Under the pieces are notes generated by a model. The model was not told the origin of the DNA, ran no database searches, and was given only the letters and a program-made list of their open reading frames with translations. A stretch of 64,000 bases of DNA from Bacteroidota bacterium (lineage in GTDB: Bacteria > Bacteroidota > Bacteroidia > Cytophagales > Cyclobacteriaceae), in contig JACPVX010000041.1 in NCBI GenBank assembly GCA_016191555.1, positions 124,001-188,000 of the forward strand, written 5' to 3'. A program made the translations under genes and the position numbers. Numbering within the stretch: position 1 is the stretch's first letter; each line of letters starts with the position of its first letter. Shown one piece after another: positions 1 to 64,000 of the stretch.

Positions 1-468
1 ATTCGTGTTTCATTTTACGCATTTGCCATGGGAATCTTCTTTTCATTTGGAACCGGATACATACTCTTTCGAAACGGAGTTATGTTGGGGGCTTTCTTCA
101 CACTCTTTTACCAGCATAGTTTATTAACTGATTCCATTTTAGTGGTGATGCTTCATGGCACGCTCGAAATATCAGCCATTATTTTGGCTGGCGGTGCCGG
201 TTTGCGGATGGGAAACAGCATCCTATTTCCAGGCACGTATAGTCGACTCGATTCTTTCAAGGCAGGAGCGAAAGATGGATTGAAGGTGGTGATGGGCTTG
301 ATGCCCGTTTTCATTGTAGCTGGATTTATAGAATCGTTTGTAACCCGTTATGCTAATATGCCTACAGTAATCAAAGGCGCAATTATTCTGGCATCGCTCA
401 GCTTTATCATTTATTACTTTTTTATTCTACCTGTTATCTTATCAAAAAAATATGTTTCAAAAAATTGA
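1..468 (+). CDS. SpoIIM/DUF95-family membrane protein, 5' end outside window
   Basis: The reading frame is open from base 1 (frame 1), so the gene starts upstream and only its C-terminal 155 residues are seen. The visible part is almost entirely hydrophobic, with at least three membrane segments and a conserved LHGTLEISAI stretch typical of the SpoIIM (DUF95) integral membrane family. Members of this family outside spore-formers have no settled role. It overlaps the next gene by 17 bp and heads the train of membrane protein, DUF4129, DUF4350, MoxR and DUF58 that recurs in Bacteroidota. The family call is fairly sure; the function is unknown. Confidence 0.8.
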   Translation: MRVSFYAFAMGIFFSFGTGYILFRNGVMLGAFFTLFYQHSLLTDSILVVMLHGTLEISAIILAGGAGLRMGNSILFPGTYSRLDSFKAGAKDGLKVVMGLMPVFIVAGFIESFVTRYANMPTVIKGAIILASLSFIIYYFFILPVILSKKYVSKN

Positions 469-1351
469 CCTAAGGCGTACACGCGATTTTAGTGAGAAGA
501 TCAATATTACTTTTGAGTTTGGCCGTCAAAATTTAAAACCGCTCGGGAAAGCGCTACTTTACATTACCGGCCCATTCATTGTCCTTCAAGGTTTGTTTAA
601 TGGCCTTTATCAAAAAGAGATTTTGGGAAAGGGTGGCCTGCGTGGCTTAGAATTATTCAGTGGTGGCTCAGATGCGGTAATGTGGCTCGGCATTACTTAT
701 ATTTTCATTTTGTTCGGGTATGTGTCGTCACTCATTGTGGTGTATGAATATCTACGCCTGTATGAAGCGCGCGTTGATGACCGCACCATCGAAGTGACGG
801 AATTATGGAATGAAGTAAAAGGCAACTACTTGCCCATGATTGGCTCGCTGTTTATCATGCTTATTCTTATCTTTTTAGGATTTATACTATTGATTTTGCC
901 AGGCATTTATTTAGCGGTAGTCTTTTCATTAATTCCGCCCCTTATGATCATTGAAAAAATGGGGTTTAGCGATGCGTTGAGCAGGGCATTTAAAATTATT
1001 AGTGAAAAATGGTGGAGTACCTTCGGTTTGATTTTTATTATGGGAATTATTGTTGGATTTATGGCGCTCATTTTTAGTGTGCCCCAAGCAATTTTTACTT
1101 TTCTAATGGCGATGCATGGAACCGACACTTCCATCGAGATACCCCTTTGGCAGGATGCCGGAATGATCATCAGCTCGGTTCTTTATTCAACAGGAGCTGG
1201 CCTCTTGCAATCACTTATTTTTATGTCACTTGCCTTTCAAATGTATAACTTGATTGAACGAAAAGAAGCCAAAGGTTTGATGAGCAAGCTGGAAAGTTTT
1301 GGGAAATCGGCTGAGCCGCAAAAGAGCACGGACGCGAATGAGACGTATTAG
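452..1351 (+). CDS. Polytopic membrane protein of the MoxR/DUF58 gene train
   Basis: This 299-residue protein has about six hydrophobic segments, for example around residues 75-100, 125-170 and 185-215. The N-terminus is amphipathic and the C-terminal tail is short, polar and cytosolic. It resembles the 'glycerophosphoryl diester phosphodiesterase membrane domain' type proteins that sit in such clusters, but no catalytic residues are apparent, so I do not assign an enzyme activity. The ATG at 452 lies inside the end of the upstream gene, and the stop overlaps the start of the DUF4129 gene, which points to translational coupling. It probably acts with its neighbours in an envelope-related process. 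Confidence 0.65.
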   Translation: MFQKIDLRRTRDFSEKINITFEFGRQNLKPLGKALLYITGPFIVLQGLFNGLYQKEILGKGGLRGLELFSGGSDAVMWLGITYIFILFGYVSSLIVVYEYLRLYEARVDDRTIEVTELWNEVKGNYLPMIGSLFIMLILIFLGFILLILPGIYLAVVFSLIPPLMIIEKMGFSDALSRAFKIISEKWWSTFGLIFIMGIIVGFMALIFSVPQAIFTFLMAMHGTDTSIEIPLWQDAGMIISSVLYSTGAGLLQSLIFMSLAFQMYNLIERKEAKGLMSKLESFGKSAEPQKSTDANETY

Positions 1352-2030
1352 TTTTTTATTTCTGCTCTATTGTCTTTGTTCAACTCCGGGTGTTGCGCTA
1401 ACCTCTGCCAACGACTCAACGTACGTAGAACGCCAATTCTCGGAAAAGAAAATTGAATCCTTTAAAGCAGATTCAGAATTTATCTATGGCCGCCCCAAGC
1501 AAGTAGGATCTTTTTGGGATAGGATCATCTATTGGATTCTAGAAGCCATTGGTCGCATTATTTATTTTACTACCAACACCTTTCTTGGGAAGGTATTACT
1601 TTATGGCGGTTGTATTGCTCTGCTAATTTATGTAGTGCTTAGGTTGCTGAATATTGATGCTAAAAATCTTTTTTTCAAAACTTCCGGGTCTTCGGTGAAT
1701 GTAAGCGCAATCCATGAAAACATCCATGAATTGGATTTTGATAAACTGATCGCTCAAGCTGTGGAAAAACGAGAATATCGTGAAGCGGTGCGTCTTACAT
1801 TTCTTTATTCACTTAAAAAACTAGCCGATGCAAATCTGATCAAGTGGGTTCCCGGCAAAACTAATGATGACTATTTGCGAGAAATCAAAAATCACCCTTC
1901 ATTGCCTCGCATCATGGAGTTGCGCTACTATTTTGACTATGCTTGGTATGGTCATTTTGAAATCGACTCGGTCACCTACAATTCCATCCGCAACGCCTTT
2001 AATGAATTCAATCAAACCATCAAAAAGTAA
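1338..2030 (+). CDS. DUF4129 domain protein
   Basis: This 230-residue protein starts at an ATG that overlaps the upstream gene by 14 bp. A TTG at 1299 would add an arginine-rich extension in front of the signal sequence and is less likely. There is an N-terminal hydrophobic signal (residues 4-20), a periplasmic stretch, one membrane segment (about residues 85-110), and then a helical C-terminal DUF4129 domain with AVEKREYREAVRLTFLYSL and a closing YYFDYAWYG motif. DUF4129 proteins are regularly encoded beside MoxR ATPases and DUF58 proteins, as here. Some members resemble transglutaminase-associated domains. The biochemical role is unknown. Confidence 0.8.
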   Translation: MRRISFLFLLYCLCSTPGVALTSANDSTYVERQFSEKKIESFKADSEFIYGRPKQVGSFWDRIIYWILEAIGRIIYFTTNTFLGKVLLYGGCIALLIYVVLRLLNIDAKNLFFKTSGSSVNVSAIHENIHELDFDKLIAQAVEKREYREAVRLTFLYSLKKLADANLIKWVPGKTNDDYLREIKNHPSLPRIMELRYYFDYAWYGHFEIDSVTYNSIRNAFNEFNQTIKK

Positions 2031-2037
2031 TTGAAGC

Positions 2038-3216
2038 GTGAAAGGAGAGAAAAAATACATCATTATTCTGACTCTGGTCCTTATCGGGTTTGTCGCCTTT
2101 CAATTATGGGGTCCCAAACCTTTGAATTGGATTCCTACCTACCTGCCCAAAGATAAAAACCCGTTTGGTAATTATTTGCTCAATCAAGTTTTAACGGATG
2201 TGTTTCCGGAACAAACCATTTCACACTCCAATTTTACTTTTTACGAGTTGCAAGATTCTATATTCGATCACGAAAATATTTTGAGCATTAGTGATGATTT
2301 TGATCCCGACAAGGAAGCGGTAAAAGTTCTTCTAACAAAAGTGCACGAAGGAGCGAATGTGTTTATTTCTGCTAACCGATTTGGAGGCTTATTTAGAGAC
2401 ACTTTACATCTGACGACAAAAGACAAGTTTTTCGAACAAGCTCTTGACCTCTCTTCTCAGGCCGACACCTCTTTTATTGATATGAAGATTACAGGTAAAA
2501 GATACTATTACCAATCGACTCATATTGGTTATTACTTCTACAAGGATTCGTTGCGGCACAGCTACACCACCGTGGCCACCAATGCTACCGCGCAACCAGT
2601 AACCATTCGTATAGCATGGGGCGATGGATCTATTTTACTCAACAGCACACCGTTGGCGTTTACCAATAACTACATGGTAGCTGAACAAAATCACGAATTA
2701 ATTTCTTCCACACTCTCTTATTTACCGGTGGATAAAATTTGGTGGACCAGTTACTATCAAGTAGGAAGATTGGAATCCACCTCACCGCTCCGTTTTATTC
2801 TAAAGACAGATTCACTTCGGTGGGCCTACTATCTGGCTATTTTTGGATTGCTTTGTTTTGTTCTTTTTGAAGGCAAACGCAAACAACGCATCATTCCCAT
2901 TGTATCTCCATTAGCCAATACAACACTTGAATTTGTACAAACCATCGGTAATTTGTACTGGCACGCCAAAGATTATAAGGCCATTGCCACCAAAAAGATT
3001 CTTTATTTTTTAGACCGAGTGCGCTCTAAGTATTATTTGATGCATGAACCTGAAGATCGCCTCGCACAATTATTGGCGAAGAAGACTGGTCAAAGTATTG
3101 AGGAAACACAAAAATTATTTTCCCTGATCAAAGTTATTCAAGCTTCGCCCAACATTTCAGCGCAAATGTTGCTTGACCTGACCACGGAAATGGAAAAGTA
3201 TAATTATAAAAACTAA
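2038..3216 (+). CDS. DUF4350 domain membrane protein
   Basis: This 392-residue protein starts at GTG 2038, 7 bp after the DUF4129 gene; no ATG is better placed. It has a signal anchor at residues 5-22, a periplasmic DUF4350 domain (about 30-240, beginning with the NPFGNYLLNQVL region), a second membrane helix from W262 to about 280, and a cytosolic helical tail. This architecture is typical of the DUF4350 partner in MoxR/DUF58 clusters of Bacteroidota. The domain has a GATase-like fold in the family description but no catalytic triad is evident. Function unknown; probably a membrane partner of the downstream AAA ATPase system. Confidence 0.8.
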   Translation: MKGEKKYIIILTLVLIGFVAFQLWGPKPLNWIPTYLPKDKNPFGNYLLNQVLTDVFPEQTISHSNFTFYELQDSIFDHENILSISDDFDPDKEAVKVLLTKVHEGANVFISANRFGGLFRDTLHLTTKDKFFEQALDLSSQADTSFIDMKITGKRYYYQSTHIGYYFYKDSLRHSYTTVATNATAQPVTIRIAWGDGSILLNSTPLAFTNNYMVAEQNHELISSTLSYLPVDKIWWTSYYQVGRLESTSPLRFILKTDSLRWAYYLAIFGLLCFVLFEGKRKQRIIPIVSPLANTTLEFVQTIGNLYWHAKDYKAIATKKILYFLDRVRSKYYLMHEPEDRLAQLLAKKTGQSIEETQKLFSLIKVIQASPNISAQMLLDLTTEMEKYNYKN

Positions 3217-3217
3217 T

Positions 3218-4192
3218 ATGGAGGAAATTTTTAAAACCCGCATTGATCTTACCCCTTTGCACGAAAATGTAAATCGCATTAAGGAAGAGATTTCAAAAGT
3301 AATTATTGGTCAAGATCACCTATTGGAATTATTACTCACAGCCATTTTGGCAAAGGGTCATGTGTTGATCGAGGGCGTGCCCGGTGTTGCCAAGACACTT
3401 ACCAGCAAATTATTGGCACAGGCCATCGACTCACAATTTTCGCGAATTCAGTTTACTCCGGATCTGATGCCTTCGGATGTAATCGGAACGGCCATCTTCA
3501 ATCCAAAAACAACAGCATTCGAATTTCGAAAGGGGCCGATTTTTTCAAACCTCATTTTAATTGACGAGATCAATCGCGCTCCGGCCAAAACTCAAGCGGC
3601 TCTTTTTGAAGTGATGGAAGAACGACAGATTACTTCTGATGGCGTCACCTATTTGCTGGAAGAGCCGTACATGGTGTTGGCTACCCAAAATCCAATTGAG
3701 CAAGAAGGAACCTATCGTTTGCCGGAAGCCCAACTGGATCGTTTCCTTTTTAAAATAGTAGTGGGATATCCGGGGCTGGCAGAAGAGAAAAGGATTCTTC
3801 AATTAAATCTGCTCAACGATTTAAAGAGTCAAATGACAAAAATACAAAAGGTGCTCAATGCTGATCAAATCAAAGCGTGTCGCGAACTGGTAGCGCAGGT
3901 GCATGTAGAAGAAAAAATTATTTCCTACATCGCGGAGATTGCTCAGGAAACCCGCTCTAATCCTTCGTTGTTTTTGGGATGTTCACCGCGTGCCAGTGTT
4001 GCGTTACTCAACGCGAGTCGGGCATTGGCAGCAATTCGTGGTCGCGATTTTGTGACGCCCGAAGATATTAAAACATTGGCTATGCCTTTATTTTGCCATC
4101 GCTTGATCCTTACGCCTGAGAAAGAAATGGAAGGGCAACGCATTGAAGATGTAATTATGCAGATCGTGAACAAAATTGAAGTTCCCCGTTAG
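3218..4192 (+). CDS. MoxR-family AAA+ ATPase
   Basis: This 324-residue MoxR-type ATPase has Walker A GVPGVAKT at residues 53-60, Walker B LILIDE ending at D116-E117, a sensor region (LATQNPIEQEGTYRLPEAQLDRF) and a C-terminal lid with SPRASVAL. MoxR proteins are thought to act as chaperones that mature or load metal cofactors onto partner proteins with VWA-like domains. The partner here is presumably the DUF58 protein whose GTG start overlaps this stop by one base. The full window has a second, separate MoxR gene at 44645. The family call is certain; the client is unknown. Confidence 0.93.
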   Translation: MEEIFKTRIDLTPLHENVNRIKEEISKVIIGQDHLLELLLTAILAKGHVLIEGVPGVAKTLTSKLLAQAIDSQFSRIQFTPDLMPSDVIGTAIFNPKTTAFEFRKGPIFSNLILIDEINRAPAKTQAALFEVMEERQITSDGVTYLLEEPYMVLATQNPIEQEGTYRLPEAQLDRFLFKIVVGYPGLAEEKRILQLNLLNDLKSQMTKIQKVLNADQIKACRELVAQVHVEEKIISYIAEIAQETRSNPSLFLGCSPRASVALLNASRALAAIRGRDFVTPEDIKTLAMPLFCHRLILTPEKEMEGQRIEDVIMQIVNKIEVPR

Positions 4193-5523
4193 TGAAGCTA
4201 TTACGTTCCATCTATTTTGGTAATCGGTTTTTCGTGGCCGTTGGGCTTTGTGTTGCTGGCTTCATCTTTAGCTACACGGTGCCTGTGTTTTTTCCTATTG
4301 TAAAAATTTGCCTGCTGCTACTCATCAGCTTAACAGTGGTTGAGTTACTCATTCTTTGGGGAGGTAATCAAACCGTTTTACTTGAACGAAAAATCCCAGA
4401 GAGGCTGTCTAATGGAGATGAAAATACGATTACGTTATTGCTTCAAAGTAACTACAAGCTCACAATTCATCTTTCAATCATTGACGAAATTCCGATTCAA
4501 TTTCAAAAGAGAGATTTCGCTATTCATCTGACATTAGCGCCCAACAAAAAATCAGAAATCAACTATACCCTTCGTCCGGTAAAGCGTGGAGAGTATCATT
4601 TTGGCAACTCCTATGTATTCGTAAATTCTTCATTAAAATTATTGACGCGAAGAGTTGAAGTATCGGGCAATAAAACCGTGCCGGTATATCCCTCTTTTAT
4701 TCAAATGCGAAAGTTCGAGCTATTGGCGATCTCTAATCAACTGGTGAACACTGGTATTAAGCGCGTGCGCAAAATTGGTCACAACTTAGAATTTGAATTA
4801 ATTAAAAAATATGTACCGGGAGATGATGCCCGCACCGTAAACTGGAAAGCCTTCGCCAGACGCGGTGAATTAATGGTGAATCACTATCAAGATGAACGAT
4901 CGCAGCAAGTTTATTCTTTAATTGATAAAGGTCGTTTGATGCAAATGCCTTTTGAAGGTATGAGCTTACTGGATTATGCCATTAATGCCAGTTTGGTAAT
5001 TTCAAACATTGCTATCAAGAAATCAGACAAGGCCGGATTAATCACTTTTCAGGATAAAGTAGGAACTGTGTTGCAAGCCGGACGTGTCAATAATCAAATA
5101 GCTCAAATTCTTCAGGCGCTTTACAACCAAAAAACTGCGTATCGTGAACCGGATTTTTCAACCTTGTTTTCTTCGGTACGCAAAAATATTTCGCAGCGCA
5201 GTTTGCTGTTGCTGTTTACAAACTTCGAAACATTGCAAGGCCTAAACCGGCAGCTTCGCTATCTGCGTAAGTTAGCTCAATACCATCTGGTAGTAGTCAT
5301 CTTTTTTGAAAACACAGAATTAAAAAAGCTCATTAAAGACCCACACACTGATTTACAATCTTTATTCTATCAATCGGTTGCTGAAAAATTAAACTATGAA
5401 AAGCGACTGATTGTAAAGGAATTGAATAAAAATGGCATCCATTCTATTCTTTCGCAGCCGCAAGATCTCACGATCAACACCATCAACAAATATTTAGAAC
5501 TGAAAGCCCGCAGTTTAATTTGA
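4192..5523 (+). CDS. DUF58 domain protein
   Basis: This 443-residue protein starts with GTG within the stop region of moxR (TAGTG). Two adjacent N-terminal membrane segments (about residues 8-55) are followed by a beta-rich region and the DUF58 core, recognised by PGDDARTVNWKAFARRGEL near residues 208-226. The C-terminal half has the layout of a VWA-like fold (YSLIDKGR, then LLLLFTNFE). DUF58 proteins pair with MoxR ATPases and are the likely client of the upstream ATPase. This is the last gene of the train; the following 140 bp lack a strong terminator. Confidence 0.88.
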   Translation: MKLLRSIYFGNRFFVAVGLCVAGFIFSYTVPVFFPIVKICLLLLISLTVVELLILWGGNQTVLLERKIPERLSNGDENTITLLLQSNYKLTIHLSIIDEIPIQFQKRDFAIHLTLAPNKKSEINYTLRPVKRGEYHFGNSYVFVNSSLKLLTRRVEVSGNKTVPVYPSFIQMRKFELLAISNQLVNTGIKRVRKIGHNLEFELIKKYVPGDDARTVNWKAFARRGELMVNHYQDERSQQVYSLIDKGRLMQMPFEGMSLLDYAINASLVISNIAIKKSDKAGLITFQDKVGTVLQAGRVNNQIAQILQALYNQKTAYREPDFSTLFSSVRKNISQRSLLLLFTNFETLQGLNRQLRYLRKLAQYHLVVVIFFENTELKKLIKDPHTDLQSLFYQSVAEKLNYEKRLIVKELNKNGIHSILSQPQDLTINTINKYLELKARSLI

Positions 5524-5663
5524 TAAAAGAAATTACTTAATTGTATCTTTATCATTGAGAACTTATTTGGACGTTCGGGCCTAAACAGAGGGGAAGGAAT
5601 CAGGCGAATTCAAAAAGCCTGTTTGGGTTAGAAGGCAAAATATTCATCAAAACAAGTAAAGAA

Positions 5664-8600
5664 ATGAAAAGAATTAGCGTTCTATTTTTCGCTGTGTTGG
5701 GCTATGCGACCCTCACATCGGCTCAGCAATTAATGAGTATCTCACCGAAGAAACCGGTGGTATGTTATCTGGAGGCTAAAAATAAAAACACGGTTATTCC
5801 TCCACCGGCTGCTTACCTGAAGGCGAAGGCGAATCCAAATGCCCGAACAGCTACTGCCGTATTCGATGTAGAATATGTAGGATTTAGCACACAAGCACAA
5901 ACTGCTTTTCAGGAAGCCGTAAACATTTGGTCAACCCTTATCCAATCGCCTGTAAAAATTAAAATCAAAGCGTATTGGCGACCACTGGGCACCAATGTAT
6001 TGGGCTCCGCTATTTGGGGAAATGCCTTTGCGAATTTTCCAAATGCGCAAAAGCTGAACACGTTTTATCCTGTAGCGTTGGCTGAAAAAATTGCTGGCAA
6101 AGATCTTAATCATCCCGATTCGGTAGACATTTTCGCCAATTTTAGCAGTGAAGCCTCATGGTATTATGGTACAAGTGGTTTACCTCCGGGTGGAACCACC
6201 GACTTAGTTTCTGTTGTACTGCATGAAATTGGCCATGGTCTTGGCTTCACTGATTCTTATGATGTGGAGAGCGGGCAAGGATCGCACGGAGTTCAATCAA
6301 CAACCGTTCCTATCATTTATGATTTGGCTATTGAGAATGGTAGTAATCAAAATTTGTTTCAAATCTTCACATCTCCTTCGGCTACATTAGCTACGGAGTT
6401 GTTAAGCAGCAATATTTTCTACAACTCCCCTTTGGCAAAAGCGGCCAATAATAATGATCTCCCTCGATTATATGCACCTTCAACCTGGAATAGTGGCAGT
6501 AGCATTGCCCACTTAAATGAGGGTACCTACCCGGCTGGCAATGGCAATTCATTAATGACCCCCTTTATTGGTTTTACAGAAGTAATGCACGACCCAGGCC
6601 CCATTGTGATGAACATTTTCAGCGATATGGGTTGGGTAAACACACGAATAGCGCATACACCTGTAAACAAAGAGTCTTTTGGATCTACCACATTGACTGC
6701 CAAAGTAGCCAGCGATAATGGTTTTGATGCCGCCAAAGTAAAATTAAAATATATTAAAAAAAGCATAGGCACGGAAACAGAGGTAGTCGGAACTGCTACC
6801 GGAAATGCCGGTGAGTTTTCTTTTACGATTCCGGCTTCAGCCAATAATGACAGCGTGTTTTATTATATCACTGCGACCGATGTAATCAACCGCGAATACA
6901 CTAACCCCGGCAAATTTGCTCGCGCAAAAAATACTGAATTGCAAGGCCGATACACCATGGGTTTAGGTGCCGACCTAACCGCACCTACTATTACACACAC
7001 ACCGAAATCCTTCATTGCGGAAACGGCTACCGAGTTAAAGTTAGATGCTTTAGTTTCTGATAATATTGGTATCCAAACTGTAATGCTGGATTATTGGATC
7101 AACAACGTTCAACAAACGTCTATATCGATGAGCCAGACCGGCACCATTTCCCTTAGTACCAGCGGCCTGTTGGCAACGTATGCTTCATCCTATATCGTTA
7201 CTATTCCGTTTACAAATGGCAGCATCAAAAACGGAGATGTAGTTAGTTACCGAATCAGAGCAACGGATAATTCAACAGCACAAAATATTGGCTACAGTCC
7301 TACCTCTACTACCAAGCACAGTTTAAATGTGGTGGGCCTTGCTGCCACGCAGGATAGTTATCAAAATAATTTCGATAATCTATCAACGGCAGATTTCTTT
7401 GGTGATACTCAGTTTGGGATGTCAACTCCATCGGGTTTTACAAATGGTGCAATCCATTCCATACATCCTTATCCGGAAGCAGGATCAGGTCCAGACTTAA
7501 ATTTTGTGTACCAATTGCGCATCCCCATAAAAGTAAAAGCTCAAAATGCCGCTGTAAAGTTTGATGAAATTGTTTTGGTAGAACCAGGCGAAGACGGCTT
7601 TGCATTTGGTACAGTCGAATTCTTTGATTACGTAGTTGTAGAAGGATCGAAGAATGGAGGAACTACATGGACTCCCATTGCCGATGGATATGATAGCCGA
7701 GATTATACACCTTGGCTTACCAAGTATAATTCTTCCGTTGTTAGTAACATATCGCAAGGTGTGGGCGACCCTTCTCTATTCCGAAGCCGCACGCTGAATT
7801 TGTTGAACAAATTCGCTGCCGGAGATGAGGTGGTGATTCGCTTTCGTTTGTTTAGCGATGCTGGTGCTGCCGGATGGGGATGGGCAATCGATAACTTAAA
7901 AATTCAAATTGATGAAACACCTCCCGCTGTTACTCACAATCATTTCAACTTTACTACTGACAAATCACAACCATTGGCCATTGCCGTAAAAGCAACGGAT
8001 GAAAGTGGTTTGAAGTCGCTGGCGATAGAATATAAAGTGAATAGTGGCTCTATCACCACCTCTAATTTTACCGTTAGCCAAGGAATTTCTGATTATACAT
8101 TGAATCTGAATATTTCAGCTGCTTCTGTAGGCGATGATGTGCAATACCGAATCAGAGCGATCGACAATCTCAATAATGAAGTAGTGCTGCCATCTTCTGA
8201 TTTTTTCCATGTACCTATTATTACCATCGGCACGCCAGTCACACAATATACATCTGATTTTAATGCAGCTAATTCCGATTTTGTTGGCAACTTCTTTGGT
8301 GTCTCTACGCCTTCCGGTTTTACGGATGGTGCAATCCACACCAGCCACCCATACCCCAATGGCTTTGGCGCCAATGGTGTTTCCGATTACATTTTCATGT
8401 TGAAAAAACCAATCACAGTTAGCGCGACCAATGCCATCATCGTTCTGACAGAAGTAGCTGTTGCTGAATATGCACTCAACACCGACTATTTCGTAGTGGA
8501 GGCATCAAAGAATAACGGCACCAGCTGGGAGACACTAGTCGACAAATATTCTGGGAATGCTTATCTGGAATGGAAAACCGCCTATGACTCAAAACTCAAT

Positions 8601-9041
8601 GGGACCTCATCGATTTATAAAACCCGATTCTTCGATATTGTGAAAACCGGAAAATTTGCTGCTGGAGACAATATCTTAATCCGATTCCGCCTTTCAGCCA
8701 ACAGCTCAAACAACTCGTGGGGCTGGGCCATCGACAACTTAAGTATTCAGGGGCCGATTACGGGTGTGGAGAAAGCCTTGCTTGCCAACTCATTCAGCAT
8801 CTACCCAAATCCTTCAAATGGAAACTCTATCAAAGTTGAGTTAACTTCCGAATCAGGTGTGCCGGTACGCCTGCAAGTATTAAACTCGCAAGGACAGAGC
8901 GTTCAATCGGATGAAATAGCTCCCATAGACAAGTTGGTTCATCAGGAGTACAATGCTACTGGTTGGTCAAATGGCGTTTACTTGCTAAAAGCAGAGGTGA
9001 ACGGTGTGGTGGTAACAAAGAAATTTATCAAGAGCGAATAA
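5664..9041 (+). CDS. Secreted metzincin-like zinc metalloprotease with T9SS sorting domain
   Basis: This 1125-residue protein has a signal peptide (residues 1-21) and a catalytic domain carrying H187-E-I-G-H191-G-L-G-F-T-D197. It fits HExxHxxGxxH/D with Asp at the third ligand position. A plausible Met-turn is M298 (NSLMTPF). Two Ig-like or CARDB-like stretches are each followed by a homologous module of about 160-175 residues (about 575-748 and 876-1029). Both modules contain STPSGFT(N/D)GAIH and end in WGWAIDNL(K/S)IQ. The last 90 residues (SIYPNPSNGNS ... KKFIKSE) form a type A T9SS C-terminal sorting domain, so the protein should be exported by T9SS and anchored or released at the surface. 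The substrate is unknown. Confidence 0.85.
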   Translation: MKRISVLFFAVLGYATLTSAQQLMSISPKKPVVCYLEAKNKNTVIPPPAAYLKAKANPNARTATAVFDVEYVGFSTQAQTAFQEAVNIWSTLIQSPVKIKIKAYWRPLGTNVLGSAIWGNAFANFPNAQKLNTFYPVALAEKIAGKDLNHPDSVDIFANFSSEASWYYGTSGLPPGGTTDLVSVVLHEIGHGLGFTDSYDVESGQGSHGVQSTTVPIIYDLAIENGSNQNLFQIFTSPSATLATELLSSNIFYNSPLAKAANNNDLPRLYAPSTWNSGSSIAHLNEGTYPAGNGNSLMTPFIGFTEVMHDPGPIVMNIFSDMGWVNTRIAHTPVNKESFGSTTLTAKVASDNGFDAAKVKLKYIKKSIGTETEVVGTATGNAGEFSFTIPASANNDSVFYYITATDVINREYTNPGKFARAKNTELQGRYTMGLGADLTAPTITHTPKSFIAETATELKLDALVSDNIGIQTVMLDYWINNVQQTSISMSQTGTISLSTSGLLATYASSYIVTIPFTNGSIKNGDVVSYRIRATDNSTAQNIGYSPTSTTKHSLNVVGLAATQDSYQNNFDNLSTADFFGDTQFGMSTPSGFTNGAIHSIHPYPEAGSGPDLNFVYQLRIPIKVKAQNAAVKFDEIVLVEPGEDGFAFGTVEFFDYVVVEGSKNGGTTWTPIADGYDSRDYTPWLTKYNSSVVSNISQGVGDPSLFRSRTLNLLNKFAAGDEVVIRFRLFSDAGAAGWGWAIDNLKIQIDETPPAVTHNHFNFTTDKSQPLAIAVKATDESGLKSLAIEYKVNSGSITTSNFTVSQGISDYTLNLNISAASVGDDVQYRIRAIDNLNNEVVLPSSDFFHVPIITIGTPVTQYTSDFNAANSDFVGNFFGVSTPSGFTDGAIHTSHPYPNGFGANGVSDYIFMLKKPITVSATNAIIVLTEVAVAEYALNTDYFVVEASKNNGTSWETLVDKYSGNAYLEWKTAYDSKLNGTSSIYKTRFFDIVKTGKFAAGDNILIRFRLSANSSNNSWGWAIDNLSIQGPITGVEKALLANSFSIYPNPSNGNSIKVELTSESGVPVRLQVLNSQGQSVQSDEIAPIDKLVHQEYNATGWSNGVYLLKAEVNGVVVTKKFIKSE

Positions 9042-9067
9042 TCCACCAAACAGACATTCAAAAAAGG

Positions 9068-9091
9068 AGGAGGCCGCAAGCCTCCTTTTTT
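9068..9091 (+). terminator. Intrinsic terminator of the metalloprotease gene
   Basis: A perfect 7-bp stem (AGGAGGC at 9068-9074 with GCCTCCT at 9080-9086), a CGCAA loop and a run of six T follow the protease stop by 26 bp. Confidence 0.9.
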
Positions 9092-9130
9092 ATTTTCACA
9101 TTTTCTGTAAATAATCTTTCAAACCGAAGG

Positions 9131-9157
9131 TTTGGTTTCAAACAGTGTTTATTTTTG
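9131..9157 (+). promoter_or_regulatory. Candidate Bacteroidota promoter for carB
   Basis: TATTTTTG at 9150-9157 matches the Bacteroidota minus-7 consensus TAnnTTTG. A TTTG at 9131-9134 lies 15 bp upstream as a possible minus-33 box, slightly closer than usual. The start codon is 58 bp downstream, which leaves a leader of about 50 nt. Confidence 0.5.
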
Positions 9158-9215
9158 CCTGCTTTTTGCCTACGCGTTTGGGCAAAAGCTGGTCAATCAT
9201 CCTACCTAATTAACT

Positions 9216-12029
9216 ATGCCAAGAGATCGCAGCATTCGCTCAGTACTCATTATCGGAAGCGGCCCTATTATTATCGGCCAAGCATGTGAATTTGATTATG
9301 CCGGTTCACAGGCATCGCGATCCTTGCGGGAAGAGGGAATTGAAGTAATTCTGATCAACTCCAATCCGGCAACTATCATGACAGACAAAGTGACAGCCGA
9401 TCATGTGTACCTAAAGCCGCTGGAGAAAAAATACATTCGCGAGATTCTTGAAAAGCACCATGTAGATGCGGTGTTACCCACAATGGGTGGCCAAACTGCG
9501 CTCAATCTCTGCATTGACTGCGATAAGGCAGGTATTTGGGAGCACTACGGTGTGAAAATTATAGGTGTCGATATTAAAGCCATCGAAACCACCGAAGACC
9601 GCGAGAAATTCCGTCTGAAAATGTTGGAGCTAAATGTGGGCGTTTGTAAGGGCGCCACGGCTACTTCGTTTTTGAAAGGAAAAGAGATTGCACAGGAAAT
9701 TGGATTCCCGTTGGTGATTCGTCCGTCTTTCACACTGGGAGGAACGGGTGGTGGATTTGTACAAAAAGCAGAGGACTTCGACCATGCCTTGAATCGCGGC
9801 TTGCAAGCTTCGCCCATCCACGAAGTGTTGGTAGAGCAAAGCATCATGGGATGGAAGGAATACGAGTTGGAATTGTTGCGCGATGGAATTGGCAACGTAA
9901 TCATCATCTGCTCCATCGAAAACTTCGACCCGATGGGTATCCACACAGGCGACTCCATCACGGTTGCCCCTGCCATGACTTTGCCTGATACGGTATATCA
10001 ACGCATGCGCGACCTGGCTATCAAAATGATGAATGGCATTGGCAAATTTGCCGGAGGTTGCAACGTGCAGTTCTCTGTCAATCCAGAAAATGACGACATC
10101 ATCGGTATTGAAATTAACCCACGCGTGTCAAGATCATCCGCCCTTGCTTCAAAAGCAACGGGATATCCGATCGCAAAAATTGCTGCGAAGCTGGCGATTG
10201 GCTACAACTTAGATGAGTTGAATAATGCCATTACCGGAACTACAACAGCCTACTTTGAACCTGCACTAGATTATGTTATTGTAAAAATCCCTCGCTGGAA
10301 CTTCGATAAATTCCCGGGAGCCGATCGCAAACTAGGTCTTCAAATGAAATCGGTGGGCGAGGTAATGGGAATCGGAAGAAATTTTCAGGAAGCATTACAA
10401 AAAGCGTGTCAGAGTTTAGAGATCAGAAGAAATGGTCTTGGTGCCGATGGTAAAGAACTAACGAAGCAAGCGGACATACTTTATAGTTTAGAACATCCAA
10501 GTTGGAATCGACTGTTTCATGTGTATGATGCCATGAAGTTGGGCATCTCCATGAAAACCATTCACAACCTGACAAAAATCGACAAGTGGTTTTTGGAACA
10601 AATTTGGGATTTGATCGAGTTGGAAAATGAAATTGAGAAGTATAAGTTAGATACCATTCCTGTTTCGTTGATGCGCACAGCAAAAGAAAAAGGATATGCC
10701 GATCGCCAGCTCGCTCACTTAATGGATTGCCTTGAAAGCGAAGTGCACCTGAAGCGCAGAGAAATGGGAATCAACCGCGTATTCAAATTAGTAGATACTT
10801 GTGCGGCTGAGTTTGAAGCGAAGACTCCTTACTTTTACTCCACTTTCGATTCTGAAAACGAATCTGTTTCCTCCGATCGCAAAAAAGTGATTGTCTTGGG
10901 CTCCGGCCCTAATCGTATCGGTCAAGGAATTGAATTCGACTATTCTTGTGTGCATGGAATTCTGGCAGCGAAAGAATGCGGCTATGAAGCCATCATGATC
11001 AACTGCAATCCGGAAACAGTTTCTACCGACTTTGATATTGCCGATAAGTTGTACTTCGAACCGGTATTCTGGGAGCATCTGTGGGATATTATTCAATTTG
11101 AAAAACCGGTCGGTGTTATCGTTCAGCTAGGAGGCCAAACTGCCTTGAAGTTGGCTGAGAAATTGGAGAAATATGGCGTTCGGATTTTGGGCACCTCCTA
11201 CGAAGCGTTGGACTTAGCCGAAGATCGCGGAAGCTTCTCTACTCTATTAAAAGATTTGAGCATTCCTTATCCGGAGTTTGGCGTTGCCCGCGATGCCGAT
11301 GAGGCGTTAGAGGTTTCAAAAACAATCGGATTCCCGTTGTTGGTTCGTCCCTCATACGTATTGGGCGGACAAAGCATGAAGATTGTGATTAACGAAACTG
11401 AACTCGAAAATCACATCATCGATATTTGGAAACACTTGCCTGAAAACAAAGTATTGCTCGATCACTTTTTGGAAGGTGCTATTGAAGCCGAAGCTGATGC
11501 CATTTGTGATGGCGAAGATGTGTACATCATCGGTATCATGCAGCACATTGAGCCTGCTGGCATTCACTCGGGAGATTCATACGCAGTATTGCCCCCTTAC
11601 AACTTGGGCGACTTTGTGATGAAACAAATTGAAAGCTACACCAAGCGCATTGCCATCGCCTTAAAAACAGTAGGGCTTATCAATATTCAATTCGCGATTA
11701 AAAATGACAAGGTGTATATCATTGAGGCAAACCCACGCGCTTCACGCACCGTGCCTTTCATTTGCAAAGCGTATGATGAGCCTTATGTAAATTATGCTAC
11801 CAAAGTAATGTTGGGCGAAAAGAAAGTGAAAGACTTTACCTTCAACCCTACTAAGAAAGGGTATGCCATTAAAGTGCCAGTGTTCTCCTTCAGCAAATTC
11901 CCGGAAGTAAATAAAGAGCTAGGCCCGGAAATGAAATCGACCGGAGAAGCGATTTACTTCATCGATGATTTGATGGATGATTACTTCCTGAATATTTACA
12001 ATGAAAGGAATCTTTATCTAAGCAAGTAG
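9216..12029 (+). CDS. carB: Carbamoyl-phosphate synthase large subunit, without C-terminal allosteric domain
   Basis: CarB makes carbamoyl phosphate from bicarbonate, ammonia and two ATP for pyrimidine and arginine synthesis. The two homologous carboxyphosphate/carbamate synthetase halves are clear: GSGPIIIGQACEFDYAGSQ near the N-terminus and LGSGPNRIGQGIEFDYSC near residue 565. Each is followed by an ATP-grasp domain (VLVEQSIMGWKEYELE; LLDHFLEGAIEAEADA). At 937 residues it stops where the MGS-like allosteric domain (about 130 residues in the 1073-residue E. coli protein) would begin; the ORF ends cleanly before a terminator, so this is not a truncation artefact. carA is not in the window. 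The ATG at 9216 gives the conserved MPRDRSIRSVLIIGSGP start. Confidence 0.96.
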   Translation: MPRDRSIRSVLIIGSGPIIIGQACEFDYAGSQASRSLREEGIEVILINSNPATIMTDKVTADHVYLKPLEKKYIREILEKHHVDAVLPTMGGQTALNLCIDCDKAGIWEHYGVKIIGVDIKAIETTEDREKFRLKMLELNVGVCKGATATSFLKGKEIAQEIGFPLVIRPSFTLGGTGGGFVQKAEDFDHALNRGLQASPIHEVLVEQSIMGWKEYELELLRDGIGNVIIICSIENFDPMGIHTGDSITVAPAMTLPDTVYQRMRDLAIKMMNGIGKFAGGCNVQFSVNPENDDIIGIEINPRVSRSSALASKATGYPIAKIAAKLAIGYNLDELNNAITGTTTAYFEPALDYVIVKIPRWNFDKFPGADRKLGLQMKSVGEVMGIGRNFQEALQKACQSLEIRRNGLGADGKELTKQADILYSLEHPSWNRLFHVYDAMKLGISMKTIHNLTKIDKWFLEQIWDLIELENEIEKYKLDTIPVSLMRTAKEKGYADRQLAHLMDCLESEVHLKRREMGINRVFKLVDTCAAEFEAKTPYFYSTFDSENESVSSDRKKVIVLGSGPNRIGQGIEFDYSCVHGILAAKECGYEAIMINCNPETVSTDFDIADKLYFEPVFWEHLWDIIQFEKPVGVIVQLGGQTALKLAEKLEKYGVRILGTSYEALDLAEDRGSFSTLLKDLSIPYPEFGVARDADEALEVSKTIGFPLLVRPSYVLGGQSMKIVINETELENHIIDIWKHLPENKVLLDHFLEGAIEAEADAICDGEDVYIIGIMQHIEPAGIHSGDSYAVLPPYNLGDFVMKQIESYTKRIAIALKTVGLINIQFAIKNDKVYIIEANPRASRTVPFICKAYDEPYVNYATKVMLGEKKVKDFTFNPTKKGYAIKVPVFSFSKFPEVNKELGPEMKSTGEAIYFIDDLMDDYFLNIYNERNLYLSK

Positions 12030-12046
12030 AGGAAGATGATCAAAAG

Positions 12047-12078
12047 AAAAAGGCCGGATTTTAAATCTGGCCTTTTTT
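12047..12078. terminator. Terminator after carB, probably bidirectional
   Basis: A roughly 10-bp stem (AAAGGCCGGA with TCTGGCCTTT, one G-T pair) has an AT loop and is flanked by A and T runs on both sides. It lies between convergent carB and the TerB-like gene and could serve both. Confidence 0.85.
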
Positions 12079-12086
12079 ATGAACTG

Positions 12087-12506
12087 TTAGTTATCGGTTT
12101 TCACCCCAAATAGCAAGAATTCTTTTCCGTGAAGGATTTTATTCAACTCGCGCTGGGTTTTCATAATATCATCCAGCGAAAGTTTGAGTTCATTATTATA
12201 GATTTTGTAGATTAACGCCCATTCTTCTTTATCCATAAACCCATCGGAATTGGCAATTACACACATCCATGAAATGGAGCGGATCATTTTGGCCGTTTCT
12301 AGTTTGCGTAACCCAATCAGGCATTCTTTATAGATCGATGCAGAATCTTTTGATTTAAACAGATGAAGGTCGGCTTCAAACTTCTCCTCATTAAACCCTT
12401 CGGCTTTAATCATCTTCTTGCCCAGAAGCAGCTCCTTCTCATTCACCTTGCCATCGGCACAGATGAGAAGATAGTATAAACCCGTGAGGGTAGAGTTGTA
12501 ATCCAT
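12087..12506 (-). CDS. TerB-like helical protein
   Basis: This small 139-residue protein is all-alpha in appearance. It shows the two acidic repeat motifs of the TerB/DjlA N-terminal family: CADGKVNEKELLLGKKM near residue 16 and ANSDGFMDKEEWALIYKIY near residue 85. TerB-like domains may bind divalent metal or serve as interaction modules; a tellurite role is not implied. It is a single minus-strand gene, convergent with carB, with no signal peptide. The fold assignment is moderate and the function is unknown. Confidence 0.6.
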   Translation of the reverse strand: MDYNSTLTGLYYLLICADGKVNEKELLLGKKMIKAEGFNEEKFEADLHLFKSKDSASIYKECLIGLRKLETAKMIRSISWMCVIANSDGFMDKEEWALIYKIYNNELKLSLDDIMKTQRELNKILHGKEFLLFGVKTDN

Positions 12507-12590
12507 TTGGGGTGGTTAGGAATTTTGCCGCGCAAATTAGGCAAAATCCTTAAAATTTAAATTTTCCCCGTTCATAAAAACGTTGGATTC

Positions 12591-15047
12591 CTACTCCCTC
12601 CTAAGTGATTTTATCGGATTTACGATGGCAGCCTTTATGGACTGATAGCTAACCGTTATCCAGGCAATAAGTAAGGCCACCAAACCCGCCAACAAAAAAG
12701 ACCCCACTCCCAATTCCATCCGATAGGCAAAACTGTTAAGCCATTCCGACATCATCCACCAAGCGACTGGCACTGCCAAAACGAACGCTAGTACGACTAA
12801 TTTTGTAAAGTCTTTCGATAGCAATACAATTACTCCACCCACGGAAGCACCCAACACTTTGCGAATACCAATTTCTTTGGTTCGCAGGCTTGCGGTATAC
12901 GCGGATAAACCAAACAATCCCACGCACGCAATCAAAATGGCTAAACCTGAAAATACCGAAAGCAATTTGCCTGACCGTTTCTCTTCGCGATAACCTTGAT
13001 CCAGATTATCATCTAAGAATTGGTATTTGAAAGGCTGCCCTGGCACTAGCTCTTTCCAGAGGTTCTCAATTTGTGACACGGCTTGCGTGGTAGTACCTGG
13101 CCGCAGCTTGATCGCAACAAAGGCATTATTGACACGCCCAAAGGCTTCCTGACTGTAAATAACTAGTGGCGTGATTTCATCGCGCAGCGACTGAAAGTGA
13201 AAGTTCTTAACCACTCCTAAAACAGTGAAGAACTTGGTGGTGGTAGTTCCATCATTGTTTTGCTGCACGCTGGAAAGACGCTTCCCTACCGGATCACTCA
13301 CTCCCATCGTTTTTACAGCAGTTTCATTGAGCAAAACGTAAAGTGAATCATCCGTTGCTTTTGAAAAACTGCGACCTTCTTTTAATTCAAAGTGCATAAC
13401 ATCGACCAGTTCATCGTCAATCACCATCGACTTCACCGTCAGGATATCGCTCGATCCTTCCGGCTGAAACTGATCGCCAAACACATCATCGCGATTCCCA
13501 ATTCGAGCACTGCTTCCGGCTGCCGCCAACACCGAGGGCATTAGTTTAATCTGCTCGATAAATGCTTCTGTTTTCTTTTCCAATACAAAGGCACGCTCGA
13601 CCATGACAACCTGCTCTTTATCAAATCCTAAATTTTTGCTTTGCATGAACTGCATCTGTCGATTCACCACCACGGTGCCAACAATCAAAATAATGGAAAT
13701 CATAAATTGGAACACCACCAATCCATTTCGTAACCACGCTCCCCTGTTGCTCCCAGAAAAATTTCCCTTCATCACCACAGCCGGATTGTAACTGCTCAAC
13801 ACAAATGCCGGATACAATCCAGCCATTATCCCGACAAAAACTGCAACGGCTACTAAGCCAAGGATAGCTTTGGCGCTGAATTCAAATAGCAGTTGTTTTT
13901 CAATGAGGTCGTTGAAAAATGGTAACGCCACCAAAGAAAATGATAAAGCCAAGAGCGTAGCAAAAACAGAAAGCAAGACTGACTCTGTCAAAAACTGAAA
14001 CACCAATTGGTTTTTTACCGAGCCCATCACTTTACGCACGCCTACTTCGCGGGCACGCTCGGCCGAACGAGCCGTTGCTAAATTCATAAAGTTGATACAT
14101 GCTATGATTAAAATTAGCACGGCTACAAAAGAGAGGATGTAGATGTAGCGAATATTTCCACTGGTTGTAATAGTAGATTCTAAATTGGTAGGATCTAAGT
14201 GAATGGACGCAAGCGGCTGCAGAAAATAGCGATAGCCGTTGCCTGCTTTTTTATATTCTTCCCATGATTTCCCCAAGTCATGCTCAATTTGACCTGCTGC
14301 ATAGGTGTCCACCATTTTAGGAAATTTGGCTTCGAGCGATTTAGCATCTGCATCCGGTTTTAATTTAATGTAGGTATGCGAATCGAACGTGGTGTAGTTT
14401 TCAGCATTAATAAACTGGCGGAATTGCGGGCCTGCAACCGAACCTAAAAAATCAAAACGCAAATGCGATGGGCCGGGCAGTTCTTTGAAAACGCCAGATA
14501 CTTTCATTTCGCCAAAATCTCCACCTAATATTTTTCCGATGGGTTCATCTTCACCAAAATATTTGTGTGCTATCGCTGCTGAAATCACCACCTGATTAGG
14601 CATGGCCAGTGCTGTATTTTTATCTCCTTTAACCAACTCCAGATCAAAAAAATGAAAGAACGAAGAGTCGCCTTGCAAAAAGTAATCTTCTTCAAACGAC
14701 TTTATTTCTGTTTCACTGGCTTTATAAGTGACTACCAGATTTTTGTTTGGACCAAACAAATGCATCACGCGCTCTACTTCAGGAAAATCTTGTTGAATGG
14801 ATTTCGCAAAAGAATGGGGCACCACTGAATAGTACGTTTTATGATTAGGATATTTTCGCTCCAAAACCATTTTATAGACACGGGCGCCTTCCGGAAAGAA
14901 TTTATCATACGACAATTCATGGCTAACGTACAGTAGAATGAGTACACAGGCCGCAATGCTAACGGCCAGGCCGAGCACATTAATGGTGGTATACACCCGC
15001 TGCTTCAATAGGCTGCGAATGGCGATTTTAAGGTAGTTTCGAATCAT
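12591..15047 (-). CDS. MacB/FtsX-type ABC transporter permease
   Basis: This 818-residue protein has a first membrane helix at about residues 20-42, a MacB-type periplasmic core domain, then three helices of a first FtsX domain (from about 295). A second periplasmic core domain (about 470-660) and a C-terminal FtsX domain (from about 695, with GLSAYTASLRTKEIGIRKVLGAS) follow. This duplicated layout is the common Bacteroidota permease that works with a separate LolD/MacB-like ATPase in mechanotransmission-type export or efflux. No ATPase gene lies next to it here, so the partner is encoded elsewhere. Transcription is monocistronic. Confidence 0.9.
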   Translation of the reverse strand: MIRNYLKIAIRSLLKQRVYTTINVLGLAVSIAACVLILLYVSHELSYDKFFPEGARVYKMVLERKYPNHKTYYSVVPHSFAKSIQQDFPEVERVMHLFGPNKNLVVTYKASETEIKSFEEDYFLQGDSSFFHFFDLELVKGDKNTALAMPNQVVISAAIAHKYFGEDEPIGKILGGDFGEMKVSGVFKELPGPSHLRFDFLGSVAGPQFRQFINAENYTTFDSHTYIKLKPDADAKSLEAKFPKMVDTYAAGQIEHDLGKSWEEYKKAGNGYRYFLQPLASIHLDPTNLESTITTSGNIRYIYILSFVAVLILIIACINFMNLATARSAERAREVGVRKVMGSVKNQLVFQFLTESVLLSVFATLLALSFSLVALPFFNDLIEKQLLFEFSAKAILGLVAVAVFVGIMAGLYPAFVLSSYNPAVVMKGNFSGSNRGAWLRNGLVVFQFMISIILIVGTVVVNRQMQFMQSKNLGFDKEQVVMVERAFVLEKKTEAFIEQIKLMPSVLAAAGSSARIGNRDDVFGDQFQPEGSSDILTVKSMVIDDELVDVMHFELKEGRSFSKATDDSLYVLLNETAVKTMGVSDPVGKRLSSVQQNNDGTTTTKFFTVLGVVKNFHFQSLRDEITPLVIYSQEAFGRVNNAFVAIKLRPGTTTQAVSQIENLWKELVPGQPFKYQFLDDNLDQGYREEKRSGKLLSVFSGLAILIACVGLFGLSAYTASLRTKEIGIRKVLGASVGGVIVLLSKDFTKLVVLAFVLAVPVAWWMMSEWLNSFAYRMELGVGSFLLAGLVALLIAWITVSYQSIKAAIVNPIKSLRRE

Positions 15048-15188
15048 GATTTGGGTGATAAGAAGATTACTTTCAGACGATAATTACCCGCGCTTTGTTG
15101 AAAAGTTACGCAATTAGGGTCTATCAATTTTACAAAAGGCGTATTTCAACCCTCAGAGGCGCTATTGCGAGTCGATTTGTCAACTCAT

Positions 15189-15216
15189 TTTGATGTTCCA
15201 TAAAACTTTATCTTTG
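15189..15216 (+). promoter_or_regulatory. Candidate promoter for DUF4834-dapF
   Basis: TATCTTTG at 15209-15216 is a perfect TAnnTTTG minus-7 box. TTTG at 15189-15192 lies 16 bp upstream as a minus-33 box. The ATG of the DUF4834 gene is 20 bp downstream. Confidence 0.6.
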
Positions 15217-15236
15217 CCTTCTCAGTTGTAACACTT

Positions 15237-15440
15237 ATGCTACGATTTTTAATTATTACGGGGCTGATTTCCTACATTCTGTATAAAGTGGGTGGATTTT
15301 TCTTTCGAATGGGCGCGGCTTCACAAACCAGAAATTATCCTCCACGTCAGCCGCAAACAGACTTTCAACAGCCTAAAAAGGAAAAGAAAGGCGGCTCCAT
15401 TAAGGGTGGTGAATATGTGGATTACGAAGAAGTGAAATAA
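15237..15440 (+). CDS. DUF4834 family small membrane protein
   Basis: A 67-residue protein has one N-terminal membrane helix (about residues 3-24), followed by a polar tail rich in Pro, Gln and Lys that ends in GGEYVDYEEVK. This matches the short DUF4834 family of Bacteroidota. It is followed after 2 bp by dapF, so the two are co-transcribed. The role is unknown; the conserved acidic C-terminus suggests an interaction tail. Confidence 0.8.
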   Translation: MLRFLIITGLISYILYKVGGFFFRMGAASQTRNYPPRQPQTDFQQPKKEKKGGSIKGGEYVDYEEVK

Positions 15441-15442
15441 CC

Positions 15443-16216
15443 GTGAGAATACCTTTCTTCAAATACGAGGCAACCGGAAATGATTTTGTGATTATCGATA
15501 ATCGCAAAAAAGAATATTCATTTTCTACTGAGCAGGTAAAAAAAATCTGTGACCGAAAATTTGGAATTGGCGCTGACGGACTAATGCTGTTAGAACCACA
15601 CCCTTATTTAGATTTTAATTTAATTTATTTCAATAGCGATGGAACCTCCAGTTTATGCGGCAATGGAAGTCGCGCAGCTGTAGCATTGGCCGCATCGCTT
15701 CAAATCGTCAAAGGTAAAACTCAATTCAATGCCTACGATGGAGCCCATGAGGCAACTCTTTTGGCGGACCGAACCGTGCGGTTAAAAATGAATAATGTGC
15801 AAAATGTAAAACCCCTGCCAACGGGAGTTTTCCTAAATACAGGTTCGCCTCATTTTATTCAGATAGTGAAGGATGTGGAGCGGTTTCCTGTTAATGAGGC
15901 AGGAAGAAAAATTCGCCATAGCGAAAATTTTAGGCCGGATGGCACCAATGCCAATTTCATTCAATTACTGCACAACAATACCATATTTGTTCGCACCTAC
16001 GAGCGCGGTGTGGAAGATGAAACATTATCGTGCGGCACTGGAGTAACAGCCGCTGCCTTGGCCGCCCATCTTGAAGGCTACGTCTCGCCTGTCAGAGTCA
16101 AAACGCTGGGCGGAGAACTTTCCGTTGAATTCACAGCAAATCCAGACGGGACATTTGCCAATATCTATCTGATTGGCCCCGCCAGAAGAGTTTTTGAGGG
16201 AGTGTTGGAGTTATAG
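15443..16216 (+). CDS. dapF: Diaminopimelate epimerase
   Basis: DapF converts LL- to meso-diaminopimelate for peptidoglycan and lysine synthesis. The 257-residue protein has the expected opening (FFKYEATGNDFVIID) and both catalytic cysteines: C72 in SSLCGNGSRA and C197 in TLSCGTGVTAAA. It starts at GTG 15443, 2 bp after the DUF4834 stop; no ATG gives the conserved N-terminus. It is slightly shorter than the 274-residue E. coli enzyme. lysA, the next step towards lysine, is also in the window (29317) but in a separate unit. Confidence 0.95.
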   Translation: MRIPFFKYEATGNDFVIIDNRKKEYSFSTEQVKKICDRKFGIGADGLMLLEPHPYLDFNLIYFNSDGTSSLCGNGSRAAVALAASLQIVKGKTQFNAYDGAHEATLLADRTVRLKMNNVQNVKPLPTGVFLNTGSPHFIQIVKDVERFPVNEAGRKIRHSENFRPDGTNANFIQLLHNNTIFVRTYERGVEDETLSCGTGVTAAALAAHLEGYVSPVRVKTLGGELSVEFTANPDGTFANIYLIGPARRVFEGVLEL

Positions 16217-16471
16217 TCTTATCCTTGCTTTCAAAACCAAAGTTTCATTTCGGTAAATACACCGAACGCTGATAAAACTAAGCCAATGAGTCATATTATG
16301 CGTAACTATACCTGCCAAAAAGGTATTTGAAAGCACTCTGGAACTATAATTGCACTTCGATTTCCTTAAATTTACCGCCCGGTAACAACTTTTGGCATTT
16401 AGTAGATCGCTGGCAGGCATCTGGTGAAAGCGTCAGGGATTGTGAAGGCTAACTTTCATTAAAATTCGTTT

Positions 16472-19400
16472 ATGTTAAAACTCATCGCCAAATTGTTTGG
16501 CACCAAGTCAGAAAAAGATATCAAGCGCATGATGCCCTTGGTAGAAGCTACCAAAAAGGAAGGAGAAAAGGTCACTTCTATTTCGAATGATGAATTACGG
16601 AACCTCACCCTTGCTATCCAATCTGAAATCAATACGAAACTCAGTGCTATTGATGGTCAGTTAGCTGATTTACACAAGCAAATCAACGATCAGCCCGATC
16701 TGGATATTAATGATAAAGAAGCCATCTTCAATCAAATCGATCAAATCGAAAAAGAACGCAACAAAGAACTTGAAAAAGTTCTGATTGATGTATTGCCCCG
16801 GGCATTTGCCATTGTACGCGAAACAGCCCGCAGATTTAAAGAAAACGAATATCTCGAAGTAACAGCCACCGACTTTGATCGCTTTCTTTCTGCCAAGCAT
16901 CAAAATATAAAAATTGTTGGGGACAAGGCACAATGGAGCCGCCAATGGATGGCTGCAGGCAACCTGATGACGTGGGACATGGTGCACTATGATGTACAAA
17001 TCATTGGTGGTATTGCCCTGCACGAAGGAAAAGTGGCCGAAATGGCAACGGGTGAAGGAAAAACCCTGGTTGCTACATTCCCTGCATTCTTAAATGCGCT
17101 TGCCAAGCGGGGTGTTCACATCGTTACCGTGAATGATTACCTCGCCAAACGCGATAGCGAATGGATGGGGCCGATCTTCCAATTCCACGGCCTCAATGTA
17201 GATTGTATTGATAAACACGAGCCGAATTCCGTAGCTCGTAGAAATGCATATCAAGCTGACATCTGCTACGGAACGAATAATGAATTTGGTTTTGACTACC
17301 TGCGTGATAACATGGCACGCGAACCGGAAGAATTAGTACAACGTGGCCACCACTATGCAATGGTCGATGAGGTGGACAGCGTTTTGATTGACGAAGCCCG
17401 TACTCCTCTTATTATTTCAGGACCGGTGCCTCGTGGCGATGAACACGAGTTTTATGATTTAAAACCACGCATCAACAAGTTGGTAGAAGCACAGAAGAAG
17501 TTGGTGAACCAATACCTCAACGATGCGAAGAAATTAATTTCAGAAGGTCAGGAGAAAGATGGTGGCCTCGCGCTCTTCCGCGCCTACCGAGCCATGCCGA
17601 AATACAAGCCGCTCATTAAAGCATTGAGCGAAATGGGTAACAAAGCCATTCTGCAAAAGACGGAAAACTATCACCTGCAAGACAACAAAAAAGAGATGCC
17701 AGTAGCGGATGCTCCTCTCTATTTTGTGATTGATGAAAAAGACAACAGCGTAGATCTTACCGAAAAAGGCATTGATCTGATTACCGGTGAAGGAGAAGAT
17801 GCGAGATTCTTTATCCTTCCGGAGATTGGCATTGAGTTGAATAAGATCGAAAAAGATTCAAGTCTTTCAGAAAACGACCGCTTCCAGAAAAAAGAAGAAC
17901 TCATCCGTGATTACACGACTAAGTCGCAGAGAATTCACAGCGTCAATCAACTTCTTAAAGCTTACACTTTATTCGAGCGCGATACCGAATACATTATCGT
18001 AGACGGCAAAGTAAAAATTGTAGATGAACAAACCGGCCGCGTATTGGATGGCCGCAGATACTCGGATGGTTTGCATCAAGCGATTGAAGCCAAAGAAAAC
18101 GTGAAGGTGGAAGACGCCACACAAACCTACGCTACCATTACCTTACAGAATTACTTCCGCATGTATCACAAACTGGCTGGTATGACCGGTACTGCTGAAA
18201 CGGAAGCAGGCGAATTGTGGGATATCTACAAATTGGATGTGGTGGTAATCCCAACCAACAAACCAACCACGCGAAAAGATCAGGATGACCTAGTATTCAA
18301 AACCACGCGCGAAAAATTCAATGCTGTGGTAGAAGAAATTGTGAAGTTAACCTCAGCAGGCAGACCGGTGCTAGTGGGTACTACTTCTGTAGAAATTTCC
18401 GAGCTCGTGAGCCGATTGCTGACGATGAAGAAAATCAAACATCAGGTTTTGAACGCGAAGCAACACCAACGCGAAGCGGAAATTGTAGCTGAAGCGGGTA
18501 AACCTGGCACCGTAACTATTGCGACTAACATGGCCGGTCGTGGTACGGATATTAAATTAACACCCGAATCAAGGGCGGCCGGAGGTTTGGCCATTATTGG
18601 TACAGAGCGCCACGAGTCACGAAGGGTTGACAGACAGTTGCGTGGTCGTTCTGGTCGTCAGGGCGATCCCGGTTCGTCAACATTCTACGTTTCGTTGGAA
18701 GACAACCTGATGCGTTTGTTCATGCCGGAGCGAATTGCCCGCATCATGGACCGCTTAGGTTTGAAAGAAGGCGAAGTGATTTCGCACTCTATGGTTACAA
18801 GTTCGATCGAACGCGCACAGAAAAAAGTAGAAGAAAACAACTTCGGCATCCGTAAGCGCTTGTTGGAGTACGACAACGTGATGAATTCACAGCGCGAAGT
18901 AATCTACAAACGCAGAAAGAATGCGTTGTTTGGCGAACGCCTGAAGTTGGATATTCTCACGATGCTTTACGACACTTGCAGTGAATTGGTAGGTAATGCC
19001 AAAGCCGGAGGCAGCTATGAGGAGTTCAAATTAAATGTATTGAGTACGCTGGGCATAGACTTCACATTAACTGCTGAAGAATTTGCAAAGTTGGATGCAG
19101 CCGTTGCGAGCGAAAACCTGTACGAAGAAACGCTGAAGCAATACAACCACAAAAATAAATTGGCAGCTGAAAAGTCGATGCCAATTGTTACGGATATCTT
19201 CCGAACACGGGGTGCTAACATTCAGGATATTTTAGTGCCATTTACGGATGGCGTTAAACAAATTGGTGTTGCGGCTAATTTGAAGAAGTGTATCGAAACT
19301 AAAAATGGCGAGTTGATCAAGGCAATGGAAAAGATGATTTCATTGGCTATTATAGATCAGCAATGGAAAGAACACTTGCGTGATATGGACGATTTGAAGC

Positions 19401-19819
19401 AGTCCGTTCAAAATGCGGTTTATGAACAGAAAGACCCGCTATTGATTTATAAGTTTGAAGGCTTTGAAGCGTTTAAGAAATTTATCGCGAAGGTGAACGA
19501 AGAAACTATTTCCTTCCTGATGAAGGCAGACATTCCAGTACAAGATTCAGATGAAGTGCAGGAAGCGCGGGCCCAAAAACGCCAAAAGTTGAGTGAACAA
19601 AAAGAAGAATCACGATCTTTACTTCAAGGGGGTGGCCAACCCGCGGCACCCCAACAGCGCACCGAAGAAAAAGTAATGCCCGTAAAATCGGAGAAGATTG
19701 CTGGCCGTAATGATAAGGTGACGGTGCAATATCAAAACGGCACGGTGATGAAAGACGTGAAATACAAGAAGGTAGAAGAAGATATTTTAGCTGGAAGATG
19801 TATTGTGATTGAACAGTAA
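16472..19819 (+). CDS. secA: Preprotein translocase ATPase SecA
   Basis: SecA drives Sec-dependent protein export. The 1115-residue protein has Walker A in MATGEGKTLVA (G194-T198), Walker B / DEAD-type VDEVDSVLIDEARTPL, the preprotein cross-linking domain, the second nucleotide domain (GTTSVEISELVSRLL, ATNMAGRGTDIKL, GRSGRQGDPGSS) and the helical scaffold/wing. It is longer than the 901-residue E. coli protein because of lineage insertions, including an N-terminal coiled-coil-like segment (about residues 45-95) and one after the first nucleotide-binding core (about 325-410). The C-terminus ends in GRNDKVTVQYQNGTVMKDV and lacks the Cys-rich zinc motif. Confidence 0.97.
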   Translation: MLKLIAKLFGTKSEKDIKRMMPLVEATKKEGEKVTSISNDELRNLTLAIQSEINTKLSAIDGQLADLHKQINDQPDLDINDKEAIFNQIDQIEKERNKELEKVLIDVLPRAFAIVRETARRFKENEYLEVTATDFDRFLSAKHQNIKIVGDKAQWSRQWMAAGNLMTWDMVHYDVQIIGGIALHEGKVAEMATGEGKTLVATFPAFLNALAKRGVHIVTVNDYLAKRDSEWMGPIFQFHGLNVDCIDKHEPNSVARRNAYQADICYGTNNEFGFDYLRDNMAREPEELVQRGHHYAMVDEVDSVLIDEARTPLIISGPVPRGDEHEFYDLKPRINKLVEAQKKLVNQYLNDAKKLISEGQEKDGGLALFRAYRAMPKYKPLIKALSEMGNKAILQKTENYHLQDNKKEMPVADAPLYFVIDEKDNSVDLTEKGIDLITGEGEDARFFILPEIGIELNKIEKDSSLSENDRFQKKEELIRDYTTKSQRIHSVNQLLKAYTLFERDTEYIIVDGKVKIVDEQTGRVLDGRRYSDGLHQAIEAKENVKVEDATQTYATITLQNYFRMYHKLAGMTGTAETEAGELWDIYKLDVVVIPTNKPTTRKDQDDLVFKTTREKFNAVVEEIVKLTSAGRPVLVGTTSVEISELVSRLLTMKKIKHQVLNAKQHQREAEIVAEAGKPGTVTIATNMAGRGTDIKLTPESRAAGGLAIIGTERHESRRVDRQLRGRSGRQGDPGSSTFYVSLEDNLMRLFMPERIARIMDRLGLKEGEVISHSMVTSSIERAQKKVEENNFGIRKRLLEYDNVMNSQREVIYKRRKNALFGERLKLDILTMLYDTCSELVGNAKAGGSYEEFKLNVLSTLGIDFTLTAEEFAKLDAAVASENLYEETLKQYNHKNKLAAEKSMPIVTDIFRTRGANIQDILVPFTDGVKQIGVAANLKKCIETKNGELIKAMEKMISLAIIDQQWKEHLRDMDDLKQSVQNAVYEQKDPLLIYKFEGFEAFKKFIAKVNEETISFLMKADIPVQDSDEVQEARAQKRQKLSEQKEESRSLLQGGGQPAAPQQRTEEKVMPVKSEKIAGRNDKVTVQYQNGTVMKDVKYKKVEEDILAGRCIVIEQ

Positions 19820-19835
19820 ATTAGAATTGCAGATC

Positions 19836-20375
19836 ATGTTAACAGAAAAGCAGCCAAGAGAAAAAAGCCGGAGCACCGAGGGGAGCTGTGTAAAATTCTC
19901 TTGGCTGTTTCTTTTTTTTATTCTTTCTCTTTCGACTTCAGTCTGGGGACAGAAGCCTGCCTACACAGAAGACCTGAGTTCGCTTCGACCTAAGGTTACT
20001 GCCGAGGTGGGGTCCAAAAAAGATACCATCAAAAACAAAATTGAAGTCGTGCGCACCACGCCTCGTTACACTGTGAATGCCAAAGTAGATCAGGTGTTGG
20101 ATAGCATTGATCGTTTTAACCTCACCCGAAGATTTGTTGATGGCTATACCATTCAAATTTATTCCGGTCAGAAAAAAGAAGATGCCTTGAGCGCTTCCAA
20201 AAAATTGATGGATGCTTACGCAGATTTAAAGTCCAACATTCAATACCAACAACCAAAATTTAAAGTGACTGTTGGCAAGTACTTCACGCGTCTAGAAGCC
20301 CAAAAAGATTTCCTTCGATTGAAACGCCTGTTTTCAAGCACGATTCTCGTTCCCGAAAGAATAATGATAAAGTAG
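19836..20375 (+). CDS. SPOR-domain secreted protein
   Basis: Starting at ATG 19836 (16 bp after secA) gives 179 residues with a hydrophobic signal at about residues 22-42 ending near SVWGQ. A TTG at 19809 inside secA is a possible but less likely start. The C-terminal 75 residues (DGYTIQIYSGQKKEDALSA ... FSSTILVPERI) form a SPOR domain, which binds denuded peptidoglycan glycan strands, often at the septum. The protein should be periplasmic. It is likely co-transcribed with secA. Confidence 0.82.
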   Translation: MLTEKQPREKSRSTEGSCVKFSWLFLFFILSLSTSVWGQKPAYTEDLSSLRPKVTAEVGSKKDTIKNKIEVVRTTPRYTVNAKVDQVLDSIDRFNLTRRFVDGYTIQIYSGQKKEDALSASKKLMDAYADLKSNIQYQQPKFKVTVGKYFTRLEAQKDFLRLKRLFSSTILVPERIMIK

Positions 20376-20386
20376 GCATTGTTGCC

Positions 20387-20394
20387 TATTTTTG
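20387..20394 (+). promoter_or_regulatory. Minus-7 box directly before the M20 hydrolase start
   Basis: TATTTTTG is a perfect TAnnTTTG match, ending 5 bp before the ATG at 20400. If active, its transcript would be leaderless or nearly so. No clear minus-33 box is seen. Confidence 0.4.
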
Positions 20395-20399
20395 CCTTC

Positions 20400-21587
20400 A
20401 TGTTGCTGTCAAAAATCCAACGTTTATCGCGCGAATATGCTAACGAAGTGATCTCGTTTCGCAGGCACTTACACGCACATCCCGAACTTTCGTATCAGGA
20501 AGTGAATACAGCAAAGTTTATTACTGAAAAACTGATCAGCTTTGGATTGACACCCGTGCAGATGGCCGAAACCGGAGTGGTTGCACTAATTGAAGGAAAG
20601 AATCCCTCCAAAAAAACCATTGCACTTCGTGCCGATATTGATGCACTGCCAATTACGGAGCAGAACAAAGTTGACTATAAGTCTACCCAACCCGGTGTGA
20701 TGCACGCCTGTGGTCATGATGTGCACACATCGTCATTACTCGGCACCGCCAAAATTCTCAGCCAACTGCGAAATGAATTTGAAGGAACTATCAAATTCAT
20801 CTTTCAACCGGGCGAAGAAAAAAATCCGGGTGGCGCTTCCATCATGATTCGCGAAGGCGTGCTTGAAAATCCTGCACCTCAGGGCATCATTGGCCAGCAC
20901 GTGTTTCCGCTTTTGCCGGTAGGAAAAATTGGCTTCCGCGAAGGCAAATACATGGCGAGCAGTGATGAAATTTATTTAAAGGTAATTGGCAAAGGAGGGC
21001 ACGGTGCCACACCGGAGTTGACGATCGATCCGGTGGTCATCGCTTCACACATTATCATCGCCTTGCAACAAGTCATCAGTCGCAATGCCAGCCCGAAGCA
21101 GCCAACTGTTTTAACTTTTGGAAAAATCACCGCCAATGGCGCTACGAATATTATTCCTGATGAAGTAAATATTGCCGGAACCTTTCGCGCGCTTGATGAA
21201 AAGTGGCGCAGCGAAGGCTTAAAGCGAATTCAAAAAATGGCCGAGAGCATTGCCGAAGGCATGGGTGGAAAATGTGAAGTAGACATTCATCATGGTTATC
21301 CGTATCTCGAAAACAATCCTGCCCTCACACAGCGCATTAAGCAAGCAGCCGCCGAATATGTAGGAGCTGAAAATGTGGTAGACATTGACCTGACATTAGG
21401 ATCAGAAGATTTTGCTTACTACTCTCAAATCATTCCCGCTTCCTTCTATCGGTTGGGCACACGCAACGAAGCGAAAGGCATCACATCTTACGTGCACACT
21501 CCCACATTTGACATTGATGAAGATGCTTTGGTTATTGGTCCAGGTCTAATGGCGTGGATGGCAATTGTGGAGTTAACAAATAAATAA
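20400..21587 (+). CDS. M20D-family amidohydrolase / N-acyl-amino acid deacylase
   Basis: This 395-residue zinc hydrolase is related to hippurate hydrolase and N-acetyl-L-amino-acid amidohydrolases. Metal-binding residues are visible: the H102-A-C104-G-H106-D-V-H cluster, the QPGEEKNPGGA acidic pair, and a late His in SYVHTPTFDID. A dimerisation (lid) domain lies at about residues 180-295. ATG 20400 gives the usual MLLSKIQRLSREY start; a TTG at 20379 would add seven residues. No signal peptide, so it is probably cytosolic. Substrate specificity cannot be read from the sequence. Confidence 0.9.
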   Translation: MLLSKIQRLSREYANEVISFRRHLHAHPELSYQEVNTAKFITEKLISFGLTPVQMAETGVVALIEGKNPSKKTIALRADIDALPITEQNKVDYKSTQPGVMHACGHDVHTSSLLGTAKILSQLRNEFEGTIKFIFQPGEEKNPGGASIMIREGVLENPAPQGIIGQHVFPLLPVGKIGFREGKYMASSDEIYLKVIGKGGHGATPELTIDPVVIASHIIIALQQVISRNASPKQPTVLTFGKITANGATNIIPDEVNIAGTFRALDEKWRSEGLKRIQKMAESIAEGMGGKCEVDIHHGYPYLENNPALTQRIKQAAAEYVGAENVVDIDLTLGSEDFAYYSQIIPASFYRLGTRNEAKGITSYVHTPTFDIDEDALVIGPGLMAWMAIVELTNK

Positions 21588-21642
21588 TCTGGAGAATTCT
21601 ATCAATTAGAATCGACTCTCATCCTATATTTACTTCCATACA

Positions 21643-23268
21643 ATGGAGGTAAAGACAGATCTTGATTCATCCGCAAGTCCTTTAAATCAAAGTCCCTGGA
21701 AGACCTATGCCCGAAATGCGCTCTTCATTTTGCTGGCGCTGTTGGTGTTTTTGTTTTCCATCGATTTGATGATTGCCTCGCTGCAGCAACTAGGCAACGT
21801 TGCTACAGACACCATCTTGCTCGCCACTTCCAATCCGTTTACCGGATTATTTATTGGCTTGCTAATTACAGCCATCATTCAAAGCAGTTCGGCCACCACC
21901 TCCATGGTAGTTGCACTGGTTGCCTCCGGTTCCATTTCATTGCAAGCGGCTGTACCGATTATCATGGGTGCCAATATCGGCACCACTATCACCAGCACCA
22001 TTGTTTCACTGGGATTCATCACCCGAAAAAAAGAATTCAGACGAGCGGTGGCTGCCGGTACCTATCACGATTTTTTCAACATTCTTACAACCGTCATTCT
22101 CTTTCCGCTGGAATATTACTTCGGATTTTTATCCGGCTTGTCCAGAAATATCGCCACTAAATTCTTTCATGAGCCTACCGGACAAGTAGCTGTCGATTTT
22201 TCTTTTTTGGGAGGCTACTTTAAATGGGCTGTTGATTTTTTACAAAGCAGCATCAACAATGGTTTTGTGCTGGGGCTGATGTCCATCGTTTCACTTTTCG
22301 GTTCGATTCTTTTCTTTCGCAAGATCATTACTCAATTATTGGGATTTGGCTCGCCTGAAAAATTTCAACGATTCTTTTTCCGTAACACACTAAAGTCGTT
22401 TGCGTGGGGGTTGCTCACAACAGCGGCTATTCGTTCCAGCACCGTCACTACATCGCTGGTAGTGCCATTGGTTGCCAAAAAAGTAGTCAAGCTGAAGTCA
22501 GCTGTGCCATTTATTTTGGGTGCGAATATTGGCACCACCATTACCGCATTTATCGCAGCTACACTCAACTCCAACGCAGCCATCAGCATTGCGATCGCAC
22601 ATTTCCTCTTCAACTTTATCGGGGTGTTGATTTTTTTACCGATCCCCTATCTCAAAGATTTGCCTCTCAAATTAGCCAATGGACTTGGCCGGCTTACATT
22701 GCAATACCGCTTGGTGGGCTTCTCTTACCTGTTGTTCACATTCTTTTTCATACCCTTTTTACTGATCTATTTAAGCAAAGGGATTGTCAACATGCAGGAG
22801 GCTACCTACGAACGAGTAAATGAACAGGGCGTTCGATCATCTTACAAACAGCTCATTAAAAAATTTGAAGGCAACCAAATGAGTGGGTGGACTGCTTATG
22901 ATGCCGATTTGGAAGTGACCGGATCGAACAAAGTGGTTTCGGTTTTCCGGAAAAGAAACCTATTGATCATCAACAACGATTTGTTCGAATTGAACAAACA
23001 AGGCTTTTGCCGCGATGGGGAAGATGAACAGGGCAAATATCAATTGTGCATTCGCGAAATCAAGTCGCATTTAAAGCTCAGCGATCAATTGATAGCCGAT
23101 TCCATTTTTGTTTTCGAAAAGCGATCATATGAACTACAAAAGACGGACTCAGCATACACCCTTCTATATGTAAGTGCCAAAGAAAACCTGTTGGTAAAGA
23201 AAGAGCGGCTGGATAAAACCGGGAAGCTGCTCTGGTACGAACAACTCACCCGCATTGAAAGAAAGTAG
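21643..23268 (+). CDS. Na+/Pi cotransporter family protein (NptA/PNaS type)
   Basis: This 541-residue membrane protein has the two inverted Na/Pi repeats: QSSSATTSMVVAL (Q80-S83) with GANIGTTITST, and RSSTVTTSLVV (about residue 262) with GANIGTTITAF. There are about eight to nine membrane helices, the last near residues 365-390. The final 150 residues are soluble and lack the PhoU-like helical pattern, forming instead a beta-rich tail. In the second repeat the usual QSSS is RSST, which may alter ion coupling. Probable role: sodium-driven phosphate uptake or export. Monocistronic. Confidence 0.85.
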   Translation: MEVKTDLDSSASPLNQSPWKTYARNALFILLALLVFLFSIDLMIASLQQLGNVATDTILLATSNPFTGLFIGLLITAIIQSSSATTSMVVALVASGSISLQAAVPIIMGANIGTTITSTIVSLGFITRKKEFRRAVAAGTYHDFFNILTTVILFPLEYYFGFLSGLSRNIATKFFHEPTGQVAVDFSFLGGYFKWAVDFLQSSINNGFVLGLMSIVSLFGSILFFRKIITQLLGFGSPEKFQRFFFRNTLKSFAWGLLTTAAIRSSTVTTSLVVPLVAKKVVKLKSAVPFILGANIGTTITAFIAATLNSNAAISIAIAHFLFNFIGVLIFLPIPYLKDLPLKLANGLGRLTLQYRLVGFSYLLFTFFFIPFLLIYLSKGIVNMQEATYERVNEQGVRSSYKQLIKKFEGNQMSGWTAYDADLEVTGSNKVVSVFRKRNLLIINNDLFELNKQGFCRDGEDEQGKYQLCIREIKSHLKLSDQLIADSIFVFEKRSYELQKTDSAYTLLYVSAKENLLVKKERLDKTGKLLWYEQLTRIERK

Positions 23269-23341
23269 CATAGGCTTTTAAAAAGCCTCTGGAAAATCCT
23301 GAAAATGGATGCATATTTGCGTGGTTTAGCTATTACAATCA

Positions 23342-24046
23342 ATGAAATACAAGCGCATTGTTCTAAAACTCAGTGGCGAGGCACTGATGGGTTCTAAAAA
23401 CAGTAATATTGACCCGGCCGTGCTGGAGCAATATTCTGAAGAAATTAAAGAGCTGAAAGAACTAGGTGTGCAAGTTGCCATTGTGATTGGCGGAGGCAAC
23501 ATATTCCGGGGTGGCCAAGCCGAAGCACTGGGAATCGATCGGGTACAAGGCGACTACATGGGCATGCTGGCAACGGTGATCAATGCCATGGCTTTGCAAA
23601 GTGCCCTCGAACGTCATGGATTATACACGCGCCTGATGGCCGGCATTAAGATGGAGCAAGTGTGCGAGCCATTCATTCGCAGAAGAGCCATCCGTCACTT
23701 AGAAAAAAACAGAATTGTCATTTTTGGTGCCGGTATTGGAAATCCTTATTTCACCACCGACTCAACCGCTAGTTTACGTGCCATCGAAATTCAAGCTGAT
23801 GTGGTGCTGAAAGGAACTCGCGTGGATGGCGTTTACACAAAGGATCCCGAAAAATATCCGGATGCCGTTCGCTACAAAACGCTTTCTTTTCAAGAAGCAT
23901 ACGAAAAAAACTTGAACATCATGGACATGACGGCTTTTACCCTTTGTCAGGAAAACAAGTTGCCGATCATTGTTTTTGACATGAACAAAAAAGGTAATCT
24001 GTTGAAAATCGTGCGAGGCGAAGAAGCTGGCACTCTCATCAGTTAA
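23342..24046 (+). CDS. pyrH: Uridylate (UMP) kinase
   Basis: PyrH phosphorylates UMP to UDP. The 234-residue protein shows the amino-acid-kinase fold motifs [27 protein letters not shown], a [13 protein letters not shown] uridine-binding region, and [14 protein letters not shown]. Length matches bacterial UMP kinases. In most bacteria frr follows directly; here frr lies 1.7 kb further on, beyond a minus-strand cupin-AraC pair. Start ATG 23342 gives the usual [14 protein letters not shown]. Confidence 0.97.
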
Positions 24047-24055
24047 TTCTAATTT

Positions 24056-24904
24056 TTAACTTCCGTTGGAATAGTAGTTTTCAGAGAGGCCAAAGTTTCT
24101 CTCAGGCGCTTTGTTTTCCACATCGTGAAACGCCACAGGCGTGAGGCCGGTGAACAATTTATAATCGCGCACCAGGTGTTGGTAATCGTGGTAGCCACAC
24201 TCTACCGCCACCCGCAGCCAATCATAATGTTCAAATCGATTTTTACATCGAAAGGCTCTGTCGAATCGCGCAATGCGCAAATAGAGTTTAGGATTCACAC
24301 CGGTTTGTTGTTGAAAAACACGTTCCAATTGTTTTGAGCTAAGGCACGCTAGATCTGCCAATTGATCAATCGAAGGAATTTCACGCTGTTGCGAAATGTA
24401 GTTGCATAGAGCTGTTAGTGACCGATGGTTCTTACGCTGTTTTTTAGCCAGCGAAAGCACCAGGTTTTCTACGATGTTGATCATTTGCACATAATCTGCC
24501 GCAAAATGAAGCTGCTCGTTCACATCTCGAAGTTGAGAAGAGAATAACTCTTCAGCATGCAAATACAAATTGGTGAAATCCGATGCGGGAATCCCCAGAA
24601 GGGAAGCTAACGCACCGGGGTGAAAAATAATTTGCACTACCAAAAACCGATGGCCAATGTGACGATGTGTTACTTCCGTTTGTTGCCCATAAAAAACAAT
24701 CGGCAAATTTTCAATCACTTTGCCGCTCGATCGGTATTCTACTTTCTCTCGATCGAACGGATAAAATGCCAGGCAATGCTCGGGTCGAGGTGGATATGCC
24801 TTGAATGGTACGGACTCTGTTTTATCAAACACCAAATGCACAATGCGGTAGACCTGAACAAAGTCACGAACCTGTGGGGACGGTATGAAATCGCGTAGGA
24901 TCAA
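24056..24904 (-). CDS. AraC-family transcriptional regulator
   Basis: This 282-residue protein has an N-terminal cupin-like sensing domain (about residues 1-150, with HRHIGHRFLVVQIIFHPGAL) and a C-terminal pair of helix-turn-helix motifs. The first is IDQLADLACLSSKQLERVFQ; the second includes VAVECGYHDYQHLVRDYKLFTGLTP. It lies 34 bp downstream of the cupin gene on the same strand and is likely co-transcribed with it. Its stop is 9 bp from the pyrH stop. The ligand and targets are unknown; autoregulation of the pair is a guess. Confidence 0.88.
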   Translation of the reverse strand: MILRDFIPSPQVRDFVQVYRIVHLVFDKTESVPFKAYPPRPEHCLAFYPFDREKVEYRSSGKVIENLPIVFYGQQTEVTHRHIGHRFLVVQIIFHPGALASLLGIPASDFTNLYLHAEELFSSQLRDVNEQLHFAADYVQMINIVENLVLSLAKKQRKNHRSLTALCNYISQQREIPSIDQLADLACLSSKQLERVFQQQTGVNPKLYLRIARFDRAFRCKNRFEHYDWLRVAVECGYHDYQHLVRDYKLFTGLTPVAFHDVENKAPERNFGLSENYYSNGS

Positions 24905-24938
24905 ATCTGCTGACGATCTCGGAAGATAGCTGAATTAT

Positions 24939-25496
24939 TTAGAGTGTGAGTGGTGGCCCGACTGTTTTCATACCATGTTCCGCATGTATGCGATCCATTT
25001 CTTCGTCACTGGGTCGGGTTTTCATGGCGTTCATGGTAATAAAAAACTCTTCCATCTTTCCGGCCGGCTGTAAAAAGTAAATCAGTTTACCTGTATCTGA
25101 TAATTGAATCCACGTATGCGCAATACCGCGCGGCAAAAAAATGGTTTGCCCTTCGCTAAGCATATGGGTTTCATCACCTACCACAAAACGGAATTTACCT
25201 TCGGTGACGGTAAAAATTTCATCCTGATACAAATGGATGTGCAAGGAAGGTCCGGTTTTCTCCACTCCCCGGTATTCGAAAACCGAAAGCTGTCCACCTG
25301 TATCTTTGGATGAAATTTTCAGATCGTTGTGGTTCACTCCTTTAAACATCACTACATCGCCAAAGCGAGATTTGTCGGCATCTACTACAAATGGTTTGGT
25401 AGCGGATTTTTTACCTTTCTTTCCGCCTTGCGGCATGCCGATGGCCAACATGGGCGAAATGGTTAAGCCTGCTAATAGAAATTGTTTGCGATTCAT
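24939..25496 (-). CDS. Exported cupin-domain protein
   Basis: Start at 25496 gives 185 residues opening with MNRKQFLLAGLTISPMLAIG, an export signal of the kind common in this phylum; the longer open frame to 25583 adds an implausible leader. The conserved cupin core has metal-ligand motifs SLHIHLYQDEIFTVTEG and LPRGIAHTW. The fold is shared by many enzymes and sensors, and no activity can be assigned. It is the first gene of a two-gene minus-strand unit with the AraC regulator, placed between pyrH and frr. Confidence 0.8.
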   Translation of the reverse strand: MNRKQFLLAGLTISPMLAIGMPQGGKKGKKSATKPFVVDADKSRFGDVVMFKGVNHNDLKISSKDTGGQLSVFEYRGVEKTGPSLHIHLYQDEIFTVTEGKFRFVVGDETHMLSEGQTIFLPRGIAHTWIQLSDTGKLIYFLQPAGKMEEFFITMNAMKTRPSDEEMDRIHAEHGMKTVGPPLTL

Positions 25497-25713
25497 AGGA
25501 TTTAAAATTTTAGGGAAGATGCTTGTCATGTAAAGCAATCTGGTGGTAAAAAACAGACATTCTTTAAAATGGCCTATTGCCATAGAAAGGCGTCCATCAA
25601 AAGAAAGGACTGGTTTCTCGTAAGGCGAAATGATCTAAAACCGCTCGAAATGCTTAAAAAACAAATAAGCAGGGCATGAAAATGCGAAAGAAAAAATCGT
25701 AATTCGTGCCTAG

Positions 25714-25721
25714 TAAATTTG
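25714..25721 (+). promoter_or_regulatory. Minus-7 box before frr
   Basis: TAAATTTG fits TAnnTTTG perfectly and ends 8 bp before the preferred frr ATG at 25730. It also argues against the upstream GTG at 25706, since this box lies inside that longer frame. It would let frr be transcribed independently of pyrH. Confidence 0.45.
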
Positions 25722-25729
25722 AACCCATC

Positions 25730-26284
25730 ATGGAAGAAATTGAAATGTATTTAGACGAGGCCAAAGACCAAATGAGTAAGGCACTCGCCCACGTATCACA
25801 CGAACTCACGAAAATAAGAGCCGGTAAGGCCAACCCATCCATGTTGGATGGTATCATGGTGTCGTATTATGGAGCCATGACTCCGCTGCAACAAGTTTCG
25901 TCAATGACTACACCCGATGCCCGCACCATTTTTATCAAACCGTGGGAAAAAGGGCTCATTCAGGAAATTGAAAAGTCAATTATGAATGCTAATCTGGGGC
26001 TTACTCCACAAAACGATGGACAGCAGGTGATCATCAACGTGCCCATGCTGACAGAAGAAAGGCGCAAGCAGTTGGTAAAGCAAGCGAGCCAGGAATGTGA
26101 GCAGGGCAAGGTCAGTGTTCGCAGCATTCGCAAAGAGACCAATGAGAGCTTGAAGAAAATTAAAGGCGTATCGGAAGACGATGTAAAAAATGGTGAAGCA
26201 ACAGTTCAAAAGCTAACCGATGAATCAATCGTAAAAATTGATGCTATCTTAAAGAAAAAGGAGGCGGAAATTATGACTGTTTAG
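25730..26284 (+). CDS. frr: Ribosome recycling factor
   Basis: RRF splits post-termination ribosomes together with EF-G. The 184-residue protein matches the usual 185-residue length when started at ATG 25730 (MEEIEMYLDEAKDQM). The family signature is clear: HELTKIRAGKANPSMLDGI, the central beta domain, and INVPMLTEERRKQLVKQA. A GTG at 25706 would add eight residues but spans the candidate promoter box. It is separated from its usual partner pyrH by an antisense gene pair. Confidence 0.96.
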   Translation: MEEIEMYLDEAKDQMSKALAHVSHELTKIRAGKANPSMLDGIMVSYYGAMTPLQQVSSMTTPDARTIFIKPWEKGLIQEIEKSIMNANLGLTPQNDGQQVIINVPMLTEERRKQLVKQASQECEQGKVSVRSIRKETNESLKKIKGVSEDDVKNGEATVQKLTDESIVKIDAILKKKEAEIMTV

Positions 26285-26310
26285 TGAACCCAAAAAGTAG
26301 CACACATAAA

Positions 26311-26334
26311 AAAAGCCCCTCTTCAGGGGCTTTT
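26311..26334. terminator. Bidirectional terminator between frr and metK
   Basis: A perfect 10-bp stem (AAAAGCCCCT with AGGGGCTTTT) has a CTTC loop. A and T runs on both sides let it serve both convergent genes. Confidence 0.92.
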
Positions 26335-26355
26335 GCTTTTTAAAGATCGGCAAGA

Positions 26356-27609
26356 TTAAATTTTGAAAGCCTTTTTGATAGGCTCCACATAATCCAATTT
26401 CTCCCAAGGGAACAATTCCACCTTCACTCTCTTTTCCGTTTTCTTTCCCTTGTTGAAAATTTTCTCTACTACTTTCGACTCACGACCCATATGGCCATAG
26501 GCTGCTGTTTCTGAATAAATCGGTGTGCGTAATTTAAAGCGCTCTTCAATGAAATATGGACGCATATCAAACACCTTCTCAATTTTGCGGGCGATTTCGC
26601 CATCACTCAAATTTACTTTAGCCGATCCGTATGTGTTTACATACAAACCAACTGGCTTTGCAACACCAATCGCGTATGCTACCTGCACCAATACTTCGTC
26701 ACAAACTCCGGCTGCTACCAGATTTTTTGCAATGTGGCGTGTAGCGTAAGCTGCTGAGCGGTCTACTTTGCTTGGATCTTTTCCTGAAAAGGCACCCCCA
26801 CCGTGCGCGCCTTTACCACCGTACGTGTCAACAATAATTTTTCTTCCGGTCAACCCGGTGTCACCATGCGGGCCACCAATTACAAACTTGCCGGTCGGGT
26901 TTACAAAATATTTAATCTCGGTGTTGAATAGTTTTTGAACACGCTTTGGCAATTTTTTCATGATGCGTGGCACTAGAATGTTGATCACATCATCCTTGAT
27001 CTTCTTTAGCATCACAGCATCCTTATCGAAATCATCATGCTGAGTGGAGATAACAATCGCGTCAATGCGTTGCGGCTTATTATCATCACTATATTCAATC
27101 GTTACTTGCGATTTAGCATCGGGGCGAAGGTAAGTCATTACTTTTCCTTCTTTGCGGATTACTGACAACTCGCGCAAAAGTAAATGCGCCAATTCCAACG
27201 GAAGTGGCATGAAGTTATCCGTTTCGTTCGTAGCGTAACCAAACATCATTCCCTGGTCACCGGCACCCTGATCTTCTTTTTTCTTGCGCTCTACGCCTTG
27301 GTTGATATCGGCTGACTGTTCGTGAATAGCCGAGAAAATCCCGCAGCTGTTAGCTTCAAACATGTACTCGCTTTTCGTATAGCCAATCTTGCGAATTACC
27401 TCGCGGGTAATTTCCTGCACGTCCAAATAAGCTTCCGACTTTACTTCACCTGCTAATACTACCTGTCCGGTGGTTACCAATGTTTCACAGGCTACTTTCG
27501 AGTTGGCATCGTACGCCAAAAAGTAATCGATAAGAGCATCAGAAATTTGGTCAGCAACCTTATCAGGGTGGCCTTCGGAAACAGATTCGGAGGTGAATAA
27601 ATACGCCAT
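26356..27609 (-). CDS. metK: S-adenosylmethionine synthetase
   Basis: MetK makes S-adenosylmethionine from methionine and ATP. The 417-residue protein shows the N-terminal [14 protein letters not shown] (G13-L26), [15 protein letters not shown], and the glycine-rich [19 protein letters not shown]. It is somewhat longer than the 384-residue E. coli enzyme, with an extra stretch in the middle domain, as is usual in Bacteroidota. It is preceded by its own minus-7 box at 27634-27641. No SAM riboswitch is recognisable in the 93-bp upstream gap. Confidence 0.97.
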
Positions 27610-27633
27610 GTTAATTTTTTAAGTTATGAGCCG

Positions 27634-27641
27634 CAAAAATA
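27634..27641 (-). promoter_or_regulatory. Minus-7 box of metK
   Basis: On the minus strand this reads TATTTTTG, a perfect TAnnTTTG match, 24 bp before the metK ATG. No convincing TTTG minus-33 box is present. Confidence 0.45.
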
Positions 27642-27702
27642 GGGAATAATTTGATTTGCTAAGGTGTTGTTTTAGGCCGATTCGACAGACCTTATACTTC
27701 CA

Positions 27703-28392
27703 CTAGTGCGTTTGTCCAAACAAAAATAAAGAAGGCACCTTGGGCAAGGTAGGCTTGGCATCGCGCCAGTCGCTGACACTTTTCGTACGTATGTTTTCGG
27801 TGGTGCCGGTGATGTCCAATGCAATGGTGAGAAAAGTAGATGGACTGAGTGCGTTTAGTAAATGATCGAACACCTGATTGTTGCGGTAAGGTGTTTCGAT
27901 GAATAGCTGTGTTTGATCCTTGCGAATGGATTCTTTCTCTAATTCTTTGATCGTTTTTACTGCCTCTTTGGCATCTACCGGAAGGTAGCCATTGAAGGCG
28001 AAACGCTGTCCATTCAGACCGGAAGCCATCAGCGCTAATAGAATAGAAGATGGACCCACCAATGGCACCACTTGGATATGTCTTTCATGGGCATATTGGA
28101 CTGCCATGGACCCAGGGTCAGCCACACCGGGGCAACCTGATTCCGAAATAACACCCATGTAATTTCCGGCCATCAAAGGACTCATTAGCTCATCCAATTG
28201 AGCTGGCTTGGTGTCTTTGTTCAAAATGCCAAAGTGCAAACTCTCAATCGAATCATAAATCTTCAAGCTGCTTAAAAATCGTCTGGCGGTGCGCGCATCC
28301 TCCACCAAAAAGTGAGTCGTAGCCTTCAATGCCTTGATTACGTGTGGAGGAATCACATCAAACTGTGTTCCATCAGCAATGGTGTTTGGCAC
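27703..28392 (-). CDS. SAM-dependent methyltransferase, RsmI/tetrapyrrole-methylase family (start uncertain)
   Basis: The protein has TP-methylase family motifs: FLVEDARTARRFLSSL, the glycine-rich GVISESGCPGVADPGS, VVPLVGPSSILLALMASG, and QLFIETPYRNNQVFDHLL. It belongs to the RsmI-related group, whose best-known member methylates a 16S rRNA cytidine; the exact substrate here is uncertain. The GTG at 28392 is the first standard start but cuts off the beta-strand KLYLVPNT that is normally near residue 3. That sequence is encoded in frame upstream with no ATG, GTG or TTG before the stop at 28435-28437, only ATC (28410) or ATT (28431). The ATT overlaps the stop of the upstream hydrolase gene, so coupled initiation there is possible. 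Confidence 0.8.
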   Translation of the reverse strand: MPNTIADGTQFDVIPPHVIKALKATTHFLVEDARTARRFLSSLKIYDSIESLHFGILNKDTKPAQLDELMSPLMAGNYMGVISESGCPGVADPGSMAVQYAHERHIQVVPLVGPSSILLALMASGLNGQRFAFNGYLPVDAKEAVKTIKELEKESIRKDQTQLFIETPYRNNQVFDHLLNALSPSTFLTIALDITGTTENIRTKSVSDWRDAKPTLPKVPSLFLFGQTH

Positions 28393-28426
28393 CAGATAAA
28401 GCTTGGGGATATGGAAGGGTACGGTA

Positions 28427-29188
28427 CTAATGGTTCAAAAAGTTTAAAACGGTTGCAACAAATTCTTGCGGTTTTTCAGCTTGCACCCAATGACCGGTGT
28501 CGAGTGTTTCGATTTTAGCATTGGGAAAGAACTTCATGATAAGGGCATCATCGCCATCTTTAAAGTAAGATGAACGCGCTCCCTTGATAAATAGTGTAGG
28601 CTTGGAAAAATCTCCTTGATATTGCATGCCTTCGCCTAGCTCTTCGATGTGCACATCAATGGCTGATAGATTAATTTTCCAATTGAATTTACCATCGTTA
28701 TCTCTCGTCAGGTTTTTCAAAAGAAATTGGCGTACATCCGCTTCAGGCACGTGGTTGGCCAAAAGTGCATCCGCTTCATTGCGCGAACCAAGTTGCAGCA
28801 ACGGAATCGAATGGAGTCCTTCTAAAATCTGAGCGTGATGCACTGGATATGATTTAGGAACTATATCTACAACAATTAATTCGCTAACAAGTTCAGGTCG
28901 CTTGATCGCCAAGTTCATGGCTGTTTTTCCACCCATCGAGTGGCCAATAACAATCGGGTCCGCAATTCCTTGATCAACTATAAATTGCTCCAAGTCTTCC
29001 GTTAGCAATCGATAGTTGAAATCATCGCTTTGTGGCGATTGGCCATGGTTGCGTTGGTCGATAGTGTAAATGGTAAACTGCTCTGAAAATACTTTTGATA
29101 AAGAAAACCAATTGTCTGATGACCCAAACAAGCCATGGAGGATAATCAAAGGCTTGCCAGTGCCTGCTTTGCGGAAGAATAAATTCAT
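28427..29188 (-). CDS. Alpha/beta-hydrolase fold esterase (YbfF-like)
   Basis: This 253-residue cytosolic hydrolase has the nucleophile elbow GHSMGG with S84, an oxyanion region ILHGLFGSSDNW, and a catalytic His in DTGHWVQAEKP near residue 234. The closest type I recognise is YbfF, a small acyl-ester or acyl-CoA hydrolase. ATG 29188 (MNLFFRKAGTGKPLIILHG) matches the family; the frame extends to 29215 but adds only an unusual Cys-containing leader. It lies just upstream of the methyltransferase gene, whose real start probably overlaps this stop. Confidence 0.87.
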   Translation of the reverse strand: MNLFFRKAGTGKPLIILHGLFGSSDNWFSLSKVFSEQFTIYTIDQRNHGQSPQSDDFNYRLLTEDLEQFIVDQGIADPIVIGHSMGGKTAMNLAIKRPELVSELIVVDIVPKSYPVHHAQILEGLHSIPLLQLGSRNEADALLANHVPEADVRQFLLKNLTRDNDGKFNWKINLSAIDVHIEELGEGMQYQGDFSKPTLFIKGARSSYFKDGDDALIMKFFPNAKIETLDTGHWVQAEKPQEFVATVLNFLNH

Positions 29189-29292
29189 GCGGCAAGATAG
29201 GCAGGCGGTGGGCATTGGGCAAGAAATTGTGATGAGTGCGAGATCTGCATAGAGACAAAGATCATTTCCATGTTAATGGCCTTTTCGTAACT

Positions 29293-29300
29293 ATATTTGC
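29293..29300 (+). promoter_or_regulatory. Minus-7 box of lysA
   Basis: TATATTTG fits TAnnTTTG exactly and ends 16 bp before the lysA ATG at 29317. No good minus-33 box is evident. Confidence 0.45.
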
Positions 29301-29316
29301 GCTTTTATTTTTCAAG

Positions 29317-30552
29317 ATGGAACTAGTCAATAACCAGTATCAGATTCAGGGCCTAGATGTGGCAGAAATCTGTAAAGAATTTGGAACCCCACTCTATGTA
29401 TACGATGGCCATAAAATCATCAGTCAACTGCAGAGTTTAAAAAACGCGTTCTCCGAAAATCAGGTGAAAGTTAAGTATGCCGCAAAAGCACTTACCAATA
29501 TTTCTATTCTAAAGCTCTTAAAGAAACATGGAGCCGGTGTGGATGTGGTTTCGCTGCAAGAGGCGCACATTGCGTTAGGTGCAGGATTTGAGGCTTCTGA
29601 AATTATGTTCACGCCCAACTGTGTGGACTTCGAAGAGATTGTTGCGGGAGTTGATTTAGGGCTAAACATTAATTTAGATAACCTCTCTGCCTTAGAAAAA
29701 TTTGGAAAGAAGTACGGCAGCTCTTACCCGTGCTGCATCCGGTTGAACCCACACATTTTAGCAGGTGGCAACTACAAAATTTCTACCGGGCATGGCAATT
29801 CAAAATTTGGCATCTCGGTTTATCAAATTCCACAAATCATGCAGTTGGTGGAACAATACAAAATCACGATCAATGGCTTGCATATTCACACCGGCTCTGA
29901 GATTACGGAAACTGACGTGTTCCTCAAGATGGCCGAAATTCTTTTTGGCGTTGCCCGCGATTTTCCATCTCTCAAATTCATTGACTTCGGTAGCGGCTTT
30001 AAGGTAGCTTATAAAGAAGGCGACCTCGTTACGAATGTTTATGATTTGGGGTTGAAGCTTGGTAAAGCCTTCAAAGAATTTTACCACAGCTACGGCAAGC
30101 AATTAGAGCTATGGATCGAACCTGGAAAATATCTAGTGAGTGAGGCCGGTTATTTGTTTGTTAATGCCAATGTGGTGAAGGCTACACCTTCTGTCACCTT
30201 CGTAGGTGTCAACTCCGGTTTGAATCATTTGATTCGCCCGATGATGTACGATGCCTACCATCACATCATCAATACTTCCAATCCAACGGGCGATCAAAAA
30301 ATTTATACCGTGGTGGGCAACATCTGCGAAACAGATACTTTCGGTGCTGATCGCAAACTGAATGAAGTGCGGGAAGGTGATTTGCTGGTCTTGAAAAATG
30401 CGGGTGCTTATGGCTACTCGATGGCTTCGAACTACAATTCGCGATTACGTCCTGCTGAAGTTTTGATCCTCAATGGCAAAGCTCAGCTCATTCGCAAGCG
30501 CGACACACTCGATGACATACTGAGAAATCAAGTAGTGTTGGATTTTGATTAG
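29317..30552 (+). CDS. lysA: Diaminopimelate decarboxylase
   Basis: LysA carries out the last step of lysine synthesis, decarboxylating meso-diaminopimelate with PLP. The 411-residue protein has the PLP lysine K57 in VKYAAKALTN, the HTGSEI and DFGSGF phosphate-binding motifs of a fold type III enzyme, EPGKYLV, and the C-terminal CETDTFG and NAGAYGYSMASNYN. ATG 29317 gives the conserved start; an ATG at 29236 adds 27 implausible residues and would lie upstream of the promoter box. A 27-bp gap separates it from the flavoprotein gene. Confidence 0.95.
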   Translation: MELVNNQYQIQGLDVAEICKEFGTPLYVYDGHKIISQLQSLKNAFSENQVKVKYAAKALTNISILKLLKKHGAGVDVVSLQEAHIALGAGFEASEIMFTPNCVDFEEIVAGVDLGLNINLDNLSALEKFGKKYGSSYPCCIRLNPHILAGGNYKISTGHGNSKFGISVYQIPQIMQLVEQYKITINGLHIHTGSEITETDVFLKMAEILFGVARDFPSLKFIDFGSGFKVAYKEGDLVTNVYDLGLKLGKAFKEFYHSYGKQLELWIEPGKYLVSEAGYLFVNANVVKATPSVTFVGVNSGLNHLIRPMMYDAYHHIINTSNPTGDQKIYTVVGNICETDTFGADRKLNEVREGDLLVLKNAGAYGYSMASNYNSRLRPAEVLILNGKAQLIRKRDTLDDILRNQVVLDFD

Positions 30553-30579
30553 GATAAGCAATAACTGGGAACCACCATC

Positions 30580-31815
30580 ATGGCGTCAGCACCATCATTC
30601 GATCTAATTGTCATTGGTGGAGGCGCAGCCGGATTTTTTGGGGCGATCAATGCCGCTCAATTAAATCCAACACTTAAAATTCTGATTCTCGAAAAATCGC
30701 CCAAGCTACTTTCTAAAGTAAAAGTTTCCGGAGGTGGGCGTTGCAATGTAACGCATCATTGTTTTGAGCCCACACCGCTGTCCAAGCACTACCCGCGCGG
30801 GCAAAAAGAATTGAAAAATATCTTCCGCACGTTCGATGCGAAAAGCACTGTGGCGTGGTTCGCTGATTTGGGTGTTGATCTAAAAACCGAAGACGATGGT
30901 CGCATGTTTCCAGTAACCAACGATTCGCAAACCATTATCGATTGCTTTTTATCAGAAGCGCATCGGCATCGCATTCAGATTGAACTGAGTTGTGGGGTAG
31001 AACGAGTCGAAAAAAACGGAGATCACTTTTTGGTTTACACATCACATCAAATATTTCAGAGCAAAAAAGTGTTGGTGGCCATTGGTGGTCACCCACAGAA
31101 ATCATCCTATGCCTGGATTGAAAAATTGAATCATACCATCACACCTCTCATTCCATCACTCTTCACTTTTAATGATACCGAAAAAAAGTTTACCGACTTG
31201 ATGGGTGTTTCAGTAGGCGATGCGGAAGTAAAAATCGCAGGCACCAAACTTTCTGAACGCGGCCCAGTGCTGATTACCCATTGGGGACTCAGCGGCCCTG
31301 CCGTTATCAAGTTATCTGCCTGGGCTGCCGAATACCTCCACCAAAAAAATTACACGTTCACTGCACTGGTAAATTGGACCGGAACGATTTCCGAAGATGA
31401 ATTGCGATCACAATTTCAAAAACATAAAGCAGAGCGCGGTAAACAAAAAATTATAAGTAATCCCTTTTTTGGATTATCCCAACGATTGTGGGAAAAATTA
31501 GTGTTGCTCGCAGAAATAAGCGAGATCAAAATTTGGGGTGAAATATCTTCCAAAGAAATGAATCGGTTGATTGAGTTTTTGATCCGGTGCCCATTTAAGA
31601 TTAAGGGCAAAACTACTTTTAAAGAAGAGTTTGTTACCTGTGGAGGTGTGCCACTAACTGAAATTGATCTGAATTCCATGCAAAGCAAAAAAGTGCAGGG
31701 TCTATTTTTTGCGGGCGAAGTTCTCAATCTGGATGGAGAAACCGGAGGCTTCAATTTTCAGGCGGCTTGGAGCACTGCTTATCTGGCCGCCAAATCGATT
31801 AATTCTAATCCTTAG
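30580..31815 (+). CDS. HI0933/BaiN-family FAD-dependent oxidoreductase
   Basis: This 411-residue flavoprotein has a Rossmann FAD-binding site LIVIGGGAAGFFGAINAA (residues 9-26), the family signature KVSGGGRCNVTH (about 49-60), and a C-terminal LFFAGEVLNLDGETGGFNFQ with GG-containing FAD contact. Members include YhiN and BaiN. The physiological reaction of most members is unsettled. It is likely co-transcribed with lysA. Its last 11 bp overlap the end of the convergent histidine kinase gene. Confidence 0.9.
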   Translation: MASAPSFDLIVIGGGAAGFFGAINAAQLNPTLKILILEKSPKLLSKVKVSGGGRCNVTHHCFEPTPLSKHYPRGQKELKNIFRTFDAKSTVAWFADLGVDLKTEDDGRMFPVTNDSQTIIDCFLSEAHRHRIQIELSCGVERVEKNGDHFLVYTSHQIFQSKKVLVAIGGHPQKSSYAWIEKLNHTITPLIPSLFTFNDTEKKFTDLMGVSVGDAEVKIAGTKLSERGPVLITHWGLSGPAVIKLSAWAAEYLHQKNYTFTALVNWTGTISEDELRSQFQKHKAERGKQKIISNPFFGLSQRLWEKLVLLAEISEIKIWGEISSKEMNRLIEFLIRCPFKIKGKTTFKEEFVTCGGVPLTEIDLNSMQSKKVQGLFFAGEVLNLDGETGGFNFQAAWSTAYLAAKSINSNP

Positions 31816-33187
31816 GAAGTCGCACCGAAAAAATGCTGCCTTTGCCTAATTCCGATTGTACTGAAATTGTACCATTCAGCTTTGACACAGCTTCGATGGC
31901 AATGTACAATCCCAAACCGGTGCCCTCCGATTGAGTAGAGGCGCGATAAAACATGGTAAATATTTTTTCGTGGTATTCTTTCGCAATACCAATGCCATTA
32001 TCTTCTATCTCAATAACAATTTCATTGGCTAACACCGAAAATCGTACCGCAATAAAAGGATCATCTTGTTGAAGGAAATGATACTTCACTGCATTGCTGA
32101 TCAGATTTCCAACGATGATTCTGAGTTGCGCATAGTCGGATTGCAGTGTATGAAACGGACTTGGTTGGTAGCGCAGCGTTATCGCTTTGGCACCGCTGTT
32201 AAATTTAATGTCCGTAATGACATCTTGCAGCAATCGATTAAAATCTACGCGTTCCATTTTTAAGTCTGCCTTTGTGCTTCGCGCCAATTGCAATATATCT
32301 GCAATCACATGATCCATTTTCTGAACTCGGTTTTCCACCATCTCAAAGTAGTGAAGTGCTACCGCGTCTTTCAACTCCAAACGGGCCAAGTTAGCTAACC
32401 CGAGCAAGGAGGCTATCGGGGCACGCAAATCGTGAGAAGTGCTGTAAAAAAAACTGTCCATCTCCTTGTTAGTTTTTGCCAGCTTCATCCGTTCCTCCTC
32501 TAGCAACCAGATCGTCATGCCCAAACCAATTCCCGACATAAGTACCAAATCGATCACACCAAAAAAGCCAGGAAATGGCTCCACATTATACCCAGTAATG
32601 AATGTAACCACTACGACAAAATAAAATGCTTGCATCAGCCCATAAATTAAAAGCGATACAGCCATAATCTTAATGCCAATACCGGAAGACATTTTGCGAA
32701 ATAGAAACACAGAAGTGATCAAAAAACTGATAGATACAATAACATATCGGAGGCCGACCCGCGTAAAATAGCGTTCATTGACTGCACTGGGGTCTCCCGA
32801 GAACAGCAAAGTAAGCACAACACATATCACCGCTATACCGCCCATTGCCAATCCTACCTTTTTCCAATTAATGTAATCCTCCCTTCTAAGCTGTCGCATC
32901 CCAACGATCAGCATATAAATCTGACCATAAGAAAATACGAGCGTAAACCAACTTGTTATGAGGCCGATATTGGTATTGCCATGATGCCATCGAAAGCCGG
33001 CTGTGAGGATGATGAAAAAAAGCATGGCCAAACTAAACGACAGCCATCCCAGCGACCATGCTAATAAAAACTGCCTCTTAAGTGATCTGCTGAAATAATA
33101 AAAGATACCTGCCAGTGTAAGCCCCACAATTGCTTGCGCAACGTAGGTTATAATCAGCATGAGGAAGAAACTGTCAGATTTCACCAT
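31805..33187 (-). CDS. Membrane sensor histidine kinase, orphan
   Basis: This 460-residue protein has seven predicted membrane helices (within residues 8-228), a short coiled linker, a HisKA domain with phospho-accepting H252 (YSTSHDLRAPIASLL), and a HATPase domain with an N box (GNLISNAVKYH), G1 (DNGIGIA) and G2 (GTGLGLYIA). The seven-helix sensor suggests a membrane-embedded or small-ligand signal. No response regulator gene is adjacent, so the partner is elsewhere. The 3' end overlaps the convergent flavoprotein gene by 11 bp, and the 5' end abuts the tRNA-Phe/GIY-YIG repeat locus. Confidence 0.9.
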   Translation of the reverse strand: MVKSDSFFLMLIITYVAQAIVGLTLAGIFYYFSRSLKRQFLLAWSLGWLSFSLAMLFFIILTAGFRWHHGNTNIGLITSWFTLVFSYGQIYMLIVGMRQLRREDYINWKKVGLAMGGIAVICVVLTLLFSGDPSAVNERYFTRVGLRYVIVSISFLITSVFLFRKMSSGIGIKIMAVSLLIYGLMQAFYFVVVVTFITGYNVEPFPGFFGVIDLVLMSGIGLGMTIWLLEEERMKLAKTNKEMDSFFYSTSHDLRAPIASLLGLANLARLELKDAVALHYFEMVENRVQKMDHVIADILQLARSTKADLKMERVDFNRLLQDVITDIKFNSGAKAITLRYQPSPFHTLQSDYAQLRIIVGNLISNAVKYHFLQQDDPFIAVRFSVLANEIVIEIEDNGIGIAKEYHEKIFTMFYRASTQSEGTGLGLYIAIEAVSKLNGTISVQSELGKGSIFSVRLPKD

Positions 33188-33238
33188 CGGGGAAAGGTTG
33201 CGTGCACCAAATGTAATGAAAGAACTACCGAAGCGAAC

Positions 33239-33386
33239 TAAAAAGCCCCAAATAAGGGGGCAGGTGGTGACGGATGGAATGATGACGCTACGGTCGGCAC
33301 GCTTGCAGACGAATGGGCCTCGTCAGTGTTGGACCCGGCGAACATCTTAGCTAATCTGCAAGGTGTAAGTAGGTATAATACTGCAT
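33239..33386 (-). repeat. Degenerate unit A: terminator, tRNA-Phe 3' end with insert, GIY-YIG start remnant
   Basis: This is the outermost and most decayed of three related units. In plus order it holds a hairpin (GCCCC 33245-33249 with GGGGC 33257-33261) after an A run. Next comes a copy of the tRNA-Phe 3' end split in two (33266-33280 and 33329-33336) by a 48-bp insert (33281-33328), then the first codons of a GIY-YIG gene on the minus strand (33351-33386). The order mirrors unit B and the intact tRNA locus. I read it as the scar of an earlier insertion of the same element. Confidence 0.75.
33351..33386 (-). pseudogene. Remnant of a GIY-YIG nuclease gene, first 11 codons
   Basis: On the minus strand from 33386 the sequence encodes MQYYTYLHLAD and then TAG. 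The MxYYTY opening is the same as that of the intact GIY-YIG gene at 33773 (MPYYTYIMQS), and the nucleotide context upstream (A-rich tract, CCCC hairpin) matches too. The rest of the gene is missing, and the sequence runs directly into the tRNA-derived repeat of unit A. It is best explained as an internal deletion of an older nuclease copy. Confidence 0.65.
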
Positions 33387-33389
33387 AGC

Positions 33390-33500
33390 TAAAAACAAAA
33401 AACCCCAACTATATTGTCGGGGTTTATGTGGTGACGGAGGGAATGCTGACGCTTCGGTCAGCACGCTGACAGGCCAAAGGCCTCGTCAGCGTTGAACCCC
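33390..33500 (-). repeat. Displaced unit B: terminator plus tRNA-Phe 3' end interrupted by a 47-bp palindromic insert
   Basis: The terminator hairpin (33403-33422) and its A-rich flank nearly duplicate those of the intact tRNA-Phe at 33779-33810. The tRNA 3' end follows as 33430-33444 (acceptor and T-stem half) and 33492-33500 (other T-arm half). They are separated by a 47-bp insert (33445-33491) exactly in the T-loop. The insert folds into two hairpins that share the arm GCTGAC: 33445-33462, and a larger one at 33464-33491 with an inner AGGCC/GGCCT stem. The stop codon of the GIY-YIG gene lies inside this repeat. Confidence 0.85.
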
Positions 33501-33773
33501 GTACAACTCTTGTAAACCATGAGGCGGTGGATATTTTTTGATGAATTCCATTGTCCGTTCCACTGATAGGTTTTTTAACTTCATTTCCAAAACAACCGCT
33601 TCTTGCTTCGTGCTTTTGATCGCAAACCACACTAATTGCCAAGGTGTGTACCTCTTTGTCGAGGGTGTCTTTCCACTATTATGTTCTATAATTCTTCTTT
33701 CTAGATTATCAGTTGACCCTTTGTAAAACGAGAGGTTCCGTTTACTCTGCATGATGTAGGTATAATACGGCAT
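33486..33773 (-). CDS. Small GIY-YIG endonuclease, tRNA-associated
   Basis: Start at 33773 gives 95 residues: MPYYTYIMQS, then a GIY-YIG core with the catalytic Arg region (FYKGSTDNLERRIIEHNSG) and TKRYTPWQLVWF, typical of single-domain UvrC-N-like nucleases. The frame stays open to 33845, but that extension only translates the tRNA-Phe 3' end and its terminator and is not credible. The C-terminal GVQR and the stop are encoded by the displaced tRNA-like repeat B. It sits immediately downstream of tRNA-Phe on the same strand, with only the terminator between. I infer a homing-type nuclease that targets the tRNA 3' end. Confidence 0.82.
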   Translation of the reverse strand: MPYYTYIMQSKRNLSFYKGSTDNLERRIIEHNSGKTPSTKRYTPWQLVWFAIKSTKQEAVVLEMKLKNLSVERTMEFIKKYPPPHGLQELYGVQR

Positions 33774-33778
33774 GGGAT

Positions 33779-33810
33779 AAAAACAAAAACCCCAACAGAA
33801 TTGTCGGGGT
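33779..33810 (-). terminator. Terminator of tRNA-Phe
   Basis: On the minus strand an 8-bp stem (CCCCGACA with TGTTGGGG, one G-T pair; 33790-33797 and 33802-33809) is followed by a T-rich run. A near copy lies in unit B at 33390-33422, and a shorter analogue in unit A. Confidence 0.85.
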
Positions 33811-33815
33811 TTGTG

Positions 33816-33888
33816 TGGTGACGGAGGGAATTGAACCCCCGACACAAGGATTTTCAGTCCTTTGCTCTACCAACTGAGCTACGTCACC
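33816..33888 (-). tRNA. tRNA-Phe (anticodon GAA)
   Basis: A complete 73-nt cloverleaf reads on the minus strand. The acceptor stem is GGTGACG/CGTCACC with discriminator A, the D-arm contains AGCTCAGTTGGTAGAGC, the anticodon arm is GGACTGAAAATCC with GAA, and the T-arm is GGGGGTTCAATTCCCTC. CCA is not encoded. It is the only tRNA I find in the window, and its 3' half is duplicated twice further along (units B and A). Confidence 0.97.
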
Positions 33889-33923
33889 GTGGTTTTTGTT
33901 CAGACTTTTGCTGTCTGGGGCGA

Positions 33924-33931
33924 CAAAAGTA
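33924..33931 (-). promoter_or_regulatory. Minus-7 box of tRNA-Phe
   Basis: On the minus strand this is TACTTTTG, a perfect TAnnTTTG match, 35 bp upstream of the tRNA 5' end. A TTGACA lies 12 bp further upstream, closer than the usual spacing. Confidence 0.45.
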
Positions 33932-34004
33932 ATAGAATTATGTCAATTTGAAAATCTTGGTAAAATTTTAAGCAAATAAAAAAGGGGCGTCTTCAATCAA
34001 TCCA

Positions 34005-34035
34005 TTGGCACATTGGGTTTGAATTCATAAGTTTG
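34005..34035 (+). promoter_or_regulatory. Candidate promoter at the Fe-S protein start
   Basis: TAAGTTTG at 34028-34035 with TTG at 34005-34007 (20-bp spacing) fits the minus-7/minus-33 pattern. It ends one base before the first ATG at 34037, so the second ATG at 34040 or a leaderless message may be used. Confidence 0.4.
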
Positions 34036-34036
34036 A

Positions 34037-35344
34037 ATGATGGCACTATTACAACAAATTCTCTTTCTGATCAGCTTGGGTGTAGCTGGCTTCTTTATCA
34101 GAAAACGCGTTTTACAGATTCGCTCTACCATTGCGTTGGGCAAGAAAATGACATTGACCGGCTCCTCTCAAGCTCGCATCCAAAATGTATTGCTGGTTGC
34201 CTTTGGTCAGAGAAAAATGTTTAAGAAATGGATTCCGGCTGTTCTACACTTTTTCATTTACGCAGGCTTCCTGATCATTAATCTGGAGGTGCTCGAATTC
34301 ATTATCGATGGCATTGCGGGAACACATCGGATTTTCGCACCTTACCTGGGCGGTTTCTATAATTTTCTTATGAATTTCTTTGAGCTACTGGCGGTGGCCG
34401 TATTGGTCGCATGTGTAGCTTTTCTAATCCGCAGAAATGTGCTGAACATCGCACGCTTTCATTCGGCTGAAATGAAGAATTGGCCTCGATTAGATGCCAA
34501 CCTAATATTAACTATCGAAATCGTTTTGATGGGCGCCATCTTCACCATGAACGCCACGGATCAAATTTTACAAACCCGTACGGATCACTACACCCCTACT
34601 GGCACCCTTTTCTTCAGTTCCTTTTTGATGCCGGCATTCGAGGGATTAGGTACTTCAGCGTTGGCTGTGATCGAGCGCTTCGCCTGGTGGTTTCATATTC
34701 TAGGCATTCTGGGCTTCACCGTTTATGTTACCTATTCAAAACACCTACACATTTTTCTGGCTTTTGTGAATACATACGTAGCCAAGCTCGAGGCGAAAGG
34801 CCACATTAATAATATGCCGGTCGTGACCAACGAGGTAAAATCAATGCTCGGGCTAACATCAGCTCCAGCAGCTCCAGCAGAGCCCGGACGATTCGGAGCC
34901 AAAGATATTAACGACCTTAGCCAGGCGAATTTAATTGCTGCCTATGCATGCACCGAGTGTGGAAGGTGCACCAGCGAATGCCCCGCCAACCTGACCGGAA
35001 AAAAACTTTCGCCACGCAAAATTATGATGGATACTCGCGACCGACTGGAAGAAGTTGGTAGGAGTATAGCTGCCGGTGGCCCGGGATTGAATGATGGCAA
35101 ATCACTATTAGGCGATTACATTACCAAAGAAGAGATCAATGCCTGCACCAGCTGCAACGCATGTGTAGAGGCCTGTCCTGTGCTAATCAACCCGCTGGAG
35201 ATCATCCTTGAAATGAGACGCTATGTGGCGATGGAAGAAAGTGGCTCGCCTGCGCAATGGAACTCCATGTTTCAAAACATTGAAACCAGTTTCGCGCCAT
35301 GGAAATTCTCACCTTCCGATCGATTCAACTGGTCGAAAGATTAA
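34037..35344 (+). CDS. Membrane (Fe-S)-binding oxidoreductase subunit, HdrC/GlpC-like
   Basis: This 435-residue protein has five or so membrane helices in the first 240 residues and a soluble C-terminal domain. That domain has two 4Fe-4S motifs: YACTECGRCTSECPANL and ACTSCNACVEACPVLINP. This fits a membrane-anchored electron carrier that passes electrons to the CCG-domain protein encoded at 35830. Together they resemble a heterodisulfide-reductase-like or glycolate/lactate-oxidase-like Fe-S pair. The electron donor is unknown. Two adjacent ATGs (34037, 34040) are possible starts. The gene pair is interrupted by a DUF1569 gene. Confidence 0.87.
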   Translation: MMALLQQILFLISLGVAGFFIRKRVLQIRSTIALGKKMTLTGSSQARIQNVLLVAFGQRKMFKKWIPAVLHFFIYAGFLIINLEVLEFIIDGIAGTHRIFAPYLGGFYNFLMNFFELLAVAVLVACVAFLIRRNVLNIARFHSAEMKNWPRLDANLILTIEIVLMGAIFTMNATDQILQTRTDHYTPTGTLFFSSFLMPAFEGLGTSALAVIERFAWWFHILGILGFTVYVTYSKHLHIFLAFVNTYVAKLEAKGHINNMPVVTNEVKSMLGLTSAPAAPAEPGRFGAKDINDLSQANLIAAYACTECGRCTSECPANLTGKKLSPRKIMMDTRDRLEEVGRSIAAGGPGLNDGKSLLGDYITKEEINACTSCNACVEACPVLINPLEIILEMRRYVAMEESGSPAQWNSMFQNIETSFAPWKFSPSDRFNWSKD

Positions 35345-35367
35345 CGCCTTATCATTAACGCATAAAT

Positions 35368-35817
35368 ATGCATACGCTTTTTGATCCTGCCACAACAGAA
35401 AAAATGTTGCTTCGCATTGAAAGCATTACACCGAAGGCTACGCGTCAATGGGGAAAAATGACGGTAGATCAAATGCTGGCGCACTGTGCAAAAGGGTTGG
35501 AAATGGCCATTGGAATAATTAAGCCGAAGCGCGTTTTTATTGGTAGAATTTTGGGGCCGCTTATTCGCAAGAAATATTCTGATGAAAGCCCGTTTGGTCA
35601 ACATAGTCCTACCAGCGATGAGCTGCGAATGACTGCACCTCAGAATTTTGACGAAGAAAAACAACGCTTGATCAGTTTAATGAAGCAATTCTCATCTGCC
35701 GGTGAAAAAGGAGCTACGAGTCACCCTCACCCATTTTTCGGGAAACTTACACCGGGCGAGTGGGGCATCGGTATGTACAAACATTTAGATCATCACCTTC
35801 GTCAATTCGGAGGCTAA
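35368..35817 (+). CDS. DUF1569 (DinB-superfamily) protein
   Basis: This 149-residue helical protein has the conserved DUF1569 features: the early helix ITPKATRQWGKMTVDQMLAHCAKGL, the central HPFFGKLTPGEWGIGMYKHLDHHLRQF, and metal-type His residues. DinB-like four-helix proteins are often metal-dependent transferases or detoxifying enzymes, but no substrate is known here. It lies between the two Fe-S protein genes with gaps of 23 and 12 bp, so it is in the same transcript and may serve that pathway. Confidence 0.8.
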   Translation: MHTLFDPATTEKMLLRIESITPKATRQWGKMTVDQMLAHCAKGLEMAIGIIKPKRVFIGRILGPLIRKKYSDESPFGQHSPTSDELRMTAPQNFDEEKQRLISLMKQFSSAGEKGATSHPHPFFGKLTPGEWGIGMYKHLDHHLRQFGG

Positions 35818-35829
35818 ACATAAGTAGAC

Positions 35830-36612
35830 ATGAATGCACCAACCATGGCCGACTTGGCCGCAAAAGGAGAAAAACCGGAAGTGTTGTTTTGGGTAGGCTG
35901 TGCCGGTTCGTTTGACGATCGCGCCAAGCGTGTAACCAAAGCATTCGTAAAAATCTTGAATGCAGTAGGTACCCGCTTTGCGGTATTGGGAAATGAAGAA
36001 ACCTGCACCGGAGATCCGGCAAGAAGAGCAGGTAATGAATTTTTATTTCAGATGCAGGCCATGAACAACATTCAGGTATTGAATGCCTACGATGTGAAAA
36101 AGATTGTGACGGCTTGTCCCCATTGTTTCAACACATTGAAAAATGAATATCCGGATTTAGGTGGCACTTACGAAGTGATCCACCACTCTACTTTTCTGCA
36201 ACAGCTCATCAACGAAGGAAAGATCAAACTAACAGGTGGCGGTTCCTTCAAAGGAAAAAAAATTACCTACCACGACTCCTGCTATTTAGGCAGAGCCAAC
36301 AACATTTATGAAGCTCCGCGCGAAGTATTACAAGCACTGGATGCCGATTTAGTTGAAATGAAAAAATGCCGCACGACAGGCTTATGTTGCGGTGCCGGTG
36401 GTGCACAGATGTTTAAAGAACCTGAAAAAGGAAATCAAGACATCAACATTGCGCGCACTGAAGATGCGCTCAGCACAGGCGCCACCACCATTGCCGTTGC
36501 TTGTCCTTTTTGTATGACGATGATGACCGATGGCGTAAAAAACAAAGAAAAAGAAAGCAGTGTGCAGGTGAAGGATTTGGCAGAACTAATTGCGGATGCA
36601 CAGGGTTTATAA
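35830..36612 (+). CDS. CCG-domain (Fe-S)-binding protein, HdrB/LldE-like
   Basis: This 260-residue soluble protein has two cysteine-rich CCG-type modules. The first has ETCTGDPARR and TACPHCFNT, with CTG in place of CCG; the second has YHDSCYLGR, GLCCGAGGAQM and ACPFCMTM. Such domains bind non-cubane or regular Fe-S centres and carry out thiol-linked electron transfer. The protein is the natural partner of the membrane Fe-S subunit at 34037. It ends 26 bp before a conserved hypothetical gene. The pairing is well supported; the substrate is not. Confidence 0.88.
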   Translation: MNAPTMADLAAKGEKPEVLFWVGCAGSFDDRAKRVTKAFVKILNAVGTRFAVLGNEETCTGDPARRAGNEFLFQMQAMNNIQVLNAYDVKKIVTACPHCFNTLKNEYPDLGGTYEVIHHSTFLQQLINEGKIKLTGGGSFKGKKITYHDSCYLGRANNIYEAPREVLQALDADLVEMKKCRTTGLCCGAGGAQMFKEPEKGNQDINIARTEDALSTGATTIAVACPFCMTMMTDGVKNKEKESSVQVKDLAELIADAQGL

Positions 36613-36638
36613 GCCAATGACTTTTAATCGTATCAGTT

Positions 36639-37139
36639 ATGTATTTATCCTTTGATTCATTCCCTGCACACTCCCGTATTTGGGTCTATCAGGCCGATCG
36701 AAAACTAACCGAGCAAGAATCTGCTCAGGTAAGTGCCGATATTCGGACGTTTTGTGAGGGCTGGGAGGCGCATGGACAACCATTAAAGACGTCTTTTCAA
36801 CTGTTGCACAATCAGTTCTTGATTTTGGCTGTAGACGAAGGTGTTCACCAAGCCAGTGGCTGCTCCATTGATGGGTCGGTGCGTGTGTTAAAGAATCTGC
36901 AAAGTCAAGGAATCAATTTTTTAGATGCTTCCAAAATTGCATTCTTAATCAATGAAGAGGTTAAATTGTTCAGCCGATTAGAACTAAAGGCTTTGTTCGT
37001 ATCTGGCTTTTTATCTCCTCAAACGATTACTTTCAACAATTTGGTGGCCACCAAAGGTGATTGGGAAATGTTATGGAAAATTCCTGTAGAAAAATCATGG
37101 ATGGCAAAATATTTGCCAAACCATACGTTAGTCCAATAG
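36639..37139 (+). CDS. Conserved Bacteroidota protein of unknown function
   Basis: This 166-residue protein opens with MYLSFDSFPAHSRIWVYQADR and has the central motif ASGCSIDGSVRVLKNL. Relatives are sometimes labelled 'ABC transporter ATPase', but no Walker motifs are present, so that label is wrong. There is no signal peptide, and the pattern suggests a mixed alpha/beta fold. It sits between the Fe-S gene set and the PorE-like gene, 26 bp after the former. Function unknown. Confidence 0.75.
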   Translation: MYLSFDSFPAHSRIWVYQADRKLTEQESAQVSADIRTFCEGWEAHGQPLKTSFQLLHNQFLILAVDEGVHQASGCSIDGSVRVLKNLQSQGINFLDASKIAFLINEEVKLFSRLELKALFVSGFLSPQTITFNNLVATKGDWEMLWKIPVEKSWMAKYLPNHTLVQ

Positions 37140-37176
37140 AATTTTAATTTTCGTACTTTAGGGCTGTAATTTCATT

Positions 37177-39168
37177 ATGAAAAACGGACTTGCCATTATC
37201 TTTCTGCTCAGCTTATTGGTTGGCTGTAGCCCAGAGAAAAAAATCAAAACATCGTTTAAGTATGGCAAGTATGAGAAAGTGATTGCTTACTATAAGAAAA
37301 AGCTTGCCAAACAGCCTAACAATGGCAGAGCCAATTACTTCGTGGCAGAGTCATACAGACTGTCCAACCGCGTTAAAGAATCAGAAGCCTACTATGCTAA
37401 AGCAACCGGGCCAGCCGATGTAAAAGATTCGATTCGCTTATTTTATGCCAAAGCATTACAGGCTAACGCCAAATACGATGAGGCAAAACAAGTGCTTAGT
37501 CAATTAGTAGAATCAACGGAAAATGAGAAGATAAAGGATAGAGCAAATAAAGAACTAAATGGCTTGAGCTATTTAAGCGAGTTGAACGAAAAGAAATCGT
37601 ACTACCGCACCAAGGCATTAGAGACGCTCAATACTCCATTTGCCGAATATGCGCCAGCCTACTCCAATAGCATTTTGTACTTTGCTTCTTCTCGCTCCAA
37701 TGCTAAAATCTACGAAGCAAGCGGCACACCCTATACCGACTTATATCAGGTAGACACAAAGGCAGCCAATGTTGACCTCGGAACATTGAAAGCGCTTCCT
37801 CCTAACATCAATGCAGAAAACGTAAATTCCGGATGCATTACCTTTTCACCCGATGGCAAGCTGATGATCTTTGCTCGTGGAAACACCGGCAAGAAAAAAG
37901 GTGCTAAAGATGTTGATCTCTACTTATCGCGATTCAGAAATGGCGCTTGGACCGATCCGGTTTACTTAAATATCAACACACCCGATTTTTGGGAATCTAC
38001 TCCCGCACTAAGCCCTGACGGACGAACTCTGTATTTTTCTTCTAATCGCCCGGGTGGCTACGGAGGGTTGGATATTTATTCAGCCCTGATGGATAGCCGT
38101 GGGCGCTTAGGTAAAGTAAAAAATATGGGGCCTGAGATCAACACGGCCGGGGATGAGATGTTTCCTTACATGGCAGACAACAGCAAACTTTACTTTTCTT
38201 CGGATGGCCATCCCGGCTATGGCATGCTCGATTTATATGTCGTTAATCGGGTAAACGGAAAAACCAAAATTGAAAATTTAGGACAGCCCATGAATTCTTC
38301 TGCGGATGATTTTGGTATGTTTTTATTTAAGCCCGATCGTGGATTTTTTACGTCCAACCGCGAGGGCGGCAAAGGTGATGATGATATTTACACTTTCGTG
38401 AATGATGACCCGAATTTGAAAGTTGTTAACTACTATTTGCAAGGAATTACCTACAACATCCGCAAAGACAGCACCCGCGAAATTTTGGCAGAAACTAAAG
38501 TGAGCTTGTTGGATCAGGGTGGTGATGTGATGCAAGAATATGTAACGGGTACTGATGGTAAGTTTTTGTTCCGCGTTTACGAAAATGAAAACTACGTGCT
38601 TTTAGGCGACCACGATGGCTACATTGTAAAGCGCCAACCCTACACTACCGTTGGAAAATCTGTTCCGGTAGAATCGTTGAAGGAATTGGTAACGAACATT
38701 ACGTTTGACACATTATTGGTTCTGGATAGAAAAGCGAAGAACATATTCTTTGTTCTCAAGAACATCTACTTCGCATACGACAAAGCAGATATCAATACTG
38801 AGTCAGCCAAAGAACTGGATAAGTTAGTTGAGATCTTGAACGACAATCCTGACATTAAAATTGAAATGGGTTCTCATACCGACAGTGTGGCTTCCGAATC
38901 TTATAACTTAGAACTTTCCCAACGAAGAGCTGAGTCAACTGTTAATTATTTGATTCGAAAAGGAATTGCCTCCGAACGATTGACTGCCAAAGGCTATGGT
39001 GAAAGTAAACCCATTGCGCGCAATACCAATCCTGATGGAACAGACAACCCGGAAGGTCGTCAGAAAAACAGACGCACAGAGTTTAGAATTCTTGAAATTG
39101 GCCCGGCTCAAAAGAAACCTGAGTTTGATGAAGACAAGTACTTCAAAGATGATGGCAACGATAATTGA
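37177..39168 (+). CDS. PorE-like OmpA-family lipoprotein (TPR, PD40 propeller, CRD, OmpA)
   Basis: This 663-residue protein has a lipobox (LLVGC, acylated C17), TPR-like helices (about residues 20-140), a WD40/PD40 propeller (about 155-410; ENVNSGCITFSPDG, STPALSPDGRTLYFSS, GGYGGLDIY), a carboxypeptidase-regulatory-like segment (about 425-500) and a C-terminal OmpA domain (IEMGSHTDSVASESYNLELS, NRRTEFRI). This order matches PorE of the type IX secretion system, which links the trans-envelope machinery to peptidoglycan. Similar multidomain OmpA proteins exist outside T9SS, so the specific role is inferred. The T9SS substrate at 5664 shows the system exists in this cell. Confidence 0.85.
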   Translation: MKNGLAIIFLLSLLVGCSPEKKIKTSFKYGKYEKVIAYYKKKLAKQPNNGRANYFVAESYRLSNRVKESEAYYAKATGPADVKDSIRLFYAKALQANAKYDEAKQVLSQLVESTENEKIKDRANKELNGLSYLSELNEKKSYYRTKALETLNTPFAEYAPAYSNSILYFASSRSNAKIYEASGTPYTDLYQVDTKAANVDLGTLKALPPNINAENVNSGCITFSPDGKLMIFARGNTGKKKGAKDVDLYLSRFRNGAWTDPVYLNINTPDFWESTPALSPDGRTLYFSSNRPGGYGGLDIYSALMDSRGRLGKVKNMGPEINTAGDEMFPYMADNSKLYFSSDGHPGYGMLDLYVVNRVNGKTKIENLGQPMNSSADDFGMFLFKPDRGFFTSNREGGKGDDDIYTFVNDDPNLKVVNYYLQGITYNIRKDSTREILAETKVSLLDQGGDVMQEYVTGTDGKFLFRVYENENYVLLGDHDGYIVKRQPYTTVGKSVPVESLKELVTNITFDTLLVLDRKAKNIFFVLKNIYFAYDKADINTESAKELDKLVEILNDNPDIKIEMGSHTDSVASESYNLELSQRRAESTVNYLIRKGIASERLTAKGYGESKPIARNTNPDGTDNPEGRQKNRRTEFRILEIGPAQKKPEFDEDKYFKDDGNDN

Positions 39169-39177
39169 CGTGCGCCT

Positions 39178-39624
39178 TTGGAACTTACCTTAACTACTCC
39201 GGCTCTTTTATTTCCCACTGTTTCGTTGGTGCTGCTCGCCTACACCAATCGCTTTTTGGCGGTAGCAGCGCTCATTCGCAAGCTGGCTGCTGAATATCAG
39301 ACTAAAAAAGACAAAAATTTGGCTGAACAAATCCGGAGTTTACGAATCAGAGTAAGGTTGATTCGCGATATGCAAATGCTTAGCATCTTCGCGCTGTTTT
39401 TAAGCGTGCTCTGCATGTTTTTTATTTTTGATGGCGACCTGGTGATTGCCAAATACATGTTTAGTGCTTCCTTGCTCAGCCTCCTCATTTCGTTAGGCAT
39501 TTCCTTACGGGAAATTCAGATTTCTACCCGCGCGCTGGCCATTCAACTTCGCGATATGGATGATGAAGTAAAGCTGCTCGATCCAATTAAGGATTTCGTG
39601 AAAGAAGTTACAGGGAAAAAGTAA
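39178..39624 (+). CDS. DUF2721 membrane protein
   Basis: This 148-residue protein has a first membrane helix at residues 8-30, a polar helical loop, and two further helices (about 65-85 and 90-110), followed by LRDMDDEVKLLD. This fits the DUF2721 family of unknown function. The only in-frame start is a TTG at 39178, 9 bp after the PorE-like stop, which suggests coupled translation. It ends 4 bp before the stop of convergent purM, with no room for a terminator. Confidence 0.75.
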   Translation: MELTLTTPALLFPTVSLVLLAYTNRFLAVAALIRKLAAEYQTKKDKNLAEQIRSLRIRVRLIRDMQMLSIFALFLSVLCMFFIFDGDLVIAKYMFSASLLSLLISLGISLREIQISTRALAIQLRDMDDEVKLLDPIKDFVKEVTGKK

Positions 39625-39628
39625 GCGA

Positions 39629-40795
39629 TTATTCGTAGATAAATTCGCCTTGGGGCGTTTGCAAGGTTACTTTGTTTTTGGCTGAGGCTTCTACCCTTCC
39701 TACAATTTTTGCATCAATACCAAAACTTTGACTGATTGCGATCACCTCTTTGGCATGAGCTTGAGGAAGATAGATTTCCATGCGGTGACCCATGTTGAAG
39801 ACCTTGTACATTTCTTTTAAGTCGGTGCCGCTTACATCATGGATCATTTTGAACAAAGGAGGAATATCGAACAGGTTATCCTTAATCACATGGAGGTTGT
39901 CAATAAAATGCAACACTTTGGTTTGCGCACCTCCACTGCAATGCACCATACCATGAATTTTATCGCGCAATGCTTTGAGCAACGCGATTACCACTGGAGC
40001 ATACGTGCGTGTGGGTGAAAGCACAAGCTTGCCAACTGATAACGGTGCGCCAGACAATTCATCTGTCACCAGATATTTTCCTGAATAAATCAAATCCTTC
40101 GGAACAGCCGGATCAAATGTCTCTGGATATTTTGAGGCGTAGATATGACTGAACACATCGTGACGCGAGGAAGTCAAGCCGTTGCTACCCATGCCACCAT
40201 TGTATTCGCTTTCGTAAGTGGCCTGACCATACGAAGCCAAACCTACAATCACATCGCCAGCCTGAATGCGGCTGTTGTCAATCACTTCGCTTCGTTTCAT
40301 GCGCGCGGTGACGGTGCTATCCACAATAATGGTGCGTACCAAATCGCCCACATCGGCCGTTTCGCCACCGGTGCTGATTATGTTCATGCCATGGCTGCGT
40401 AGCATTTCCAACACTTCTTCGGTGCCGTTGATGATGGCGCTGATGACTTCGCCCGGAATTTTATTTTTATTGCGACCGATCGTAGAGGATAACAGGATAG
40501 GGCCGGTGGCGCCTACGCAAAGCAAGTCATCGACATTCATGATAATGGCATCTTGGGCGATGCCCTTCCACACGGTCAAGTCGTTGGTTTCTTTCCAATA
40601 GATGTAGGCCAGCGAAGACTTGGTGCCTGCGCCATCGGCATGCATCACCGTGCAATAGTCGGGATCATTGGCCAGCAAGTCGGGAACGATTTTGCAAAAC
40701 GCCTTCGGAAATAATCCTTTGTCGATTTTTTTGATGGCTTCGTGCACATCTTCTTTCGAGGCGGAAACTCCGCGTTGGTTATATCTGTCTGACAC
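39629..40795 (-). CDS. purM: Phosphoribosylformylglycinamidine cyclo-ligase (AIR synthetase)
   Basis: PurM closes the imidazole ring in purine synthesis, using ATP. The 388-residue protein has the PurM-type ATP-binding features: the early MHADGAGTKSSLAYIY, IIMNVDDLLCVGA, ISTGGETADVGDLVRT, and the glycine-rich HCSGGAQTKVL. It is longer than the 345-residue E. coli enzyme but colinear through the C-terminal FNMGHRMEIY motif. No other pur genes are adjacent. Start ATG 40795 (MSDRYNQRGVSASK) matches the family. Confidence 0.94.
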   Translation of the reverse strand: MSDRYNQRGVSASKEDVHEAIKKIDKGLFPKAFCKIVPDLLANDPDYCTVMHADGAGTKSSLAYIYWKETNDLTVWKGIAQDAIIMNVDDLLCVGATGPILLSSTIGRNKNKIPGEVISAIINGTEEVLEMLRSHGMNIISTGGETADVGDLVRTIIVDSTVTARMKRSEVIDNSRIQAGDVIVGLASYGQATYESEYNGGMGSNGLTSSRHDVFSHIYASKYPETFDPAVPKDLIYSGKYLVTDELSGAPLSVGKLVLSPTRTYAPVVIALLKALRDKIHGMVHCSGGAQTKVLHFIDNLHVIKDNLFDIPPLFKMIHDVSGTDLKEMYKVFNMGHRMEIYLPQAHAKEVIAISQSFGIDAKIVGRVEASAKNKVTLQTPQGEFIYE

Positions 40796-40863
40796 TGGCT
40801 TGAATTATAAGCACAAAGGTGCTAATAGATTTTAGATTTTAGAAGTGAGGTGACAGCCTCCAC

Positions 40864-41478
40864 TTAAAAGAAGTAGCGCGCAAATGCCCACAAGCCTAGC
40901 GCCAGCATAATAAAACCGGGCAGCATTTTGATAAACAAATTCTCTTGCACATACTTGGCCAGGCGGTTGGCCATAAACACAAAGAGAGTGAGCAATGCCA
41001 TAGCGCCAACAGAAGTGCCGAGAACGTAACTATGAATAAGACCCTCTGAAGATAAGTCGACCCAGCCTTGAGCTTTGAAATACGCAGTGGCTCCCATCCA
41101 ATAAGGAATGGCCATGGGATTGACCAAGCTGAGGACGATGCCTCGCCTGAAGCCGCTTTCGCTGAACTTAACTGAGAAGGTAGATGGCTTACGCGATGAC
41201 CAAATGGTGTAAATACCCAAGCTCGTCATGAGGATCGCGGTAATGAGTTGAAAGTTTGCGATGATAACGGGTGTTGAGGTAAGCCAACTCTCAAATTTTA
41301 CGGCTATCCACGCATACGGATACTCTACTATGGAAACTGCTAATGCAAAACGTAAAGCCGTGTTTACCTTCTTTTGTAACCCAAGTTGAAGAACGGAAAC
41401 ATTGAGCGTGCCGGGTGGTATGGAGCCGATGAAGCTAAAAAAAAGACCCGTGAGAAAGACAGATAAATAAGGAAGCAT
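40864..41478 (-). CDS. LysE-family amino acid exporter
   Basis: This 204-residue membrane protein has six hydrophobic segments and the family opening FSFIGSIPPGTLNVSVLQLGLQ, with the conserved PPG(T)N-type motif. LysE/RhtB proteins export amino acids or other small solutes by proton exchange. It also has the conserved NPMAIPYWMG in the second half. It is preceded by a candidate minus-7 box only a few bases before the ATG, and it lies 68 bp upstream of purM on the same strand. The substrate cannot be told. Confidence 0.87.
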   Translation of the reverse strand: MLPYLSVFLTGLFFSFIGSIPPGTLNVSVLQLGLQKKVNTALRFALAVSIVEYPYAWIAVKFESWLTSTPVIIANFQLITAILMTSLGIYTIWSSRKPSTFSVKFSESGFRRGIVLSLVNPMAIPYWMGATAYFKAQGWVDLSSEGLIHSYVLGTSVGAMALLTLFVFMANRLAKYVQENLFIKMLPGFIMLALGLWAFARYFF

Positions 41479-41484
41479 CTTCTA

Positions 41485-41492
41485 CAAAAATA
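41485..41492 (-). promoter_or_regulatory. Minus-7 box of the LysE-type gene
   Basis: On the minus strand this is TATTTTTG, a perfect TAnnTTTG match, separated from the ATG at 41478 by only 6 bp, so the message would be leaderless or nearly so. Confidence 0.4.
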
Positions 41493-41554
41493 CAAACCTC
41501 AATCGATATAAAAGAATGTTAGGGTGCGCACGAGTATGGTGCGGGCGTAGGCAA

Positions 41555-41657
41555 GGGATTGAAGTGAAAAGCCCGCATCCCGCCCTAAGCAGTTGACAAC
41601 ATGGCGGGGAGGACTTGGAACGAAAAGCCCAGTGGCCGACTGCGCCTCGCGCGGCCA
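41555..41657. repeat. GC-rich REP-like intergenic element
   Basis: This 194-bp gap stands out as GC-rich. It has two similar 20-bp direct repeats: GGGATTGAAGTGAAAAGCCC (41555-41574) and a variant at 41611-41630. A hairpin follows (TGGCCG 41633-41638 with CGGCCA 41652-41657). On the minus strand the repeats read GGGCTTTTC...TTCAATCCC, a form I associate with dispersed intergenic repeats in Bacteroidota genomes. No coding potential fits. Confidence 0.55.
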
Positions 41658-41672
41658 TGCCCCAAAAATATT

Positions 41673-42695
41673 TTACGCTTTCGCGGATTTAAACTGGTGG
41701 TAGATTTTTTTTCCTTCGCTGAAGGTGAGGTAGGGCACGCCACGCTGGTGGTTCTCTTTGCTAATGCGATAGAGGTTGTTCCAATGTCTGATGAGGTCGC
41801 GCACGCCAAGCCACAACGATGCACCGGGATGATAGATGTGCGCTGGCTCTGCTCCGCAGCCGTTGAGTTCGACAATTTTTACGTGGCCATCTTCTAAATC
41901 TTTCAATGTGGCGCAGCGCAAATCATAACGACCAAAATAGAAGCCGTTGATTTGTTGACTGATGCGATCGAATGACTGATTGAGTTGATCGGTGATGAGG
42001 TGGTTGGCATTTAAAAATGTGGTGCCGAGGCAATGGTTGCCAATGGAGACCAACTCCATGCGTTGCCCTGCGGGCAAAATTGTTTGCAGCTGTGATTGAT
42101 AGGTGACTTGAAGTACATTCCACTGCAACCGCGCGCGATCTTTTTCTAAAATGAGTTGTTGCAATGTTTTGTCGCCATCGCCTTTAACGGAAAGAAATTC
42201 TTTCATGGTAATGGAGTTGACGAAGCCGTGTGGTTGGCTGGGGAAGCGGAGGTAGTACACGCCAAACTCGAGAGGCAAATCGACCAGCTCTTGTGCGATG
42301 AAGTTGATTTTGATTTCGGAAAGATATTGATCGATGTCGGCTTCAGTTTTTATTTTGCGCACCATCCATCCGCGCTCGCCCATGTCGGGTTTGAAGATGA
42401 CGGGCAAATGCAATCCGGCTTGTTGGAGTTGCGCAAGGACTTGCTGGCGTGTGGCGGGAACTTGAATTAAATTGGTGATGGGTTTTACTTCGTTTGGTAC
42501 TAGTTGCAATACGTCATACTTCGATTCGCCCATCATGCCGCCTGTAAGGATGCCGGGGTTGGAAGCGGAGAAATAAAAGAGCGATCGCTCGCGCAGAGCA
42601 TACCAGATCCACAGAAAAAAAATGGGGAATTGAATGATGCCGAAAGGCCAATATTCCCAATGAAAAAGTTTAATAAAGAAATTTCGAACGTTCAA
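41673..42695 (-). CDS. ATP-grasp-type protein with N-terminal membrane segment
   Basis: This 340-residue protein opens with a hydrophobic segment (about residues 15-35, FGIIQFPIFFLWIWYAL). The soluble part looks like an ATP-grasp ligase: VIFKPDMGERGWMVRKI (nucleotide-lysine strand), FIAQELVDLPLEFGVYYL, and the metal-site-like FYFGRYDLRCATLKDLEDG with VKIVELNGCGAEPAHIY. Relatives may be labelled D-alanine--D-alanine ligase, but the substrate residues are not conserved enough to claim that. It may ligate an amino acid or peptide near the membrane. It is followed after 10 bp (upstream side) by the DinB-like gene, suggesting an operon. Confidence 0.72.
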   Translation of the reverse strand: MNVRNFFIKLFHWEYWPFGIIQFPIFFLWIWYALRERSLFYFSASNPGILTGGMMGESKYDVLQLVPNEVKPITNLIQVPATRQQVLAQLQQAGLHLPVIFKPDMGERGWMVRKIKTEADIDQYLSEIKINFIAQELVDLPLEFGVYYLRFPSQPHGFVNSITMKEFLSVKGDGDKTLQQLILEKDRARLQWNVLQVTYQSQLQTILPAGQRMELVSIGNHCLGTTFLNANHLITDQLNQSFDRISQQINGFYFGRYDLRCATLKDLEDGHVKIVELNGCGAEPAHIYHPGASLWLGVRDLIRHWNNLYRISKENHQRGVPYLTFSEGKKIYHQFKSAKA

Positions 42696-42705
42696 CGGCT
42701 GTTAG

Positions 42706-43224
42706 CTAAGTAGTAGCAAGCGATTGGTTTTGGTGGTAGCGCAAGGTAGAAACGGCCACGCCAAAATCTGCCGGAAGAGTTATATAGGGAGCCACTTCAT
42801 GGATGCCGATTTTCATGATGGCCATGTGGTGCACGGCATGCTCGATGTTGTAAGTCAACTCGCGGAAGTAGTTGGTTTCTACAATCACCGATTCATCGCT
42901 GGTGGGATGGTAGCCGACTTCGAGTTTTAAGGGTTGATCTTGTTGCTGTTGGTTGACAAAATCGATGATTTGCTGAATGGTTCCAAGGGCGATGAACTTA
43001 TCGGTTTCGATGAGCTTATCATGATTGCGCTTGTCGTAGTTGACAAGGCCTTTGGTATATCCTTCTTCCAGACAAATAAAAAACTCAAGGGTATGACGCA
43101 GGTGTTGCCCAATGGTGGAGTTGTTGAGGGTGCGTGAGGGCGTGAGCAAATCATTGTCGCGCAATTGTTCTACTAAACGCGACAATTGATTGAGTATAGC
43201 GCCTGCTGCCGATGAAAGTTGCAT
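42706..43224 (-). CDS. DinB-family protein
   Basis: This 172-residue four-helix protein carries the DinB-type metal-binding pattern: His in TIGQHLRHTLEFF and in TYNIEHAVHHMAIMKIG. Bacillithiol or mycothiol transferases are related, but many DinB proteins are uncharacterised. It is the first gene of a minus-strand pair with the ATP-grasp protein (10 bp apart). There is no signal peptide. The family call is good; the role is unknown. Confidence 0.82.
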   Translation of the reverse strand: MQLSSAAGAILNQLSRLVEQLRDNDLLTPSRTLNNSTIGQHLRHTLEFFICLEEGYTKGLVNYDKRNHDKLIETDKFIALGTIQQIIDFVNQQQQDQPLKLEVGYHPTSDESVIVETNYFRELTYNIEHAVHHMAIMKIGIHEVAPYITLPADFGVAVSTLRYHQNQSLATT

Positions 43225-43288
43225 AATTGAATAAGTACGGTAAAGGTAAAAGTTTAATGGATCGGATTCTTACCACTTGTCGACTATT

Positions 43289-43747
43289 TTAAGGAAGTAG
43301 CTTCTTCCAATTTTGATCGCCTTTGGTTTTGAGTGTTTTCTCGTTTTTGTTCCAGTCTTTGAGCGTGTTGGTGCCCCAGAAATTGTAGAACAGGTAGAGT
43401 TTTCCATCCAGGATTTTAAATGTTTCGGGATCGATTTTTACTTTCTCTCCGGTTTCGCCCATTGCGTAGGCGCACCAGCCACCATAAGCGGGCTCATATT
43501 TTTCGGGGCTTTGTTTGAATTTATTCAAGTTGACTTGGGTGCTGAACCAGTACGTTACTCCATGATGGATCACTGAAAATTGGCTTTTGCCTTCGGCTGG
43601 CTTATTATCGAAATAGCTAACTGGATCGTAGCCTTCAATGGCTACATTTTTTTTGATGTTGAAGTTCTTTTTCCGGGCATCGTCTGTTTGAGCAAAAGTG
43701 ATGATGGAGAGGAAAAGTAATGAGAGGGATAAGAGAGTCGTTTTCAT
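43289..43747 (-). CDS. Secreted YHS-domain protein
   Basis: This 152-residue protein has a signal peptide (MKTTLLSLSLLFLSIITFAQ) and a YHS domain with AIEGYDPVSYFDNKPAEG, HHGVTYWFST, KYEPAYGGWCAYAMG. YHS domains are associated with copper or other metal binding and with transport ATPases. Here it is a stand-alone periplasmic or exported protein, transcribed apart from the DinB gene 64 bp downstream. Function unknown. Confidence 0.85.
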   Translation of the reverse strand: MKTTLLSLSLLFLSIITFAQTDDARKKNFNIKKNVAIEGYDPVSYFDNKPAEGKSQFSVIHHGVTYWFSTQVNLNKFKQSPEKYEPAYGGWCAYAMGETGEKVKIDPETFKILDGKLYLFYNFWGTNTLKDWNKNEKTLKTKGDQNWKKLLP

Positions 43748-43947
43748 CGATTAATAAATTAGTGATGCTGTTTCACGTATTTCACAAAGGTGGGTTTTTA
43801 CGATCTCTTTCATTGTCGTGCAGGCGGCAAAATGAAGTAATATGCTCTGAGTGGGCTTATTCTAGGTTAAGTTGTTGATAATAGCTTTTTGCTGCCTAAA
43901 GAGATTCGGAAATTGCTTAATTTTATTTGTTCTAAATGGGCCGAATT

Positions 43948-44187
43948 ATGAGCGAATTAAATATTGAAAAGGAGAAACTGGAGATCATTAAATGGGTAAC
44001 TAGTTTAAAAGATGACACGGCCTTTGAACGTTTGCGAATGCTCAGAAAGAATTCCAAAAAAAAGGATTGGTGGCATGAAATTTCGGAAGATGAAAAAGCC
44101 TCTATTGAAAAGGGTCTGGCGGATATAAGGGCTGGCAGGGTAAAGCCACATAAAGAAGCTAGAAAGTTGTATGAAAAGTGGTTATAA
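43948..44187 (+). CDS. Antitoxin of a RelE/ParE-type module
   Basis: From ATG 43948 this is a 79-residue acidic and helical protein with the pattern LEIIKWVTSLKDD, KDWWHEISEDEKASIEKGL, and the C-terminal GRVKPHKEARKLYEKWL. This form is typical of antitoxins paired with RelE/ParE toxins in Bacteroidota. An ATG at 43936 would add four residues. Its end overlaps the downstream toxin frame by 17 bp, as expected for such a pair. The toxin is frameshifted, so the antitoxin may be an orphan in function. Confidence 0.78.
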   Translation: MSELNIEKEKLEIIKWVTSLKDDTAFERLRMLRKNSKKKDWWHEISEDEKASIEKGLADIRAGRVKPHKEARKLYEKWL

Positions 44188-44472
44188 GGTACTGTGGTCT
44201 GATCGGGCGCTTTCTGATTTACAAAACATTATCAACTACCTCACTGAAAATGGTCTGAAAAAGAAATACAAAATTTTGCAAGGCGGCTTGATAAACGGCT
44301 CGATTTGATTTCTATGAATCCGGCACTTTTCCCAAAAACATCAAAGAAAAGGAATGTAAGAAGATCTGTTCTCAGCAAACACACTGTTATTTACTACGAA
44401 ATACAGGATAGAACGATATCCATTGTAACTCTTTTTGATCCCCGCCAACATCCCAAAAAATTAAAGCTCTAG
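44171..44472 (+). pseudogene. RelE/ParE-family toxin, disrupted by one frameshift
   Basis: The frame from ATG 44171 encodes SGYKVLWSDRALSDLQNIINYLTE and then goes out of frame after codon GAA at 44246-44248. The expected continuation resumes in the next frame at TGG 44251: WSEKEIQNFARRLDKRLDLI ... LSKHTVIYYEIQDRTISIVTLFDPRQHP, stopping at TAG 44470-44472. One missing base in the GAAAATGG stretch explains this. The combined protein would be about 100 residues and a typical RelE/ParE fold with the conserved C-terminal YEI...TLFDPRQ. A sequencing error at the A run cannot be excluded. Confidence 0.8.
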
Positions 44473-44644
44473 GTTTCAATTCGCGCTCATGTAAAATTCC
44501 TTCATCAGCATCATGGAAGTGAATATGTTTGGCGGTAGGGTTTGCTTGAATGATAACAAAACCGGAAGAATCACCCTTCCGTTTGTAACTCTGCCCTTCA
44601 AATCTTTAATATTGCAGTCCGTTTAAATTAAGTACTCGACAATT

Positions 44645-45634
44645 ATGGCATTTACGTCCTCTTCTGAGCTTCATCAGGCGCATCAAGAAAAAATCAAACA
44701 GGTATTTGGAGAAGTCGCTAAAGTAGTGGTCGGCCAAAACTATATGGTCAACCGCCTGCTGGTGGGTTTGTTTACCAACGGCCACGTATTACTGGAAGGG
44801 GTGCCTGGATTGGCCAAAACCCTCACTATTTCCACGCTTGCCAAGGTCTTGCACCTAGATTTTCAACGAATTCAGTTTACACCTGACCTTTTGCCGGCCG
44901 ATTTGATTGGAACGATGATTTACAACCAGAAAGACGGCAAGTTTGAAGTAAAAAAGGGCCCTATTTTCGCCAATATTATTTTGGCCGATGAAATTAACCG
45001 CTCTCCGGCCAAGGTACAATCGGCACTTTTGGAGGCGATGCAGGAGAAGCAAGTAACGATTGGCGAGACTACCTTTAAGTTGGATCGTCCTTTTCTTGTA
45101 TTGGCCACTCAAAATCCGGTAGATCAAGAAGGTACTTATCCGCTACCTGAAGCGCAGGTAGACCGCTTTATGATGAAGGTGTTTGTGAACTATCCTACCA
45201 AAGAAGAGGAACTGGAGATCATGCGCAGAATCTCAAACATGCAGTTTGGTTATGAGGTAGATACCATTCTTACCAAAGAAGATATTTTCGCTATTCGGGA
45301 GGAAGTGAACAAAGTGAAAATCTCTGAATCGCTGGAGCGCTACATTATCGAATTAGTAACAGCTACCCGCAAGCCGAAAGAATACAAACTCGACCATGAG
45401 GCTCAATACATCCAGTTTGGCGCTTCACCACGTGCCAGTATTAACCTCAACTTATCTGCCAAAGCAGTAGCTTACATGGATGGCCGCGATTATGTGTTGC
45501 CTGAGGATATCAAAGAAGTAGCACTGGACGTGATGAACCACCGCATTTTGCTGAACTACGAGGCTGAAGCCGATAATGTGAAAACGGCTGACATCGTAAA
45601 GGCATTGCTGCAAAAGGTGCCGATCGGGAAGTAA
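44645..45634 (+). CDS. Second MoxR-family AAA+ ATPase, without adjacent partner
   Basis: This 329-residue protein has Walker A GVPGLAKT (residues 52-59), a degenerate Walker B (NIILADEINRSPAKVQSALL), LATQNPVDQEGTYPLPEAQVDRF and the C-terminal FGASPRASINL. It is close in overall pattern to the MoxR at 3218. Genes of this type usually stand upstream of a DUF58 gene and Bat-like VWA genes; here the next gene is a TonB receptor 335 bp away. The partner must be encoded elsewhere. Confidence 0.92.
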   Translation: MAFTSSSELHQAHQEKIKQVFGEVAKVVVGQNYMVNRLLVGLFTNGHVLLEGVPGLAKTLTISTLAKVLHLDFQRIQFTPDLLPADLIGTMIYNQKDGKFEVKKGPIFANIILADEINRSPAKVQSALLEAMQEKQVTIGETTFKLDRPFLVLATQNPVDQEGTYPLPEAQVDRFMMKVFVNYPTKEEELEIMRRISNMQFGYEVDTILTKEDIFAIREEVNKVKISESLERYIIELVTATRKPKEYKLDHEAQYIQFGASPRASINLNLSAKAVAYMDGRDYVLPEDIKEVALDVMNHRILLNYEAEADNVKTADIVKALLQKVPIGK

Positions 45635-45969
45635 CCACCAAATTTCTTTTCGTGGGCTGTTATGACAGCCATAGACCGCGACTTAATTATTTAATGCAAT
45701 TAGCATTGAATGGGTTATTTATTGCCTTTCGGGATGATCAACAGGTTAACGAAAGATTACATTCTTTAAGTTAGTATCAACCAAATGTTATGCGGGCTTT
45801 GCGCGTAACTAATTCACTTTCAGTTGAAGTAGCCATATAAATCCAACTTTAATTAGTTTGAAATTGGGCTATTTGAGCGCTTTTTAAAGGCTTCACTTAA
45901 CAATTTCATAACACTCCCGACCAGATGAGGTAATATGCCCACCCGACCTTTGCATCAAATTAATAGGAC
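45635..45969 (+). other. 335-bp intergenic region before the TonB receptor gene
   Basis: No ORF or RNA gene is recognisable. A small hairpin (GGCTGT 45655-45660 with ACAGCC 45665-45670) lies 20 bp after the MoxR stop but has no T run, so it is a weak terminator candidate. Near the receptor start the sequence GACCTTTG is a one-mismatch version of the minus-7 box. The length of the gap suggests regulatory content that I cannot define. Confidence 0.4.
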
Positions 45970-48801
45970 ATGCAAAAGATTTATTTTTTCACTCTCTTCT
46001 TACTTGGAGCCATTACCAGTTTAGCCCAAACTGGCACTATTAAAGGCCAAATTAAAGATGAGAAAACCGGTGAAGGCATTATCGGTGGAAACGTAGTGAT
46101 TGAAGGCACTACCATCGGAGCCTCTACAGACATTGAGGGTAATTATGTAATACCCAAAGTAAAAGCCGGAAAGTACAACATTGTAATTACCTATGTTTCG
46201 TACAAAACCAAAGTAGTTCCCAACGTGGAAGTATTTCCCGACCAAACTACTGTTTTAAATACTTCTATTCACGAAGATGTAATGGAACTTGAATCGGTGG
46301 TAGTTACCACCCAGCGCCAGACGGATACCGACATTTCTGTAATCACTGAACTAAAAAAATCAGATTTGGTGGCGGTTGGTATTTCTTCACAACAAATTCG
46401 GTTATCTCAAGATAGAGATGCTGCACAGGTAATCCGCAGAGTACCTGGTGTTACGATTGTGGGCAACCGCTTTGTAAACGTACGCGGCCTAAGTGAGCGC
46501 TACAGCACCGTGATGCTAAACGGAATCATTGCGCCAAGCTCGGAAGTTGATTCAAGAGCTTTTTCATTCGATCTTATTCCCAGCAATATGATTGACCGCA
46601 TGCTGGTATATAAATCAGGGTCAGCTGAATTGCCTGGTGAATTTGCCGGTGCCGATATCAACATCTTTACTAAAAGTGTGGTAGATGAAAACTCGACCAC
46701 CCTGTCGATCTCGGGTGCTTATAGAGCAAACACTACCGGTCAATCCGTTTCATTAAGCAATGAAAAAGGTAGCTTAGATTGGTTGGGCATTGATGATGGA
46801 AGCCGCGCGCTGCCATCTACTTTTCCTGCCGCCAATTTGCGTTCACTTTCGTTGGGTAATCCTACAGAAGCCAACACTTTGATTGAGGCTACTAAATCTT
46901 TGCCAAACAATTGGGGCACACGCAATTTAACAGCCATGCCTGATATGCGTATCAACTTGGATTTGTCTCGTTCATTCAAAATCAGAGGCCTGAAGGTAGA
47001 CAACATCACATCCATTAGTTATGCGGCAACCAATCAGCTTTTAGAACTTGATCAAAACTATTATGATGTTTTCTCAACCACACTTCAAAAAAGCACCAAA
47101 CGTTGGGGCTTTCATGATGTACGTTTTACGCAAACTAATCGCATTGGTGCGGTAAGTAACTTTAGCATCTCACTTAATCCTAAAACTCGTATTGAATTCA
47201 GAAACTTCTACAATCAGCAAGGTCAGAATCAATCTACTTTTCGTACAGGTACAAGCGATGCTCAAGGTTTTGATGAAAAAAATCAGTCATTTAATTATTT
47301 CAATCGCGCTATTTATTCCGGTCAATTATCAGGTCGTCATAGTTTCTCTGATGCCGTCAACTTCAACTGGATTGTTGGCTATAATACAACTTCTGCCAGC
47401 ATGCCCGACTACCGAAGAATTCGCTCACAAAGAGACATGGGTACGAACAATCCGTTCGAGACACAGTTGCCTCCTAATGCAAGCTCTACCGATGCTGGAA
47501 GATTCTATTCTAAATTAAGCGAGCAAGCTTATACCTTGGCTGGAAATTTAGAGATCAAATTAAATCCAGAGCAATCCGAAGAAAAACAAACGAAATTATT
47601 GACCGGTTACTACCTAGAATTAAAGGACAGAAAATTCAATGCTCGTTGGATGTCTTATAAATGGATTGATCCAAGCGATCCATCTAATAACAGCTTAAAA
47701 TATGGTGCAATTGATCAATTGTTTGCTCCCCAAAATCTGGGGACCAAATTGATTTTGGATGAAGGAACCAACGTAGGGCCGGATTTATATGATGGCTACG
47801 ATGGTAAGAATCAACTTTATGCCGGCTACGCAAGTGTTGTTACTCCACTTGGCGATAAGTTCAGATTATCTGCCGGTGTAAGACTTGAGCACAATTTGCA
47901 AACAATTGATGTATATGATGCTAATGGTGCTAGAAAACGTGTTACAGAAAGTCCGGTTACTGTGTTAATGCCCTTCACGAATCTTTCTTACAACTTCTCT
48001 GAGAAAATGATTTTACGCGTAGCTTACAGCAAAACCGTTAACCGTCCGGTATTCCGTGAACTAGCTCCATTCAATTTTTACGACTTCGATCGTAATGCCG
48101 ATATTTTTGGTAATCCAAACTTAAGAACAGCCAAAATCGATAATGTTGATTTAAGTTTTGAGCTATATCCAACTAAGGCCGATAAGATTTCATTTGGGGC
48201 ATTCTACAAAAATTTCAAAGATCCAATTGAGCAATATTTATCGCCAGGATCGAATTTACGTTATAGCTTCTTGAATGCAGCTAGCGCAACTACCTACGGA
48301 GTAGAAGCAGAAGTGCGCAAATCGTTGGAATCTCTTCCAAGTAATTTCTTTAAGAAACTTACATTCGTATTTAACGGTGCGTTGATCAAAAGCGAAATCG
48401 AAATTCCCACCGATCCGAACTATAGCAACTTAGAAAGAAATCGTGCTATGCAAGGTCAGTCCCCTTATGTAGTGAACTCAAGCGTATATTACAACAACCC
48501 TGAAACTGGCTGGCAAGTAAGTGTGCAGTACAACGTATTCGGCAAACGAATTTTCGCTGTGGGCGATAAAGATTCAAATCCTAATCAATATGAAATGCCG
48601 CGAGATCAGGTGGATTTGACAATCTCCAAACAAATCAATCATCATTTAGAGATCAAGTTTGGTGTCCAGGATTTATTGAACCAACCTTACCGTCTCGTGC
48701 AAGACTCCAATCGCGATGGCGAGATTACTTCAGTTGATGAATCCATTCAAACCTACCGCTGGGGTCAGTATGCCAACCTTGGCGTAATCTGGAAGTTTTA
48801 A
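45970..48801 (+). CDS. TonB-dependent outer membrane receptor with carboxypeptidase-regulatory domain
   Basis: This 943-residue protein has a signal peptide (residues 1-19, ending SLAQ), a CarboxypepD-regulatory-like beta-sandwich (about 23-110; GTIKGQIKDEKTGEGI), a plug domain (about 120-240; RVPGVTIVGNRFVNVRGLSE) and a 22-strand-type barrel that ends in an aromatic residue (GVIWKF). It is too short and too unlike SusC to call it a SusC/RagA receptor, and no SusD-type gene follows. Instead a beta-helix-like lipoprotein gene lies 158 bp downstream. It probably takes up a ligand across the outer membrane with TonB energy; the ligand is unknown. Confidence 0.9.
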   Translation: MQKIYFFTLFLLGAITSLAQTGTIKGQIKDEKTGEGIIGGNVVIEGTTIGASTDIEGNYVIPKVKAGKYNIVITYVSYKTKVVPNVEVFPDQTTVLNTSIHEDVMELESVVVTTQRQTDTDISVITELKKSDLVAVGISSQQIRLSQDRDAAQVIRRVPGVTIVGNRFVNVRGLSERYSTVMLNGIIAPSSEVDSRAFSFDLIPSNMIDRMLVYKSGSAELPGEFAGADINIFTKSVVDENSTTLSISGAYRANTTGQSVSLSNEKGSLDWLGIDDGSRALPSTFPAANLRSLSLGNPTEANTLIEATKSLPNNWGTRNLTAMPDMRINLDLSRSFKIRGLKVDNITSISYAATNQLLELDQNYYDVFSTTLQKSTKRWGFHDVRFTQTNRIGAVSNFSISLNPKTRIEFRNFYNQQGQNQSTFRTGTSDAQGFDEKNQSFNYFNRAIYSGQLSGRHSFSDAVNFNWIVGYNTTSASMPDYRRIRSQRDMGTNNPFETQLPPNASSTDAGRFYSKLSEQAYTLAGNLEIKLNPEQSEEKQTKLLTGYYLELKDRKFNARWMSYKWIDPSDPSNNSLKYGAIDQLFAPQNLGTKLILDEGTNVGPDLYDGYDGKNQLYAGYASVVTPLGDKFRLSAGVRLEHNLQTIDVYDANGARKRVTESPVTVLMPFTNLSYNFSEKMILRVAYSKTVNRPVFRELAPFNFYDFDRNADIFGNPNLRTAKIDNVDLSFELYPTKADKISFGAFYKNFKDPIEQYLSPGSNLRYSFLNAASATTYGVEAEVRKSLESLPSNFFKKLTFVFNGALIKSEIEIPTDPNYSNLERNRAMQGQSPYVVNSSVYYNNPETGWQVSVQYNVFGKRIFAVGDKDSNPNQYEMPRDQVDLTISKQINHHLEIKFGVQDLLNQPYRLVQDSNRDGEITSVDESIQTYRWGQYANLGVIWKF

Positions 48802-48822
48802 CGAATTGTTATTACAACATAA

Positions 48823-48855
48823 AAAGAAGAGGCCAAGAGCCTCTTCTTTCGTTTT
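48823..48855 (+). terminator. Terminator of the TonB receptor gene
   Basis: A perfect 11-bp stem (AAAGAAGAGGC 48823-48833 with GCCTCTTCTTT 48839-48849) and a CAAGA loop are followed by a T-rich stretch. Confidence 0.85.
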
Positions 48856-48927
48856 CAGCGGGTTTGAATTTCATATAATTAAACATACTGCTAATACCGA
48901 GTTAACAGTAGCATAATGTTGGTAGCC

Positions 48928-48935
48928 TACTTTTG
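48928..48935 (+). promoter_or_regulatory. Minus-7 box of the beta-helix lipoprotein gene
   Basis: TACTTTTG is a perfect TAnnTTTG match, 24 bp before the ATG at 48960. With the terminator upstream, it suggests the lipoprotein gene is transcribed separately from the receptor. Confidence 0.5.
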
Positions 48936-48959
48936 TGCAAACAAAAAAATTAAAATCCG

Positions 48960-50393
48960 ATGAAAAAATTCAGTCATCTTTCTACGCGCCTAGTTGCATC
49001 TTTCTTTGCATTGGGATTGATCGCAATGTCATCATGTAAAAGTGATGATCCGGCACCTTCAACCGGCTCAACCTATACAGAGGTTACCACTACTATCACA
49101 GCGAACACTACCTGGACGGCCGATAAAAAATATCTTTTGAAAGGTAACATTTACGTACAAGCTCCAGCTGAATTAACTATCGAAGCCGGAACCGTAATCT
49201 TCGGTGATAAAGTAACAAAAGGATCTTTGATCGTAAGCCGTGGCGCGAAAATTCATGCAATAGGCACCGCTGCTAAACCTATCATTTTCACTTCTGTAGC
49301 ACCTAAAGGATTTCGTAATTATGGTGACTGGGGTGGCGTGGTGATTTTAGGTAAAGCACAAAACAATCAGTCAGCTGATCAGGCAATCGAAGGAATCTCC
49401 GCACCAACTGGCGACAACGGTAAGTATGGAATTGGAACGGCTACTGCCGGAACTACTGAAAATGATAACAGCGGTGAGTTTCAATATGTGCGCATTGAGT
49501 TTGCTGGTATCGCTCTTTCTACGGATAACGAATTGAATGGCTTGACACTGGGTGGCGTAGGTAATGCTACTAAAATCGATCACGTACAAGTTTCTTATTC
49601 AGGTGATGATTCATTCGAGTGGTTCGGTGGTTCAGTTAATTCTTCTTATTTGATTGCTTACAGAGGATGGGATGATGATTTTGATACTGACTTTGGTTAC
49701 AGTGGCTTTAATCAGTTTTTGGTTTCCTTCCGCGATCCAAACATTGCAGATAAATCAGGATCAAATGGTTTTGAATCTGATAACAATGCACAAGGCGATG
49801 GCAAAACTCCTCAAACATCAGCTACATTCGCAAACGTAACATTCTTTGGCCCTTACATGTATGCTACTTTAACTTCAGGTGGAGCATTAAACGCAGGGTC
49901 CATAAGCGCCAACTATAAAAGAGGTGCTCACATCAGAAGAAATACAGCGCTAAAAGTTTATAACAGTGTTTTTGCAGGTGCAAATGTGGATGGAATTTTG
50001 TTTGATCAAACCAGCAATTCAGCCGTATTCAAAGGAAATTACATTGGCCGAATTACAGGTTCTGCCAAGCCTACTCCTATCCCGAATGCACTAGCTGGAA
50101 CGACTCCATATGATGATAGCAACTTTGCAACTGACAATACGCTTGAGTCACCGATCAACAAAGTAGATGTAAGTGCTTTGTTTGCCGGTTCTACCAACAA
50201 TCTTTGGTCTTTAAGTTCACCAAGTGCATTACTTGCCGCTAACTCAACTCTTTTAACCGGTGCTGTTACGACCCCAACTTTCCCTGCAGGTTTTGGTTTT
50301 ACCACCGTAACTTACAAAGGAGCATTCGATGGAACTAACAACTGGGCAACTGCATCATGGACGAACTACGATCCAAACAATACCGCTTACTAA
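48960..50393 (+). CDS. Surface or periplasmic lipoprotein with beta-helix-like repeats
   Basis: This 477-residue lipoprotein (lipobox SSC, C26) has a Ser/Thr/Pro-rich linker. A long beta-rich region follows with phrases typical of right-handed beta-helix rungs: NIYVQAPAELTIEAGTVIF, GSLIVSRGAKIHAIGTAAKP, DHVQVSYSGDDSFEWFGGSV. Asp and aromatic residues in DSFEWFGG and GWDDDFDTDFGYSG suggest ligand or Ca binding. No catalytic motif is evident. I do not recognise a characterised homologue. The position after a TonB receptor hints that it helps that receptor capture its ligand; that is inference. Confidence 0.75.
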   Translation: MKKFSHLSTRLVASFFALGLIAMSSCKSDDPAPSTGSTYTEVTTTITANTTWTADKKYLLKGNIYVQAPAELTIEAGTVIFGDKVTKGSLIVSRGAKIHAIGTAAKPIIFTSVAPKGFRNYGDWGGVVILGKAQNNQSADQAIEGISAPTGDNGKYGIGTATAGTTENDNSGEFQYVRIEFAGIALSTDNELNGLTLGGVGNATKIDHVQVSYSGDDSFEWFGGSVNSSYLIAYRGWDDDFDTDFGYSGFNQFLVSFRDPNIADKSGSNGFESDNNAQGDGKTPQTSATFANVTFFGPYMYATLTSGGALNAGSISANYKRGAHIRRNTALKVYNSVFAGANVDGILFDQTSNSAVFKGNYIGRITGSAKPTPIPNALAGTTPYDDSNFATDNTLESPINKVDVSALFAGSTNNLWSLSSPSALLAANSTLLTGAVTTPTFPAGFGFTTVTYKGAFDGTNNWATASWTNYDPNNTAY

Positions 50394-50410
50394 GTTTTCC
50401 CAAATGATAA

Positions 50411-50440
50411 AAAGAGCCTCGCATATGCGGGGCTTTTTTA
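50411..50440 (+). terminator. Terminator of the beta-helix lipoprotein gene
   Basis: A stem AGCCTCGC with GCGGGGCT (one G-T pair) and an ATAT loop are followed by TTTTTT, 25 bp after the stop. Confidence 0.88.
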
Positions 50441-50505
50441 TTCCTTACCTCAGGCAGTTGTTAATTCTGTTGCCTACATTTACCAAATAAGTTGTTGATT
50501 ACGCT

Positions 50506-51078
50506 ATGAACAAAATTCTTTTATTCTTTTTATTTACAACTTCTCTGTTTTCTTGTTCTACTCCACCCGGTAAACCAGAAGAGTGCTTTACAAAAGTTGA
50601 ACAATCACAATTGATCAGTCAGGTAGTGCGCTATTCTACGAAACTACCACCAGATGCAACCCAAGAAACCAAATTCGACACAGCTTTTGATTGGTATTAT
50701 GACATTGCAGCGCAAGAGTATGATTGGAGAGCTTGTACTAAAATCAATGAGAAAGAATATTACTTTTTAATGACACGAAAGGCACGGAGCATTTGGCCTG
50801 CCCGAGAAGCCATTGGTGGCAAGCTGTCAGTGGATGCGAATAAAACACTTATTGAGTATGAGGAGGTTTTCAGAACCTGGAAGATGGCAGAAGACTCGCT
50901 AAATAATCGTGCTTTTGAATTATTTAAATTAATGACTGAACAAAAGGATTTAACTCCTTTCACATCCAGATATAAAGGTGATCGCTACATCGAATTTCCG
51001 GATGACCGTTGGTACTTCGATAAAGAAGATAAAAAATGGAGAGACCGCTCACTCGATTCCGCTCGGATAGTTGATTAA
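50506..51078 (+). CDS. Small lipoprotein of unknown function
   Basis: This 190-residue protein has a lipobox (LFSC, C17) and a largely alpha-helical, charged body: FDWYYDIAAQEYDWRACTKINEKEYYFLMTRKARSIWP. The C-terminal part RYIEFPDDRWYFDKEDKKW is strongly charged. I do not recognise the family. It is a single gene between a terminator and a 252-bp gap leading to the sugar operon. A modest role at the envelope is the most that can be said. Confidence 0.65.
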   Translation: MNKILLFFLFTTSLFSCSTPPGKPEECFTKVEQSQLISQVVRYSTKLPPDATQETKFDTAFDWYYDIAAQEYDWRACTKINEKEYYFLMTRKARSIWPAREAIGGKLSVDANKTLIEYEEVFRTWKMAEDSLNNRAFELFKLMTEQKDLTPFTSRYKGDRYIEFPDDRWYFDKEDKKWRDRSLDSARIVD

Positions 51079-51268
51079 CTCATGTGATGCACATTATTAA
51101 TAATTTACGATTTCAATATTAAAAACTTCATAGTTTAGTTACTCATCCTAAAAACTAAATTAATATTCACGATCTACCTTTCGGTCATCTTAAATTGGAT
51201 TTTTAGGGTTGTGCTTTGCCGATTCGTCTAGAAATCCAAACGGTTGGTCTTGAAATAGAGTAGTCAAT

Positions 51269-51302
51269 AATCAAGAAAGCTCAAGCTTTCGTTCATTTGA
51301 TT
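51269..51302 (+). promoter_or_regulatory. Hairpin in the leader of the sugar operon
   Basis: AATCAA-GAAAGC-TCAA-GCTTTC-x6-TTGATT forms two stacked stems with an asymmetric bulge, 28 bp upstream of the first gene. It lies in an otherwise AT-rich 252-bp gap (51079-51330) with no ORF and no perfect minus-7 box. It may affect transcription or mRNA stability; there is no T run that would make it a terminator. Confidence 0.4.
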
Positions 51303-51330
51303 ACTATTTCAACAACTAACAGTTTAAGAG

Positions 51331-52392
51331 ATGAACTTAACGAAAGGAAATGTGAAGAAGATTTTGTTCACCGTAGGCTCGCTCAATCAAACCACCCAGA
51401 TGCATGCCATCGCATCGCATATACCAGAATATGATTGCTACTTCAGTCAATTTTATAGCGACAATCCGATCATTCAATATTTTGTCAATGAAGGAGCTGC
51501 AGATCATACCATCTTAGGTGGACAGTTTCGCAAAAATTCAGATGCATATTTGCGGCAGCATCAACTAAAAAATGATTACGCTCAAACCGTTTATAGTAAT
51601 CATTATGATTTGGTGGTGGTGTGTAGTGACTTGCTGGTTCCCACCTCCATTCGCAAAACAAAATCTATTTGGGTGCAAGAAGGTATGACCGACCCAATTA
51701 CTCCGCTTTCACGAATCGTCAAAGCATTGGATCTTCCTCGTTATTGGGCAATGAACACTTCGTTGAATGGCACTTCCAACCTCTGCGACATTTATTGTGT
51801 GGCTAGTGAAGGATACAAAGATCATTTTAAAAGATTAGGTACGGATGAAGCAAAACTCGTAGTGACCGGCATGTCGAACTTTGATAATGTAGCTGCATTT
51901 GCCTACAACAATTTTCCGCATCGCAACTATGTCCTCGTAGCCACCTCCGACATTCGTGAATGCATGGGCTTCGAAAATCGCCCGTCCATTATTCGCAAAG
52001 CGGTTGCGATTGCCAATGGCCGTACACTCATCTTTAAACTCCACCCTAACGAAAAGAAAGAAAGAGCCATTCGGGAAATCAAAGAAAACACACCGCCTGG
52101 CACTCTAATTTATACCGATGGCAACATCAATCACATGATCTACCATTGTGAAGAATTGATCACACAATATTCTACGGTTGTGTATGTCGGCCTAGCGTTA
52201 GGCAAAAAAGTTCACTCGTATTTTAATATGGCTGAACTGATCAAGAAAACTCCGATTCAAAATGGCGGCAAATCGGCAGCGCACATCGCGAAGATCTGTC
52301 GGAGATATGTAGAATACAATCAAAGCCTTCCCGAGTTTTTAGAAAATGAATTGCCATCCATTGAAGCGAATCGCCAAAAGATAGCCTGCTAA
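51331..52392 (+). CDS. GT-B-like glycosyltransferase or capsule-type protein
   Basis: This 353-residue soluble protein looks like two Rossmann-like halves. The C-terminal half has TLIFKLHPNEKKERAI, TLIYTDGNINHMIYHCEELI, and TQYSTVVYVGLALGKKVHSY. That pattern is common to GT-B folds such as CDP-glycerol/polysialyl-type transferases and UDP-GlcNAc epimerase-like proteins. The N-terminus ILFTVGSLNQTTQMHAIAS also fits. No family is certain. It heads the operon that goes on with SpsF, so it may transfer the activated sugar made by the rest. Confidence 0.6.
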   Translation: MNLTKGNVKKILFTVGSLNQTTQMHAIASHIPEYDCYFSQFYSDNPIIQYFVNEGAADHTILGGQFRKNSDAYLRQHQLKNDYAQTVYSNHYDLVVVCSDLLVPTSIRKTKSIWVQEGMTDPITPLSRIVKALDLPRYWAMNTSLNGTSNLCDIYCVASEGYKDHFKRLGTDEAKLVVTGMSNFDNVAAFAYNNFPHRNYVLVATSDIRECMGFENRPSIIRKAVAIANGRTLIFKLHPNEKKERAIREIKENTPPGTLIYTDGNINHMIYHCEELITQYSTVVYVGLALGKKVHSYFNMAELIKKTPIQNGGKSAAHIAKICRRYVEYNQSLPEFLENELPSIEANRQKIAC

Positions 52393-52418
52393 GGAAGCAT
52401 TAAAATAAATCCAGAAAA

Positions 52419-53228
52419 TTGAAAATTGTTACCGTTGTTCAAGCCCGCATAAGCTCAACCCGCCTACCGGGTAAAGTGCTTTTGCCATTGTGTGGCGAAC
52501 CGCTATTGTTGAAAATGCTTGAGCGCTTATCACATTCTAAATTAGCAGGTAAAATTGTAGTAGCTACTACAAAAGATAAGGAGGACAATGCAATCGAATC
52601 ACTTTGTCAAACCAATCAAATTTCGGTCTACCGCGGAAGCAAGTATGATCTGCTCGATCGGCACTATCAAGTAGCTCATCTCTACAAAGCGGATGCAGTA
52701 GTAAAAATTCCTTCTGATTGTCCTCTGATCGACCCGGCTGTTATTGATAAAGTCATCAGTTATTATCTCGATCATCAACATGAATATGATTACGTCAGCA
52801 ATTTGCATCCTGCCAGTTATCCGGATGGAAATGACGTTGAAATCATGTCGATACAAACGCTGGAAAAAGCTTGGGAATCGGCCACAGCCAAATTGGAACT
52901 CGAACACACTACACCTTTCATTTGGGAGAATCGAAATCTTTTCCGAATTGGAAATGTGAAATGGGAAAGTGGTTTAGACTATTCTATGTCGCACCGGTGG
53001 ACAATCGATTACCCGGAAGATTATCAGTTCATAGAAGCGATTTACAATCAATTGTATCCCATCAAAAATATATTTTCTCTTACCGACATATTAGAATTGC
53101 TGGAAGCACAACCAGAAATAAACGCCATCAATCAAAAATGGGCAGGCGTAAACTGGTACCGCCAACACTTAGATGAATTGAAAACAGTCGGAAAGAATCA
53201 AACTAAATTAATTGAAGAAGCACAATGA
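52419..53228 (+). CDS. SpsF-like cytidylyltransferase-fold sugar nucleotidyltransferase
   Basis: This 269-residue protein opens with IVTVVQARISSTRLPGKVLLPLCGEPLL, the nucleotide-binding signature of the SpsF / CMP-Kdo synthetase-like family. It continues with the metal-site motif KIPSDCPLIDPAVID and the HRWTIDYPEDYQFI motif. It most likely activates an acidic sugar or related compound with CTP. The start is TTG 52419, the only one that gives the complete signature. It overlaps the transketolase N-subunit gene by 4 bp (ATGA). Confidence 0.85.
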   Translation: MKIVTVVQARISSTRLPGKVLLPLCGEPLLLKMLERLSHSKLAGKIVVATTKDKEDNAIESLCQTNQISVYRGSKYDLLDRHYQVAHLYKADAVVKIPSDCPLIDPAVIDKVISYYLDHQHEYDYVSNLHPASYPDGNDVEIMSIQTLEKAWESATAKLELEHTTPFIWENRNLFRIGNVKWESGLDYSMSHRWTIDYPEDYQFIEAIYNQLYPIKNIFSLTDILELLEAQPEINAINQKWAGVNWYRQHLDELKTVGKNQTKLIEEAQ

Positions 53229-54079
53229 CGGAAGAACAAATAACTGATTTGAAAAAACTCGCGCTCGCTGTTCGCGAAAACATCGTACGCTTGTCGACCG
53301 ATGGTGGTTGCTTCACAGGAGCATCACTATCCTGTACCGATTTACTAGTTTATCTCTATTCACATTATTTGAATGTGAATCCTTCCAACTTAGAAGATCC
53401 GAATCGCGATTATCTTTTTCTATCGAAAGGTCATGATGTCCCCGCACTCTACAGTTTGTTTGCCGAGCTTGGATTCATCGAGCCATTGAGATTAGCCAAT
53501 CATCTTCAAGCAAATGATCATATCTATTGGCATCCGAACACACACATACCTGGAGTTGAATTTCACTCCGGATCGCTCGGTCACTTACCGGCTGTAGCAA
53601 TGGGTGTAGCTATGGACTGTCGTATTAAAAAGCAATCCAACAAAATTGTAGTGATTACCGGAGATGGCGAACTGAATGAAGGTTCCGTGTGGGAAAGCGC
53701 GCTCGTAGCAGCAGCTTACAAACTCGACAATCTAATTTGGATTGTAGATCGAAATTATTTTCAGGCAAACGTGGCTACCGAAGAATTGATTCCACTCGAT
53801 CCGATTCATAAAAAATTTGAAGCCTTCGGATGGAATGCGATCGATGTAGATGGTCATGATTTCAATGCCATGCACGACACTTTCACTTCGATCAACACCA
53901 ATGGCAAACCAAGTGTTATCATCGCTCACACCGTTCGTGGTAAAGGATTGCCCAGCATTGAAAAACGAGCCGATCGATGGTTCTGCAATTTCACCCACGA
54001 GGAAGTAAACGCATTGCTACACGAACTGCACGAAAACAAATTGGCTGAATTGAATTCTGAAACATTAGTAGTACGATAA
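53225..54079 (+). CDS. Transketolase N-terminal (ThDP pyrophosphate-binding) subunit
   Basis: This 284-residue protein corresponds to the first third of transketolase. It has the GHDVPALYSLFAELGF and HSGSLGHLPAVAMGVAMD motifs and the ThDP/Mg signature G146-D-G148-ELNEGSVWE with the Asn in IVDRNYFQ. Split transketolases occur in several bacteria and archaea. It overlaps SpsF by 4 bp and the C-subunit start by 1 bp, so it is cotranslated with them. Location inside a surface-sugar operon suggests a dedicated two-carbon transfer, not a pentose phosphate role. Confidence 0.92.
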   Translation: MTEEQITDLKKLALAVRENIVRLSTDGGCFTGASLSCTDLLVYLYSHYLNVNPSNLEDPNRDYLFLSKGHDVPALYSLFAELGFIEPLRLANHLQANDHIYWHPNTHIPGVEFHSGSLGHLPAVAMGVAMDCRIKKQSNKIVVITGDGELNEGSVWESALVAAAYKLDNLIWIVDRNYFQANVATEELIPLDPIHKKFEAFGWNAIDVDGHDFNAMHDTFTSINTNGKPSVIIAHTVRGKGLPSIEKRADRWFCNFTHEEVNALLHELHENKLAELNSETLVVR

Positions 54080-55008
54080 TGAATTACGAAGAACTGATTT
54101 CTGAAATAGCATTAGCCGATGAGCGCTACATCATCATGACGGCTGAAAACCGTGCGCTCATTCGCAACATCCCAAAAAATCCTGCATTAGCTGATCGCTT
54201 CATTGACACGGGCATTACCGAACAAACGATGATTGGCATGGCGGCAGGGTTAGCTCTACGCGGTCGTGTTCCTATCGTTCATGCGTTAGCTGCATTTCTC
54301 ACGATGCGGGCGTATGAATTTATTCGCACGGATGTGGGCATCGGTCATCTTCCAGTAAAATTAACCGGTTTCATTCCTGGATTTCTTTCGGATGGAAACG
54401 GCCCGACACATCAAGCGATAGAAGATGTATCGATCATGCGTGGCATTCCCGGCATGCAAGTTTTCGCTCCGGCAGATGAGGAAGATATGATCTTGATGCT
54501 ACCAGAAATTTGGGACTCATCATCTCCTGCTTACACACGAGCGAATCTAATAAAACCTCTGGTCGCACACGATAAAAATTTCCGCATTGGCAAAGCCGAA
54601 GTGATTGCAGAAGGATCTACAATCACATTTCTGACATACGGAATGTTATTCAATAATGTGTTTCAAGCGAAACAAGTTTTAGAGTCACAAGGGCTTTCTG
54701 TGGGACTAGTGAACATGCGCAGCTTGAAACCGGTTGACGAAGAAGCAATCATTCGTGCAGTTAAACAAAGTGAATTGGTAGTGGTGGTAGAAGATCACTT
54801 CACTACCGGAGGGCTGTACTCGATCGTGGCTGAAGTGCTGTTGAAAAATCAGTTAACTGCCAATGTGCAGCCGCTTTCGCTCACCGAACAATGGTTCCGT
54901 CCGGCAAGACTATCAGAAGTGTTGGAATACGAAGGTTTCACATATGAGAAAATCGCTGCTCGCGCGCTGGGAATTTTAGAATCAACCGCATCAAAAATTC
55001 AATTATGA
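54079..55008 (+). CDS. Transketolase C-terminal (pyrimidine-binding and C-terminal domains) subunit
   Basis: This 309-residue protein covers the pyrimidine-binding domain with the catalytic Glu in GITEQTMIGMAAGLALRG (E48) and the C-terminal domain (EVIAEGSTITFLTYG, NMRSLKPVDEEAI, VVVEDHFTTGGL). It forms the active heterodimer with the N-subunit encoded just upstream (start overlaps its stop in TAATG). It overlaps the aminotransferase gene by 4 bp. The ketose donor and acceptor are unknown. Confidence 0.92.
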   Translation: MNYEELISEIALADERYIIMTAENRALIRNIPKNPALADRFIDTGITEQTMIGMAAGLALRGRVPIVHALAAFLTMRAYEFIRTDVGIGHLPVKLTGFIPGFLSDGNGPTHQAIEDVSIMRGIPGMQVFAPADEEDMILMLPEIWDSSSPAYTRANLIKPLVAHDKNFRIGKAEVIAEGSTITFLTYGMLFNNVFQAKQVLESQGLSVGLVNMRSLKPVDEEAIIRAVKQSELVVVVEDHFTTGGLYSIVAEVLLKNQLTANVQPLSLTEQWFRPARLSEVLEYEGFTYEKIAARALGILESTASKIQL

Positions 55009-56342
55009 TCAACAATCAATATCCGGATATCACTATAAGTAATGCTTGGTATAAGCGTGCGCAACAAGTCATGTTTCCGGTTACACAAACAATGGCCAAA
55101 GGCCCATCACAATATGTGAATGGCGTGGCACCGAAATATGTAGCAAAAGGTAAAAATGGCCATGTGTGGGATGTGGATGGAAATGAATACATCGACTACA
55201 CGATGGCCGTTGGCCCTGTGTCGTTAGGTTATGCCTATGATCGGGTAGACGAGGCAATCAAAAATCAACTGCAAAACGGCATTACGTTTTCACTAATGCA
55301 TCCACTAGAAGTAGAACTGAGTGAATTGATTCATCAAATCATTCCCAATGCAGAGGGAGTGCGCATTGCAAAAACAGGAGCGGAAGTTTGCAGCGCAGCC
55401 GTGCGTGTTGCTCGCGCGTACACGGGGAGAAAAAAAGTGCTGTGCTGTGGTTATCATGGTTGGCACGATTGGTATATCGGCACTACGAGTCGGGCTGAAG
55501 GAATTCCGGAAGATATCAAAGCATTAACAGCTACTTTCGATTACAACAACATTGAATCGCTTCGTGCGCAACTGACAGACGATGTAGCGTGTGTGATACT
55601 GGAGCCATTCATCTTCGAACACCCGAAAGAAAATTTTCTGGAACAAGTGCAAGCACTTTGTCAAGCAAATGGAACCTTGTTGATTTTTGATGAGATGTGG
55701 ACGGGCTTCCGCGTAGCACTTGGCGGAGCACAAGAATATTTTGGCATCACGCCTGATCTCGCGGTTTATTCCAAAGCTTTTGCAAATGGTATGCCTATTG
55801 CTTTGCTCACCGGCAGAAAGGACATCATCCAGTTATTTGAAAAGGATGTTTTCTTCTACTCCACCTTCGGAGGTGAAGCGCTCTCACTGGCTGCCGCATT
55901 AGCTACTATTCAAGAGATGAAAGAGAAAAATGTAGCTGGTGCTTTAGCTGCAAAAGGAAAAATCTTAAAAGACGGATATAATCAGATTGCTGAAAAAAAT
56001 AATCTGAGTGCCGTAACCACGTGTCAGGGATTTGATTGCAGAACCATTATTACGTTCAATGCATCGGCAGGAGATCCACTGATTCTTAAATCATTTGTTC
56101 AACAAGAAATGATTAAACGCGGAGTTCTGTGGGGTGGTTTCCACAATGTTTGTTTCACTCATACTGGAGACGATTTGAATCAAACACTTAAAGCGTACGA
56201 AGAGGTTTTGCCTTTGCTGGCAGAAGCCATTGAAAAAGGAAATATTGAATCGATGCTTCTTGGCAAACCGGTAGAAGCTGTATTCCGCAAAGTGGGCAAC
56301 GTACAAAAAGCTTTCAGCGAAAAAGCGCTTCAGGTAAAATGA
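55005..56342 (+). CDS. Class III PLP aminotransferase, glutamate-1-semialdehyde aminomutase-like
   Basis: This 445-residue enzyme has GSA-aminomutase features: EYIDYTMAVGPVSLGYAYD, CCGYHGWHDWY, FDEMWTGFRVALGG, and the PLP lysine K257 in YSKAFANGMPIALLTG. Its place in a sugar operon indicates that it acts on a sugar or related aldehyde or ketone instead of on haem synthesis. The N-terminal 35 residues are longer than in HemL. It overlaps both neighbours by 4 bp. Whether it is a transaminase or an intramolecular mutase cannot be told. Confidence 0.88.
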   Translation: MINNQYPDITISNAWYKRAQQVMFPVTQTMAKGPSQYVNGVAPKYVAKGKNGHVWDVDGNEYIDYTMAVGPVSLGYAYDRVDEAIKNQLQNGITFSLMHPLEVELSELIHQIIPNAEGVRIAKTGAEVCSAAVRVARAYTGRKKVLCCGYHGWHDWYIGTTSRAEGIPEDIKALTATFDYNNIESLRAQLTDDVACVILEPFIFEHPKENFLEQVQALCQANGTLLIFDEMWTGFRVALGGAQEYFGITPDLAVYSKAFANGMPIALLTGRKDIIQLFEKDVFFYSTFGGEALSLAAALATIQEMKEKNVAGALAAKGKILKDGYNQIAEKNNLSAVTTCQGFDCRTIITFNASAGDPLILKSFVQQEMIKRGVLWGGFHNVCFTHTGDDLNQTLKAYEEVLPLLAEAIEKGNIESMLLGKPVEAVFRKVGNVQKAFSEKALQVK

Positions 56343-57145
56343 CAGGACTATTCTCATTAAAAGATAAAGTCGCCATCGTAACAGGTGCCTGCGGGCTGCT
56401 TGGAAAAAAACATTGCGAGGCATTAGCGGAAGCAGGTGCATTTGTGGTGGTTGCCGATGTAGATGCAAAGACATGTATCACTTTTGCAAATGATTTAGGA
56501 AATAGCCATCTCGGCATCGGGCTGGATGTTACCAACGAGGCTTCCATTCGCGCAGCAAAAGAGGAAGTCATAAAAAAATATGGTCGGATAGATGTATTGG
56601 TCAATAATGCAGCTATCAACGACATGTTTGAAAATCCTGCTGTGGCCTTGGAACAATCGAAATTTGAAAATTATCCGCTTCATCTCTGGCAACTATCACT
56701 AGATGTGAATGTAACAGGAGTATTTCTCTGCAGTCAGGTTTTTGGAACGGTCATGGCCGAAGCAGGTAGCGGCAGCATCATCAACATTGCTTCTACTTAC
56801 GCGATTACGGCTCCGGATCAAAAATTATATCGCAACGAAGCGGGCGAACAAACTTTTTATAAATCGGCTGCCTATCCGAGCACGAAAGGCGCTTTGTTGG
56901 GCTTCACAAAATTTCTTGCTTCGTACTGGGGTAACAAAGGTGTGCGTGTCAATGCGCTTTCTCCAGGTGGCGTAGAAAACGGACAAGATCATTTCTTCAT
57001 CAAAAACTATAGCGAACGCACTCCACTAGGTCGAATGGCTGACCGCAGTGATTACCAAGGTGCAATTGTATTTCTAGCGAGTGATGCTTCTCGCTATATG
57101 ACAGGCGCAAATCTGGTTGTGGATGGGGGATGGACAATTATTTGA
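56339..57145 (+). CDS. Short-chain dehydrogenase/reductase
   Basis: This 268-residue SDR has the cofactor site AIVTGACGLLGKKH, the structural NNAAIND, the catalytic SIINIAS (Ser) with Y179-P-S-T-K183, and PG..EN after the active site. The Asp after the second strand (VVVADVDAKT) favours NAD(H). It probably oxidises or reduces a hydroxyl of the sugar intermediate. It overlaps the aminotransferase stop by 4 bp. After it comes a short gap with a heptamer repeat. Confidence 0.93.
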   Translation: MTGLFSLKDKVAIVTGACGLLGKKHCEALAEAGAFVVVADVDAKTCITFANDLGNSHLGIGLDVTNEASIRAAKEEVIKKYGRIDVLVNNAAINDMFENPAVALEQSKFENYPLHLWQLSLDVNVTGVFLCSQVFGTVMAEAGSGSIINIASTYAITAPDQKLYRNEAGEQTFYKSAAYPSTKGALLGFTKFLASYWGNKGVRVNALSPGGVENGQDHFFIKNYSERTPLGRMADRSDYQGAIVFLASDASRYMTGANLVVDGGWTII

Positions 57146-57149
57146 ATAT

Positions 57150-57176
57150 GAGAATTGAGAATTGAGAATTGAGAAT
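57150..57176 (+). repeat. Heptamer tandem repeat (GAGAATT)x3.9
   Basis: Three exact GAGAATT units and a partial fourth (GAGAAT) fill the gap between the SDR stop (57145) and the phosphatase ATG (57189). Copy-number change would alter only the spacing ahead of the phosphatase gene. Confidence 0.9.
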
Positions 57177-57188
57177 AAATACAACAAA

Positions 57189-57698
57189 ATGTCTATTGAC
57201 GAATTAAAAAGACGAGCGAACAAAATTAAGTTGATGATCACCGATGTAGATGGTGTGCTTACCGACAATGGGGTGTACTATTCCGGTAATGGAGAAGAAC
57301 TGAAACGTTTTTCGTTTCGCGATGGGATGGGTGTTGAGCGCTTGCGCAAAATTGCCTCCATCGAAACCGGCATCATCACGCGTGAAGATTCGCTTCCAGT
57401 TTTTAAACGTGCCGAGAAATTAAAAATAAAAGAACTGCACATGGGCGTGCAAGACAAAGCGCTACGCCTTCAGGAAATTATGGAGCGCATCCAAATCTCA
57501 AAAGAAGAAATTGCTTACATCGGTGATGATATCAACGATGAGGAAATCATGAAGCAAGTGGGATTGTGTGCTTGCCCAGCCGATGCTATGAGTTTCGCCA
57601 GACGCGTTGCTCACTATGTATGCACCACCAACGGAGGGCACGGTGCCTTCCGTGAGTTTGCCGAACTAATTATTAACAGCAAAATAAATCTTAACTAA
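57189..57698 (+). CDS. KdsC-like HAD phosphatase
   Basis: This 169-residue enzyme has the HAD signature ITDVDGVLTD (D19, D21) and the C-terminal IAYIGDDINDEEIMKQVG, as in Kdo-8-phosphate and NulO-9-phosphate phosphatases of the C0 type. It lacks a cap domain, so it presumably works as a tetramer. It likely removes the phosphate after the NeuB-like condensation. ATG 57189 is chosen; a TTG at 57162 would translate the heptamer repeat. A 12-bp gap precedes the NeuB-like gene. Confidence 0.9.
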   Translation: MSIDELKRRANKIKLMITDVDGVLTDNGVYYSGNGEELKRFSFRDGMGVERLRKIASIETGIITREDSLPVFKRAEKLKIKELHMGVQDKALRLQEIMERIQISKEEIAYIGDDINDEEIMKQVGLCACPADAMSFARRVAHYVCTTNGGHGAFREFAELIINSKINLN

Positions 57699-57710
57699 AA
57701 ATTTACGATT

Positions 57711-58601
57711 ATGAATCATGTCGTGTTGAACAATGGAAGACAGATAGGTGCTGGTCATCCTGTCTATATTATTGCAGAAATTGGCATCAATCACAATGGC
57801 TCTGTTGACATTGCCAAAAAGTTGATTGACTGGGCGAGCATTGCCGGATGCGATGCGGTGAAGTTTCAAAAAAGAACTCCAGAATTGTGTGTGCCTAAAG
57901 ATCAGTGGGACAAGCAGCGTCAGACTCCATGGGGCACGATGAGCTACATTGATTACAAACGCAAAACCGAATTTGGAAAAGCAGAATTCGAAGAAATCGA
58001 TTTGTATTGTGCGCAAAAGAAAATTGATTGGTTCGCCTCTGCGTGGGATGAACCTTCCGTAGATTTTCTTGAGCAATTCAATCCGGTGATGTACAAGTTG
58101 GCGTCAGCTAGTTTAACTGATTTCGATTTGATTAAAAAAGTATTGACCACCGGTCGTCCGCTGATGTTGTCTACCGGTATGTCTACCGAGATGGAAATTG
58201 AAGATGCCATCGACTTAACCGGCACGCGCAACGTGATGGTGGCACACTCTACTTCAGCTTATCCCTGCGATCCCGCTCAATTGAATTTGAATATGATCCG
58301 CACACTGATCAACAAATTTGATTTGCCGATCGGTTACTCCGGTCATGAAACCGGTCTTGCTCCAACATTAGCAGCCGTTTCATTAGGTGCCACTTTCGTG
58401 GAACGTCATGTTACACTTGATCGCGCGATGTGGGGTTCTGATCACGCTGCTTCCGTAGAACCGCAAGGCATTGTGAAACTCGTTCGTGATATCCGCGATA
58501 TCGAGAAAAGTTTAGGCGATGGAGTAAAGCGCGTATATGAAAGCGAACTCGAACCGATGAAGCGATTGAGAAGAGTAATCAATCAAACTGTAAATGCATA
58601 A
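57711..58601 (+). CDS. NeuB-family PEP-condensing sialic-acid-type synthase, without SAF domain
   Basis: This 296-residue TIM-barrel enzyme has the NeuB landmarks: E23 in IAEIGINHNGS, K51 in AVKFQK, K129 and S132 in YKLASAS, H212 in GYSGHETG and H233 in FVERHVTLD, with GSDHAASVEP. NeuB enzymes condense PEP with an amino sugar or sugar phosphate to make a nonulosonic acid. At 296 residues it ends just after the barrel and lacks the C-terminal antifreeze/SAF domain (about 60 residues) found in typical sialic, legionaminic and pseudaminic acid synthases. This suggests a different acceptor. The family call is sure; the product is unknown. Confidence 0.92.
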   Translation: MNHVVLNNGRQIGAGHPVYIIAEIGINHNGSVDIAKKLIDWASIAGCDAVKFQKRTPELCVPKDQWDKQRQTPWGTMSYIDYKRKTEFGKAEFEEIDLYCAQKKIDWFASAWDEPSVDFLEQFNPVMYKLASASLTDFDLIKKVLTTGRPLMLSTGMSTEMEIEDAIDLTGTRNVMVAHSTSAYPCDPAQLNLNMIRTLINKFDLPIGYSGHETGLAPTLAAVSLGATFVERHVTLDRAMWGSDHAASVEPQGIVKLVRDIRDIEKSLGDGVKRVYESELEPMKRLRRVINQTVNA

Positions 58602-58608
58602 ATGGCTC

Positions 58609-58656
58609 ACCACGCAAGCACGAAGAAATTTCTTTGTGCCTATGTGTCTTAGTGGT
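58609..58656. repeat. Imperfect 48-bp palindrome
   Basis: ACCAC (58609) and GTGGT (58652-58656) enclose an inner imperfect stem GCACGAAGAAA with TTTCTTTGTGC. It lies in the 63-bp gap between the NeuB-like gene and the fatty acid hydroxylase gene. The form resembles dispersed palindromic repeats common in diverse bacteria (CACGAAG/CTTCGTG family). Confidence 0.6.
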
Positions 58657-58664
58657 AAAATTAA

Positions 58665-59552
58665 ATGAAAGTAGAGACCATTACATTTCTGATTTTAATT
58701 TCCTCGGCAGCCTCCATCATTTGGCTGGAGCGGAAATATCCATATACCAAAGGTCTATCCTTTTTCCGTGAAGGATTTTGGGTAGACTTAGTTTGGTATA
58801 CATTGATTCAAAGTTTCTTTTTGAAGATTCTCATCTTCGACTACATCATTCTACCCATCGATCAGCGCTTTTCGCTATCATCATTGAAACTGATCTCAGA
58901 TTGGCCTGTAGCAGTACAAGTTTTGTTTTTTTTGATCACGCATGATTTTTATATCTACTGGTTTCATCGGTGGCAACATAATTCAAAAATCCTGTGGCGA
59001 ACACACGAGGCACATCATTCCGTAAAAGAAGTTGATTGGATAGCCGGCTCGCGTTCACATGTTATTGAAATCATCATTAATCAAACCATCGAATTCGCTC
59101 CCATCATTTTATTAGGAGCCGATCCAATGGTAGTTCCGATCAAAGCATGCATCGATGCGGTGTGGGGCATGTACATTCATTCGAACATCAATGTGCGCTC
59201 CGGCAAGTGGCAATATTTTATCAACGGCCCTGAAATGCATCAGTGGCATCATGCCGAAACTGTAGAAACGTACTTCGCCAATTACGCTACCAAGTTTGCC
59301 TTTTGGGATTGGATGTTTGGAACAGCCTATCTACCCAACACAAAACCAAATGTATTCGGACTTCCTTACAAATTCCCGAAGGACTATTTTTTACAACATG
59401 CTTTTTCGTTAAAGCGCTTTGATGAAGATGAACTGAAGAAGAAAAAGGGATGGAACCAATATCTAGACCTACGCTTTTCAATTATGAAATGGTTTACCGG
59501 AATATTTTCCAATTCGGAAAAACGAAGTTCAAAAAACGAAAGTGTGGCCTGA
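58665..59552 (+). CDS. Sterol desaturase / fatty acid hydroxylase family membrane enzyme
   Basis: This 295-residue membrane protein carries the family's histidine clusters: HDFYIYWFHRWQH, RTHEAHHSVKEVDW and MHQWHH. They bind a di-iron centre that hydroxylates or desaturates lipids. Membrane helices lie at about residues 3-20, 40-60 and 85-105, with more around 145-165. It follows the sugar operon after 63 bp and overlaps the SMR gene by one base. A lipid-modifying role in making a lipid-linked surface glycan is possible. The substrate is unknown. Confidence 0.88.
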   Translation: MKVETITFLILISSAASIIWLERKYPYTKGLSFFREGFWVDLVWYTLIQSFFLKILIFDYIILPIDQRFSLSSLKLISDWPVAVQVLFFLITHDFYIYWFHRWQHNSKILWRTHEAHHSVKEVDWIAGSRSHVIEIIINQTIEFAPIILLGADPMVVPIKACIDAVWGMYIHSNINVRSGKWQYFINGPEMHQWHHAETVETYFANYATKFAFWDWMFGTAYLPNTKPNVFGLPYKFPKDYFLQHAFSLKRFDEDELKKKKGWNQYLDLRFSIMKWFTGIFSNSEKRSSKNESVA

Positions 59553-59917
59553 TGCAGTGGTTCTATTTAATTGTTGCTGCGCTGTTGGAAGTGGGTTGGA
59601 TCTTCAGCTTAAAAAAATTCAGTTTCGCGGAGCTAAAGAAATTTTCCTTTCAATTAGCAATTGATCAACCTTTGGCTGCAACCGAGCTTATCCTTCCGCT
59701 CGTTGGGTACGTTCTGTTTGGCCTTGGCAACATTTACTTTTTCTCATTGGCGATGAAACACATCCCAGCTTCTACCGCGTTTGCTATTTGGATGGGACTC
59801 ACACTAGCAGGTGTTAAACTAGTGGAGGTGCTCATTCTAAAGCATGAAACAAAAATTCTTGATTTGTTTTACTTAGCTCTTTTGGTTATCGCCATCATTG
59901 GCCTGAAGAAAAGTTAA
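59552..59917 (+). CDS. SMR-family small transporter
   Basis: Start ATG 59552 (overlapping the hydroxylase stop by one base) gives 121 residues with four membrane helices, the first WFYLIVAALLEVGWIFSL with the conserved membrane Glu (E14 region) of the EmrE/SMR family. A frame extension to 59450 lies inside the hydroxylase gene and is not used. Members include drug/guanidinium exporters and ArnE/ArnF-type lipid flippases; in this context the latter role is as plausible as drug export. Its stop overlaps that of the convergent GT39 gene by 4 bp. Confidence 0.82.
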   Translation: MQWFYLIVAALLEVGWIFSLKKFSFAELKKFSFQLAIDQPLAATELILPLVGYVLFGLGNIYFFSLAMKHIPASTAFAIWMGLTLAGVKLVEVLILKHETKILDLFYLALLVIAIIGLKKS

Positions 59918-61569
59918 TTCAATTTCAGAATGTAGCTTTTGGATAACGTCTTATCGCGGGTAGCTGCATTCATAAAATCACCTTGAGGTTGACTAATGTG
60001 ATAATTGGCAAACGATTCAAGAATCTGATAGTGAATTCCCGCGTTTGAAAATTTTGTAAGGAATCCTTCACTGCAAAATACCAGCGGCTTGTCGGTTATA
60101 CTCATCAATTCTTCCAGAGAATAATACTTTACAATATCTCGATAATAAAAATCGAAGGAATAGGAATTATCTCCTTTTATCATAACAGCACGTTTAGAAG
60201 AATATTGCTGATTCAAATAAAAGGCGGCCTCACTTCCCGATTGGTATTGCACCAAGTCGTGCGTGAAGAAAAAAGCTAAGTAACCGTACAACATATAGCT
60301 TGCGGCTAGATTTCTACTAAAAGCTGTTTGAAGTCGCGGGCTTTTTTCCGGAAGCTTGAGAATGACAAGTAAGCTTATCAATATCCAGCCAATCGCGAAA
60401 AGCATAAACTGTGGCTGAAACCAAATCGTTAAAGCAATAGCCGCTGCAAACGCAAGCACCACCTGAAAATAAAAAAGTATTCGCCAGAATTTATTCTTTG
60501 AATACGTCACTATCTCACACAAGTAAAATGCACTGATGATACTCATGAATGGAAAGATAATATTCATGTAGTGCGGAAGCTGAAACCCAGAGAGTGAAAA
60601 AAGTAAAAATGTAAAAGCAGTGGTACCGATGGTAATTAGTTCGGGTAATTGTTTGAATTTAGTTTTAACCGCTGAGAAAATGGCCGCAAAAAATAAAATA
60701 GAAGAAGGAAAAAATGCCCAAAGCGTGGTATGCAGAAAGAAAAATTTATCTCCGTCTCCTTTGATCGGTCCAGTATTAAAAAATCGACCAAACTGGCTAT
60801 CCCAAAAGAAAAAACGAATACCCGAAACACCTGTCTTTCCGAAAACAACTTTTTCCGGGTGAAGATCAAATTGCTGATAGAGACTGTATAATTCTGGAGT
60901 GATGAATAACAGCATCAACACGATTGCTACTAACCAGCGCCAGTGAAGCAATTGCGTCCATTCTTTCCGCCAACTCCAATGAATCAGCAAGCCTATTCCA
61001 ATTGTGCTCAGTACAAAAATTCCTTTGGTCATTATAGCGCATGCTGCCAATAAAGCTCCGAATAGCAGATCTTTTCCAAACTGCTCCTGAGATGCTTTAT
61101 GAAAATGAAAAACACTTCCAATAATTAATCCCATTAAATAAGGCTCAGCTCGCACGTCATTATTAGAAAGCACGGCATGCATGGCGGTGAGATAAATCAG
61201 GACTGAAATTTGGGCAACTGTCTTCGTGTAAAATAAATTAGCAAAGCGGTAAGTATACCATCCTCCCAATCCCCAAAACAACAAAGCCGGAAGTTTATAC
61301 GCAAAGGTGGTGATGCCAAAGAGTTGATAACTGAGTGCCATTATCCAAAACGGAAAATGTGGTTTATCTAACCAATCGCTTCCTTGCAGAATCAGATTAG
61401 CATAATCTCTTGTCAATACCATTTGCTTCGCGATAGTTGCGTATACAGCTCCATCAGGTTCAATGATGGTAAAGAATAATCCGCTTGCATTTACGAATAT
61501 GCCAATCCACAATAAAGGCTTCCATCTGGCTTCGAGCCACTGTTCCCAAGAAGAACATAGTAATCTCAT
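59914..61569 (-). CDS. ArnT-like GT39 glycosyltransferase
   Basis: This 551-residue protein has about 11-12 membrane helices and the GT39 (PMT/ArnT) opening FTIIEPDGAVYATIAKQMV, with an Asp expected to be catalytic, followed by DWLDKPHFPFWIMALSYQLFG (KP-containing loop). ArnT-type enzymes transfer a sugar from a polyprenyl-phosphate donor to lipid A, glycan or protein on the periplasmic side. A long periplasmic loop around residues 235-275 and a C-terminal soluble domain (about 455-551) are present. The sugar is unknown. It overlaps the SMR gene by 4 bp at their 3' ends. Confidence 0.87.
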   Translation of the reverse strand: MRLLCSSWEQWLEARWKPLLWIGIFVNASGLFFTIIEPDGAVYATIAKQMVLTRDYANLILQGSDWLDKPHFPFWIMALSYQLFGITTFAYKLPALLFWGLGGWYTYRFANLFYTKTVAQISVLIYLTAMHAVLSNNDVRAEPYLMGLIIGSVFHFHKASQEQFGKDLLFGALLAACAIMTKGIFVLSTIGIGLLIHWSWRKEWTQLLHWRWLVAIVLMLLFITPELYSLYQQFDLHPEKVVFGKTGVSGIRFFFWDSQFGRFFNTGPIKGDGDKFFFLHTTLWAFFPSSILFFAAIFSAVKTKFKQLPELITIGTTAFTFLLFSLSGFQLPHYMNIIFPFMSIISAFYLCEIVTYSKNKFWRILFYFQVVLAFAAAIALTIWFQPQFMLFAIGWILISLLVILKLPEKSPRLQTAFSRNLAASYMLYGYLAFFFTHDLVQYQSGSEAAFYLNQQYSSKRAVMIKGDNSYSFDFYYRDIVKYYSLEELMSITDKPLVFCSEGFLTKFSNAGIHYQILESFANYHISQPQGDFMNAATRDKTLSKSYILKLN

Positions 61570-61727
61570 GATGCAAAATCAGACATACGAAAAAGTAAAG
61601 CTACAGCATCTCGTCTCACAAGAGATTAACAAATCGTAACGAATAAATAAAGTTACTAGCTAAGAAATAACAATGCCTTTATCAGTGAATGAAACCACGG
61701 TAACATTCCTTGAGTAAACTTGTGATA

Positions 61728-62411
61728 ATGAAACGCCACCCATCCGACATATCCTTTGCCAGTTGGATTTATTTTTCATGCTGCCTTTTTCTTTGCATTC
61801 TTTCCCTGGTGATACCCAAAGGCGAAGATGTTCTTTTCATAAATGGTAACCACTCAGAACTTTTAGATCGGTTTTTCTCAATCATCACGCATCTTGGTGC
61901 CGGGCATTTGTTAATCCTTATTCTAATTGTTTCCCTATTCATTCGGTTTCAGTTTTCTTTGCTCACTGTTGCTGCGTGGATCAGTCATGGTGTTGTTTGC
62001 TCTATTTTTAAACGGGTTTTCTTTAGACATCTAGACCGACCTAAGCAGTTAATCGACAATCAGCTACTTCATTTCATTCCCAATGTAGATGTGCATGCTC
62101 ACTTCTCTTTTCCTTCTGGGCATACGGCAACAATTTTTTGCATCTGCTTCTTGCTTTCACTAGGGATAAAGAATAGAATTGCCACCGTTCTTCTAATGCT
62201 CGTTGCCTTGGCGGTAGGTTATTCGCGTATCTATCTGCTTCAGCATTTCTTGATGGATGTGGCTGCCGGAGCAACCATTGGTGTAGTCTGCACATATGGC
62301 TTTTGGTTCTACTTCCAACAGACAAGATTACCTGTGTGGACGACCTATTACTTGAAGATCGACCTCTCGCAATCCGTTGGTGACAAAAAACAACCGAGCC
62401 GTTTTATTTGA
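61728..62411 (+). CDS. PAP2-family membrane phosphatase
   Basis: ATG 61728 gives 227 residues; a TTG at 61710 would add six. Five to six membrane helices surround the three PAP2 motifs: KRVFFRHLDRP, FPSGHTATIF, and GYSRIYLLQHFLMDVAAG. Such enzymes dephosphorylate phosphatidic acid, undecaprenyl diphosphate or related lipids at the membrane. It is divergent from the GT39 gene and 61 bp upstream of the phosphodiesterase gene. Confidence 0.93.
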   Translation: MKRHPSDISFASWIYFSCCLFLCILSLVIPKGEDVLFINGNHSELLDRFFSIITHLGAGHLLILILIVSLFIRFQFSLLTVAAWISHGVVCSIFKRVFFRHLDRPKQLIDNQLLHFIPNVDVHAHFSFPSGHTATIFCICFLLSLGIKNRIATVLLMLVALAVGYSRIYLLQHFLMDVAAGATIGVVCTYGFWFYFQQTRLPVWTTYYLKIDLSQSVGDKKQPSRFI

Positions 62412-62472
62412 TTGAAGCATAACGCTCACTTCACGTTAAAGTAATAATACATACCGACCTTTGGGCTGCAAC

Positions 62473-63402
62473 ATGAAGTTTCAACTGATCCTACTTATCA
62501 GTTTCATTTCTTTAAAGGTTGGCTTTTGTCAATCGCAGACTTCTTCACCTCCAGCCAAAATCAAAATTCTCTCCTGGAATATCTACATGCTGCCGGGTAT
62601 GGTCATGAAAGGTGGAAAGGTAGAACGTGCAGCCGCCATCGGAAAAATACTGAAGGATAGTGATTATGATGTGATCGTCTTCCAGGAAGCCTTCCATCGC
62701 AGGGCACGAAAAAAAATCTATCAACAATTGAAGGATGCGTTTCCGTATCAAACCGGGCCCGCCAATCAGCAACTCATTTCCTACAAAACGAACAGCGGGA
62801 TCTGGATCTTTAGTAAACATCCGATTGTCGCATCACAGTCGATCATTTTTAAAAATCGTTCAGGTATTGATGCCTTTTCACGAAAAGGCGGCCTGATTGC
62901 CGAAGTGCAGATCAATCAAACGCTGATACAAGTGGCCGGCACACATCTGCAAAATTCCGGACAACCGTGGATACGTCAGAGTCAGTGTGTGGAATTTTAT
63001 AATCGTTTACTCAAGCCGATGCAGAAAGAAGGCGTTCCTCAAATCTTGTGTGGTGACTTTAACATCAATCGTAAAAAAGAGGAAGAGTATAACTTCATGC
63101 TTCAAACGCTGCGCGCTACCGATGGAGAACTATGTGGCGAATGGAAATTCACCTATGATCGCCAGCAAAACGATTTGCATGTAGAAGCGGGACAAGAAAA
63201 AGATTTGATCGATTATATTCTGATTCGTGATTCAGATAGTCAATTTGCCTCAACCGCTCGTCAAATCAAAATAATACGCAACAACTGGCATCAACAGCAT
63301 GCAGATTTATCAGATCATTTTGCCTTAGAAGCAGAAATTCAATTCGCGCAACCCGCTTTGGTATCGCAATTGAACACCTCAGTCGGGCAATTCCATAAGT
63401 AG
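62473..63402 (+). CDS. Secreted endonuclease/exonuclease/phosphatase-family enzyme, sphingomyelinase C-like
   Basis: ATG 62473 gives 309 residues with a signal peptide (residues 1-20, ending VGFCQ). The EEP-family motifs are in order: LSWNIYMLPG, IVFQEAF, VAGTHLQN, LCGDFNIN, and the C-terminal SDHFALEAEI. This pattern is that of bacterial neutral sphingomyelinases rather than DNases. Many Bacteroidota make sphingolipids, so a lipid substrate is plausible. The metal ligands (Glu, Asp, His) are all present. A nuclease role cannot be ruled out. Confidence 0.85.
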   Translation: MKFQLILLISFISLKVGFCQSQTSSPPAKIKILSWNIYMLPGMVMKGGKVERAAAIGKILKDSDYDVIVFQEAFHRRARKKIYQQLKDAFPYQTGPANQQLISYKTNSGIWIFSKHPIVASQSIIFKNRSGIDAFSRKGGLIAEVQINQTLIQVAGTHLQNSGQPWIRQSQCVEFYNRLLKPMQKEGVPQILCGDFNINRKKEEEYNFMLQTLRATDGELCGEWKFTYDRQQNDLHVEAGQEKDLIDYILIRDSDSQFASTARQIKIIRNNWHQQHADLSDHFALEAEIQFAQPALVSQLNTSVGQFHK

Positions 63403-63409
63403 AGATTTT

Positions 63410-64000
63410 TTAATTAATCTTCCGCAACTTATCTAGTTGTGTCTCTTTCACTTTTTTGATTTGCACTGCAGCGTTTGCAATGGAATCTTGCGCCTTTTTA
63501 TTATTCTCGATTTTAATTTTCAACGCTGCGTTCTCTAACTTATTCGCTTCTAATTCTTTCTCTAGCTTAATTCGCTCCAGTTCGTTGTTGGCCAATTTGT
63601 TGGTCAGGTCTTTTCCTTGGTTAATAAACCGAAAAGATTGTTTATCGACTGCATCCAGTGCTTGTTGTGTTTCGTCAATCTGACCTTGTGCTTTTTCGCG
63701 GTTGAATCGCACACCAAACTCCTTTGCCATTCGCTCCAGTTGTTTGTTAACGAATTCCACATCTTTGCTATCCCACTCGCTTGGTTTAATTCCTAACCAG
63801 GCGGAAACTACATTCCCACTTTCTGTGATAAAGGCATAAATGGATTTCTTGGCATACACATTTCCATTGAAAACAGGATCGGTAATCACCAATGGATCGG
63901 AAGAAAGAAATTTTAGTTTGCCAACTTCCTTGAGGTAACGCGTAAGAGAGGCACTCACATCTGATTTTTTACCTTCGAAGTCTACCGCAAATCCATCCAC
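63410..64000 (-). CDS. Coiled-coil protein of unknown function, 5' end outside window
   Basis: Only the C-terminal 196 residues are in the window; the frame is open at base 64000, so the gene begins beyond it. The visible part has a beta-rich stretch (VITDPVFNGNVYAKKSIYAF) and then a long coiled coil rich in Glu, Lys, Leu and Asn (from about residue 100), ending in VKETQLDKLRKIN. I do not recognise the family. The stop is 7 bp from that of the convergent phosphodiesterase gene. Confidence 0.7.
   Translation of the reverse strand: MDGFAVDFEGKKSDVSASLTRYLKEVGKLKFLSSDPLVITDPVFNGNVYAKKSIYAFITESGNVVSAWLGIKPSEWDSKDVEFVNKQLERMAKEFGVRFNREKAQGQIDETQQALDAVDKQSFRFINQGKDLTNKLANNELERIKLEKELEANKLENAALKIKIENNKKAQDSIANAAVQIKKVKETQLDKLRKIN

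Follow-up and report, generated by a model that had tools for sequence, protein, structure and literature searches.

Very small GIY-YIG nuclease elements that probably home on tRNA and other structured-RNA genes and carry a replacement end of their target

A GIY-YIG nuclease gene downstream of tRNA-Phe in the window (i.e., the whole 64,000-nucleotide stretch of Bacteroidota DNA analyzed here) is best read as one copy of a selfish element of very small size, a member of a widespread family, accompanied by remnants of older copies. Each unit comprises a single-domain GIY-YIG nuclease open reading frame (ORF) and a piece of the target RNA gene. We consider it probable that these are homing-type elements that reside on structured-RNA genes and carry a replacement end of the gene they target.

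In the proposed cycle, the nuclease would cut an element-free copy of the RNA gene, usually within the loop of the T-arm. With an element-bearing copy as template, repair would then bring in the ORF with a fresh 3' piece and terminator (class I) or, in a mirror class II, the ORF with a fresh 5' piece, the RNA gene staying whole. The old end, moved past the ORF, would act as a second homology arm, and a palindrome near the junction would split the displaced copy and make recutting impossible. Repeated rounds would produce tandem arrays with decaying outer copies. We infer both the cutting of the tRNA gene and the movement of the element from comparisons of sequences; the homing reading accounts for the replacement end, the displaced arm, the polarity of the arrays, the clades specific to targets, and the empty sites.

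Organization of the tRNA-Phe locus

The earlier note on this DNA had described an intact tRNA-Phe gene, a GIY-YIG gene, and two displaced tRNA 3' ends on one strand, with decay increasing outward, and repeat analysis and alignment confirmed this order, strand, and decay (Table 1). A truncated nuclease start that it had placed between displaced ends B and A was found again on rereading by eye (33386-33351), and the near-identical terminator of unit B was recovered in repeat family D1. The intact copy and copy B share a 76-nt repeat, with 86% identity, that runs through the nuclease start, terminator, and tRNA 3' end. Copy B (about 33500-33428) and copy A (about 33336-33264) lie on the strand of tRNA-Phe, and each is interrupted in the T-loop by a hairpin pair, which measures 48 bp in B and is degenerate in A. 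Neither these palindromes nor the distinct terminator of copy A, which differs from those of copy B and the intact gene and is possibly the original native one, had appeared in the earlier note. The T-loop point of the intact gene that corresponds to the junction in copy B is the presumptive insertion or cut site. Inserts near-identical to the palindrome pair of copy B are present in L057 and L096, and a remnant similar to the truncated start also occurs in L056.

TABLE 1 Features of the tRNA-Phe locus (positions in the window)
Feature	Positions	Strand	Basis
Intact tRNA-Phe (GAA), target gene	33815..33888	minus	ARAGORN; Rfam, 75.9 bits
T-loop point TTCA/ATTCC of intact tRNA-Phe, equivalent of the junction in copy B	33830..33832	minus	Alignment of copy B with the tRNA
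Terminator-like hairpin T1, 3' of intact tRNA-Phe	33781..33811	minus	Reading by eye; recurs as repeat family D1
GIY-YIG nuclease ORF, 95 aa plus stop	33486..33773	minus	Pfam; conserved residues; dN/dS
Copy B, 5' half of T-arm, GGGGTTCAA, overlapping the 3' end of the ORF	33492..33500	minus	Sequence reading; alignment
Palindrome pair, hairpin forming (28 + 20 bp), interrupting copy B in the T-loop	33444..33491	minus	Insert dG of -29.9
Displaced tRNA-Phe 3' end, copy B, TTCCCTCCGTCACCAC	33428..33443	minus	Repeat analysis; reading; alignment
Terminator T2, almost the same as T1	33391..33425	minus	Repeat family D1; reading
Truncated nuclease start MQYYTYLHLAD* (stop after 11 codons)	33351..33386	minus	Read by eye
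Copy A, degenerate T-arm half and hairpin pair	33280..33336	minus	Repeat families D2 and D3; reading
Displaced tRNA-Phe 3' end, copy A, one substitution	33264..33279	minus	Repeat analysis; alignment
Terminator T3, differing from T1 and T2	33240..33263	minus	Reading

The unit has as neighbors a histidine kinase (Pfam) and a 435-aa protein named, from its sequence, as a putative iron-sulfur type. An Rfam scan of the window at gathering thresholds detected tRNA alone and no self-splicing group I intron RNA.

tRNA 3' ends are the classical insertion sites of tyrosine-recombinase islands, and their insertion regenerates the tRNA. The location at a tRNA 3' end and the regenerated tRNA would therefore suit an integrase island reduced to a cargo nuclease, and regeneration of the tRNA end by incoming DNA is a property that the two systems share. 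We nevertheless regard this explanation as hardly credible. The window unit contains no integrase-sized ORF, in agreement with the absence of an integrase stated in the earlier note; the longest overlapping frame (119 aa) is the GIY-YIG one, and the remaining frames are mechanical ORFs of 43 to 72 aa. Units measure about 320 to 470 bp at different tRNAs, i.e., less than 500 bp, their displaced pieces are interrupted in the T-loop, and class II duplicates the 5' part of the gene; we know of no integrase sites that do so. The size of less than 400 bp given in the earlier note holds for the window unit (387 bp) and most others (about 320 to 390 bp), but some reach about 470 bp. Similarly, its proposal of insertion at the tRNA 3' end stands insofar as the cognate 3' end is displaced, but the junction lies mostly in the T-loop or T-arm rather than at the 3' terminus.

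A conserved nuclease under purifying selection

The window ORF matches PF01541 at 58.3 bits (Pfam cutoff, 22.6), its sole match at E values up to 0.001, and no RAYT transposase was matched (Pfam). Among 31 chosen sequences, Y6, Y17, G19, H31, and A59 are invariant, and S10, R27, N32, T39, P44, E63, and K67 are at least 90% conserved; we take these to include the catalytic residues of the GIY-YIG active site. The dN/dS values of the four distinct unsaturated pairs were 0.055 and 0.127 (window nuclease versus the two copies of Flammeovirgaceae MAG CoA8), 0.144 (between the two CoA8 copies), and 0.175 (UBA2338 versus ACE24); five further pairs were saturated. The nuclease is thus under purifying selection.

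An AlphaFold2 model of the window nuclease had a mean pLDDT of 89.5, and both its fold and sequence searches gave UPF0213 (1zg2) and Slx1 of Slx1-Slx4, a branched-DNA nuclease, as best matches. To our knowledge, no tRNA-linked genomic arrangement of UPF0213/Slx1-type domains is known. Carriage by phages or plasmids was rejected; the window protein had one weak match in 50,697 phage records and five matches in plasmid records, at about 36% identity.

Association with tRNA genes and displaced gene pieces

The window belongs to a 4.12-Mb assembly (91 contigs) that contains six PF01541 matches. Three of them lie on the same strand as a tRNA gene and no more than 350 bp downstream of it, with gaps of 48 bp for Phe, 350 bp for Ser-GGA (L002), and 45 bp for Pro-TGG (L006). 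Of the 29 tRNA genes tested (i.e., those in fetched stretches of this genome), only these three are followed by a copy of their own 3' end, with scores of 34, 40, and 26 versus 17, 18, and 20 for the best of 20 shuffles. Three more tRNA rows reach or exceed their shuffles (Ser in L006, 22 versus 18; Thr in L008, 26 versus 20; Ile in L010, 21 versus 21), which we read as the T-arm of an adjacent tRNA gene. In CoA8, the nucleases are 93 to 97% identical to that of the window (L056 and L057), and the neighbor protein is 95% identical. As a separate observation, imperfect repeats of about 30 bp (GTAGCTTCAGCGAAGGAGGATTTCCGA) lie between tRNA-Ser and its nuclease gene in L002 (1800-2040, minus strand), and the motif also occurs 3' of the displaced copy.

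Loci were fetched around small GIY-YIG matches in 29 genomes (this genome and its relatives), and wherever a tRNA was present, the nearest one shared the strand of the nuclease. Two arrangements recur. Class I has the order tRNA, nuclease, and displaced 3' piece, and class II is its mirror image, with a displaced 5' piece, the nuclease, and the intact tRNA. In L067, for example, a displaced piece consisting of tRNA-Arg nt 1 to 51 and containing a 16-bp palindrome precedes the ORF and a whole tRNA-Arg. The class II ORF extends into the intact tRNA in 8 of 15 rows, with its stop at tRNA nt 9 to 37.

A phylum sample of 90 loci was drawn from PF01541 matches listed in 90 genomes without regard to tRNAs. 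It consisted of 30 returned loci and 60 from further down the ranked list of best-ranked matches; members of one array counted as one locus, G123:C1:212480 and G115:C86:54531 were skipped, and G102:C34 (L252) entered out of rank order because of its array-like look. Two hidden Markov models (HMMs), built solely on the earlier set, divided the sample into a tRNA class (43 loci) and a sister class (47 loci). Matches lay within 450 bp of a tRNA at 25 of the 43 tRNA-class loci and at none of the 47 sister-class loci, with roughly 0.8% of the window's genome falling that near to a tRNA. We therefore rejected chance proximity, in line with the enrichment beside tRNAs on which the earlier note had made its reading depend, and also the idea that all small GIY-YIG genes are tRNA associated. 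All 30 tRNA-near matches lay on the strand of the tRNA (by score, 24 belonged to class I and 6 to class II), and the adjoining tRNA was complete according to ARAGORN at the loci counted as near, the exception being L252, with a tRNA half alone. No tRNA accompanied the other 18 tRNA-class loci. Four of them (L169, L210, L222, and L230) are about 430 bp or less from a contig end, L193 and L227 sit in RNase P RNA genes, L252 begins at a tRNA half, ten split weakly between the HMMs (0.1 to 21.4 bits), and L199 falls in none of these groups.

Displaced pieces were tested by comparing the cognate tRNA with 40 noncognate control tRNAs, using one row per locus and gaps of up to 180 bp (hence excluding L002) and leaving out L259, L261, and L269. 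The cognate piece outscored all controls at 20 of 24 phylum loci and at 42 of 56 loci of a first set, made up of genus and order relatives and named loci; displaced cognate ends like those of the window locus are found elsewhere. The test failed at 4 and 14 loci, respectively; in the first set, L067 and L074 fail only through another tRNA gene in the stretch that scores higher, and L028 narrowly misses the score limit. L068 was assigned to class I by hand from its sequence, and L098 was left out because it is the same locus as L046. Four further genomes were reached through named loci. Three of these, from Patescibacteria groups, carry tRNA-near nucleases (e.g., L260, L263, L267, and L268), with a clear displaced piece in two of seven tested loci (L263 and L267 only); in L262, the nearest tRNA is on the opposite strand at 80 bp. 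In Winogradskyella tangerina, one tested locus has a displaced piece (L265) and one does not (L273).

tmRNA and RNase P RNA genes as targets

In L075, the nuclease lies 3' of tmRNA, and the 3' T-arm and terminator of tmRNA are repeated past the ORF; the displaced T-arm is split by 40 nt, as in the tRNA cases. L193 (1432-1735) and L227 (1470-1773) have a GIY-YIG ORF within the gene for RNase P RNA. A 24-nt inverted repeat (complementarity of 92% and 100%, respectively) at the start of this gene encloses the ORF. From the known anatomy of RNase P, we take this repeat to be the P3 stem. Upstream of the ORFs, a search for a displaced piece of the RNase P RNA gene yielded nothing longer than 10 nt, and since a loop can hold an ORF without a displaced piece, such a case can be accommodated. 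The earlier note had proposed a fresh tRNA 3' end, as in class I; the mirror class replaces the 5' part, and tmRNA and RNase P RNA genes are used as well. Overall, its interpretation is partly supported.

Palindromes in the displaced pieces

Hairpin-forming inserts interrupt the displaced pieces at 30 of 80 tested loci (35 inserts). Although not all are independent, 23 of the 35 fall in tRNA loops, to which 29% of positions belong; of the others, 11 are placed within stems or in the stretches separating arms and 1 lies beyond the tRNA, so an exclusive placement in loops was rejected (12 of 35 elsewhere). The point TTC^GA of the T-loop is interrupted in L028, L040, L068, L043, L099, L107, L204, L246, and L248, and a single tRNA point can recur in several genomes, e.g., the Ser-TGA anticodon loop in L086, L087, and L204. 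In 27 of 35 cases, 6 to 20 nt separate the insert from that end of the displaced piece that faces the nuclease. Our reading is that the palindromes may mark the site of insertion or cutting.

One exact palindrome 20-mer occurs at 11 sites in 7 of 40 genus genomes. Seven sites are in displaced tRNA pieces (twice in L099 and once each in L097, L043, L158, L161, and L162, the last three contexts being judged by eye), and four are outside such pieces (L157, L159 twice, and L160). These numbers led us to reject an ordinary high-copy repeat. The same 20-bp palindrome splits a displaced tRNA-Asn 5' piece in L158 (about 1084-1240) and a displaced tRNA-Gly 3' piece in L162 (about 880-990), neither with a nuclease match in the stretch; we read these palindrome-split pieces as scars or nonautonomous copies.

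A more specific mechanism, which we put forward tentatively as possible but doubtful, is that the nuclease recognizes the hairpin as such, in the way of its Slx1-like relatives, and opens it in the loop, the substrate being a tRNA arm or other stem-loop in the form of a cruciform or single-stranded DNA. The wider proposal built on it, equally tentative as a whole, is that the nuclease gene and palindromes would enter loops of structured-RNA genes (the T, anticodon, and D loops of tRNA, the T-arm of tmRNA, and the P3 loop of RNase P RNA), that cutting would have left the palindromes of displaced copies as its footprints, and that in the repeat-flanked sister clade this machine would act on repeats instead, which would make it the GIY-YIG equivalent of REP/RAYT systems.

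Occupied, decayed, and empty sites and tandem arrays

Orthologous tRNA-Phe sites were located by tracing the neighbor gene in 40 genus genomes, and 30 loci were fetched. A whole tRNA-Phe was present in 22 of them, 6 with a nuclease, 4 decayed or with a scar only (3 truncated nucleases and L128, with a hairpin and displaced end alone, read by eye), and 12 without a nuclease match. When as much as 700 nt of sequence following the tRNA was checked, a displaced 3' end was found at all five readable occupied sites (scores of 24 to 34; shuffle maxima of 17 to 23); the sixth is interrupted by the end of its contig. None of the 12 empty sites had such an end, although L139 and L156 exceeded their shuffles by 1 to 2 points through the terminator directly behind the tRNA. 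Relatives with empty tRNA-Phe sites, which the earlier note had suggested looking for, therefore exist.

The tRNA-Phe sequence is the same in 21 of the 22 loci, whether occupied, decayed, or empty (L139 differs at two positions). Mutation of the tRNA as a means of protecting the carrier was thus not seen for tRNA-Phe, and the carrier's own tRNA should still be a target. Nuclease identity at this locus never exceeds host-protein identity (55 pairs, one equal); this comparison gave no sign of cross-species transfer at tRNA-Phe, and vertical descent with loss also fits this lineage.

Several loci carry more than one unit. L096 has the nuclease unit twice, the outer one truncated, and its sister locus L145 is collapsed and L148 empty. 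In CoA8, a complete unit in L056 is accompanied by the end of another and by a remnant, whereas L057 contains the tRNA and a whole unit; the two stretches presumably join. Broken nuclease copies are frequent in arrays. Among 17 arrays, the tRNA-proximal copy outscores the outermost in 13 and ties with it in 2. Eleven arrays show a score difference of more than 10 bits, and the near copy is the higher one in 10 of these, including L220, which runs into a contig end; this bears out the claim of decay rising outward; L234, whose outer copy scores higher, goes against this trend. A 210-aa ORF downstream of the tRNA-Thr element in L234 (1902-2000) has an unusually high score (122 bits) and is perhaps a double GIY-YIG protein. 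In L252 (1438-4333), about eight nuclease units follow each other in tandem beside a tRNA-Met-like 3' half; the 5' half of that gene was not seen upstream.

Slippage or unequal crossing-over, doubling the tRNA end, terminator, and gene start without any homing, would be another source of such structures. Many loci have similar terminators behind the intact and the displaced end and other loci have dissimilar ones, and where they are the same, as is often the case, local tandem duplication would also produce them. The two units of G002 are almost identical where both are present, the units of L252 recur with a 364-bp period, and copy number seems to differ between this genome and its close relative CoA8, all in keeping with duplication. 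However, duplication explains neither the presence of one nuclease class beside tRNAs, with anticodon-specific clades across families, nor the mirror class II with displaced 5' pieces, nor the recurrence of palindromes at particular points within displaced pieces. Some of the growth of arrays is probably due to tandem duplication; as the explanation of the units themselves, we judge it unlikely.

Nuclease phylogeny and target specificity

The nuclease tree tracks the target tRNA and not the host genome. In a tree of 87 domains, 17 rows without a tRNA form one clade (SH-aLRT, 83), and the tRNA-linked rows group by target. With one row per locus, anticodon required 28 changes on the tree versus at least 40 in 300 shuffles (54 rows). 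For the 46 rows with a genome handle, anticodon required 26 changes versus at least 35 in shuffles, whereas host genome required 38, a number as low in 240 of 300 shuffles. A phylum-wide tree gave 47 anticodon changes versus at least 64 (83 rows, 31 labels), and its Val, Ser-TGA/CGA, and Leu groups mix host families. An Arg-CCG row (L061) falls in the Phe group as an exception. The trees, from which L041, L123, and L124 were left out, rest on 73 columns, so many forks are unresolved.

These results also bear on the view that the nucleases are not selfish but are host genes of long standing, passed on vertically and sometimes lost, that serve the host at tRNA loci (e.g., in repair or control of tRNA gene copies). 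Purifying selection, the scarcity of phage and plasmid matches, and the fit of the tRNA-Phe lineage to descent along hosts agree with such a role. Set against it are patchy and decayed copies within one genus, the many broken copies in arrays, the lack of clustering by host genome on the tree, and the uneven number of PF01541 matches per genome, up to 25 in one and one or two in many among the matches listed. We consider a host function of this kind very improbable, and homing elements with a replacement gene end remain our preferred reading.

Sister-class loci

Direct repeats flank many sister-class genes, e.g., those of L003 (1200-2100; G000:C91:212662), L039, L072, and L033, and such repeats (GTCATTGCGAGC...GAAGCAATC) resemble dispersed repeats known from this phylum. 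The arrangement looks like a REP type. A genome-wide count of the L003 repeat pattern found only the copy in L003 itself. A flanking repeat scoring at least 30 and above 10 shuffles was present in 33 of 51 sister-class, 66 of 87 tRNA-class, and 11 of 15 unassigned cases. REP palindromes with RAYT transposases are reportedly another case in which short palindromes are tied to a single small gene for a DNA-cutting type of enzyme. Unlike in that system, the enzyme here is a GIY-YIG nuclease and not a tyrosine transposase, and the palindromes lie within displaced tRNA pieces.

Comparison with known systems and implications

The nearest parallel is provided by the mobile ORFs (mORFs) of fungal mitochondria, which are associated with duplicated 3' ends of host genes (atp6, atp9, cox2, and nad3 in Glomus; atp6 in Allomyces); the four Glomus mORFs are of the LAGLIDADG type except that of atp9, which is GIY-YIG (PMC3630166, accessible part). 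As described there, the replacement 3' end of the host gene arrives with an endonuclease ORF, and the native end is pushed to a position downstream, as here. The mORFs in that part of the source occupy protein genes of organelles, whereas the present elements occupy bacterial tRNA, tmRNA, and RNase P RNA genes and encode a nuclease of about 95 aa; they also include a mirror 5' class, form tandem arrays, and have palindromes close to the junction.

A second parallel is SegB of T-even phages, a free-standing GIY-YIG homing endonuclease that is colocated with tRNA genes and implicated in cutting tRNA-containing DNA, and for which amplification has been described (PMC13096335, accessible part). 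The same text reports that the 3' region of segB shares microhomology with the 5' region of a phage tRNA-Tyr, a feature reminiscent of class II. Proximity of a GIY-YIG nuclease to tRNA genes is common to both systems. To judge from that text, SegB differs in being encoded by phage genes, whereas displaced tRNA ends with palindromes belong to the elements described here. GIY-YIG ORFs are sparse in CPR rRNA insertions, according to the accessible part of PMC11270868. Full-text searches of the open-access literature, judged by title and start of abstract, brought up no paper on this arrangement; subscription papers and preprints fall outside this scope.

If the homing reading is true, these elements would represent a common class of minimal bacterial selfish element, consisting of about 350 bp and one gene, for which essential RNA genes are a safe home secured by the element's own replacement end. 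A homing element could then live in a tRNA gene without an intron, many of the small GIY-YIG genes of Bacteroidota would be accounted for, and tRNA-specific nucleases would become available for study. The question would also be raised of how the carrier's own tRNA is spared.

Tandem arrangement also occurs in the sister class, whose GIY-YIG gene in L205 (1504-2563) is repeated at intervals of about 420 bp.
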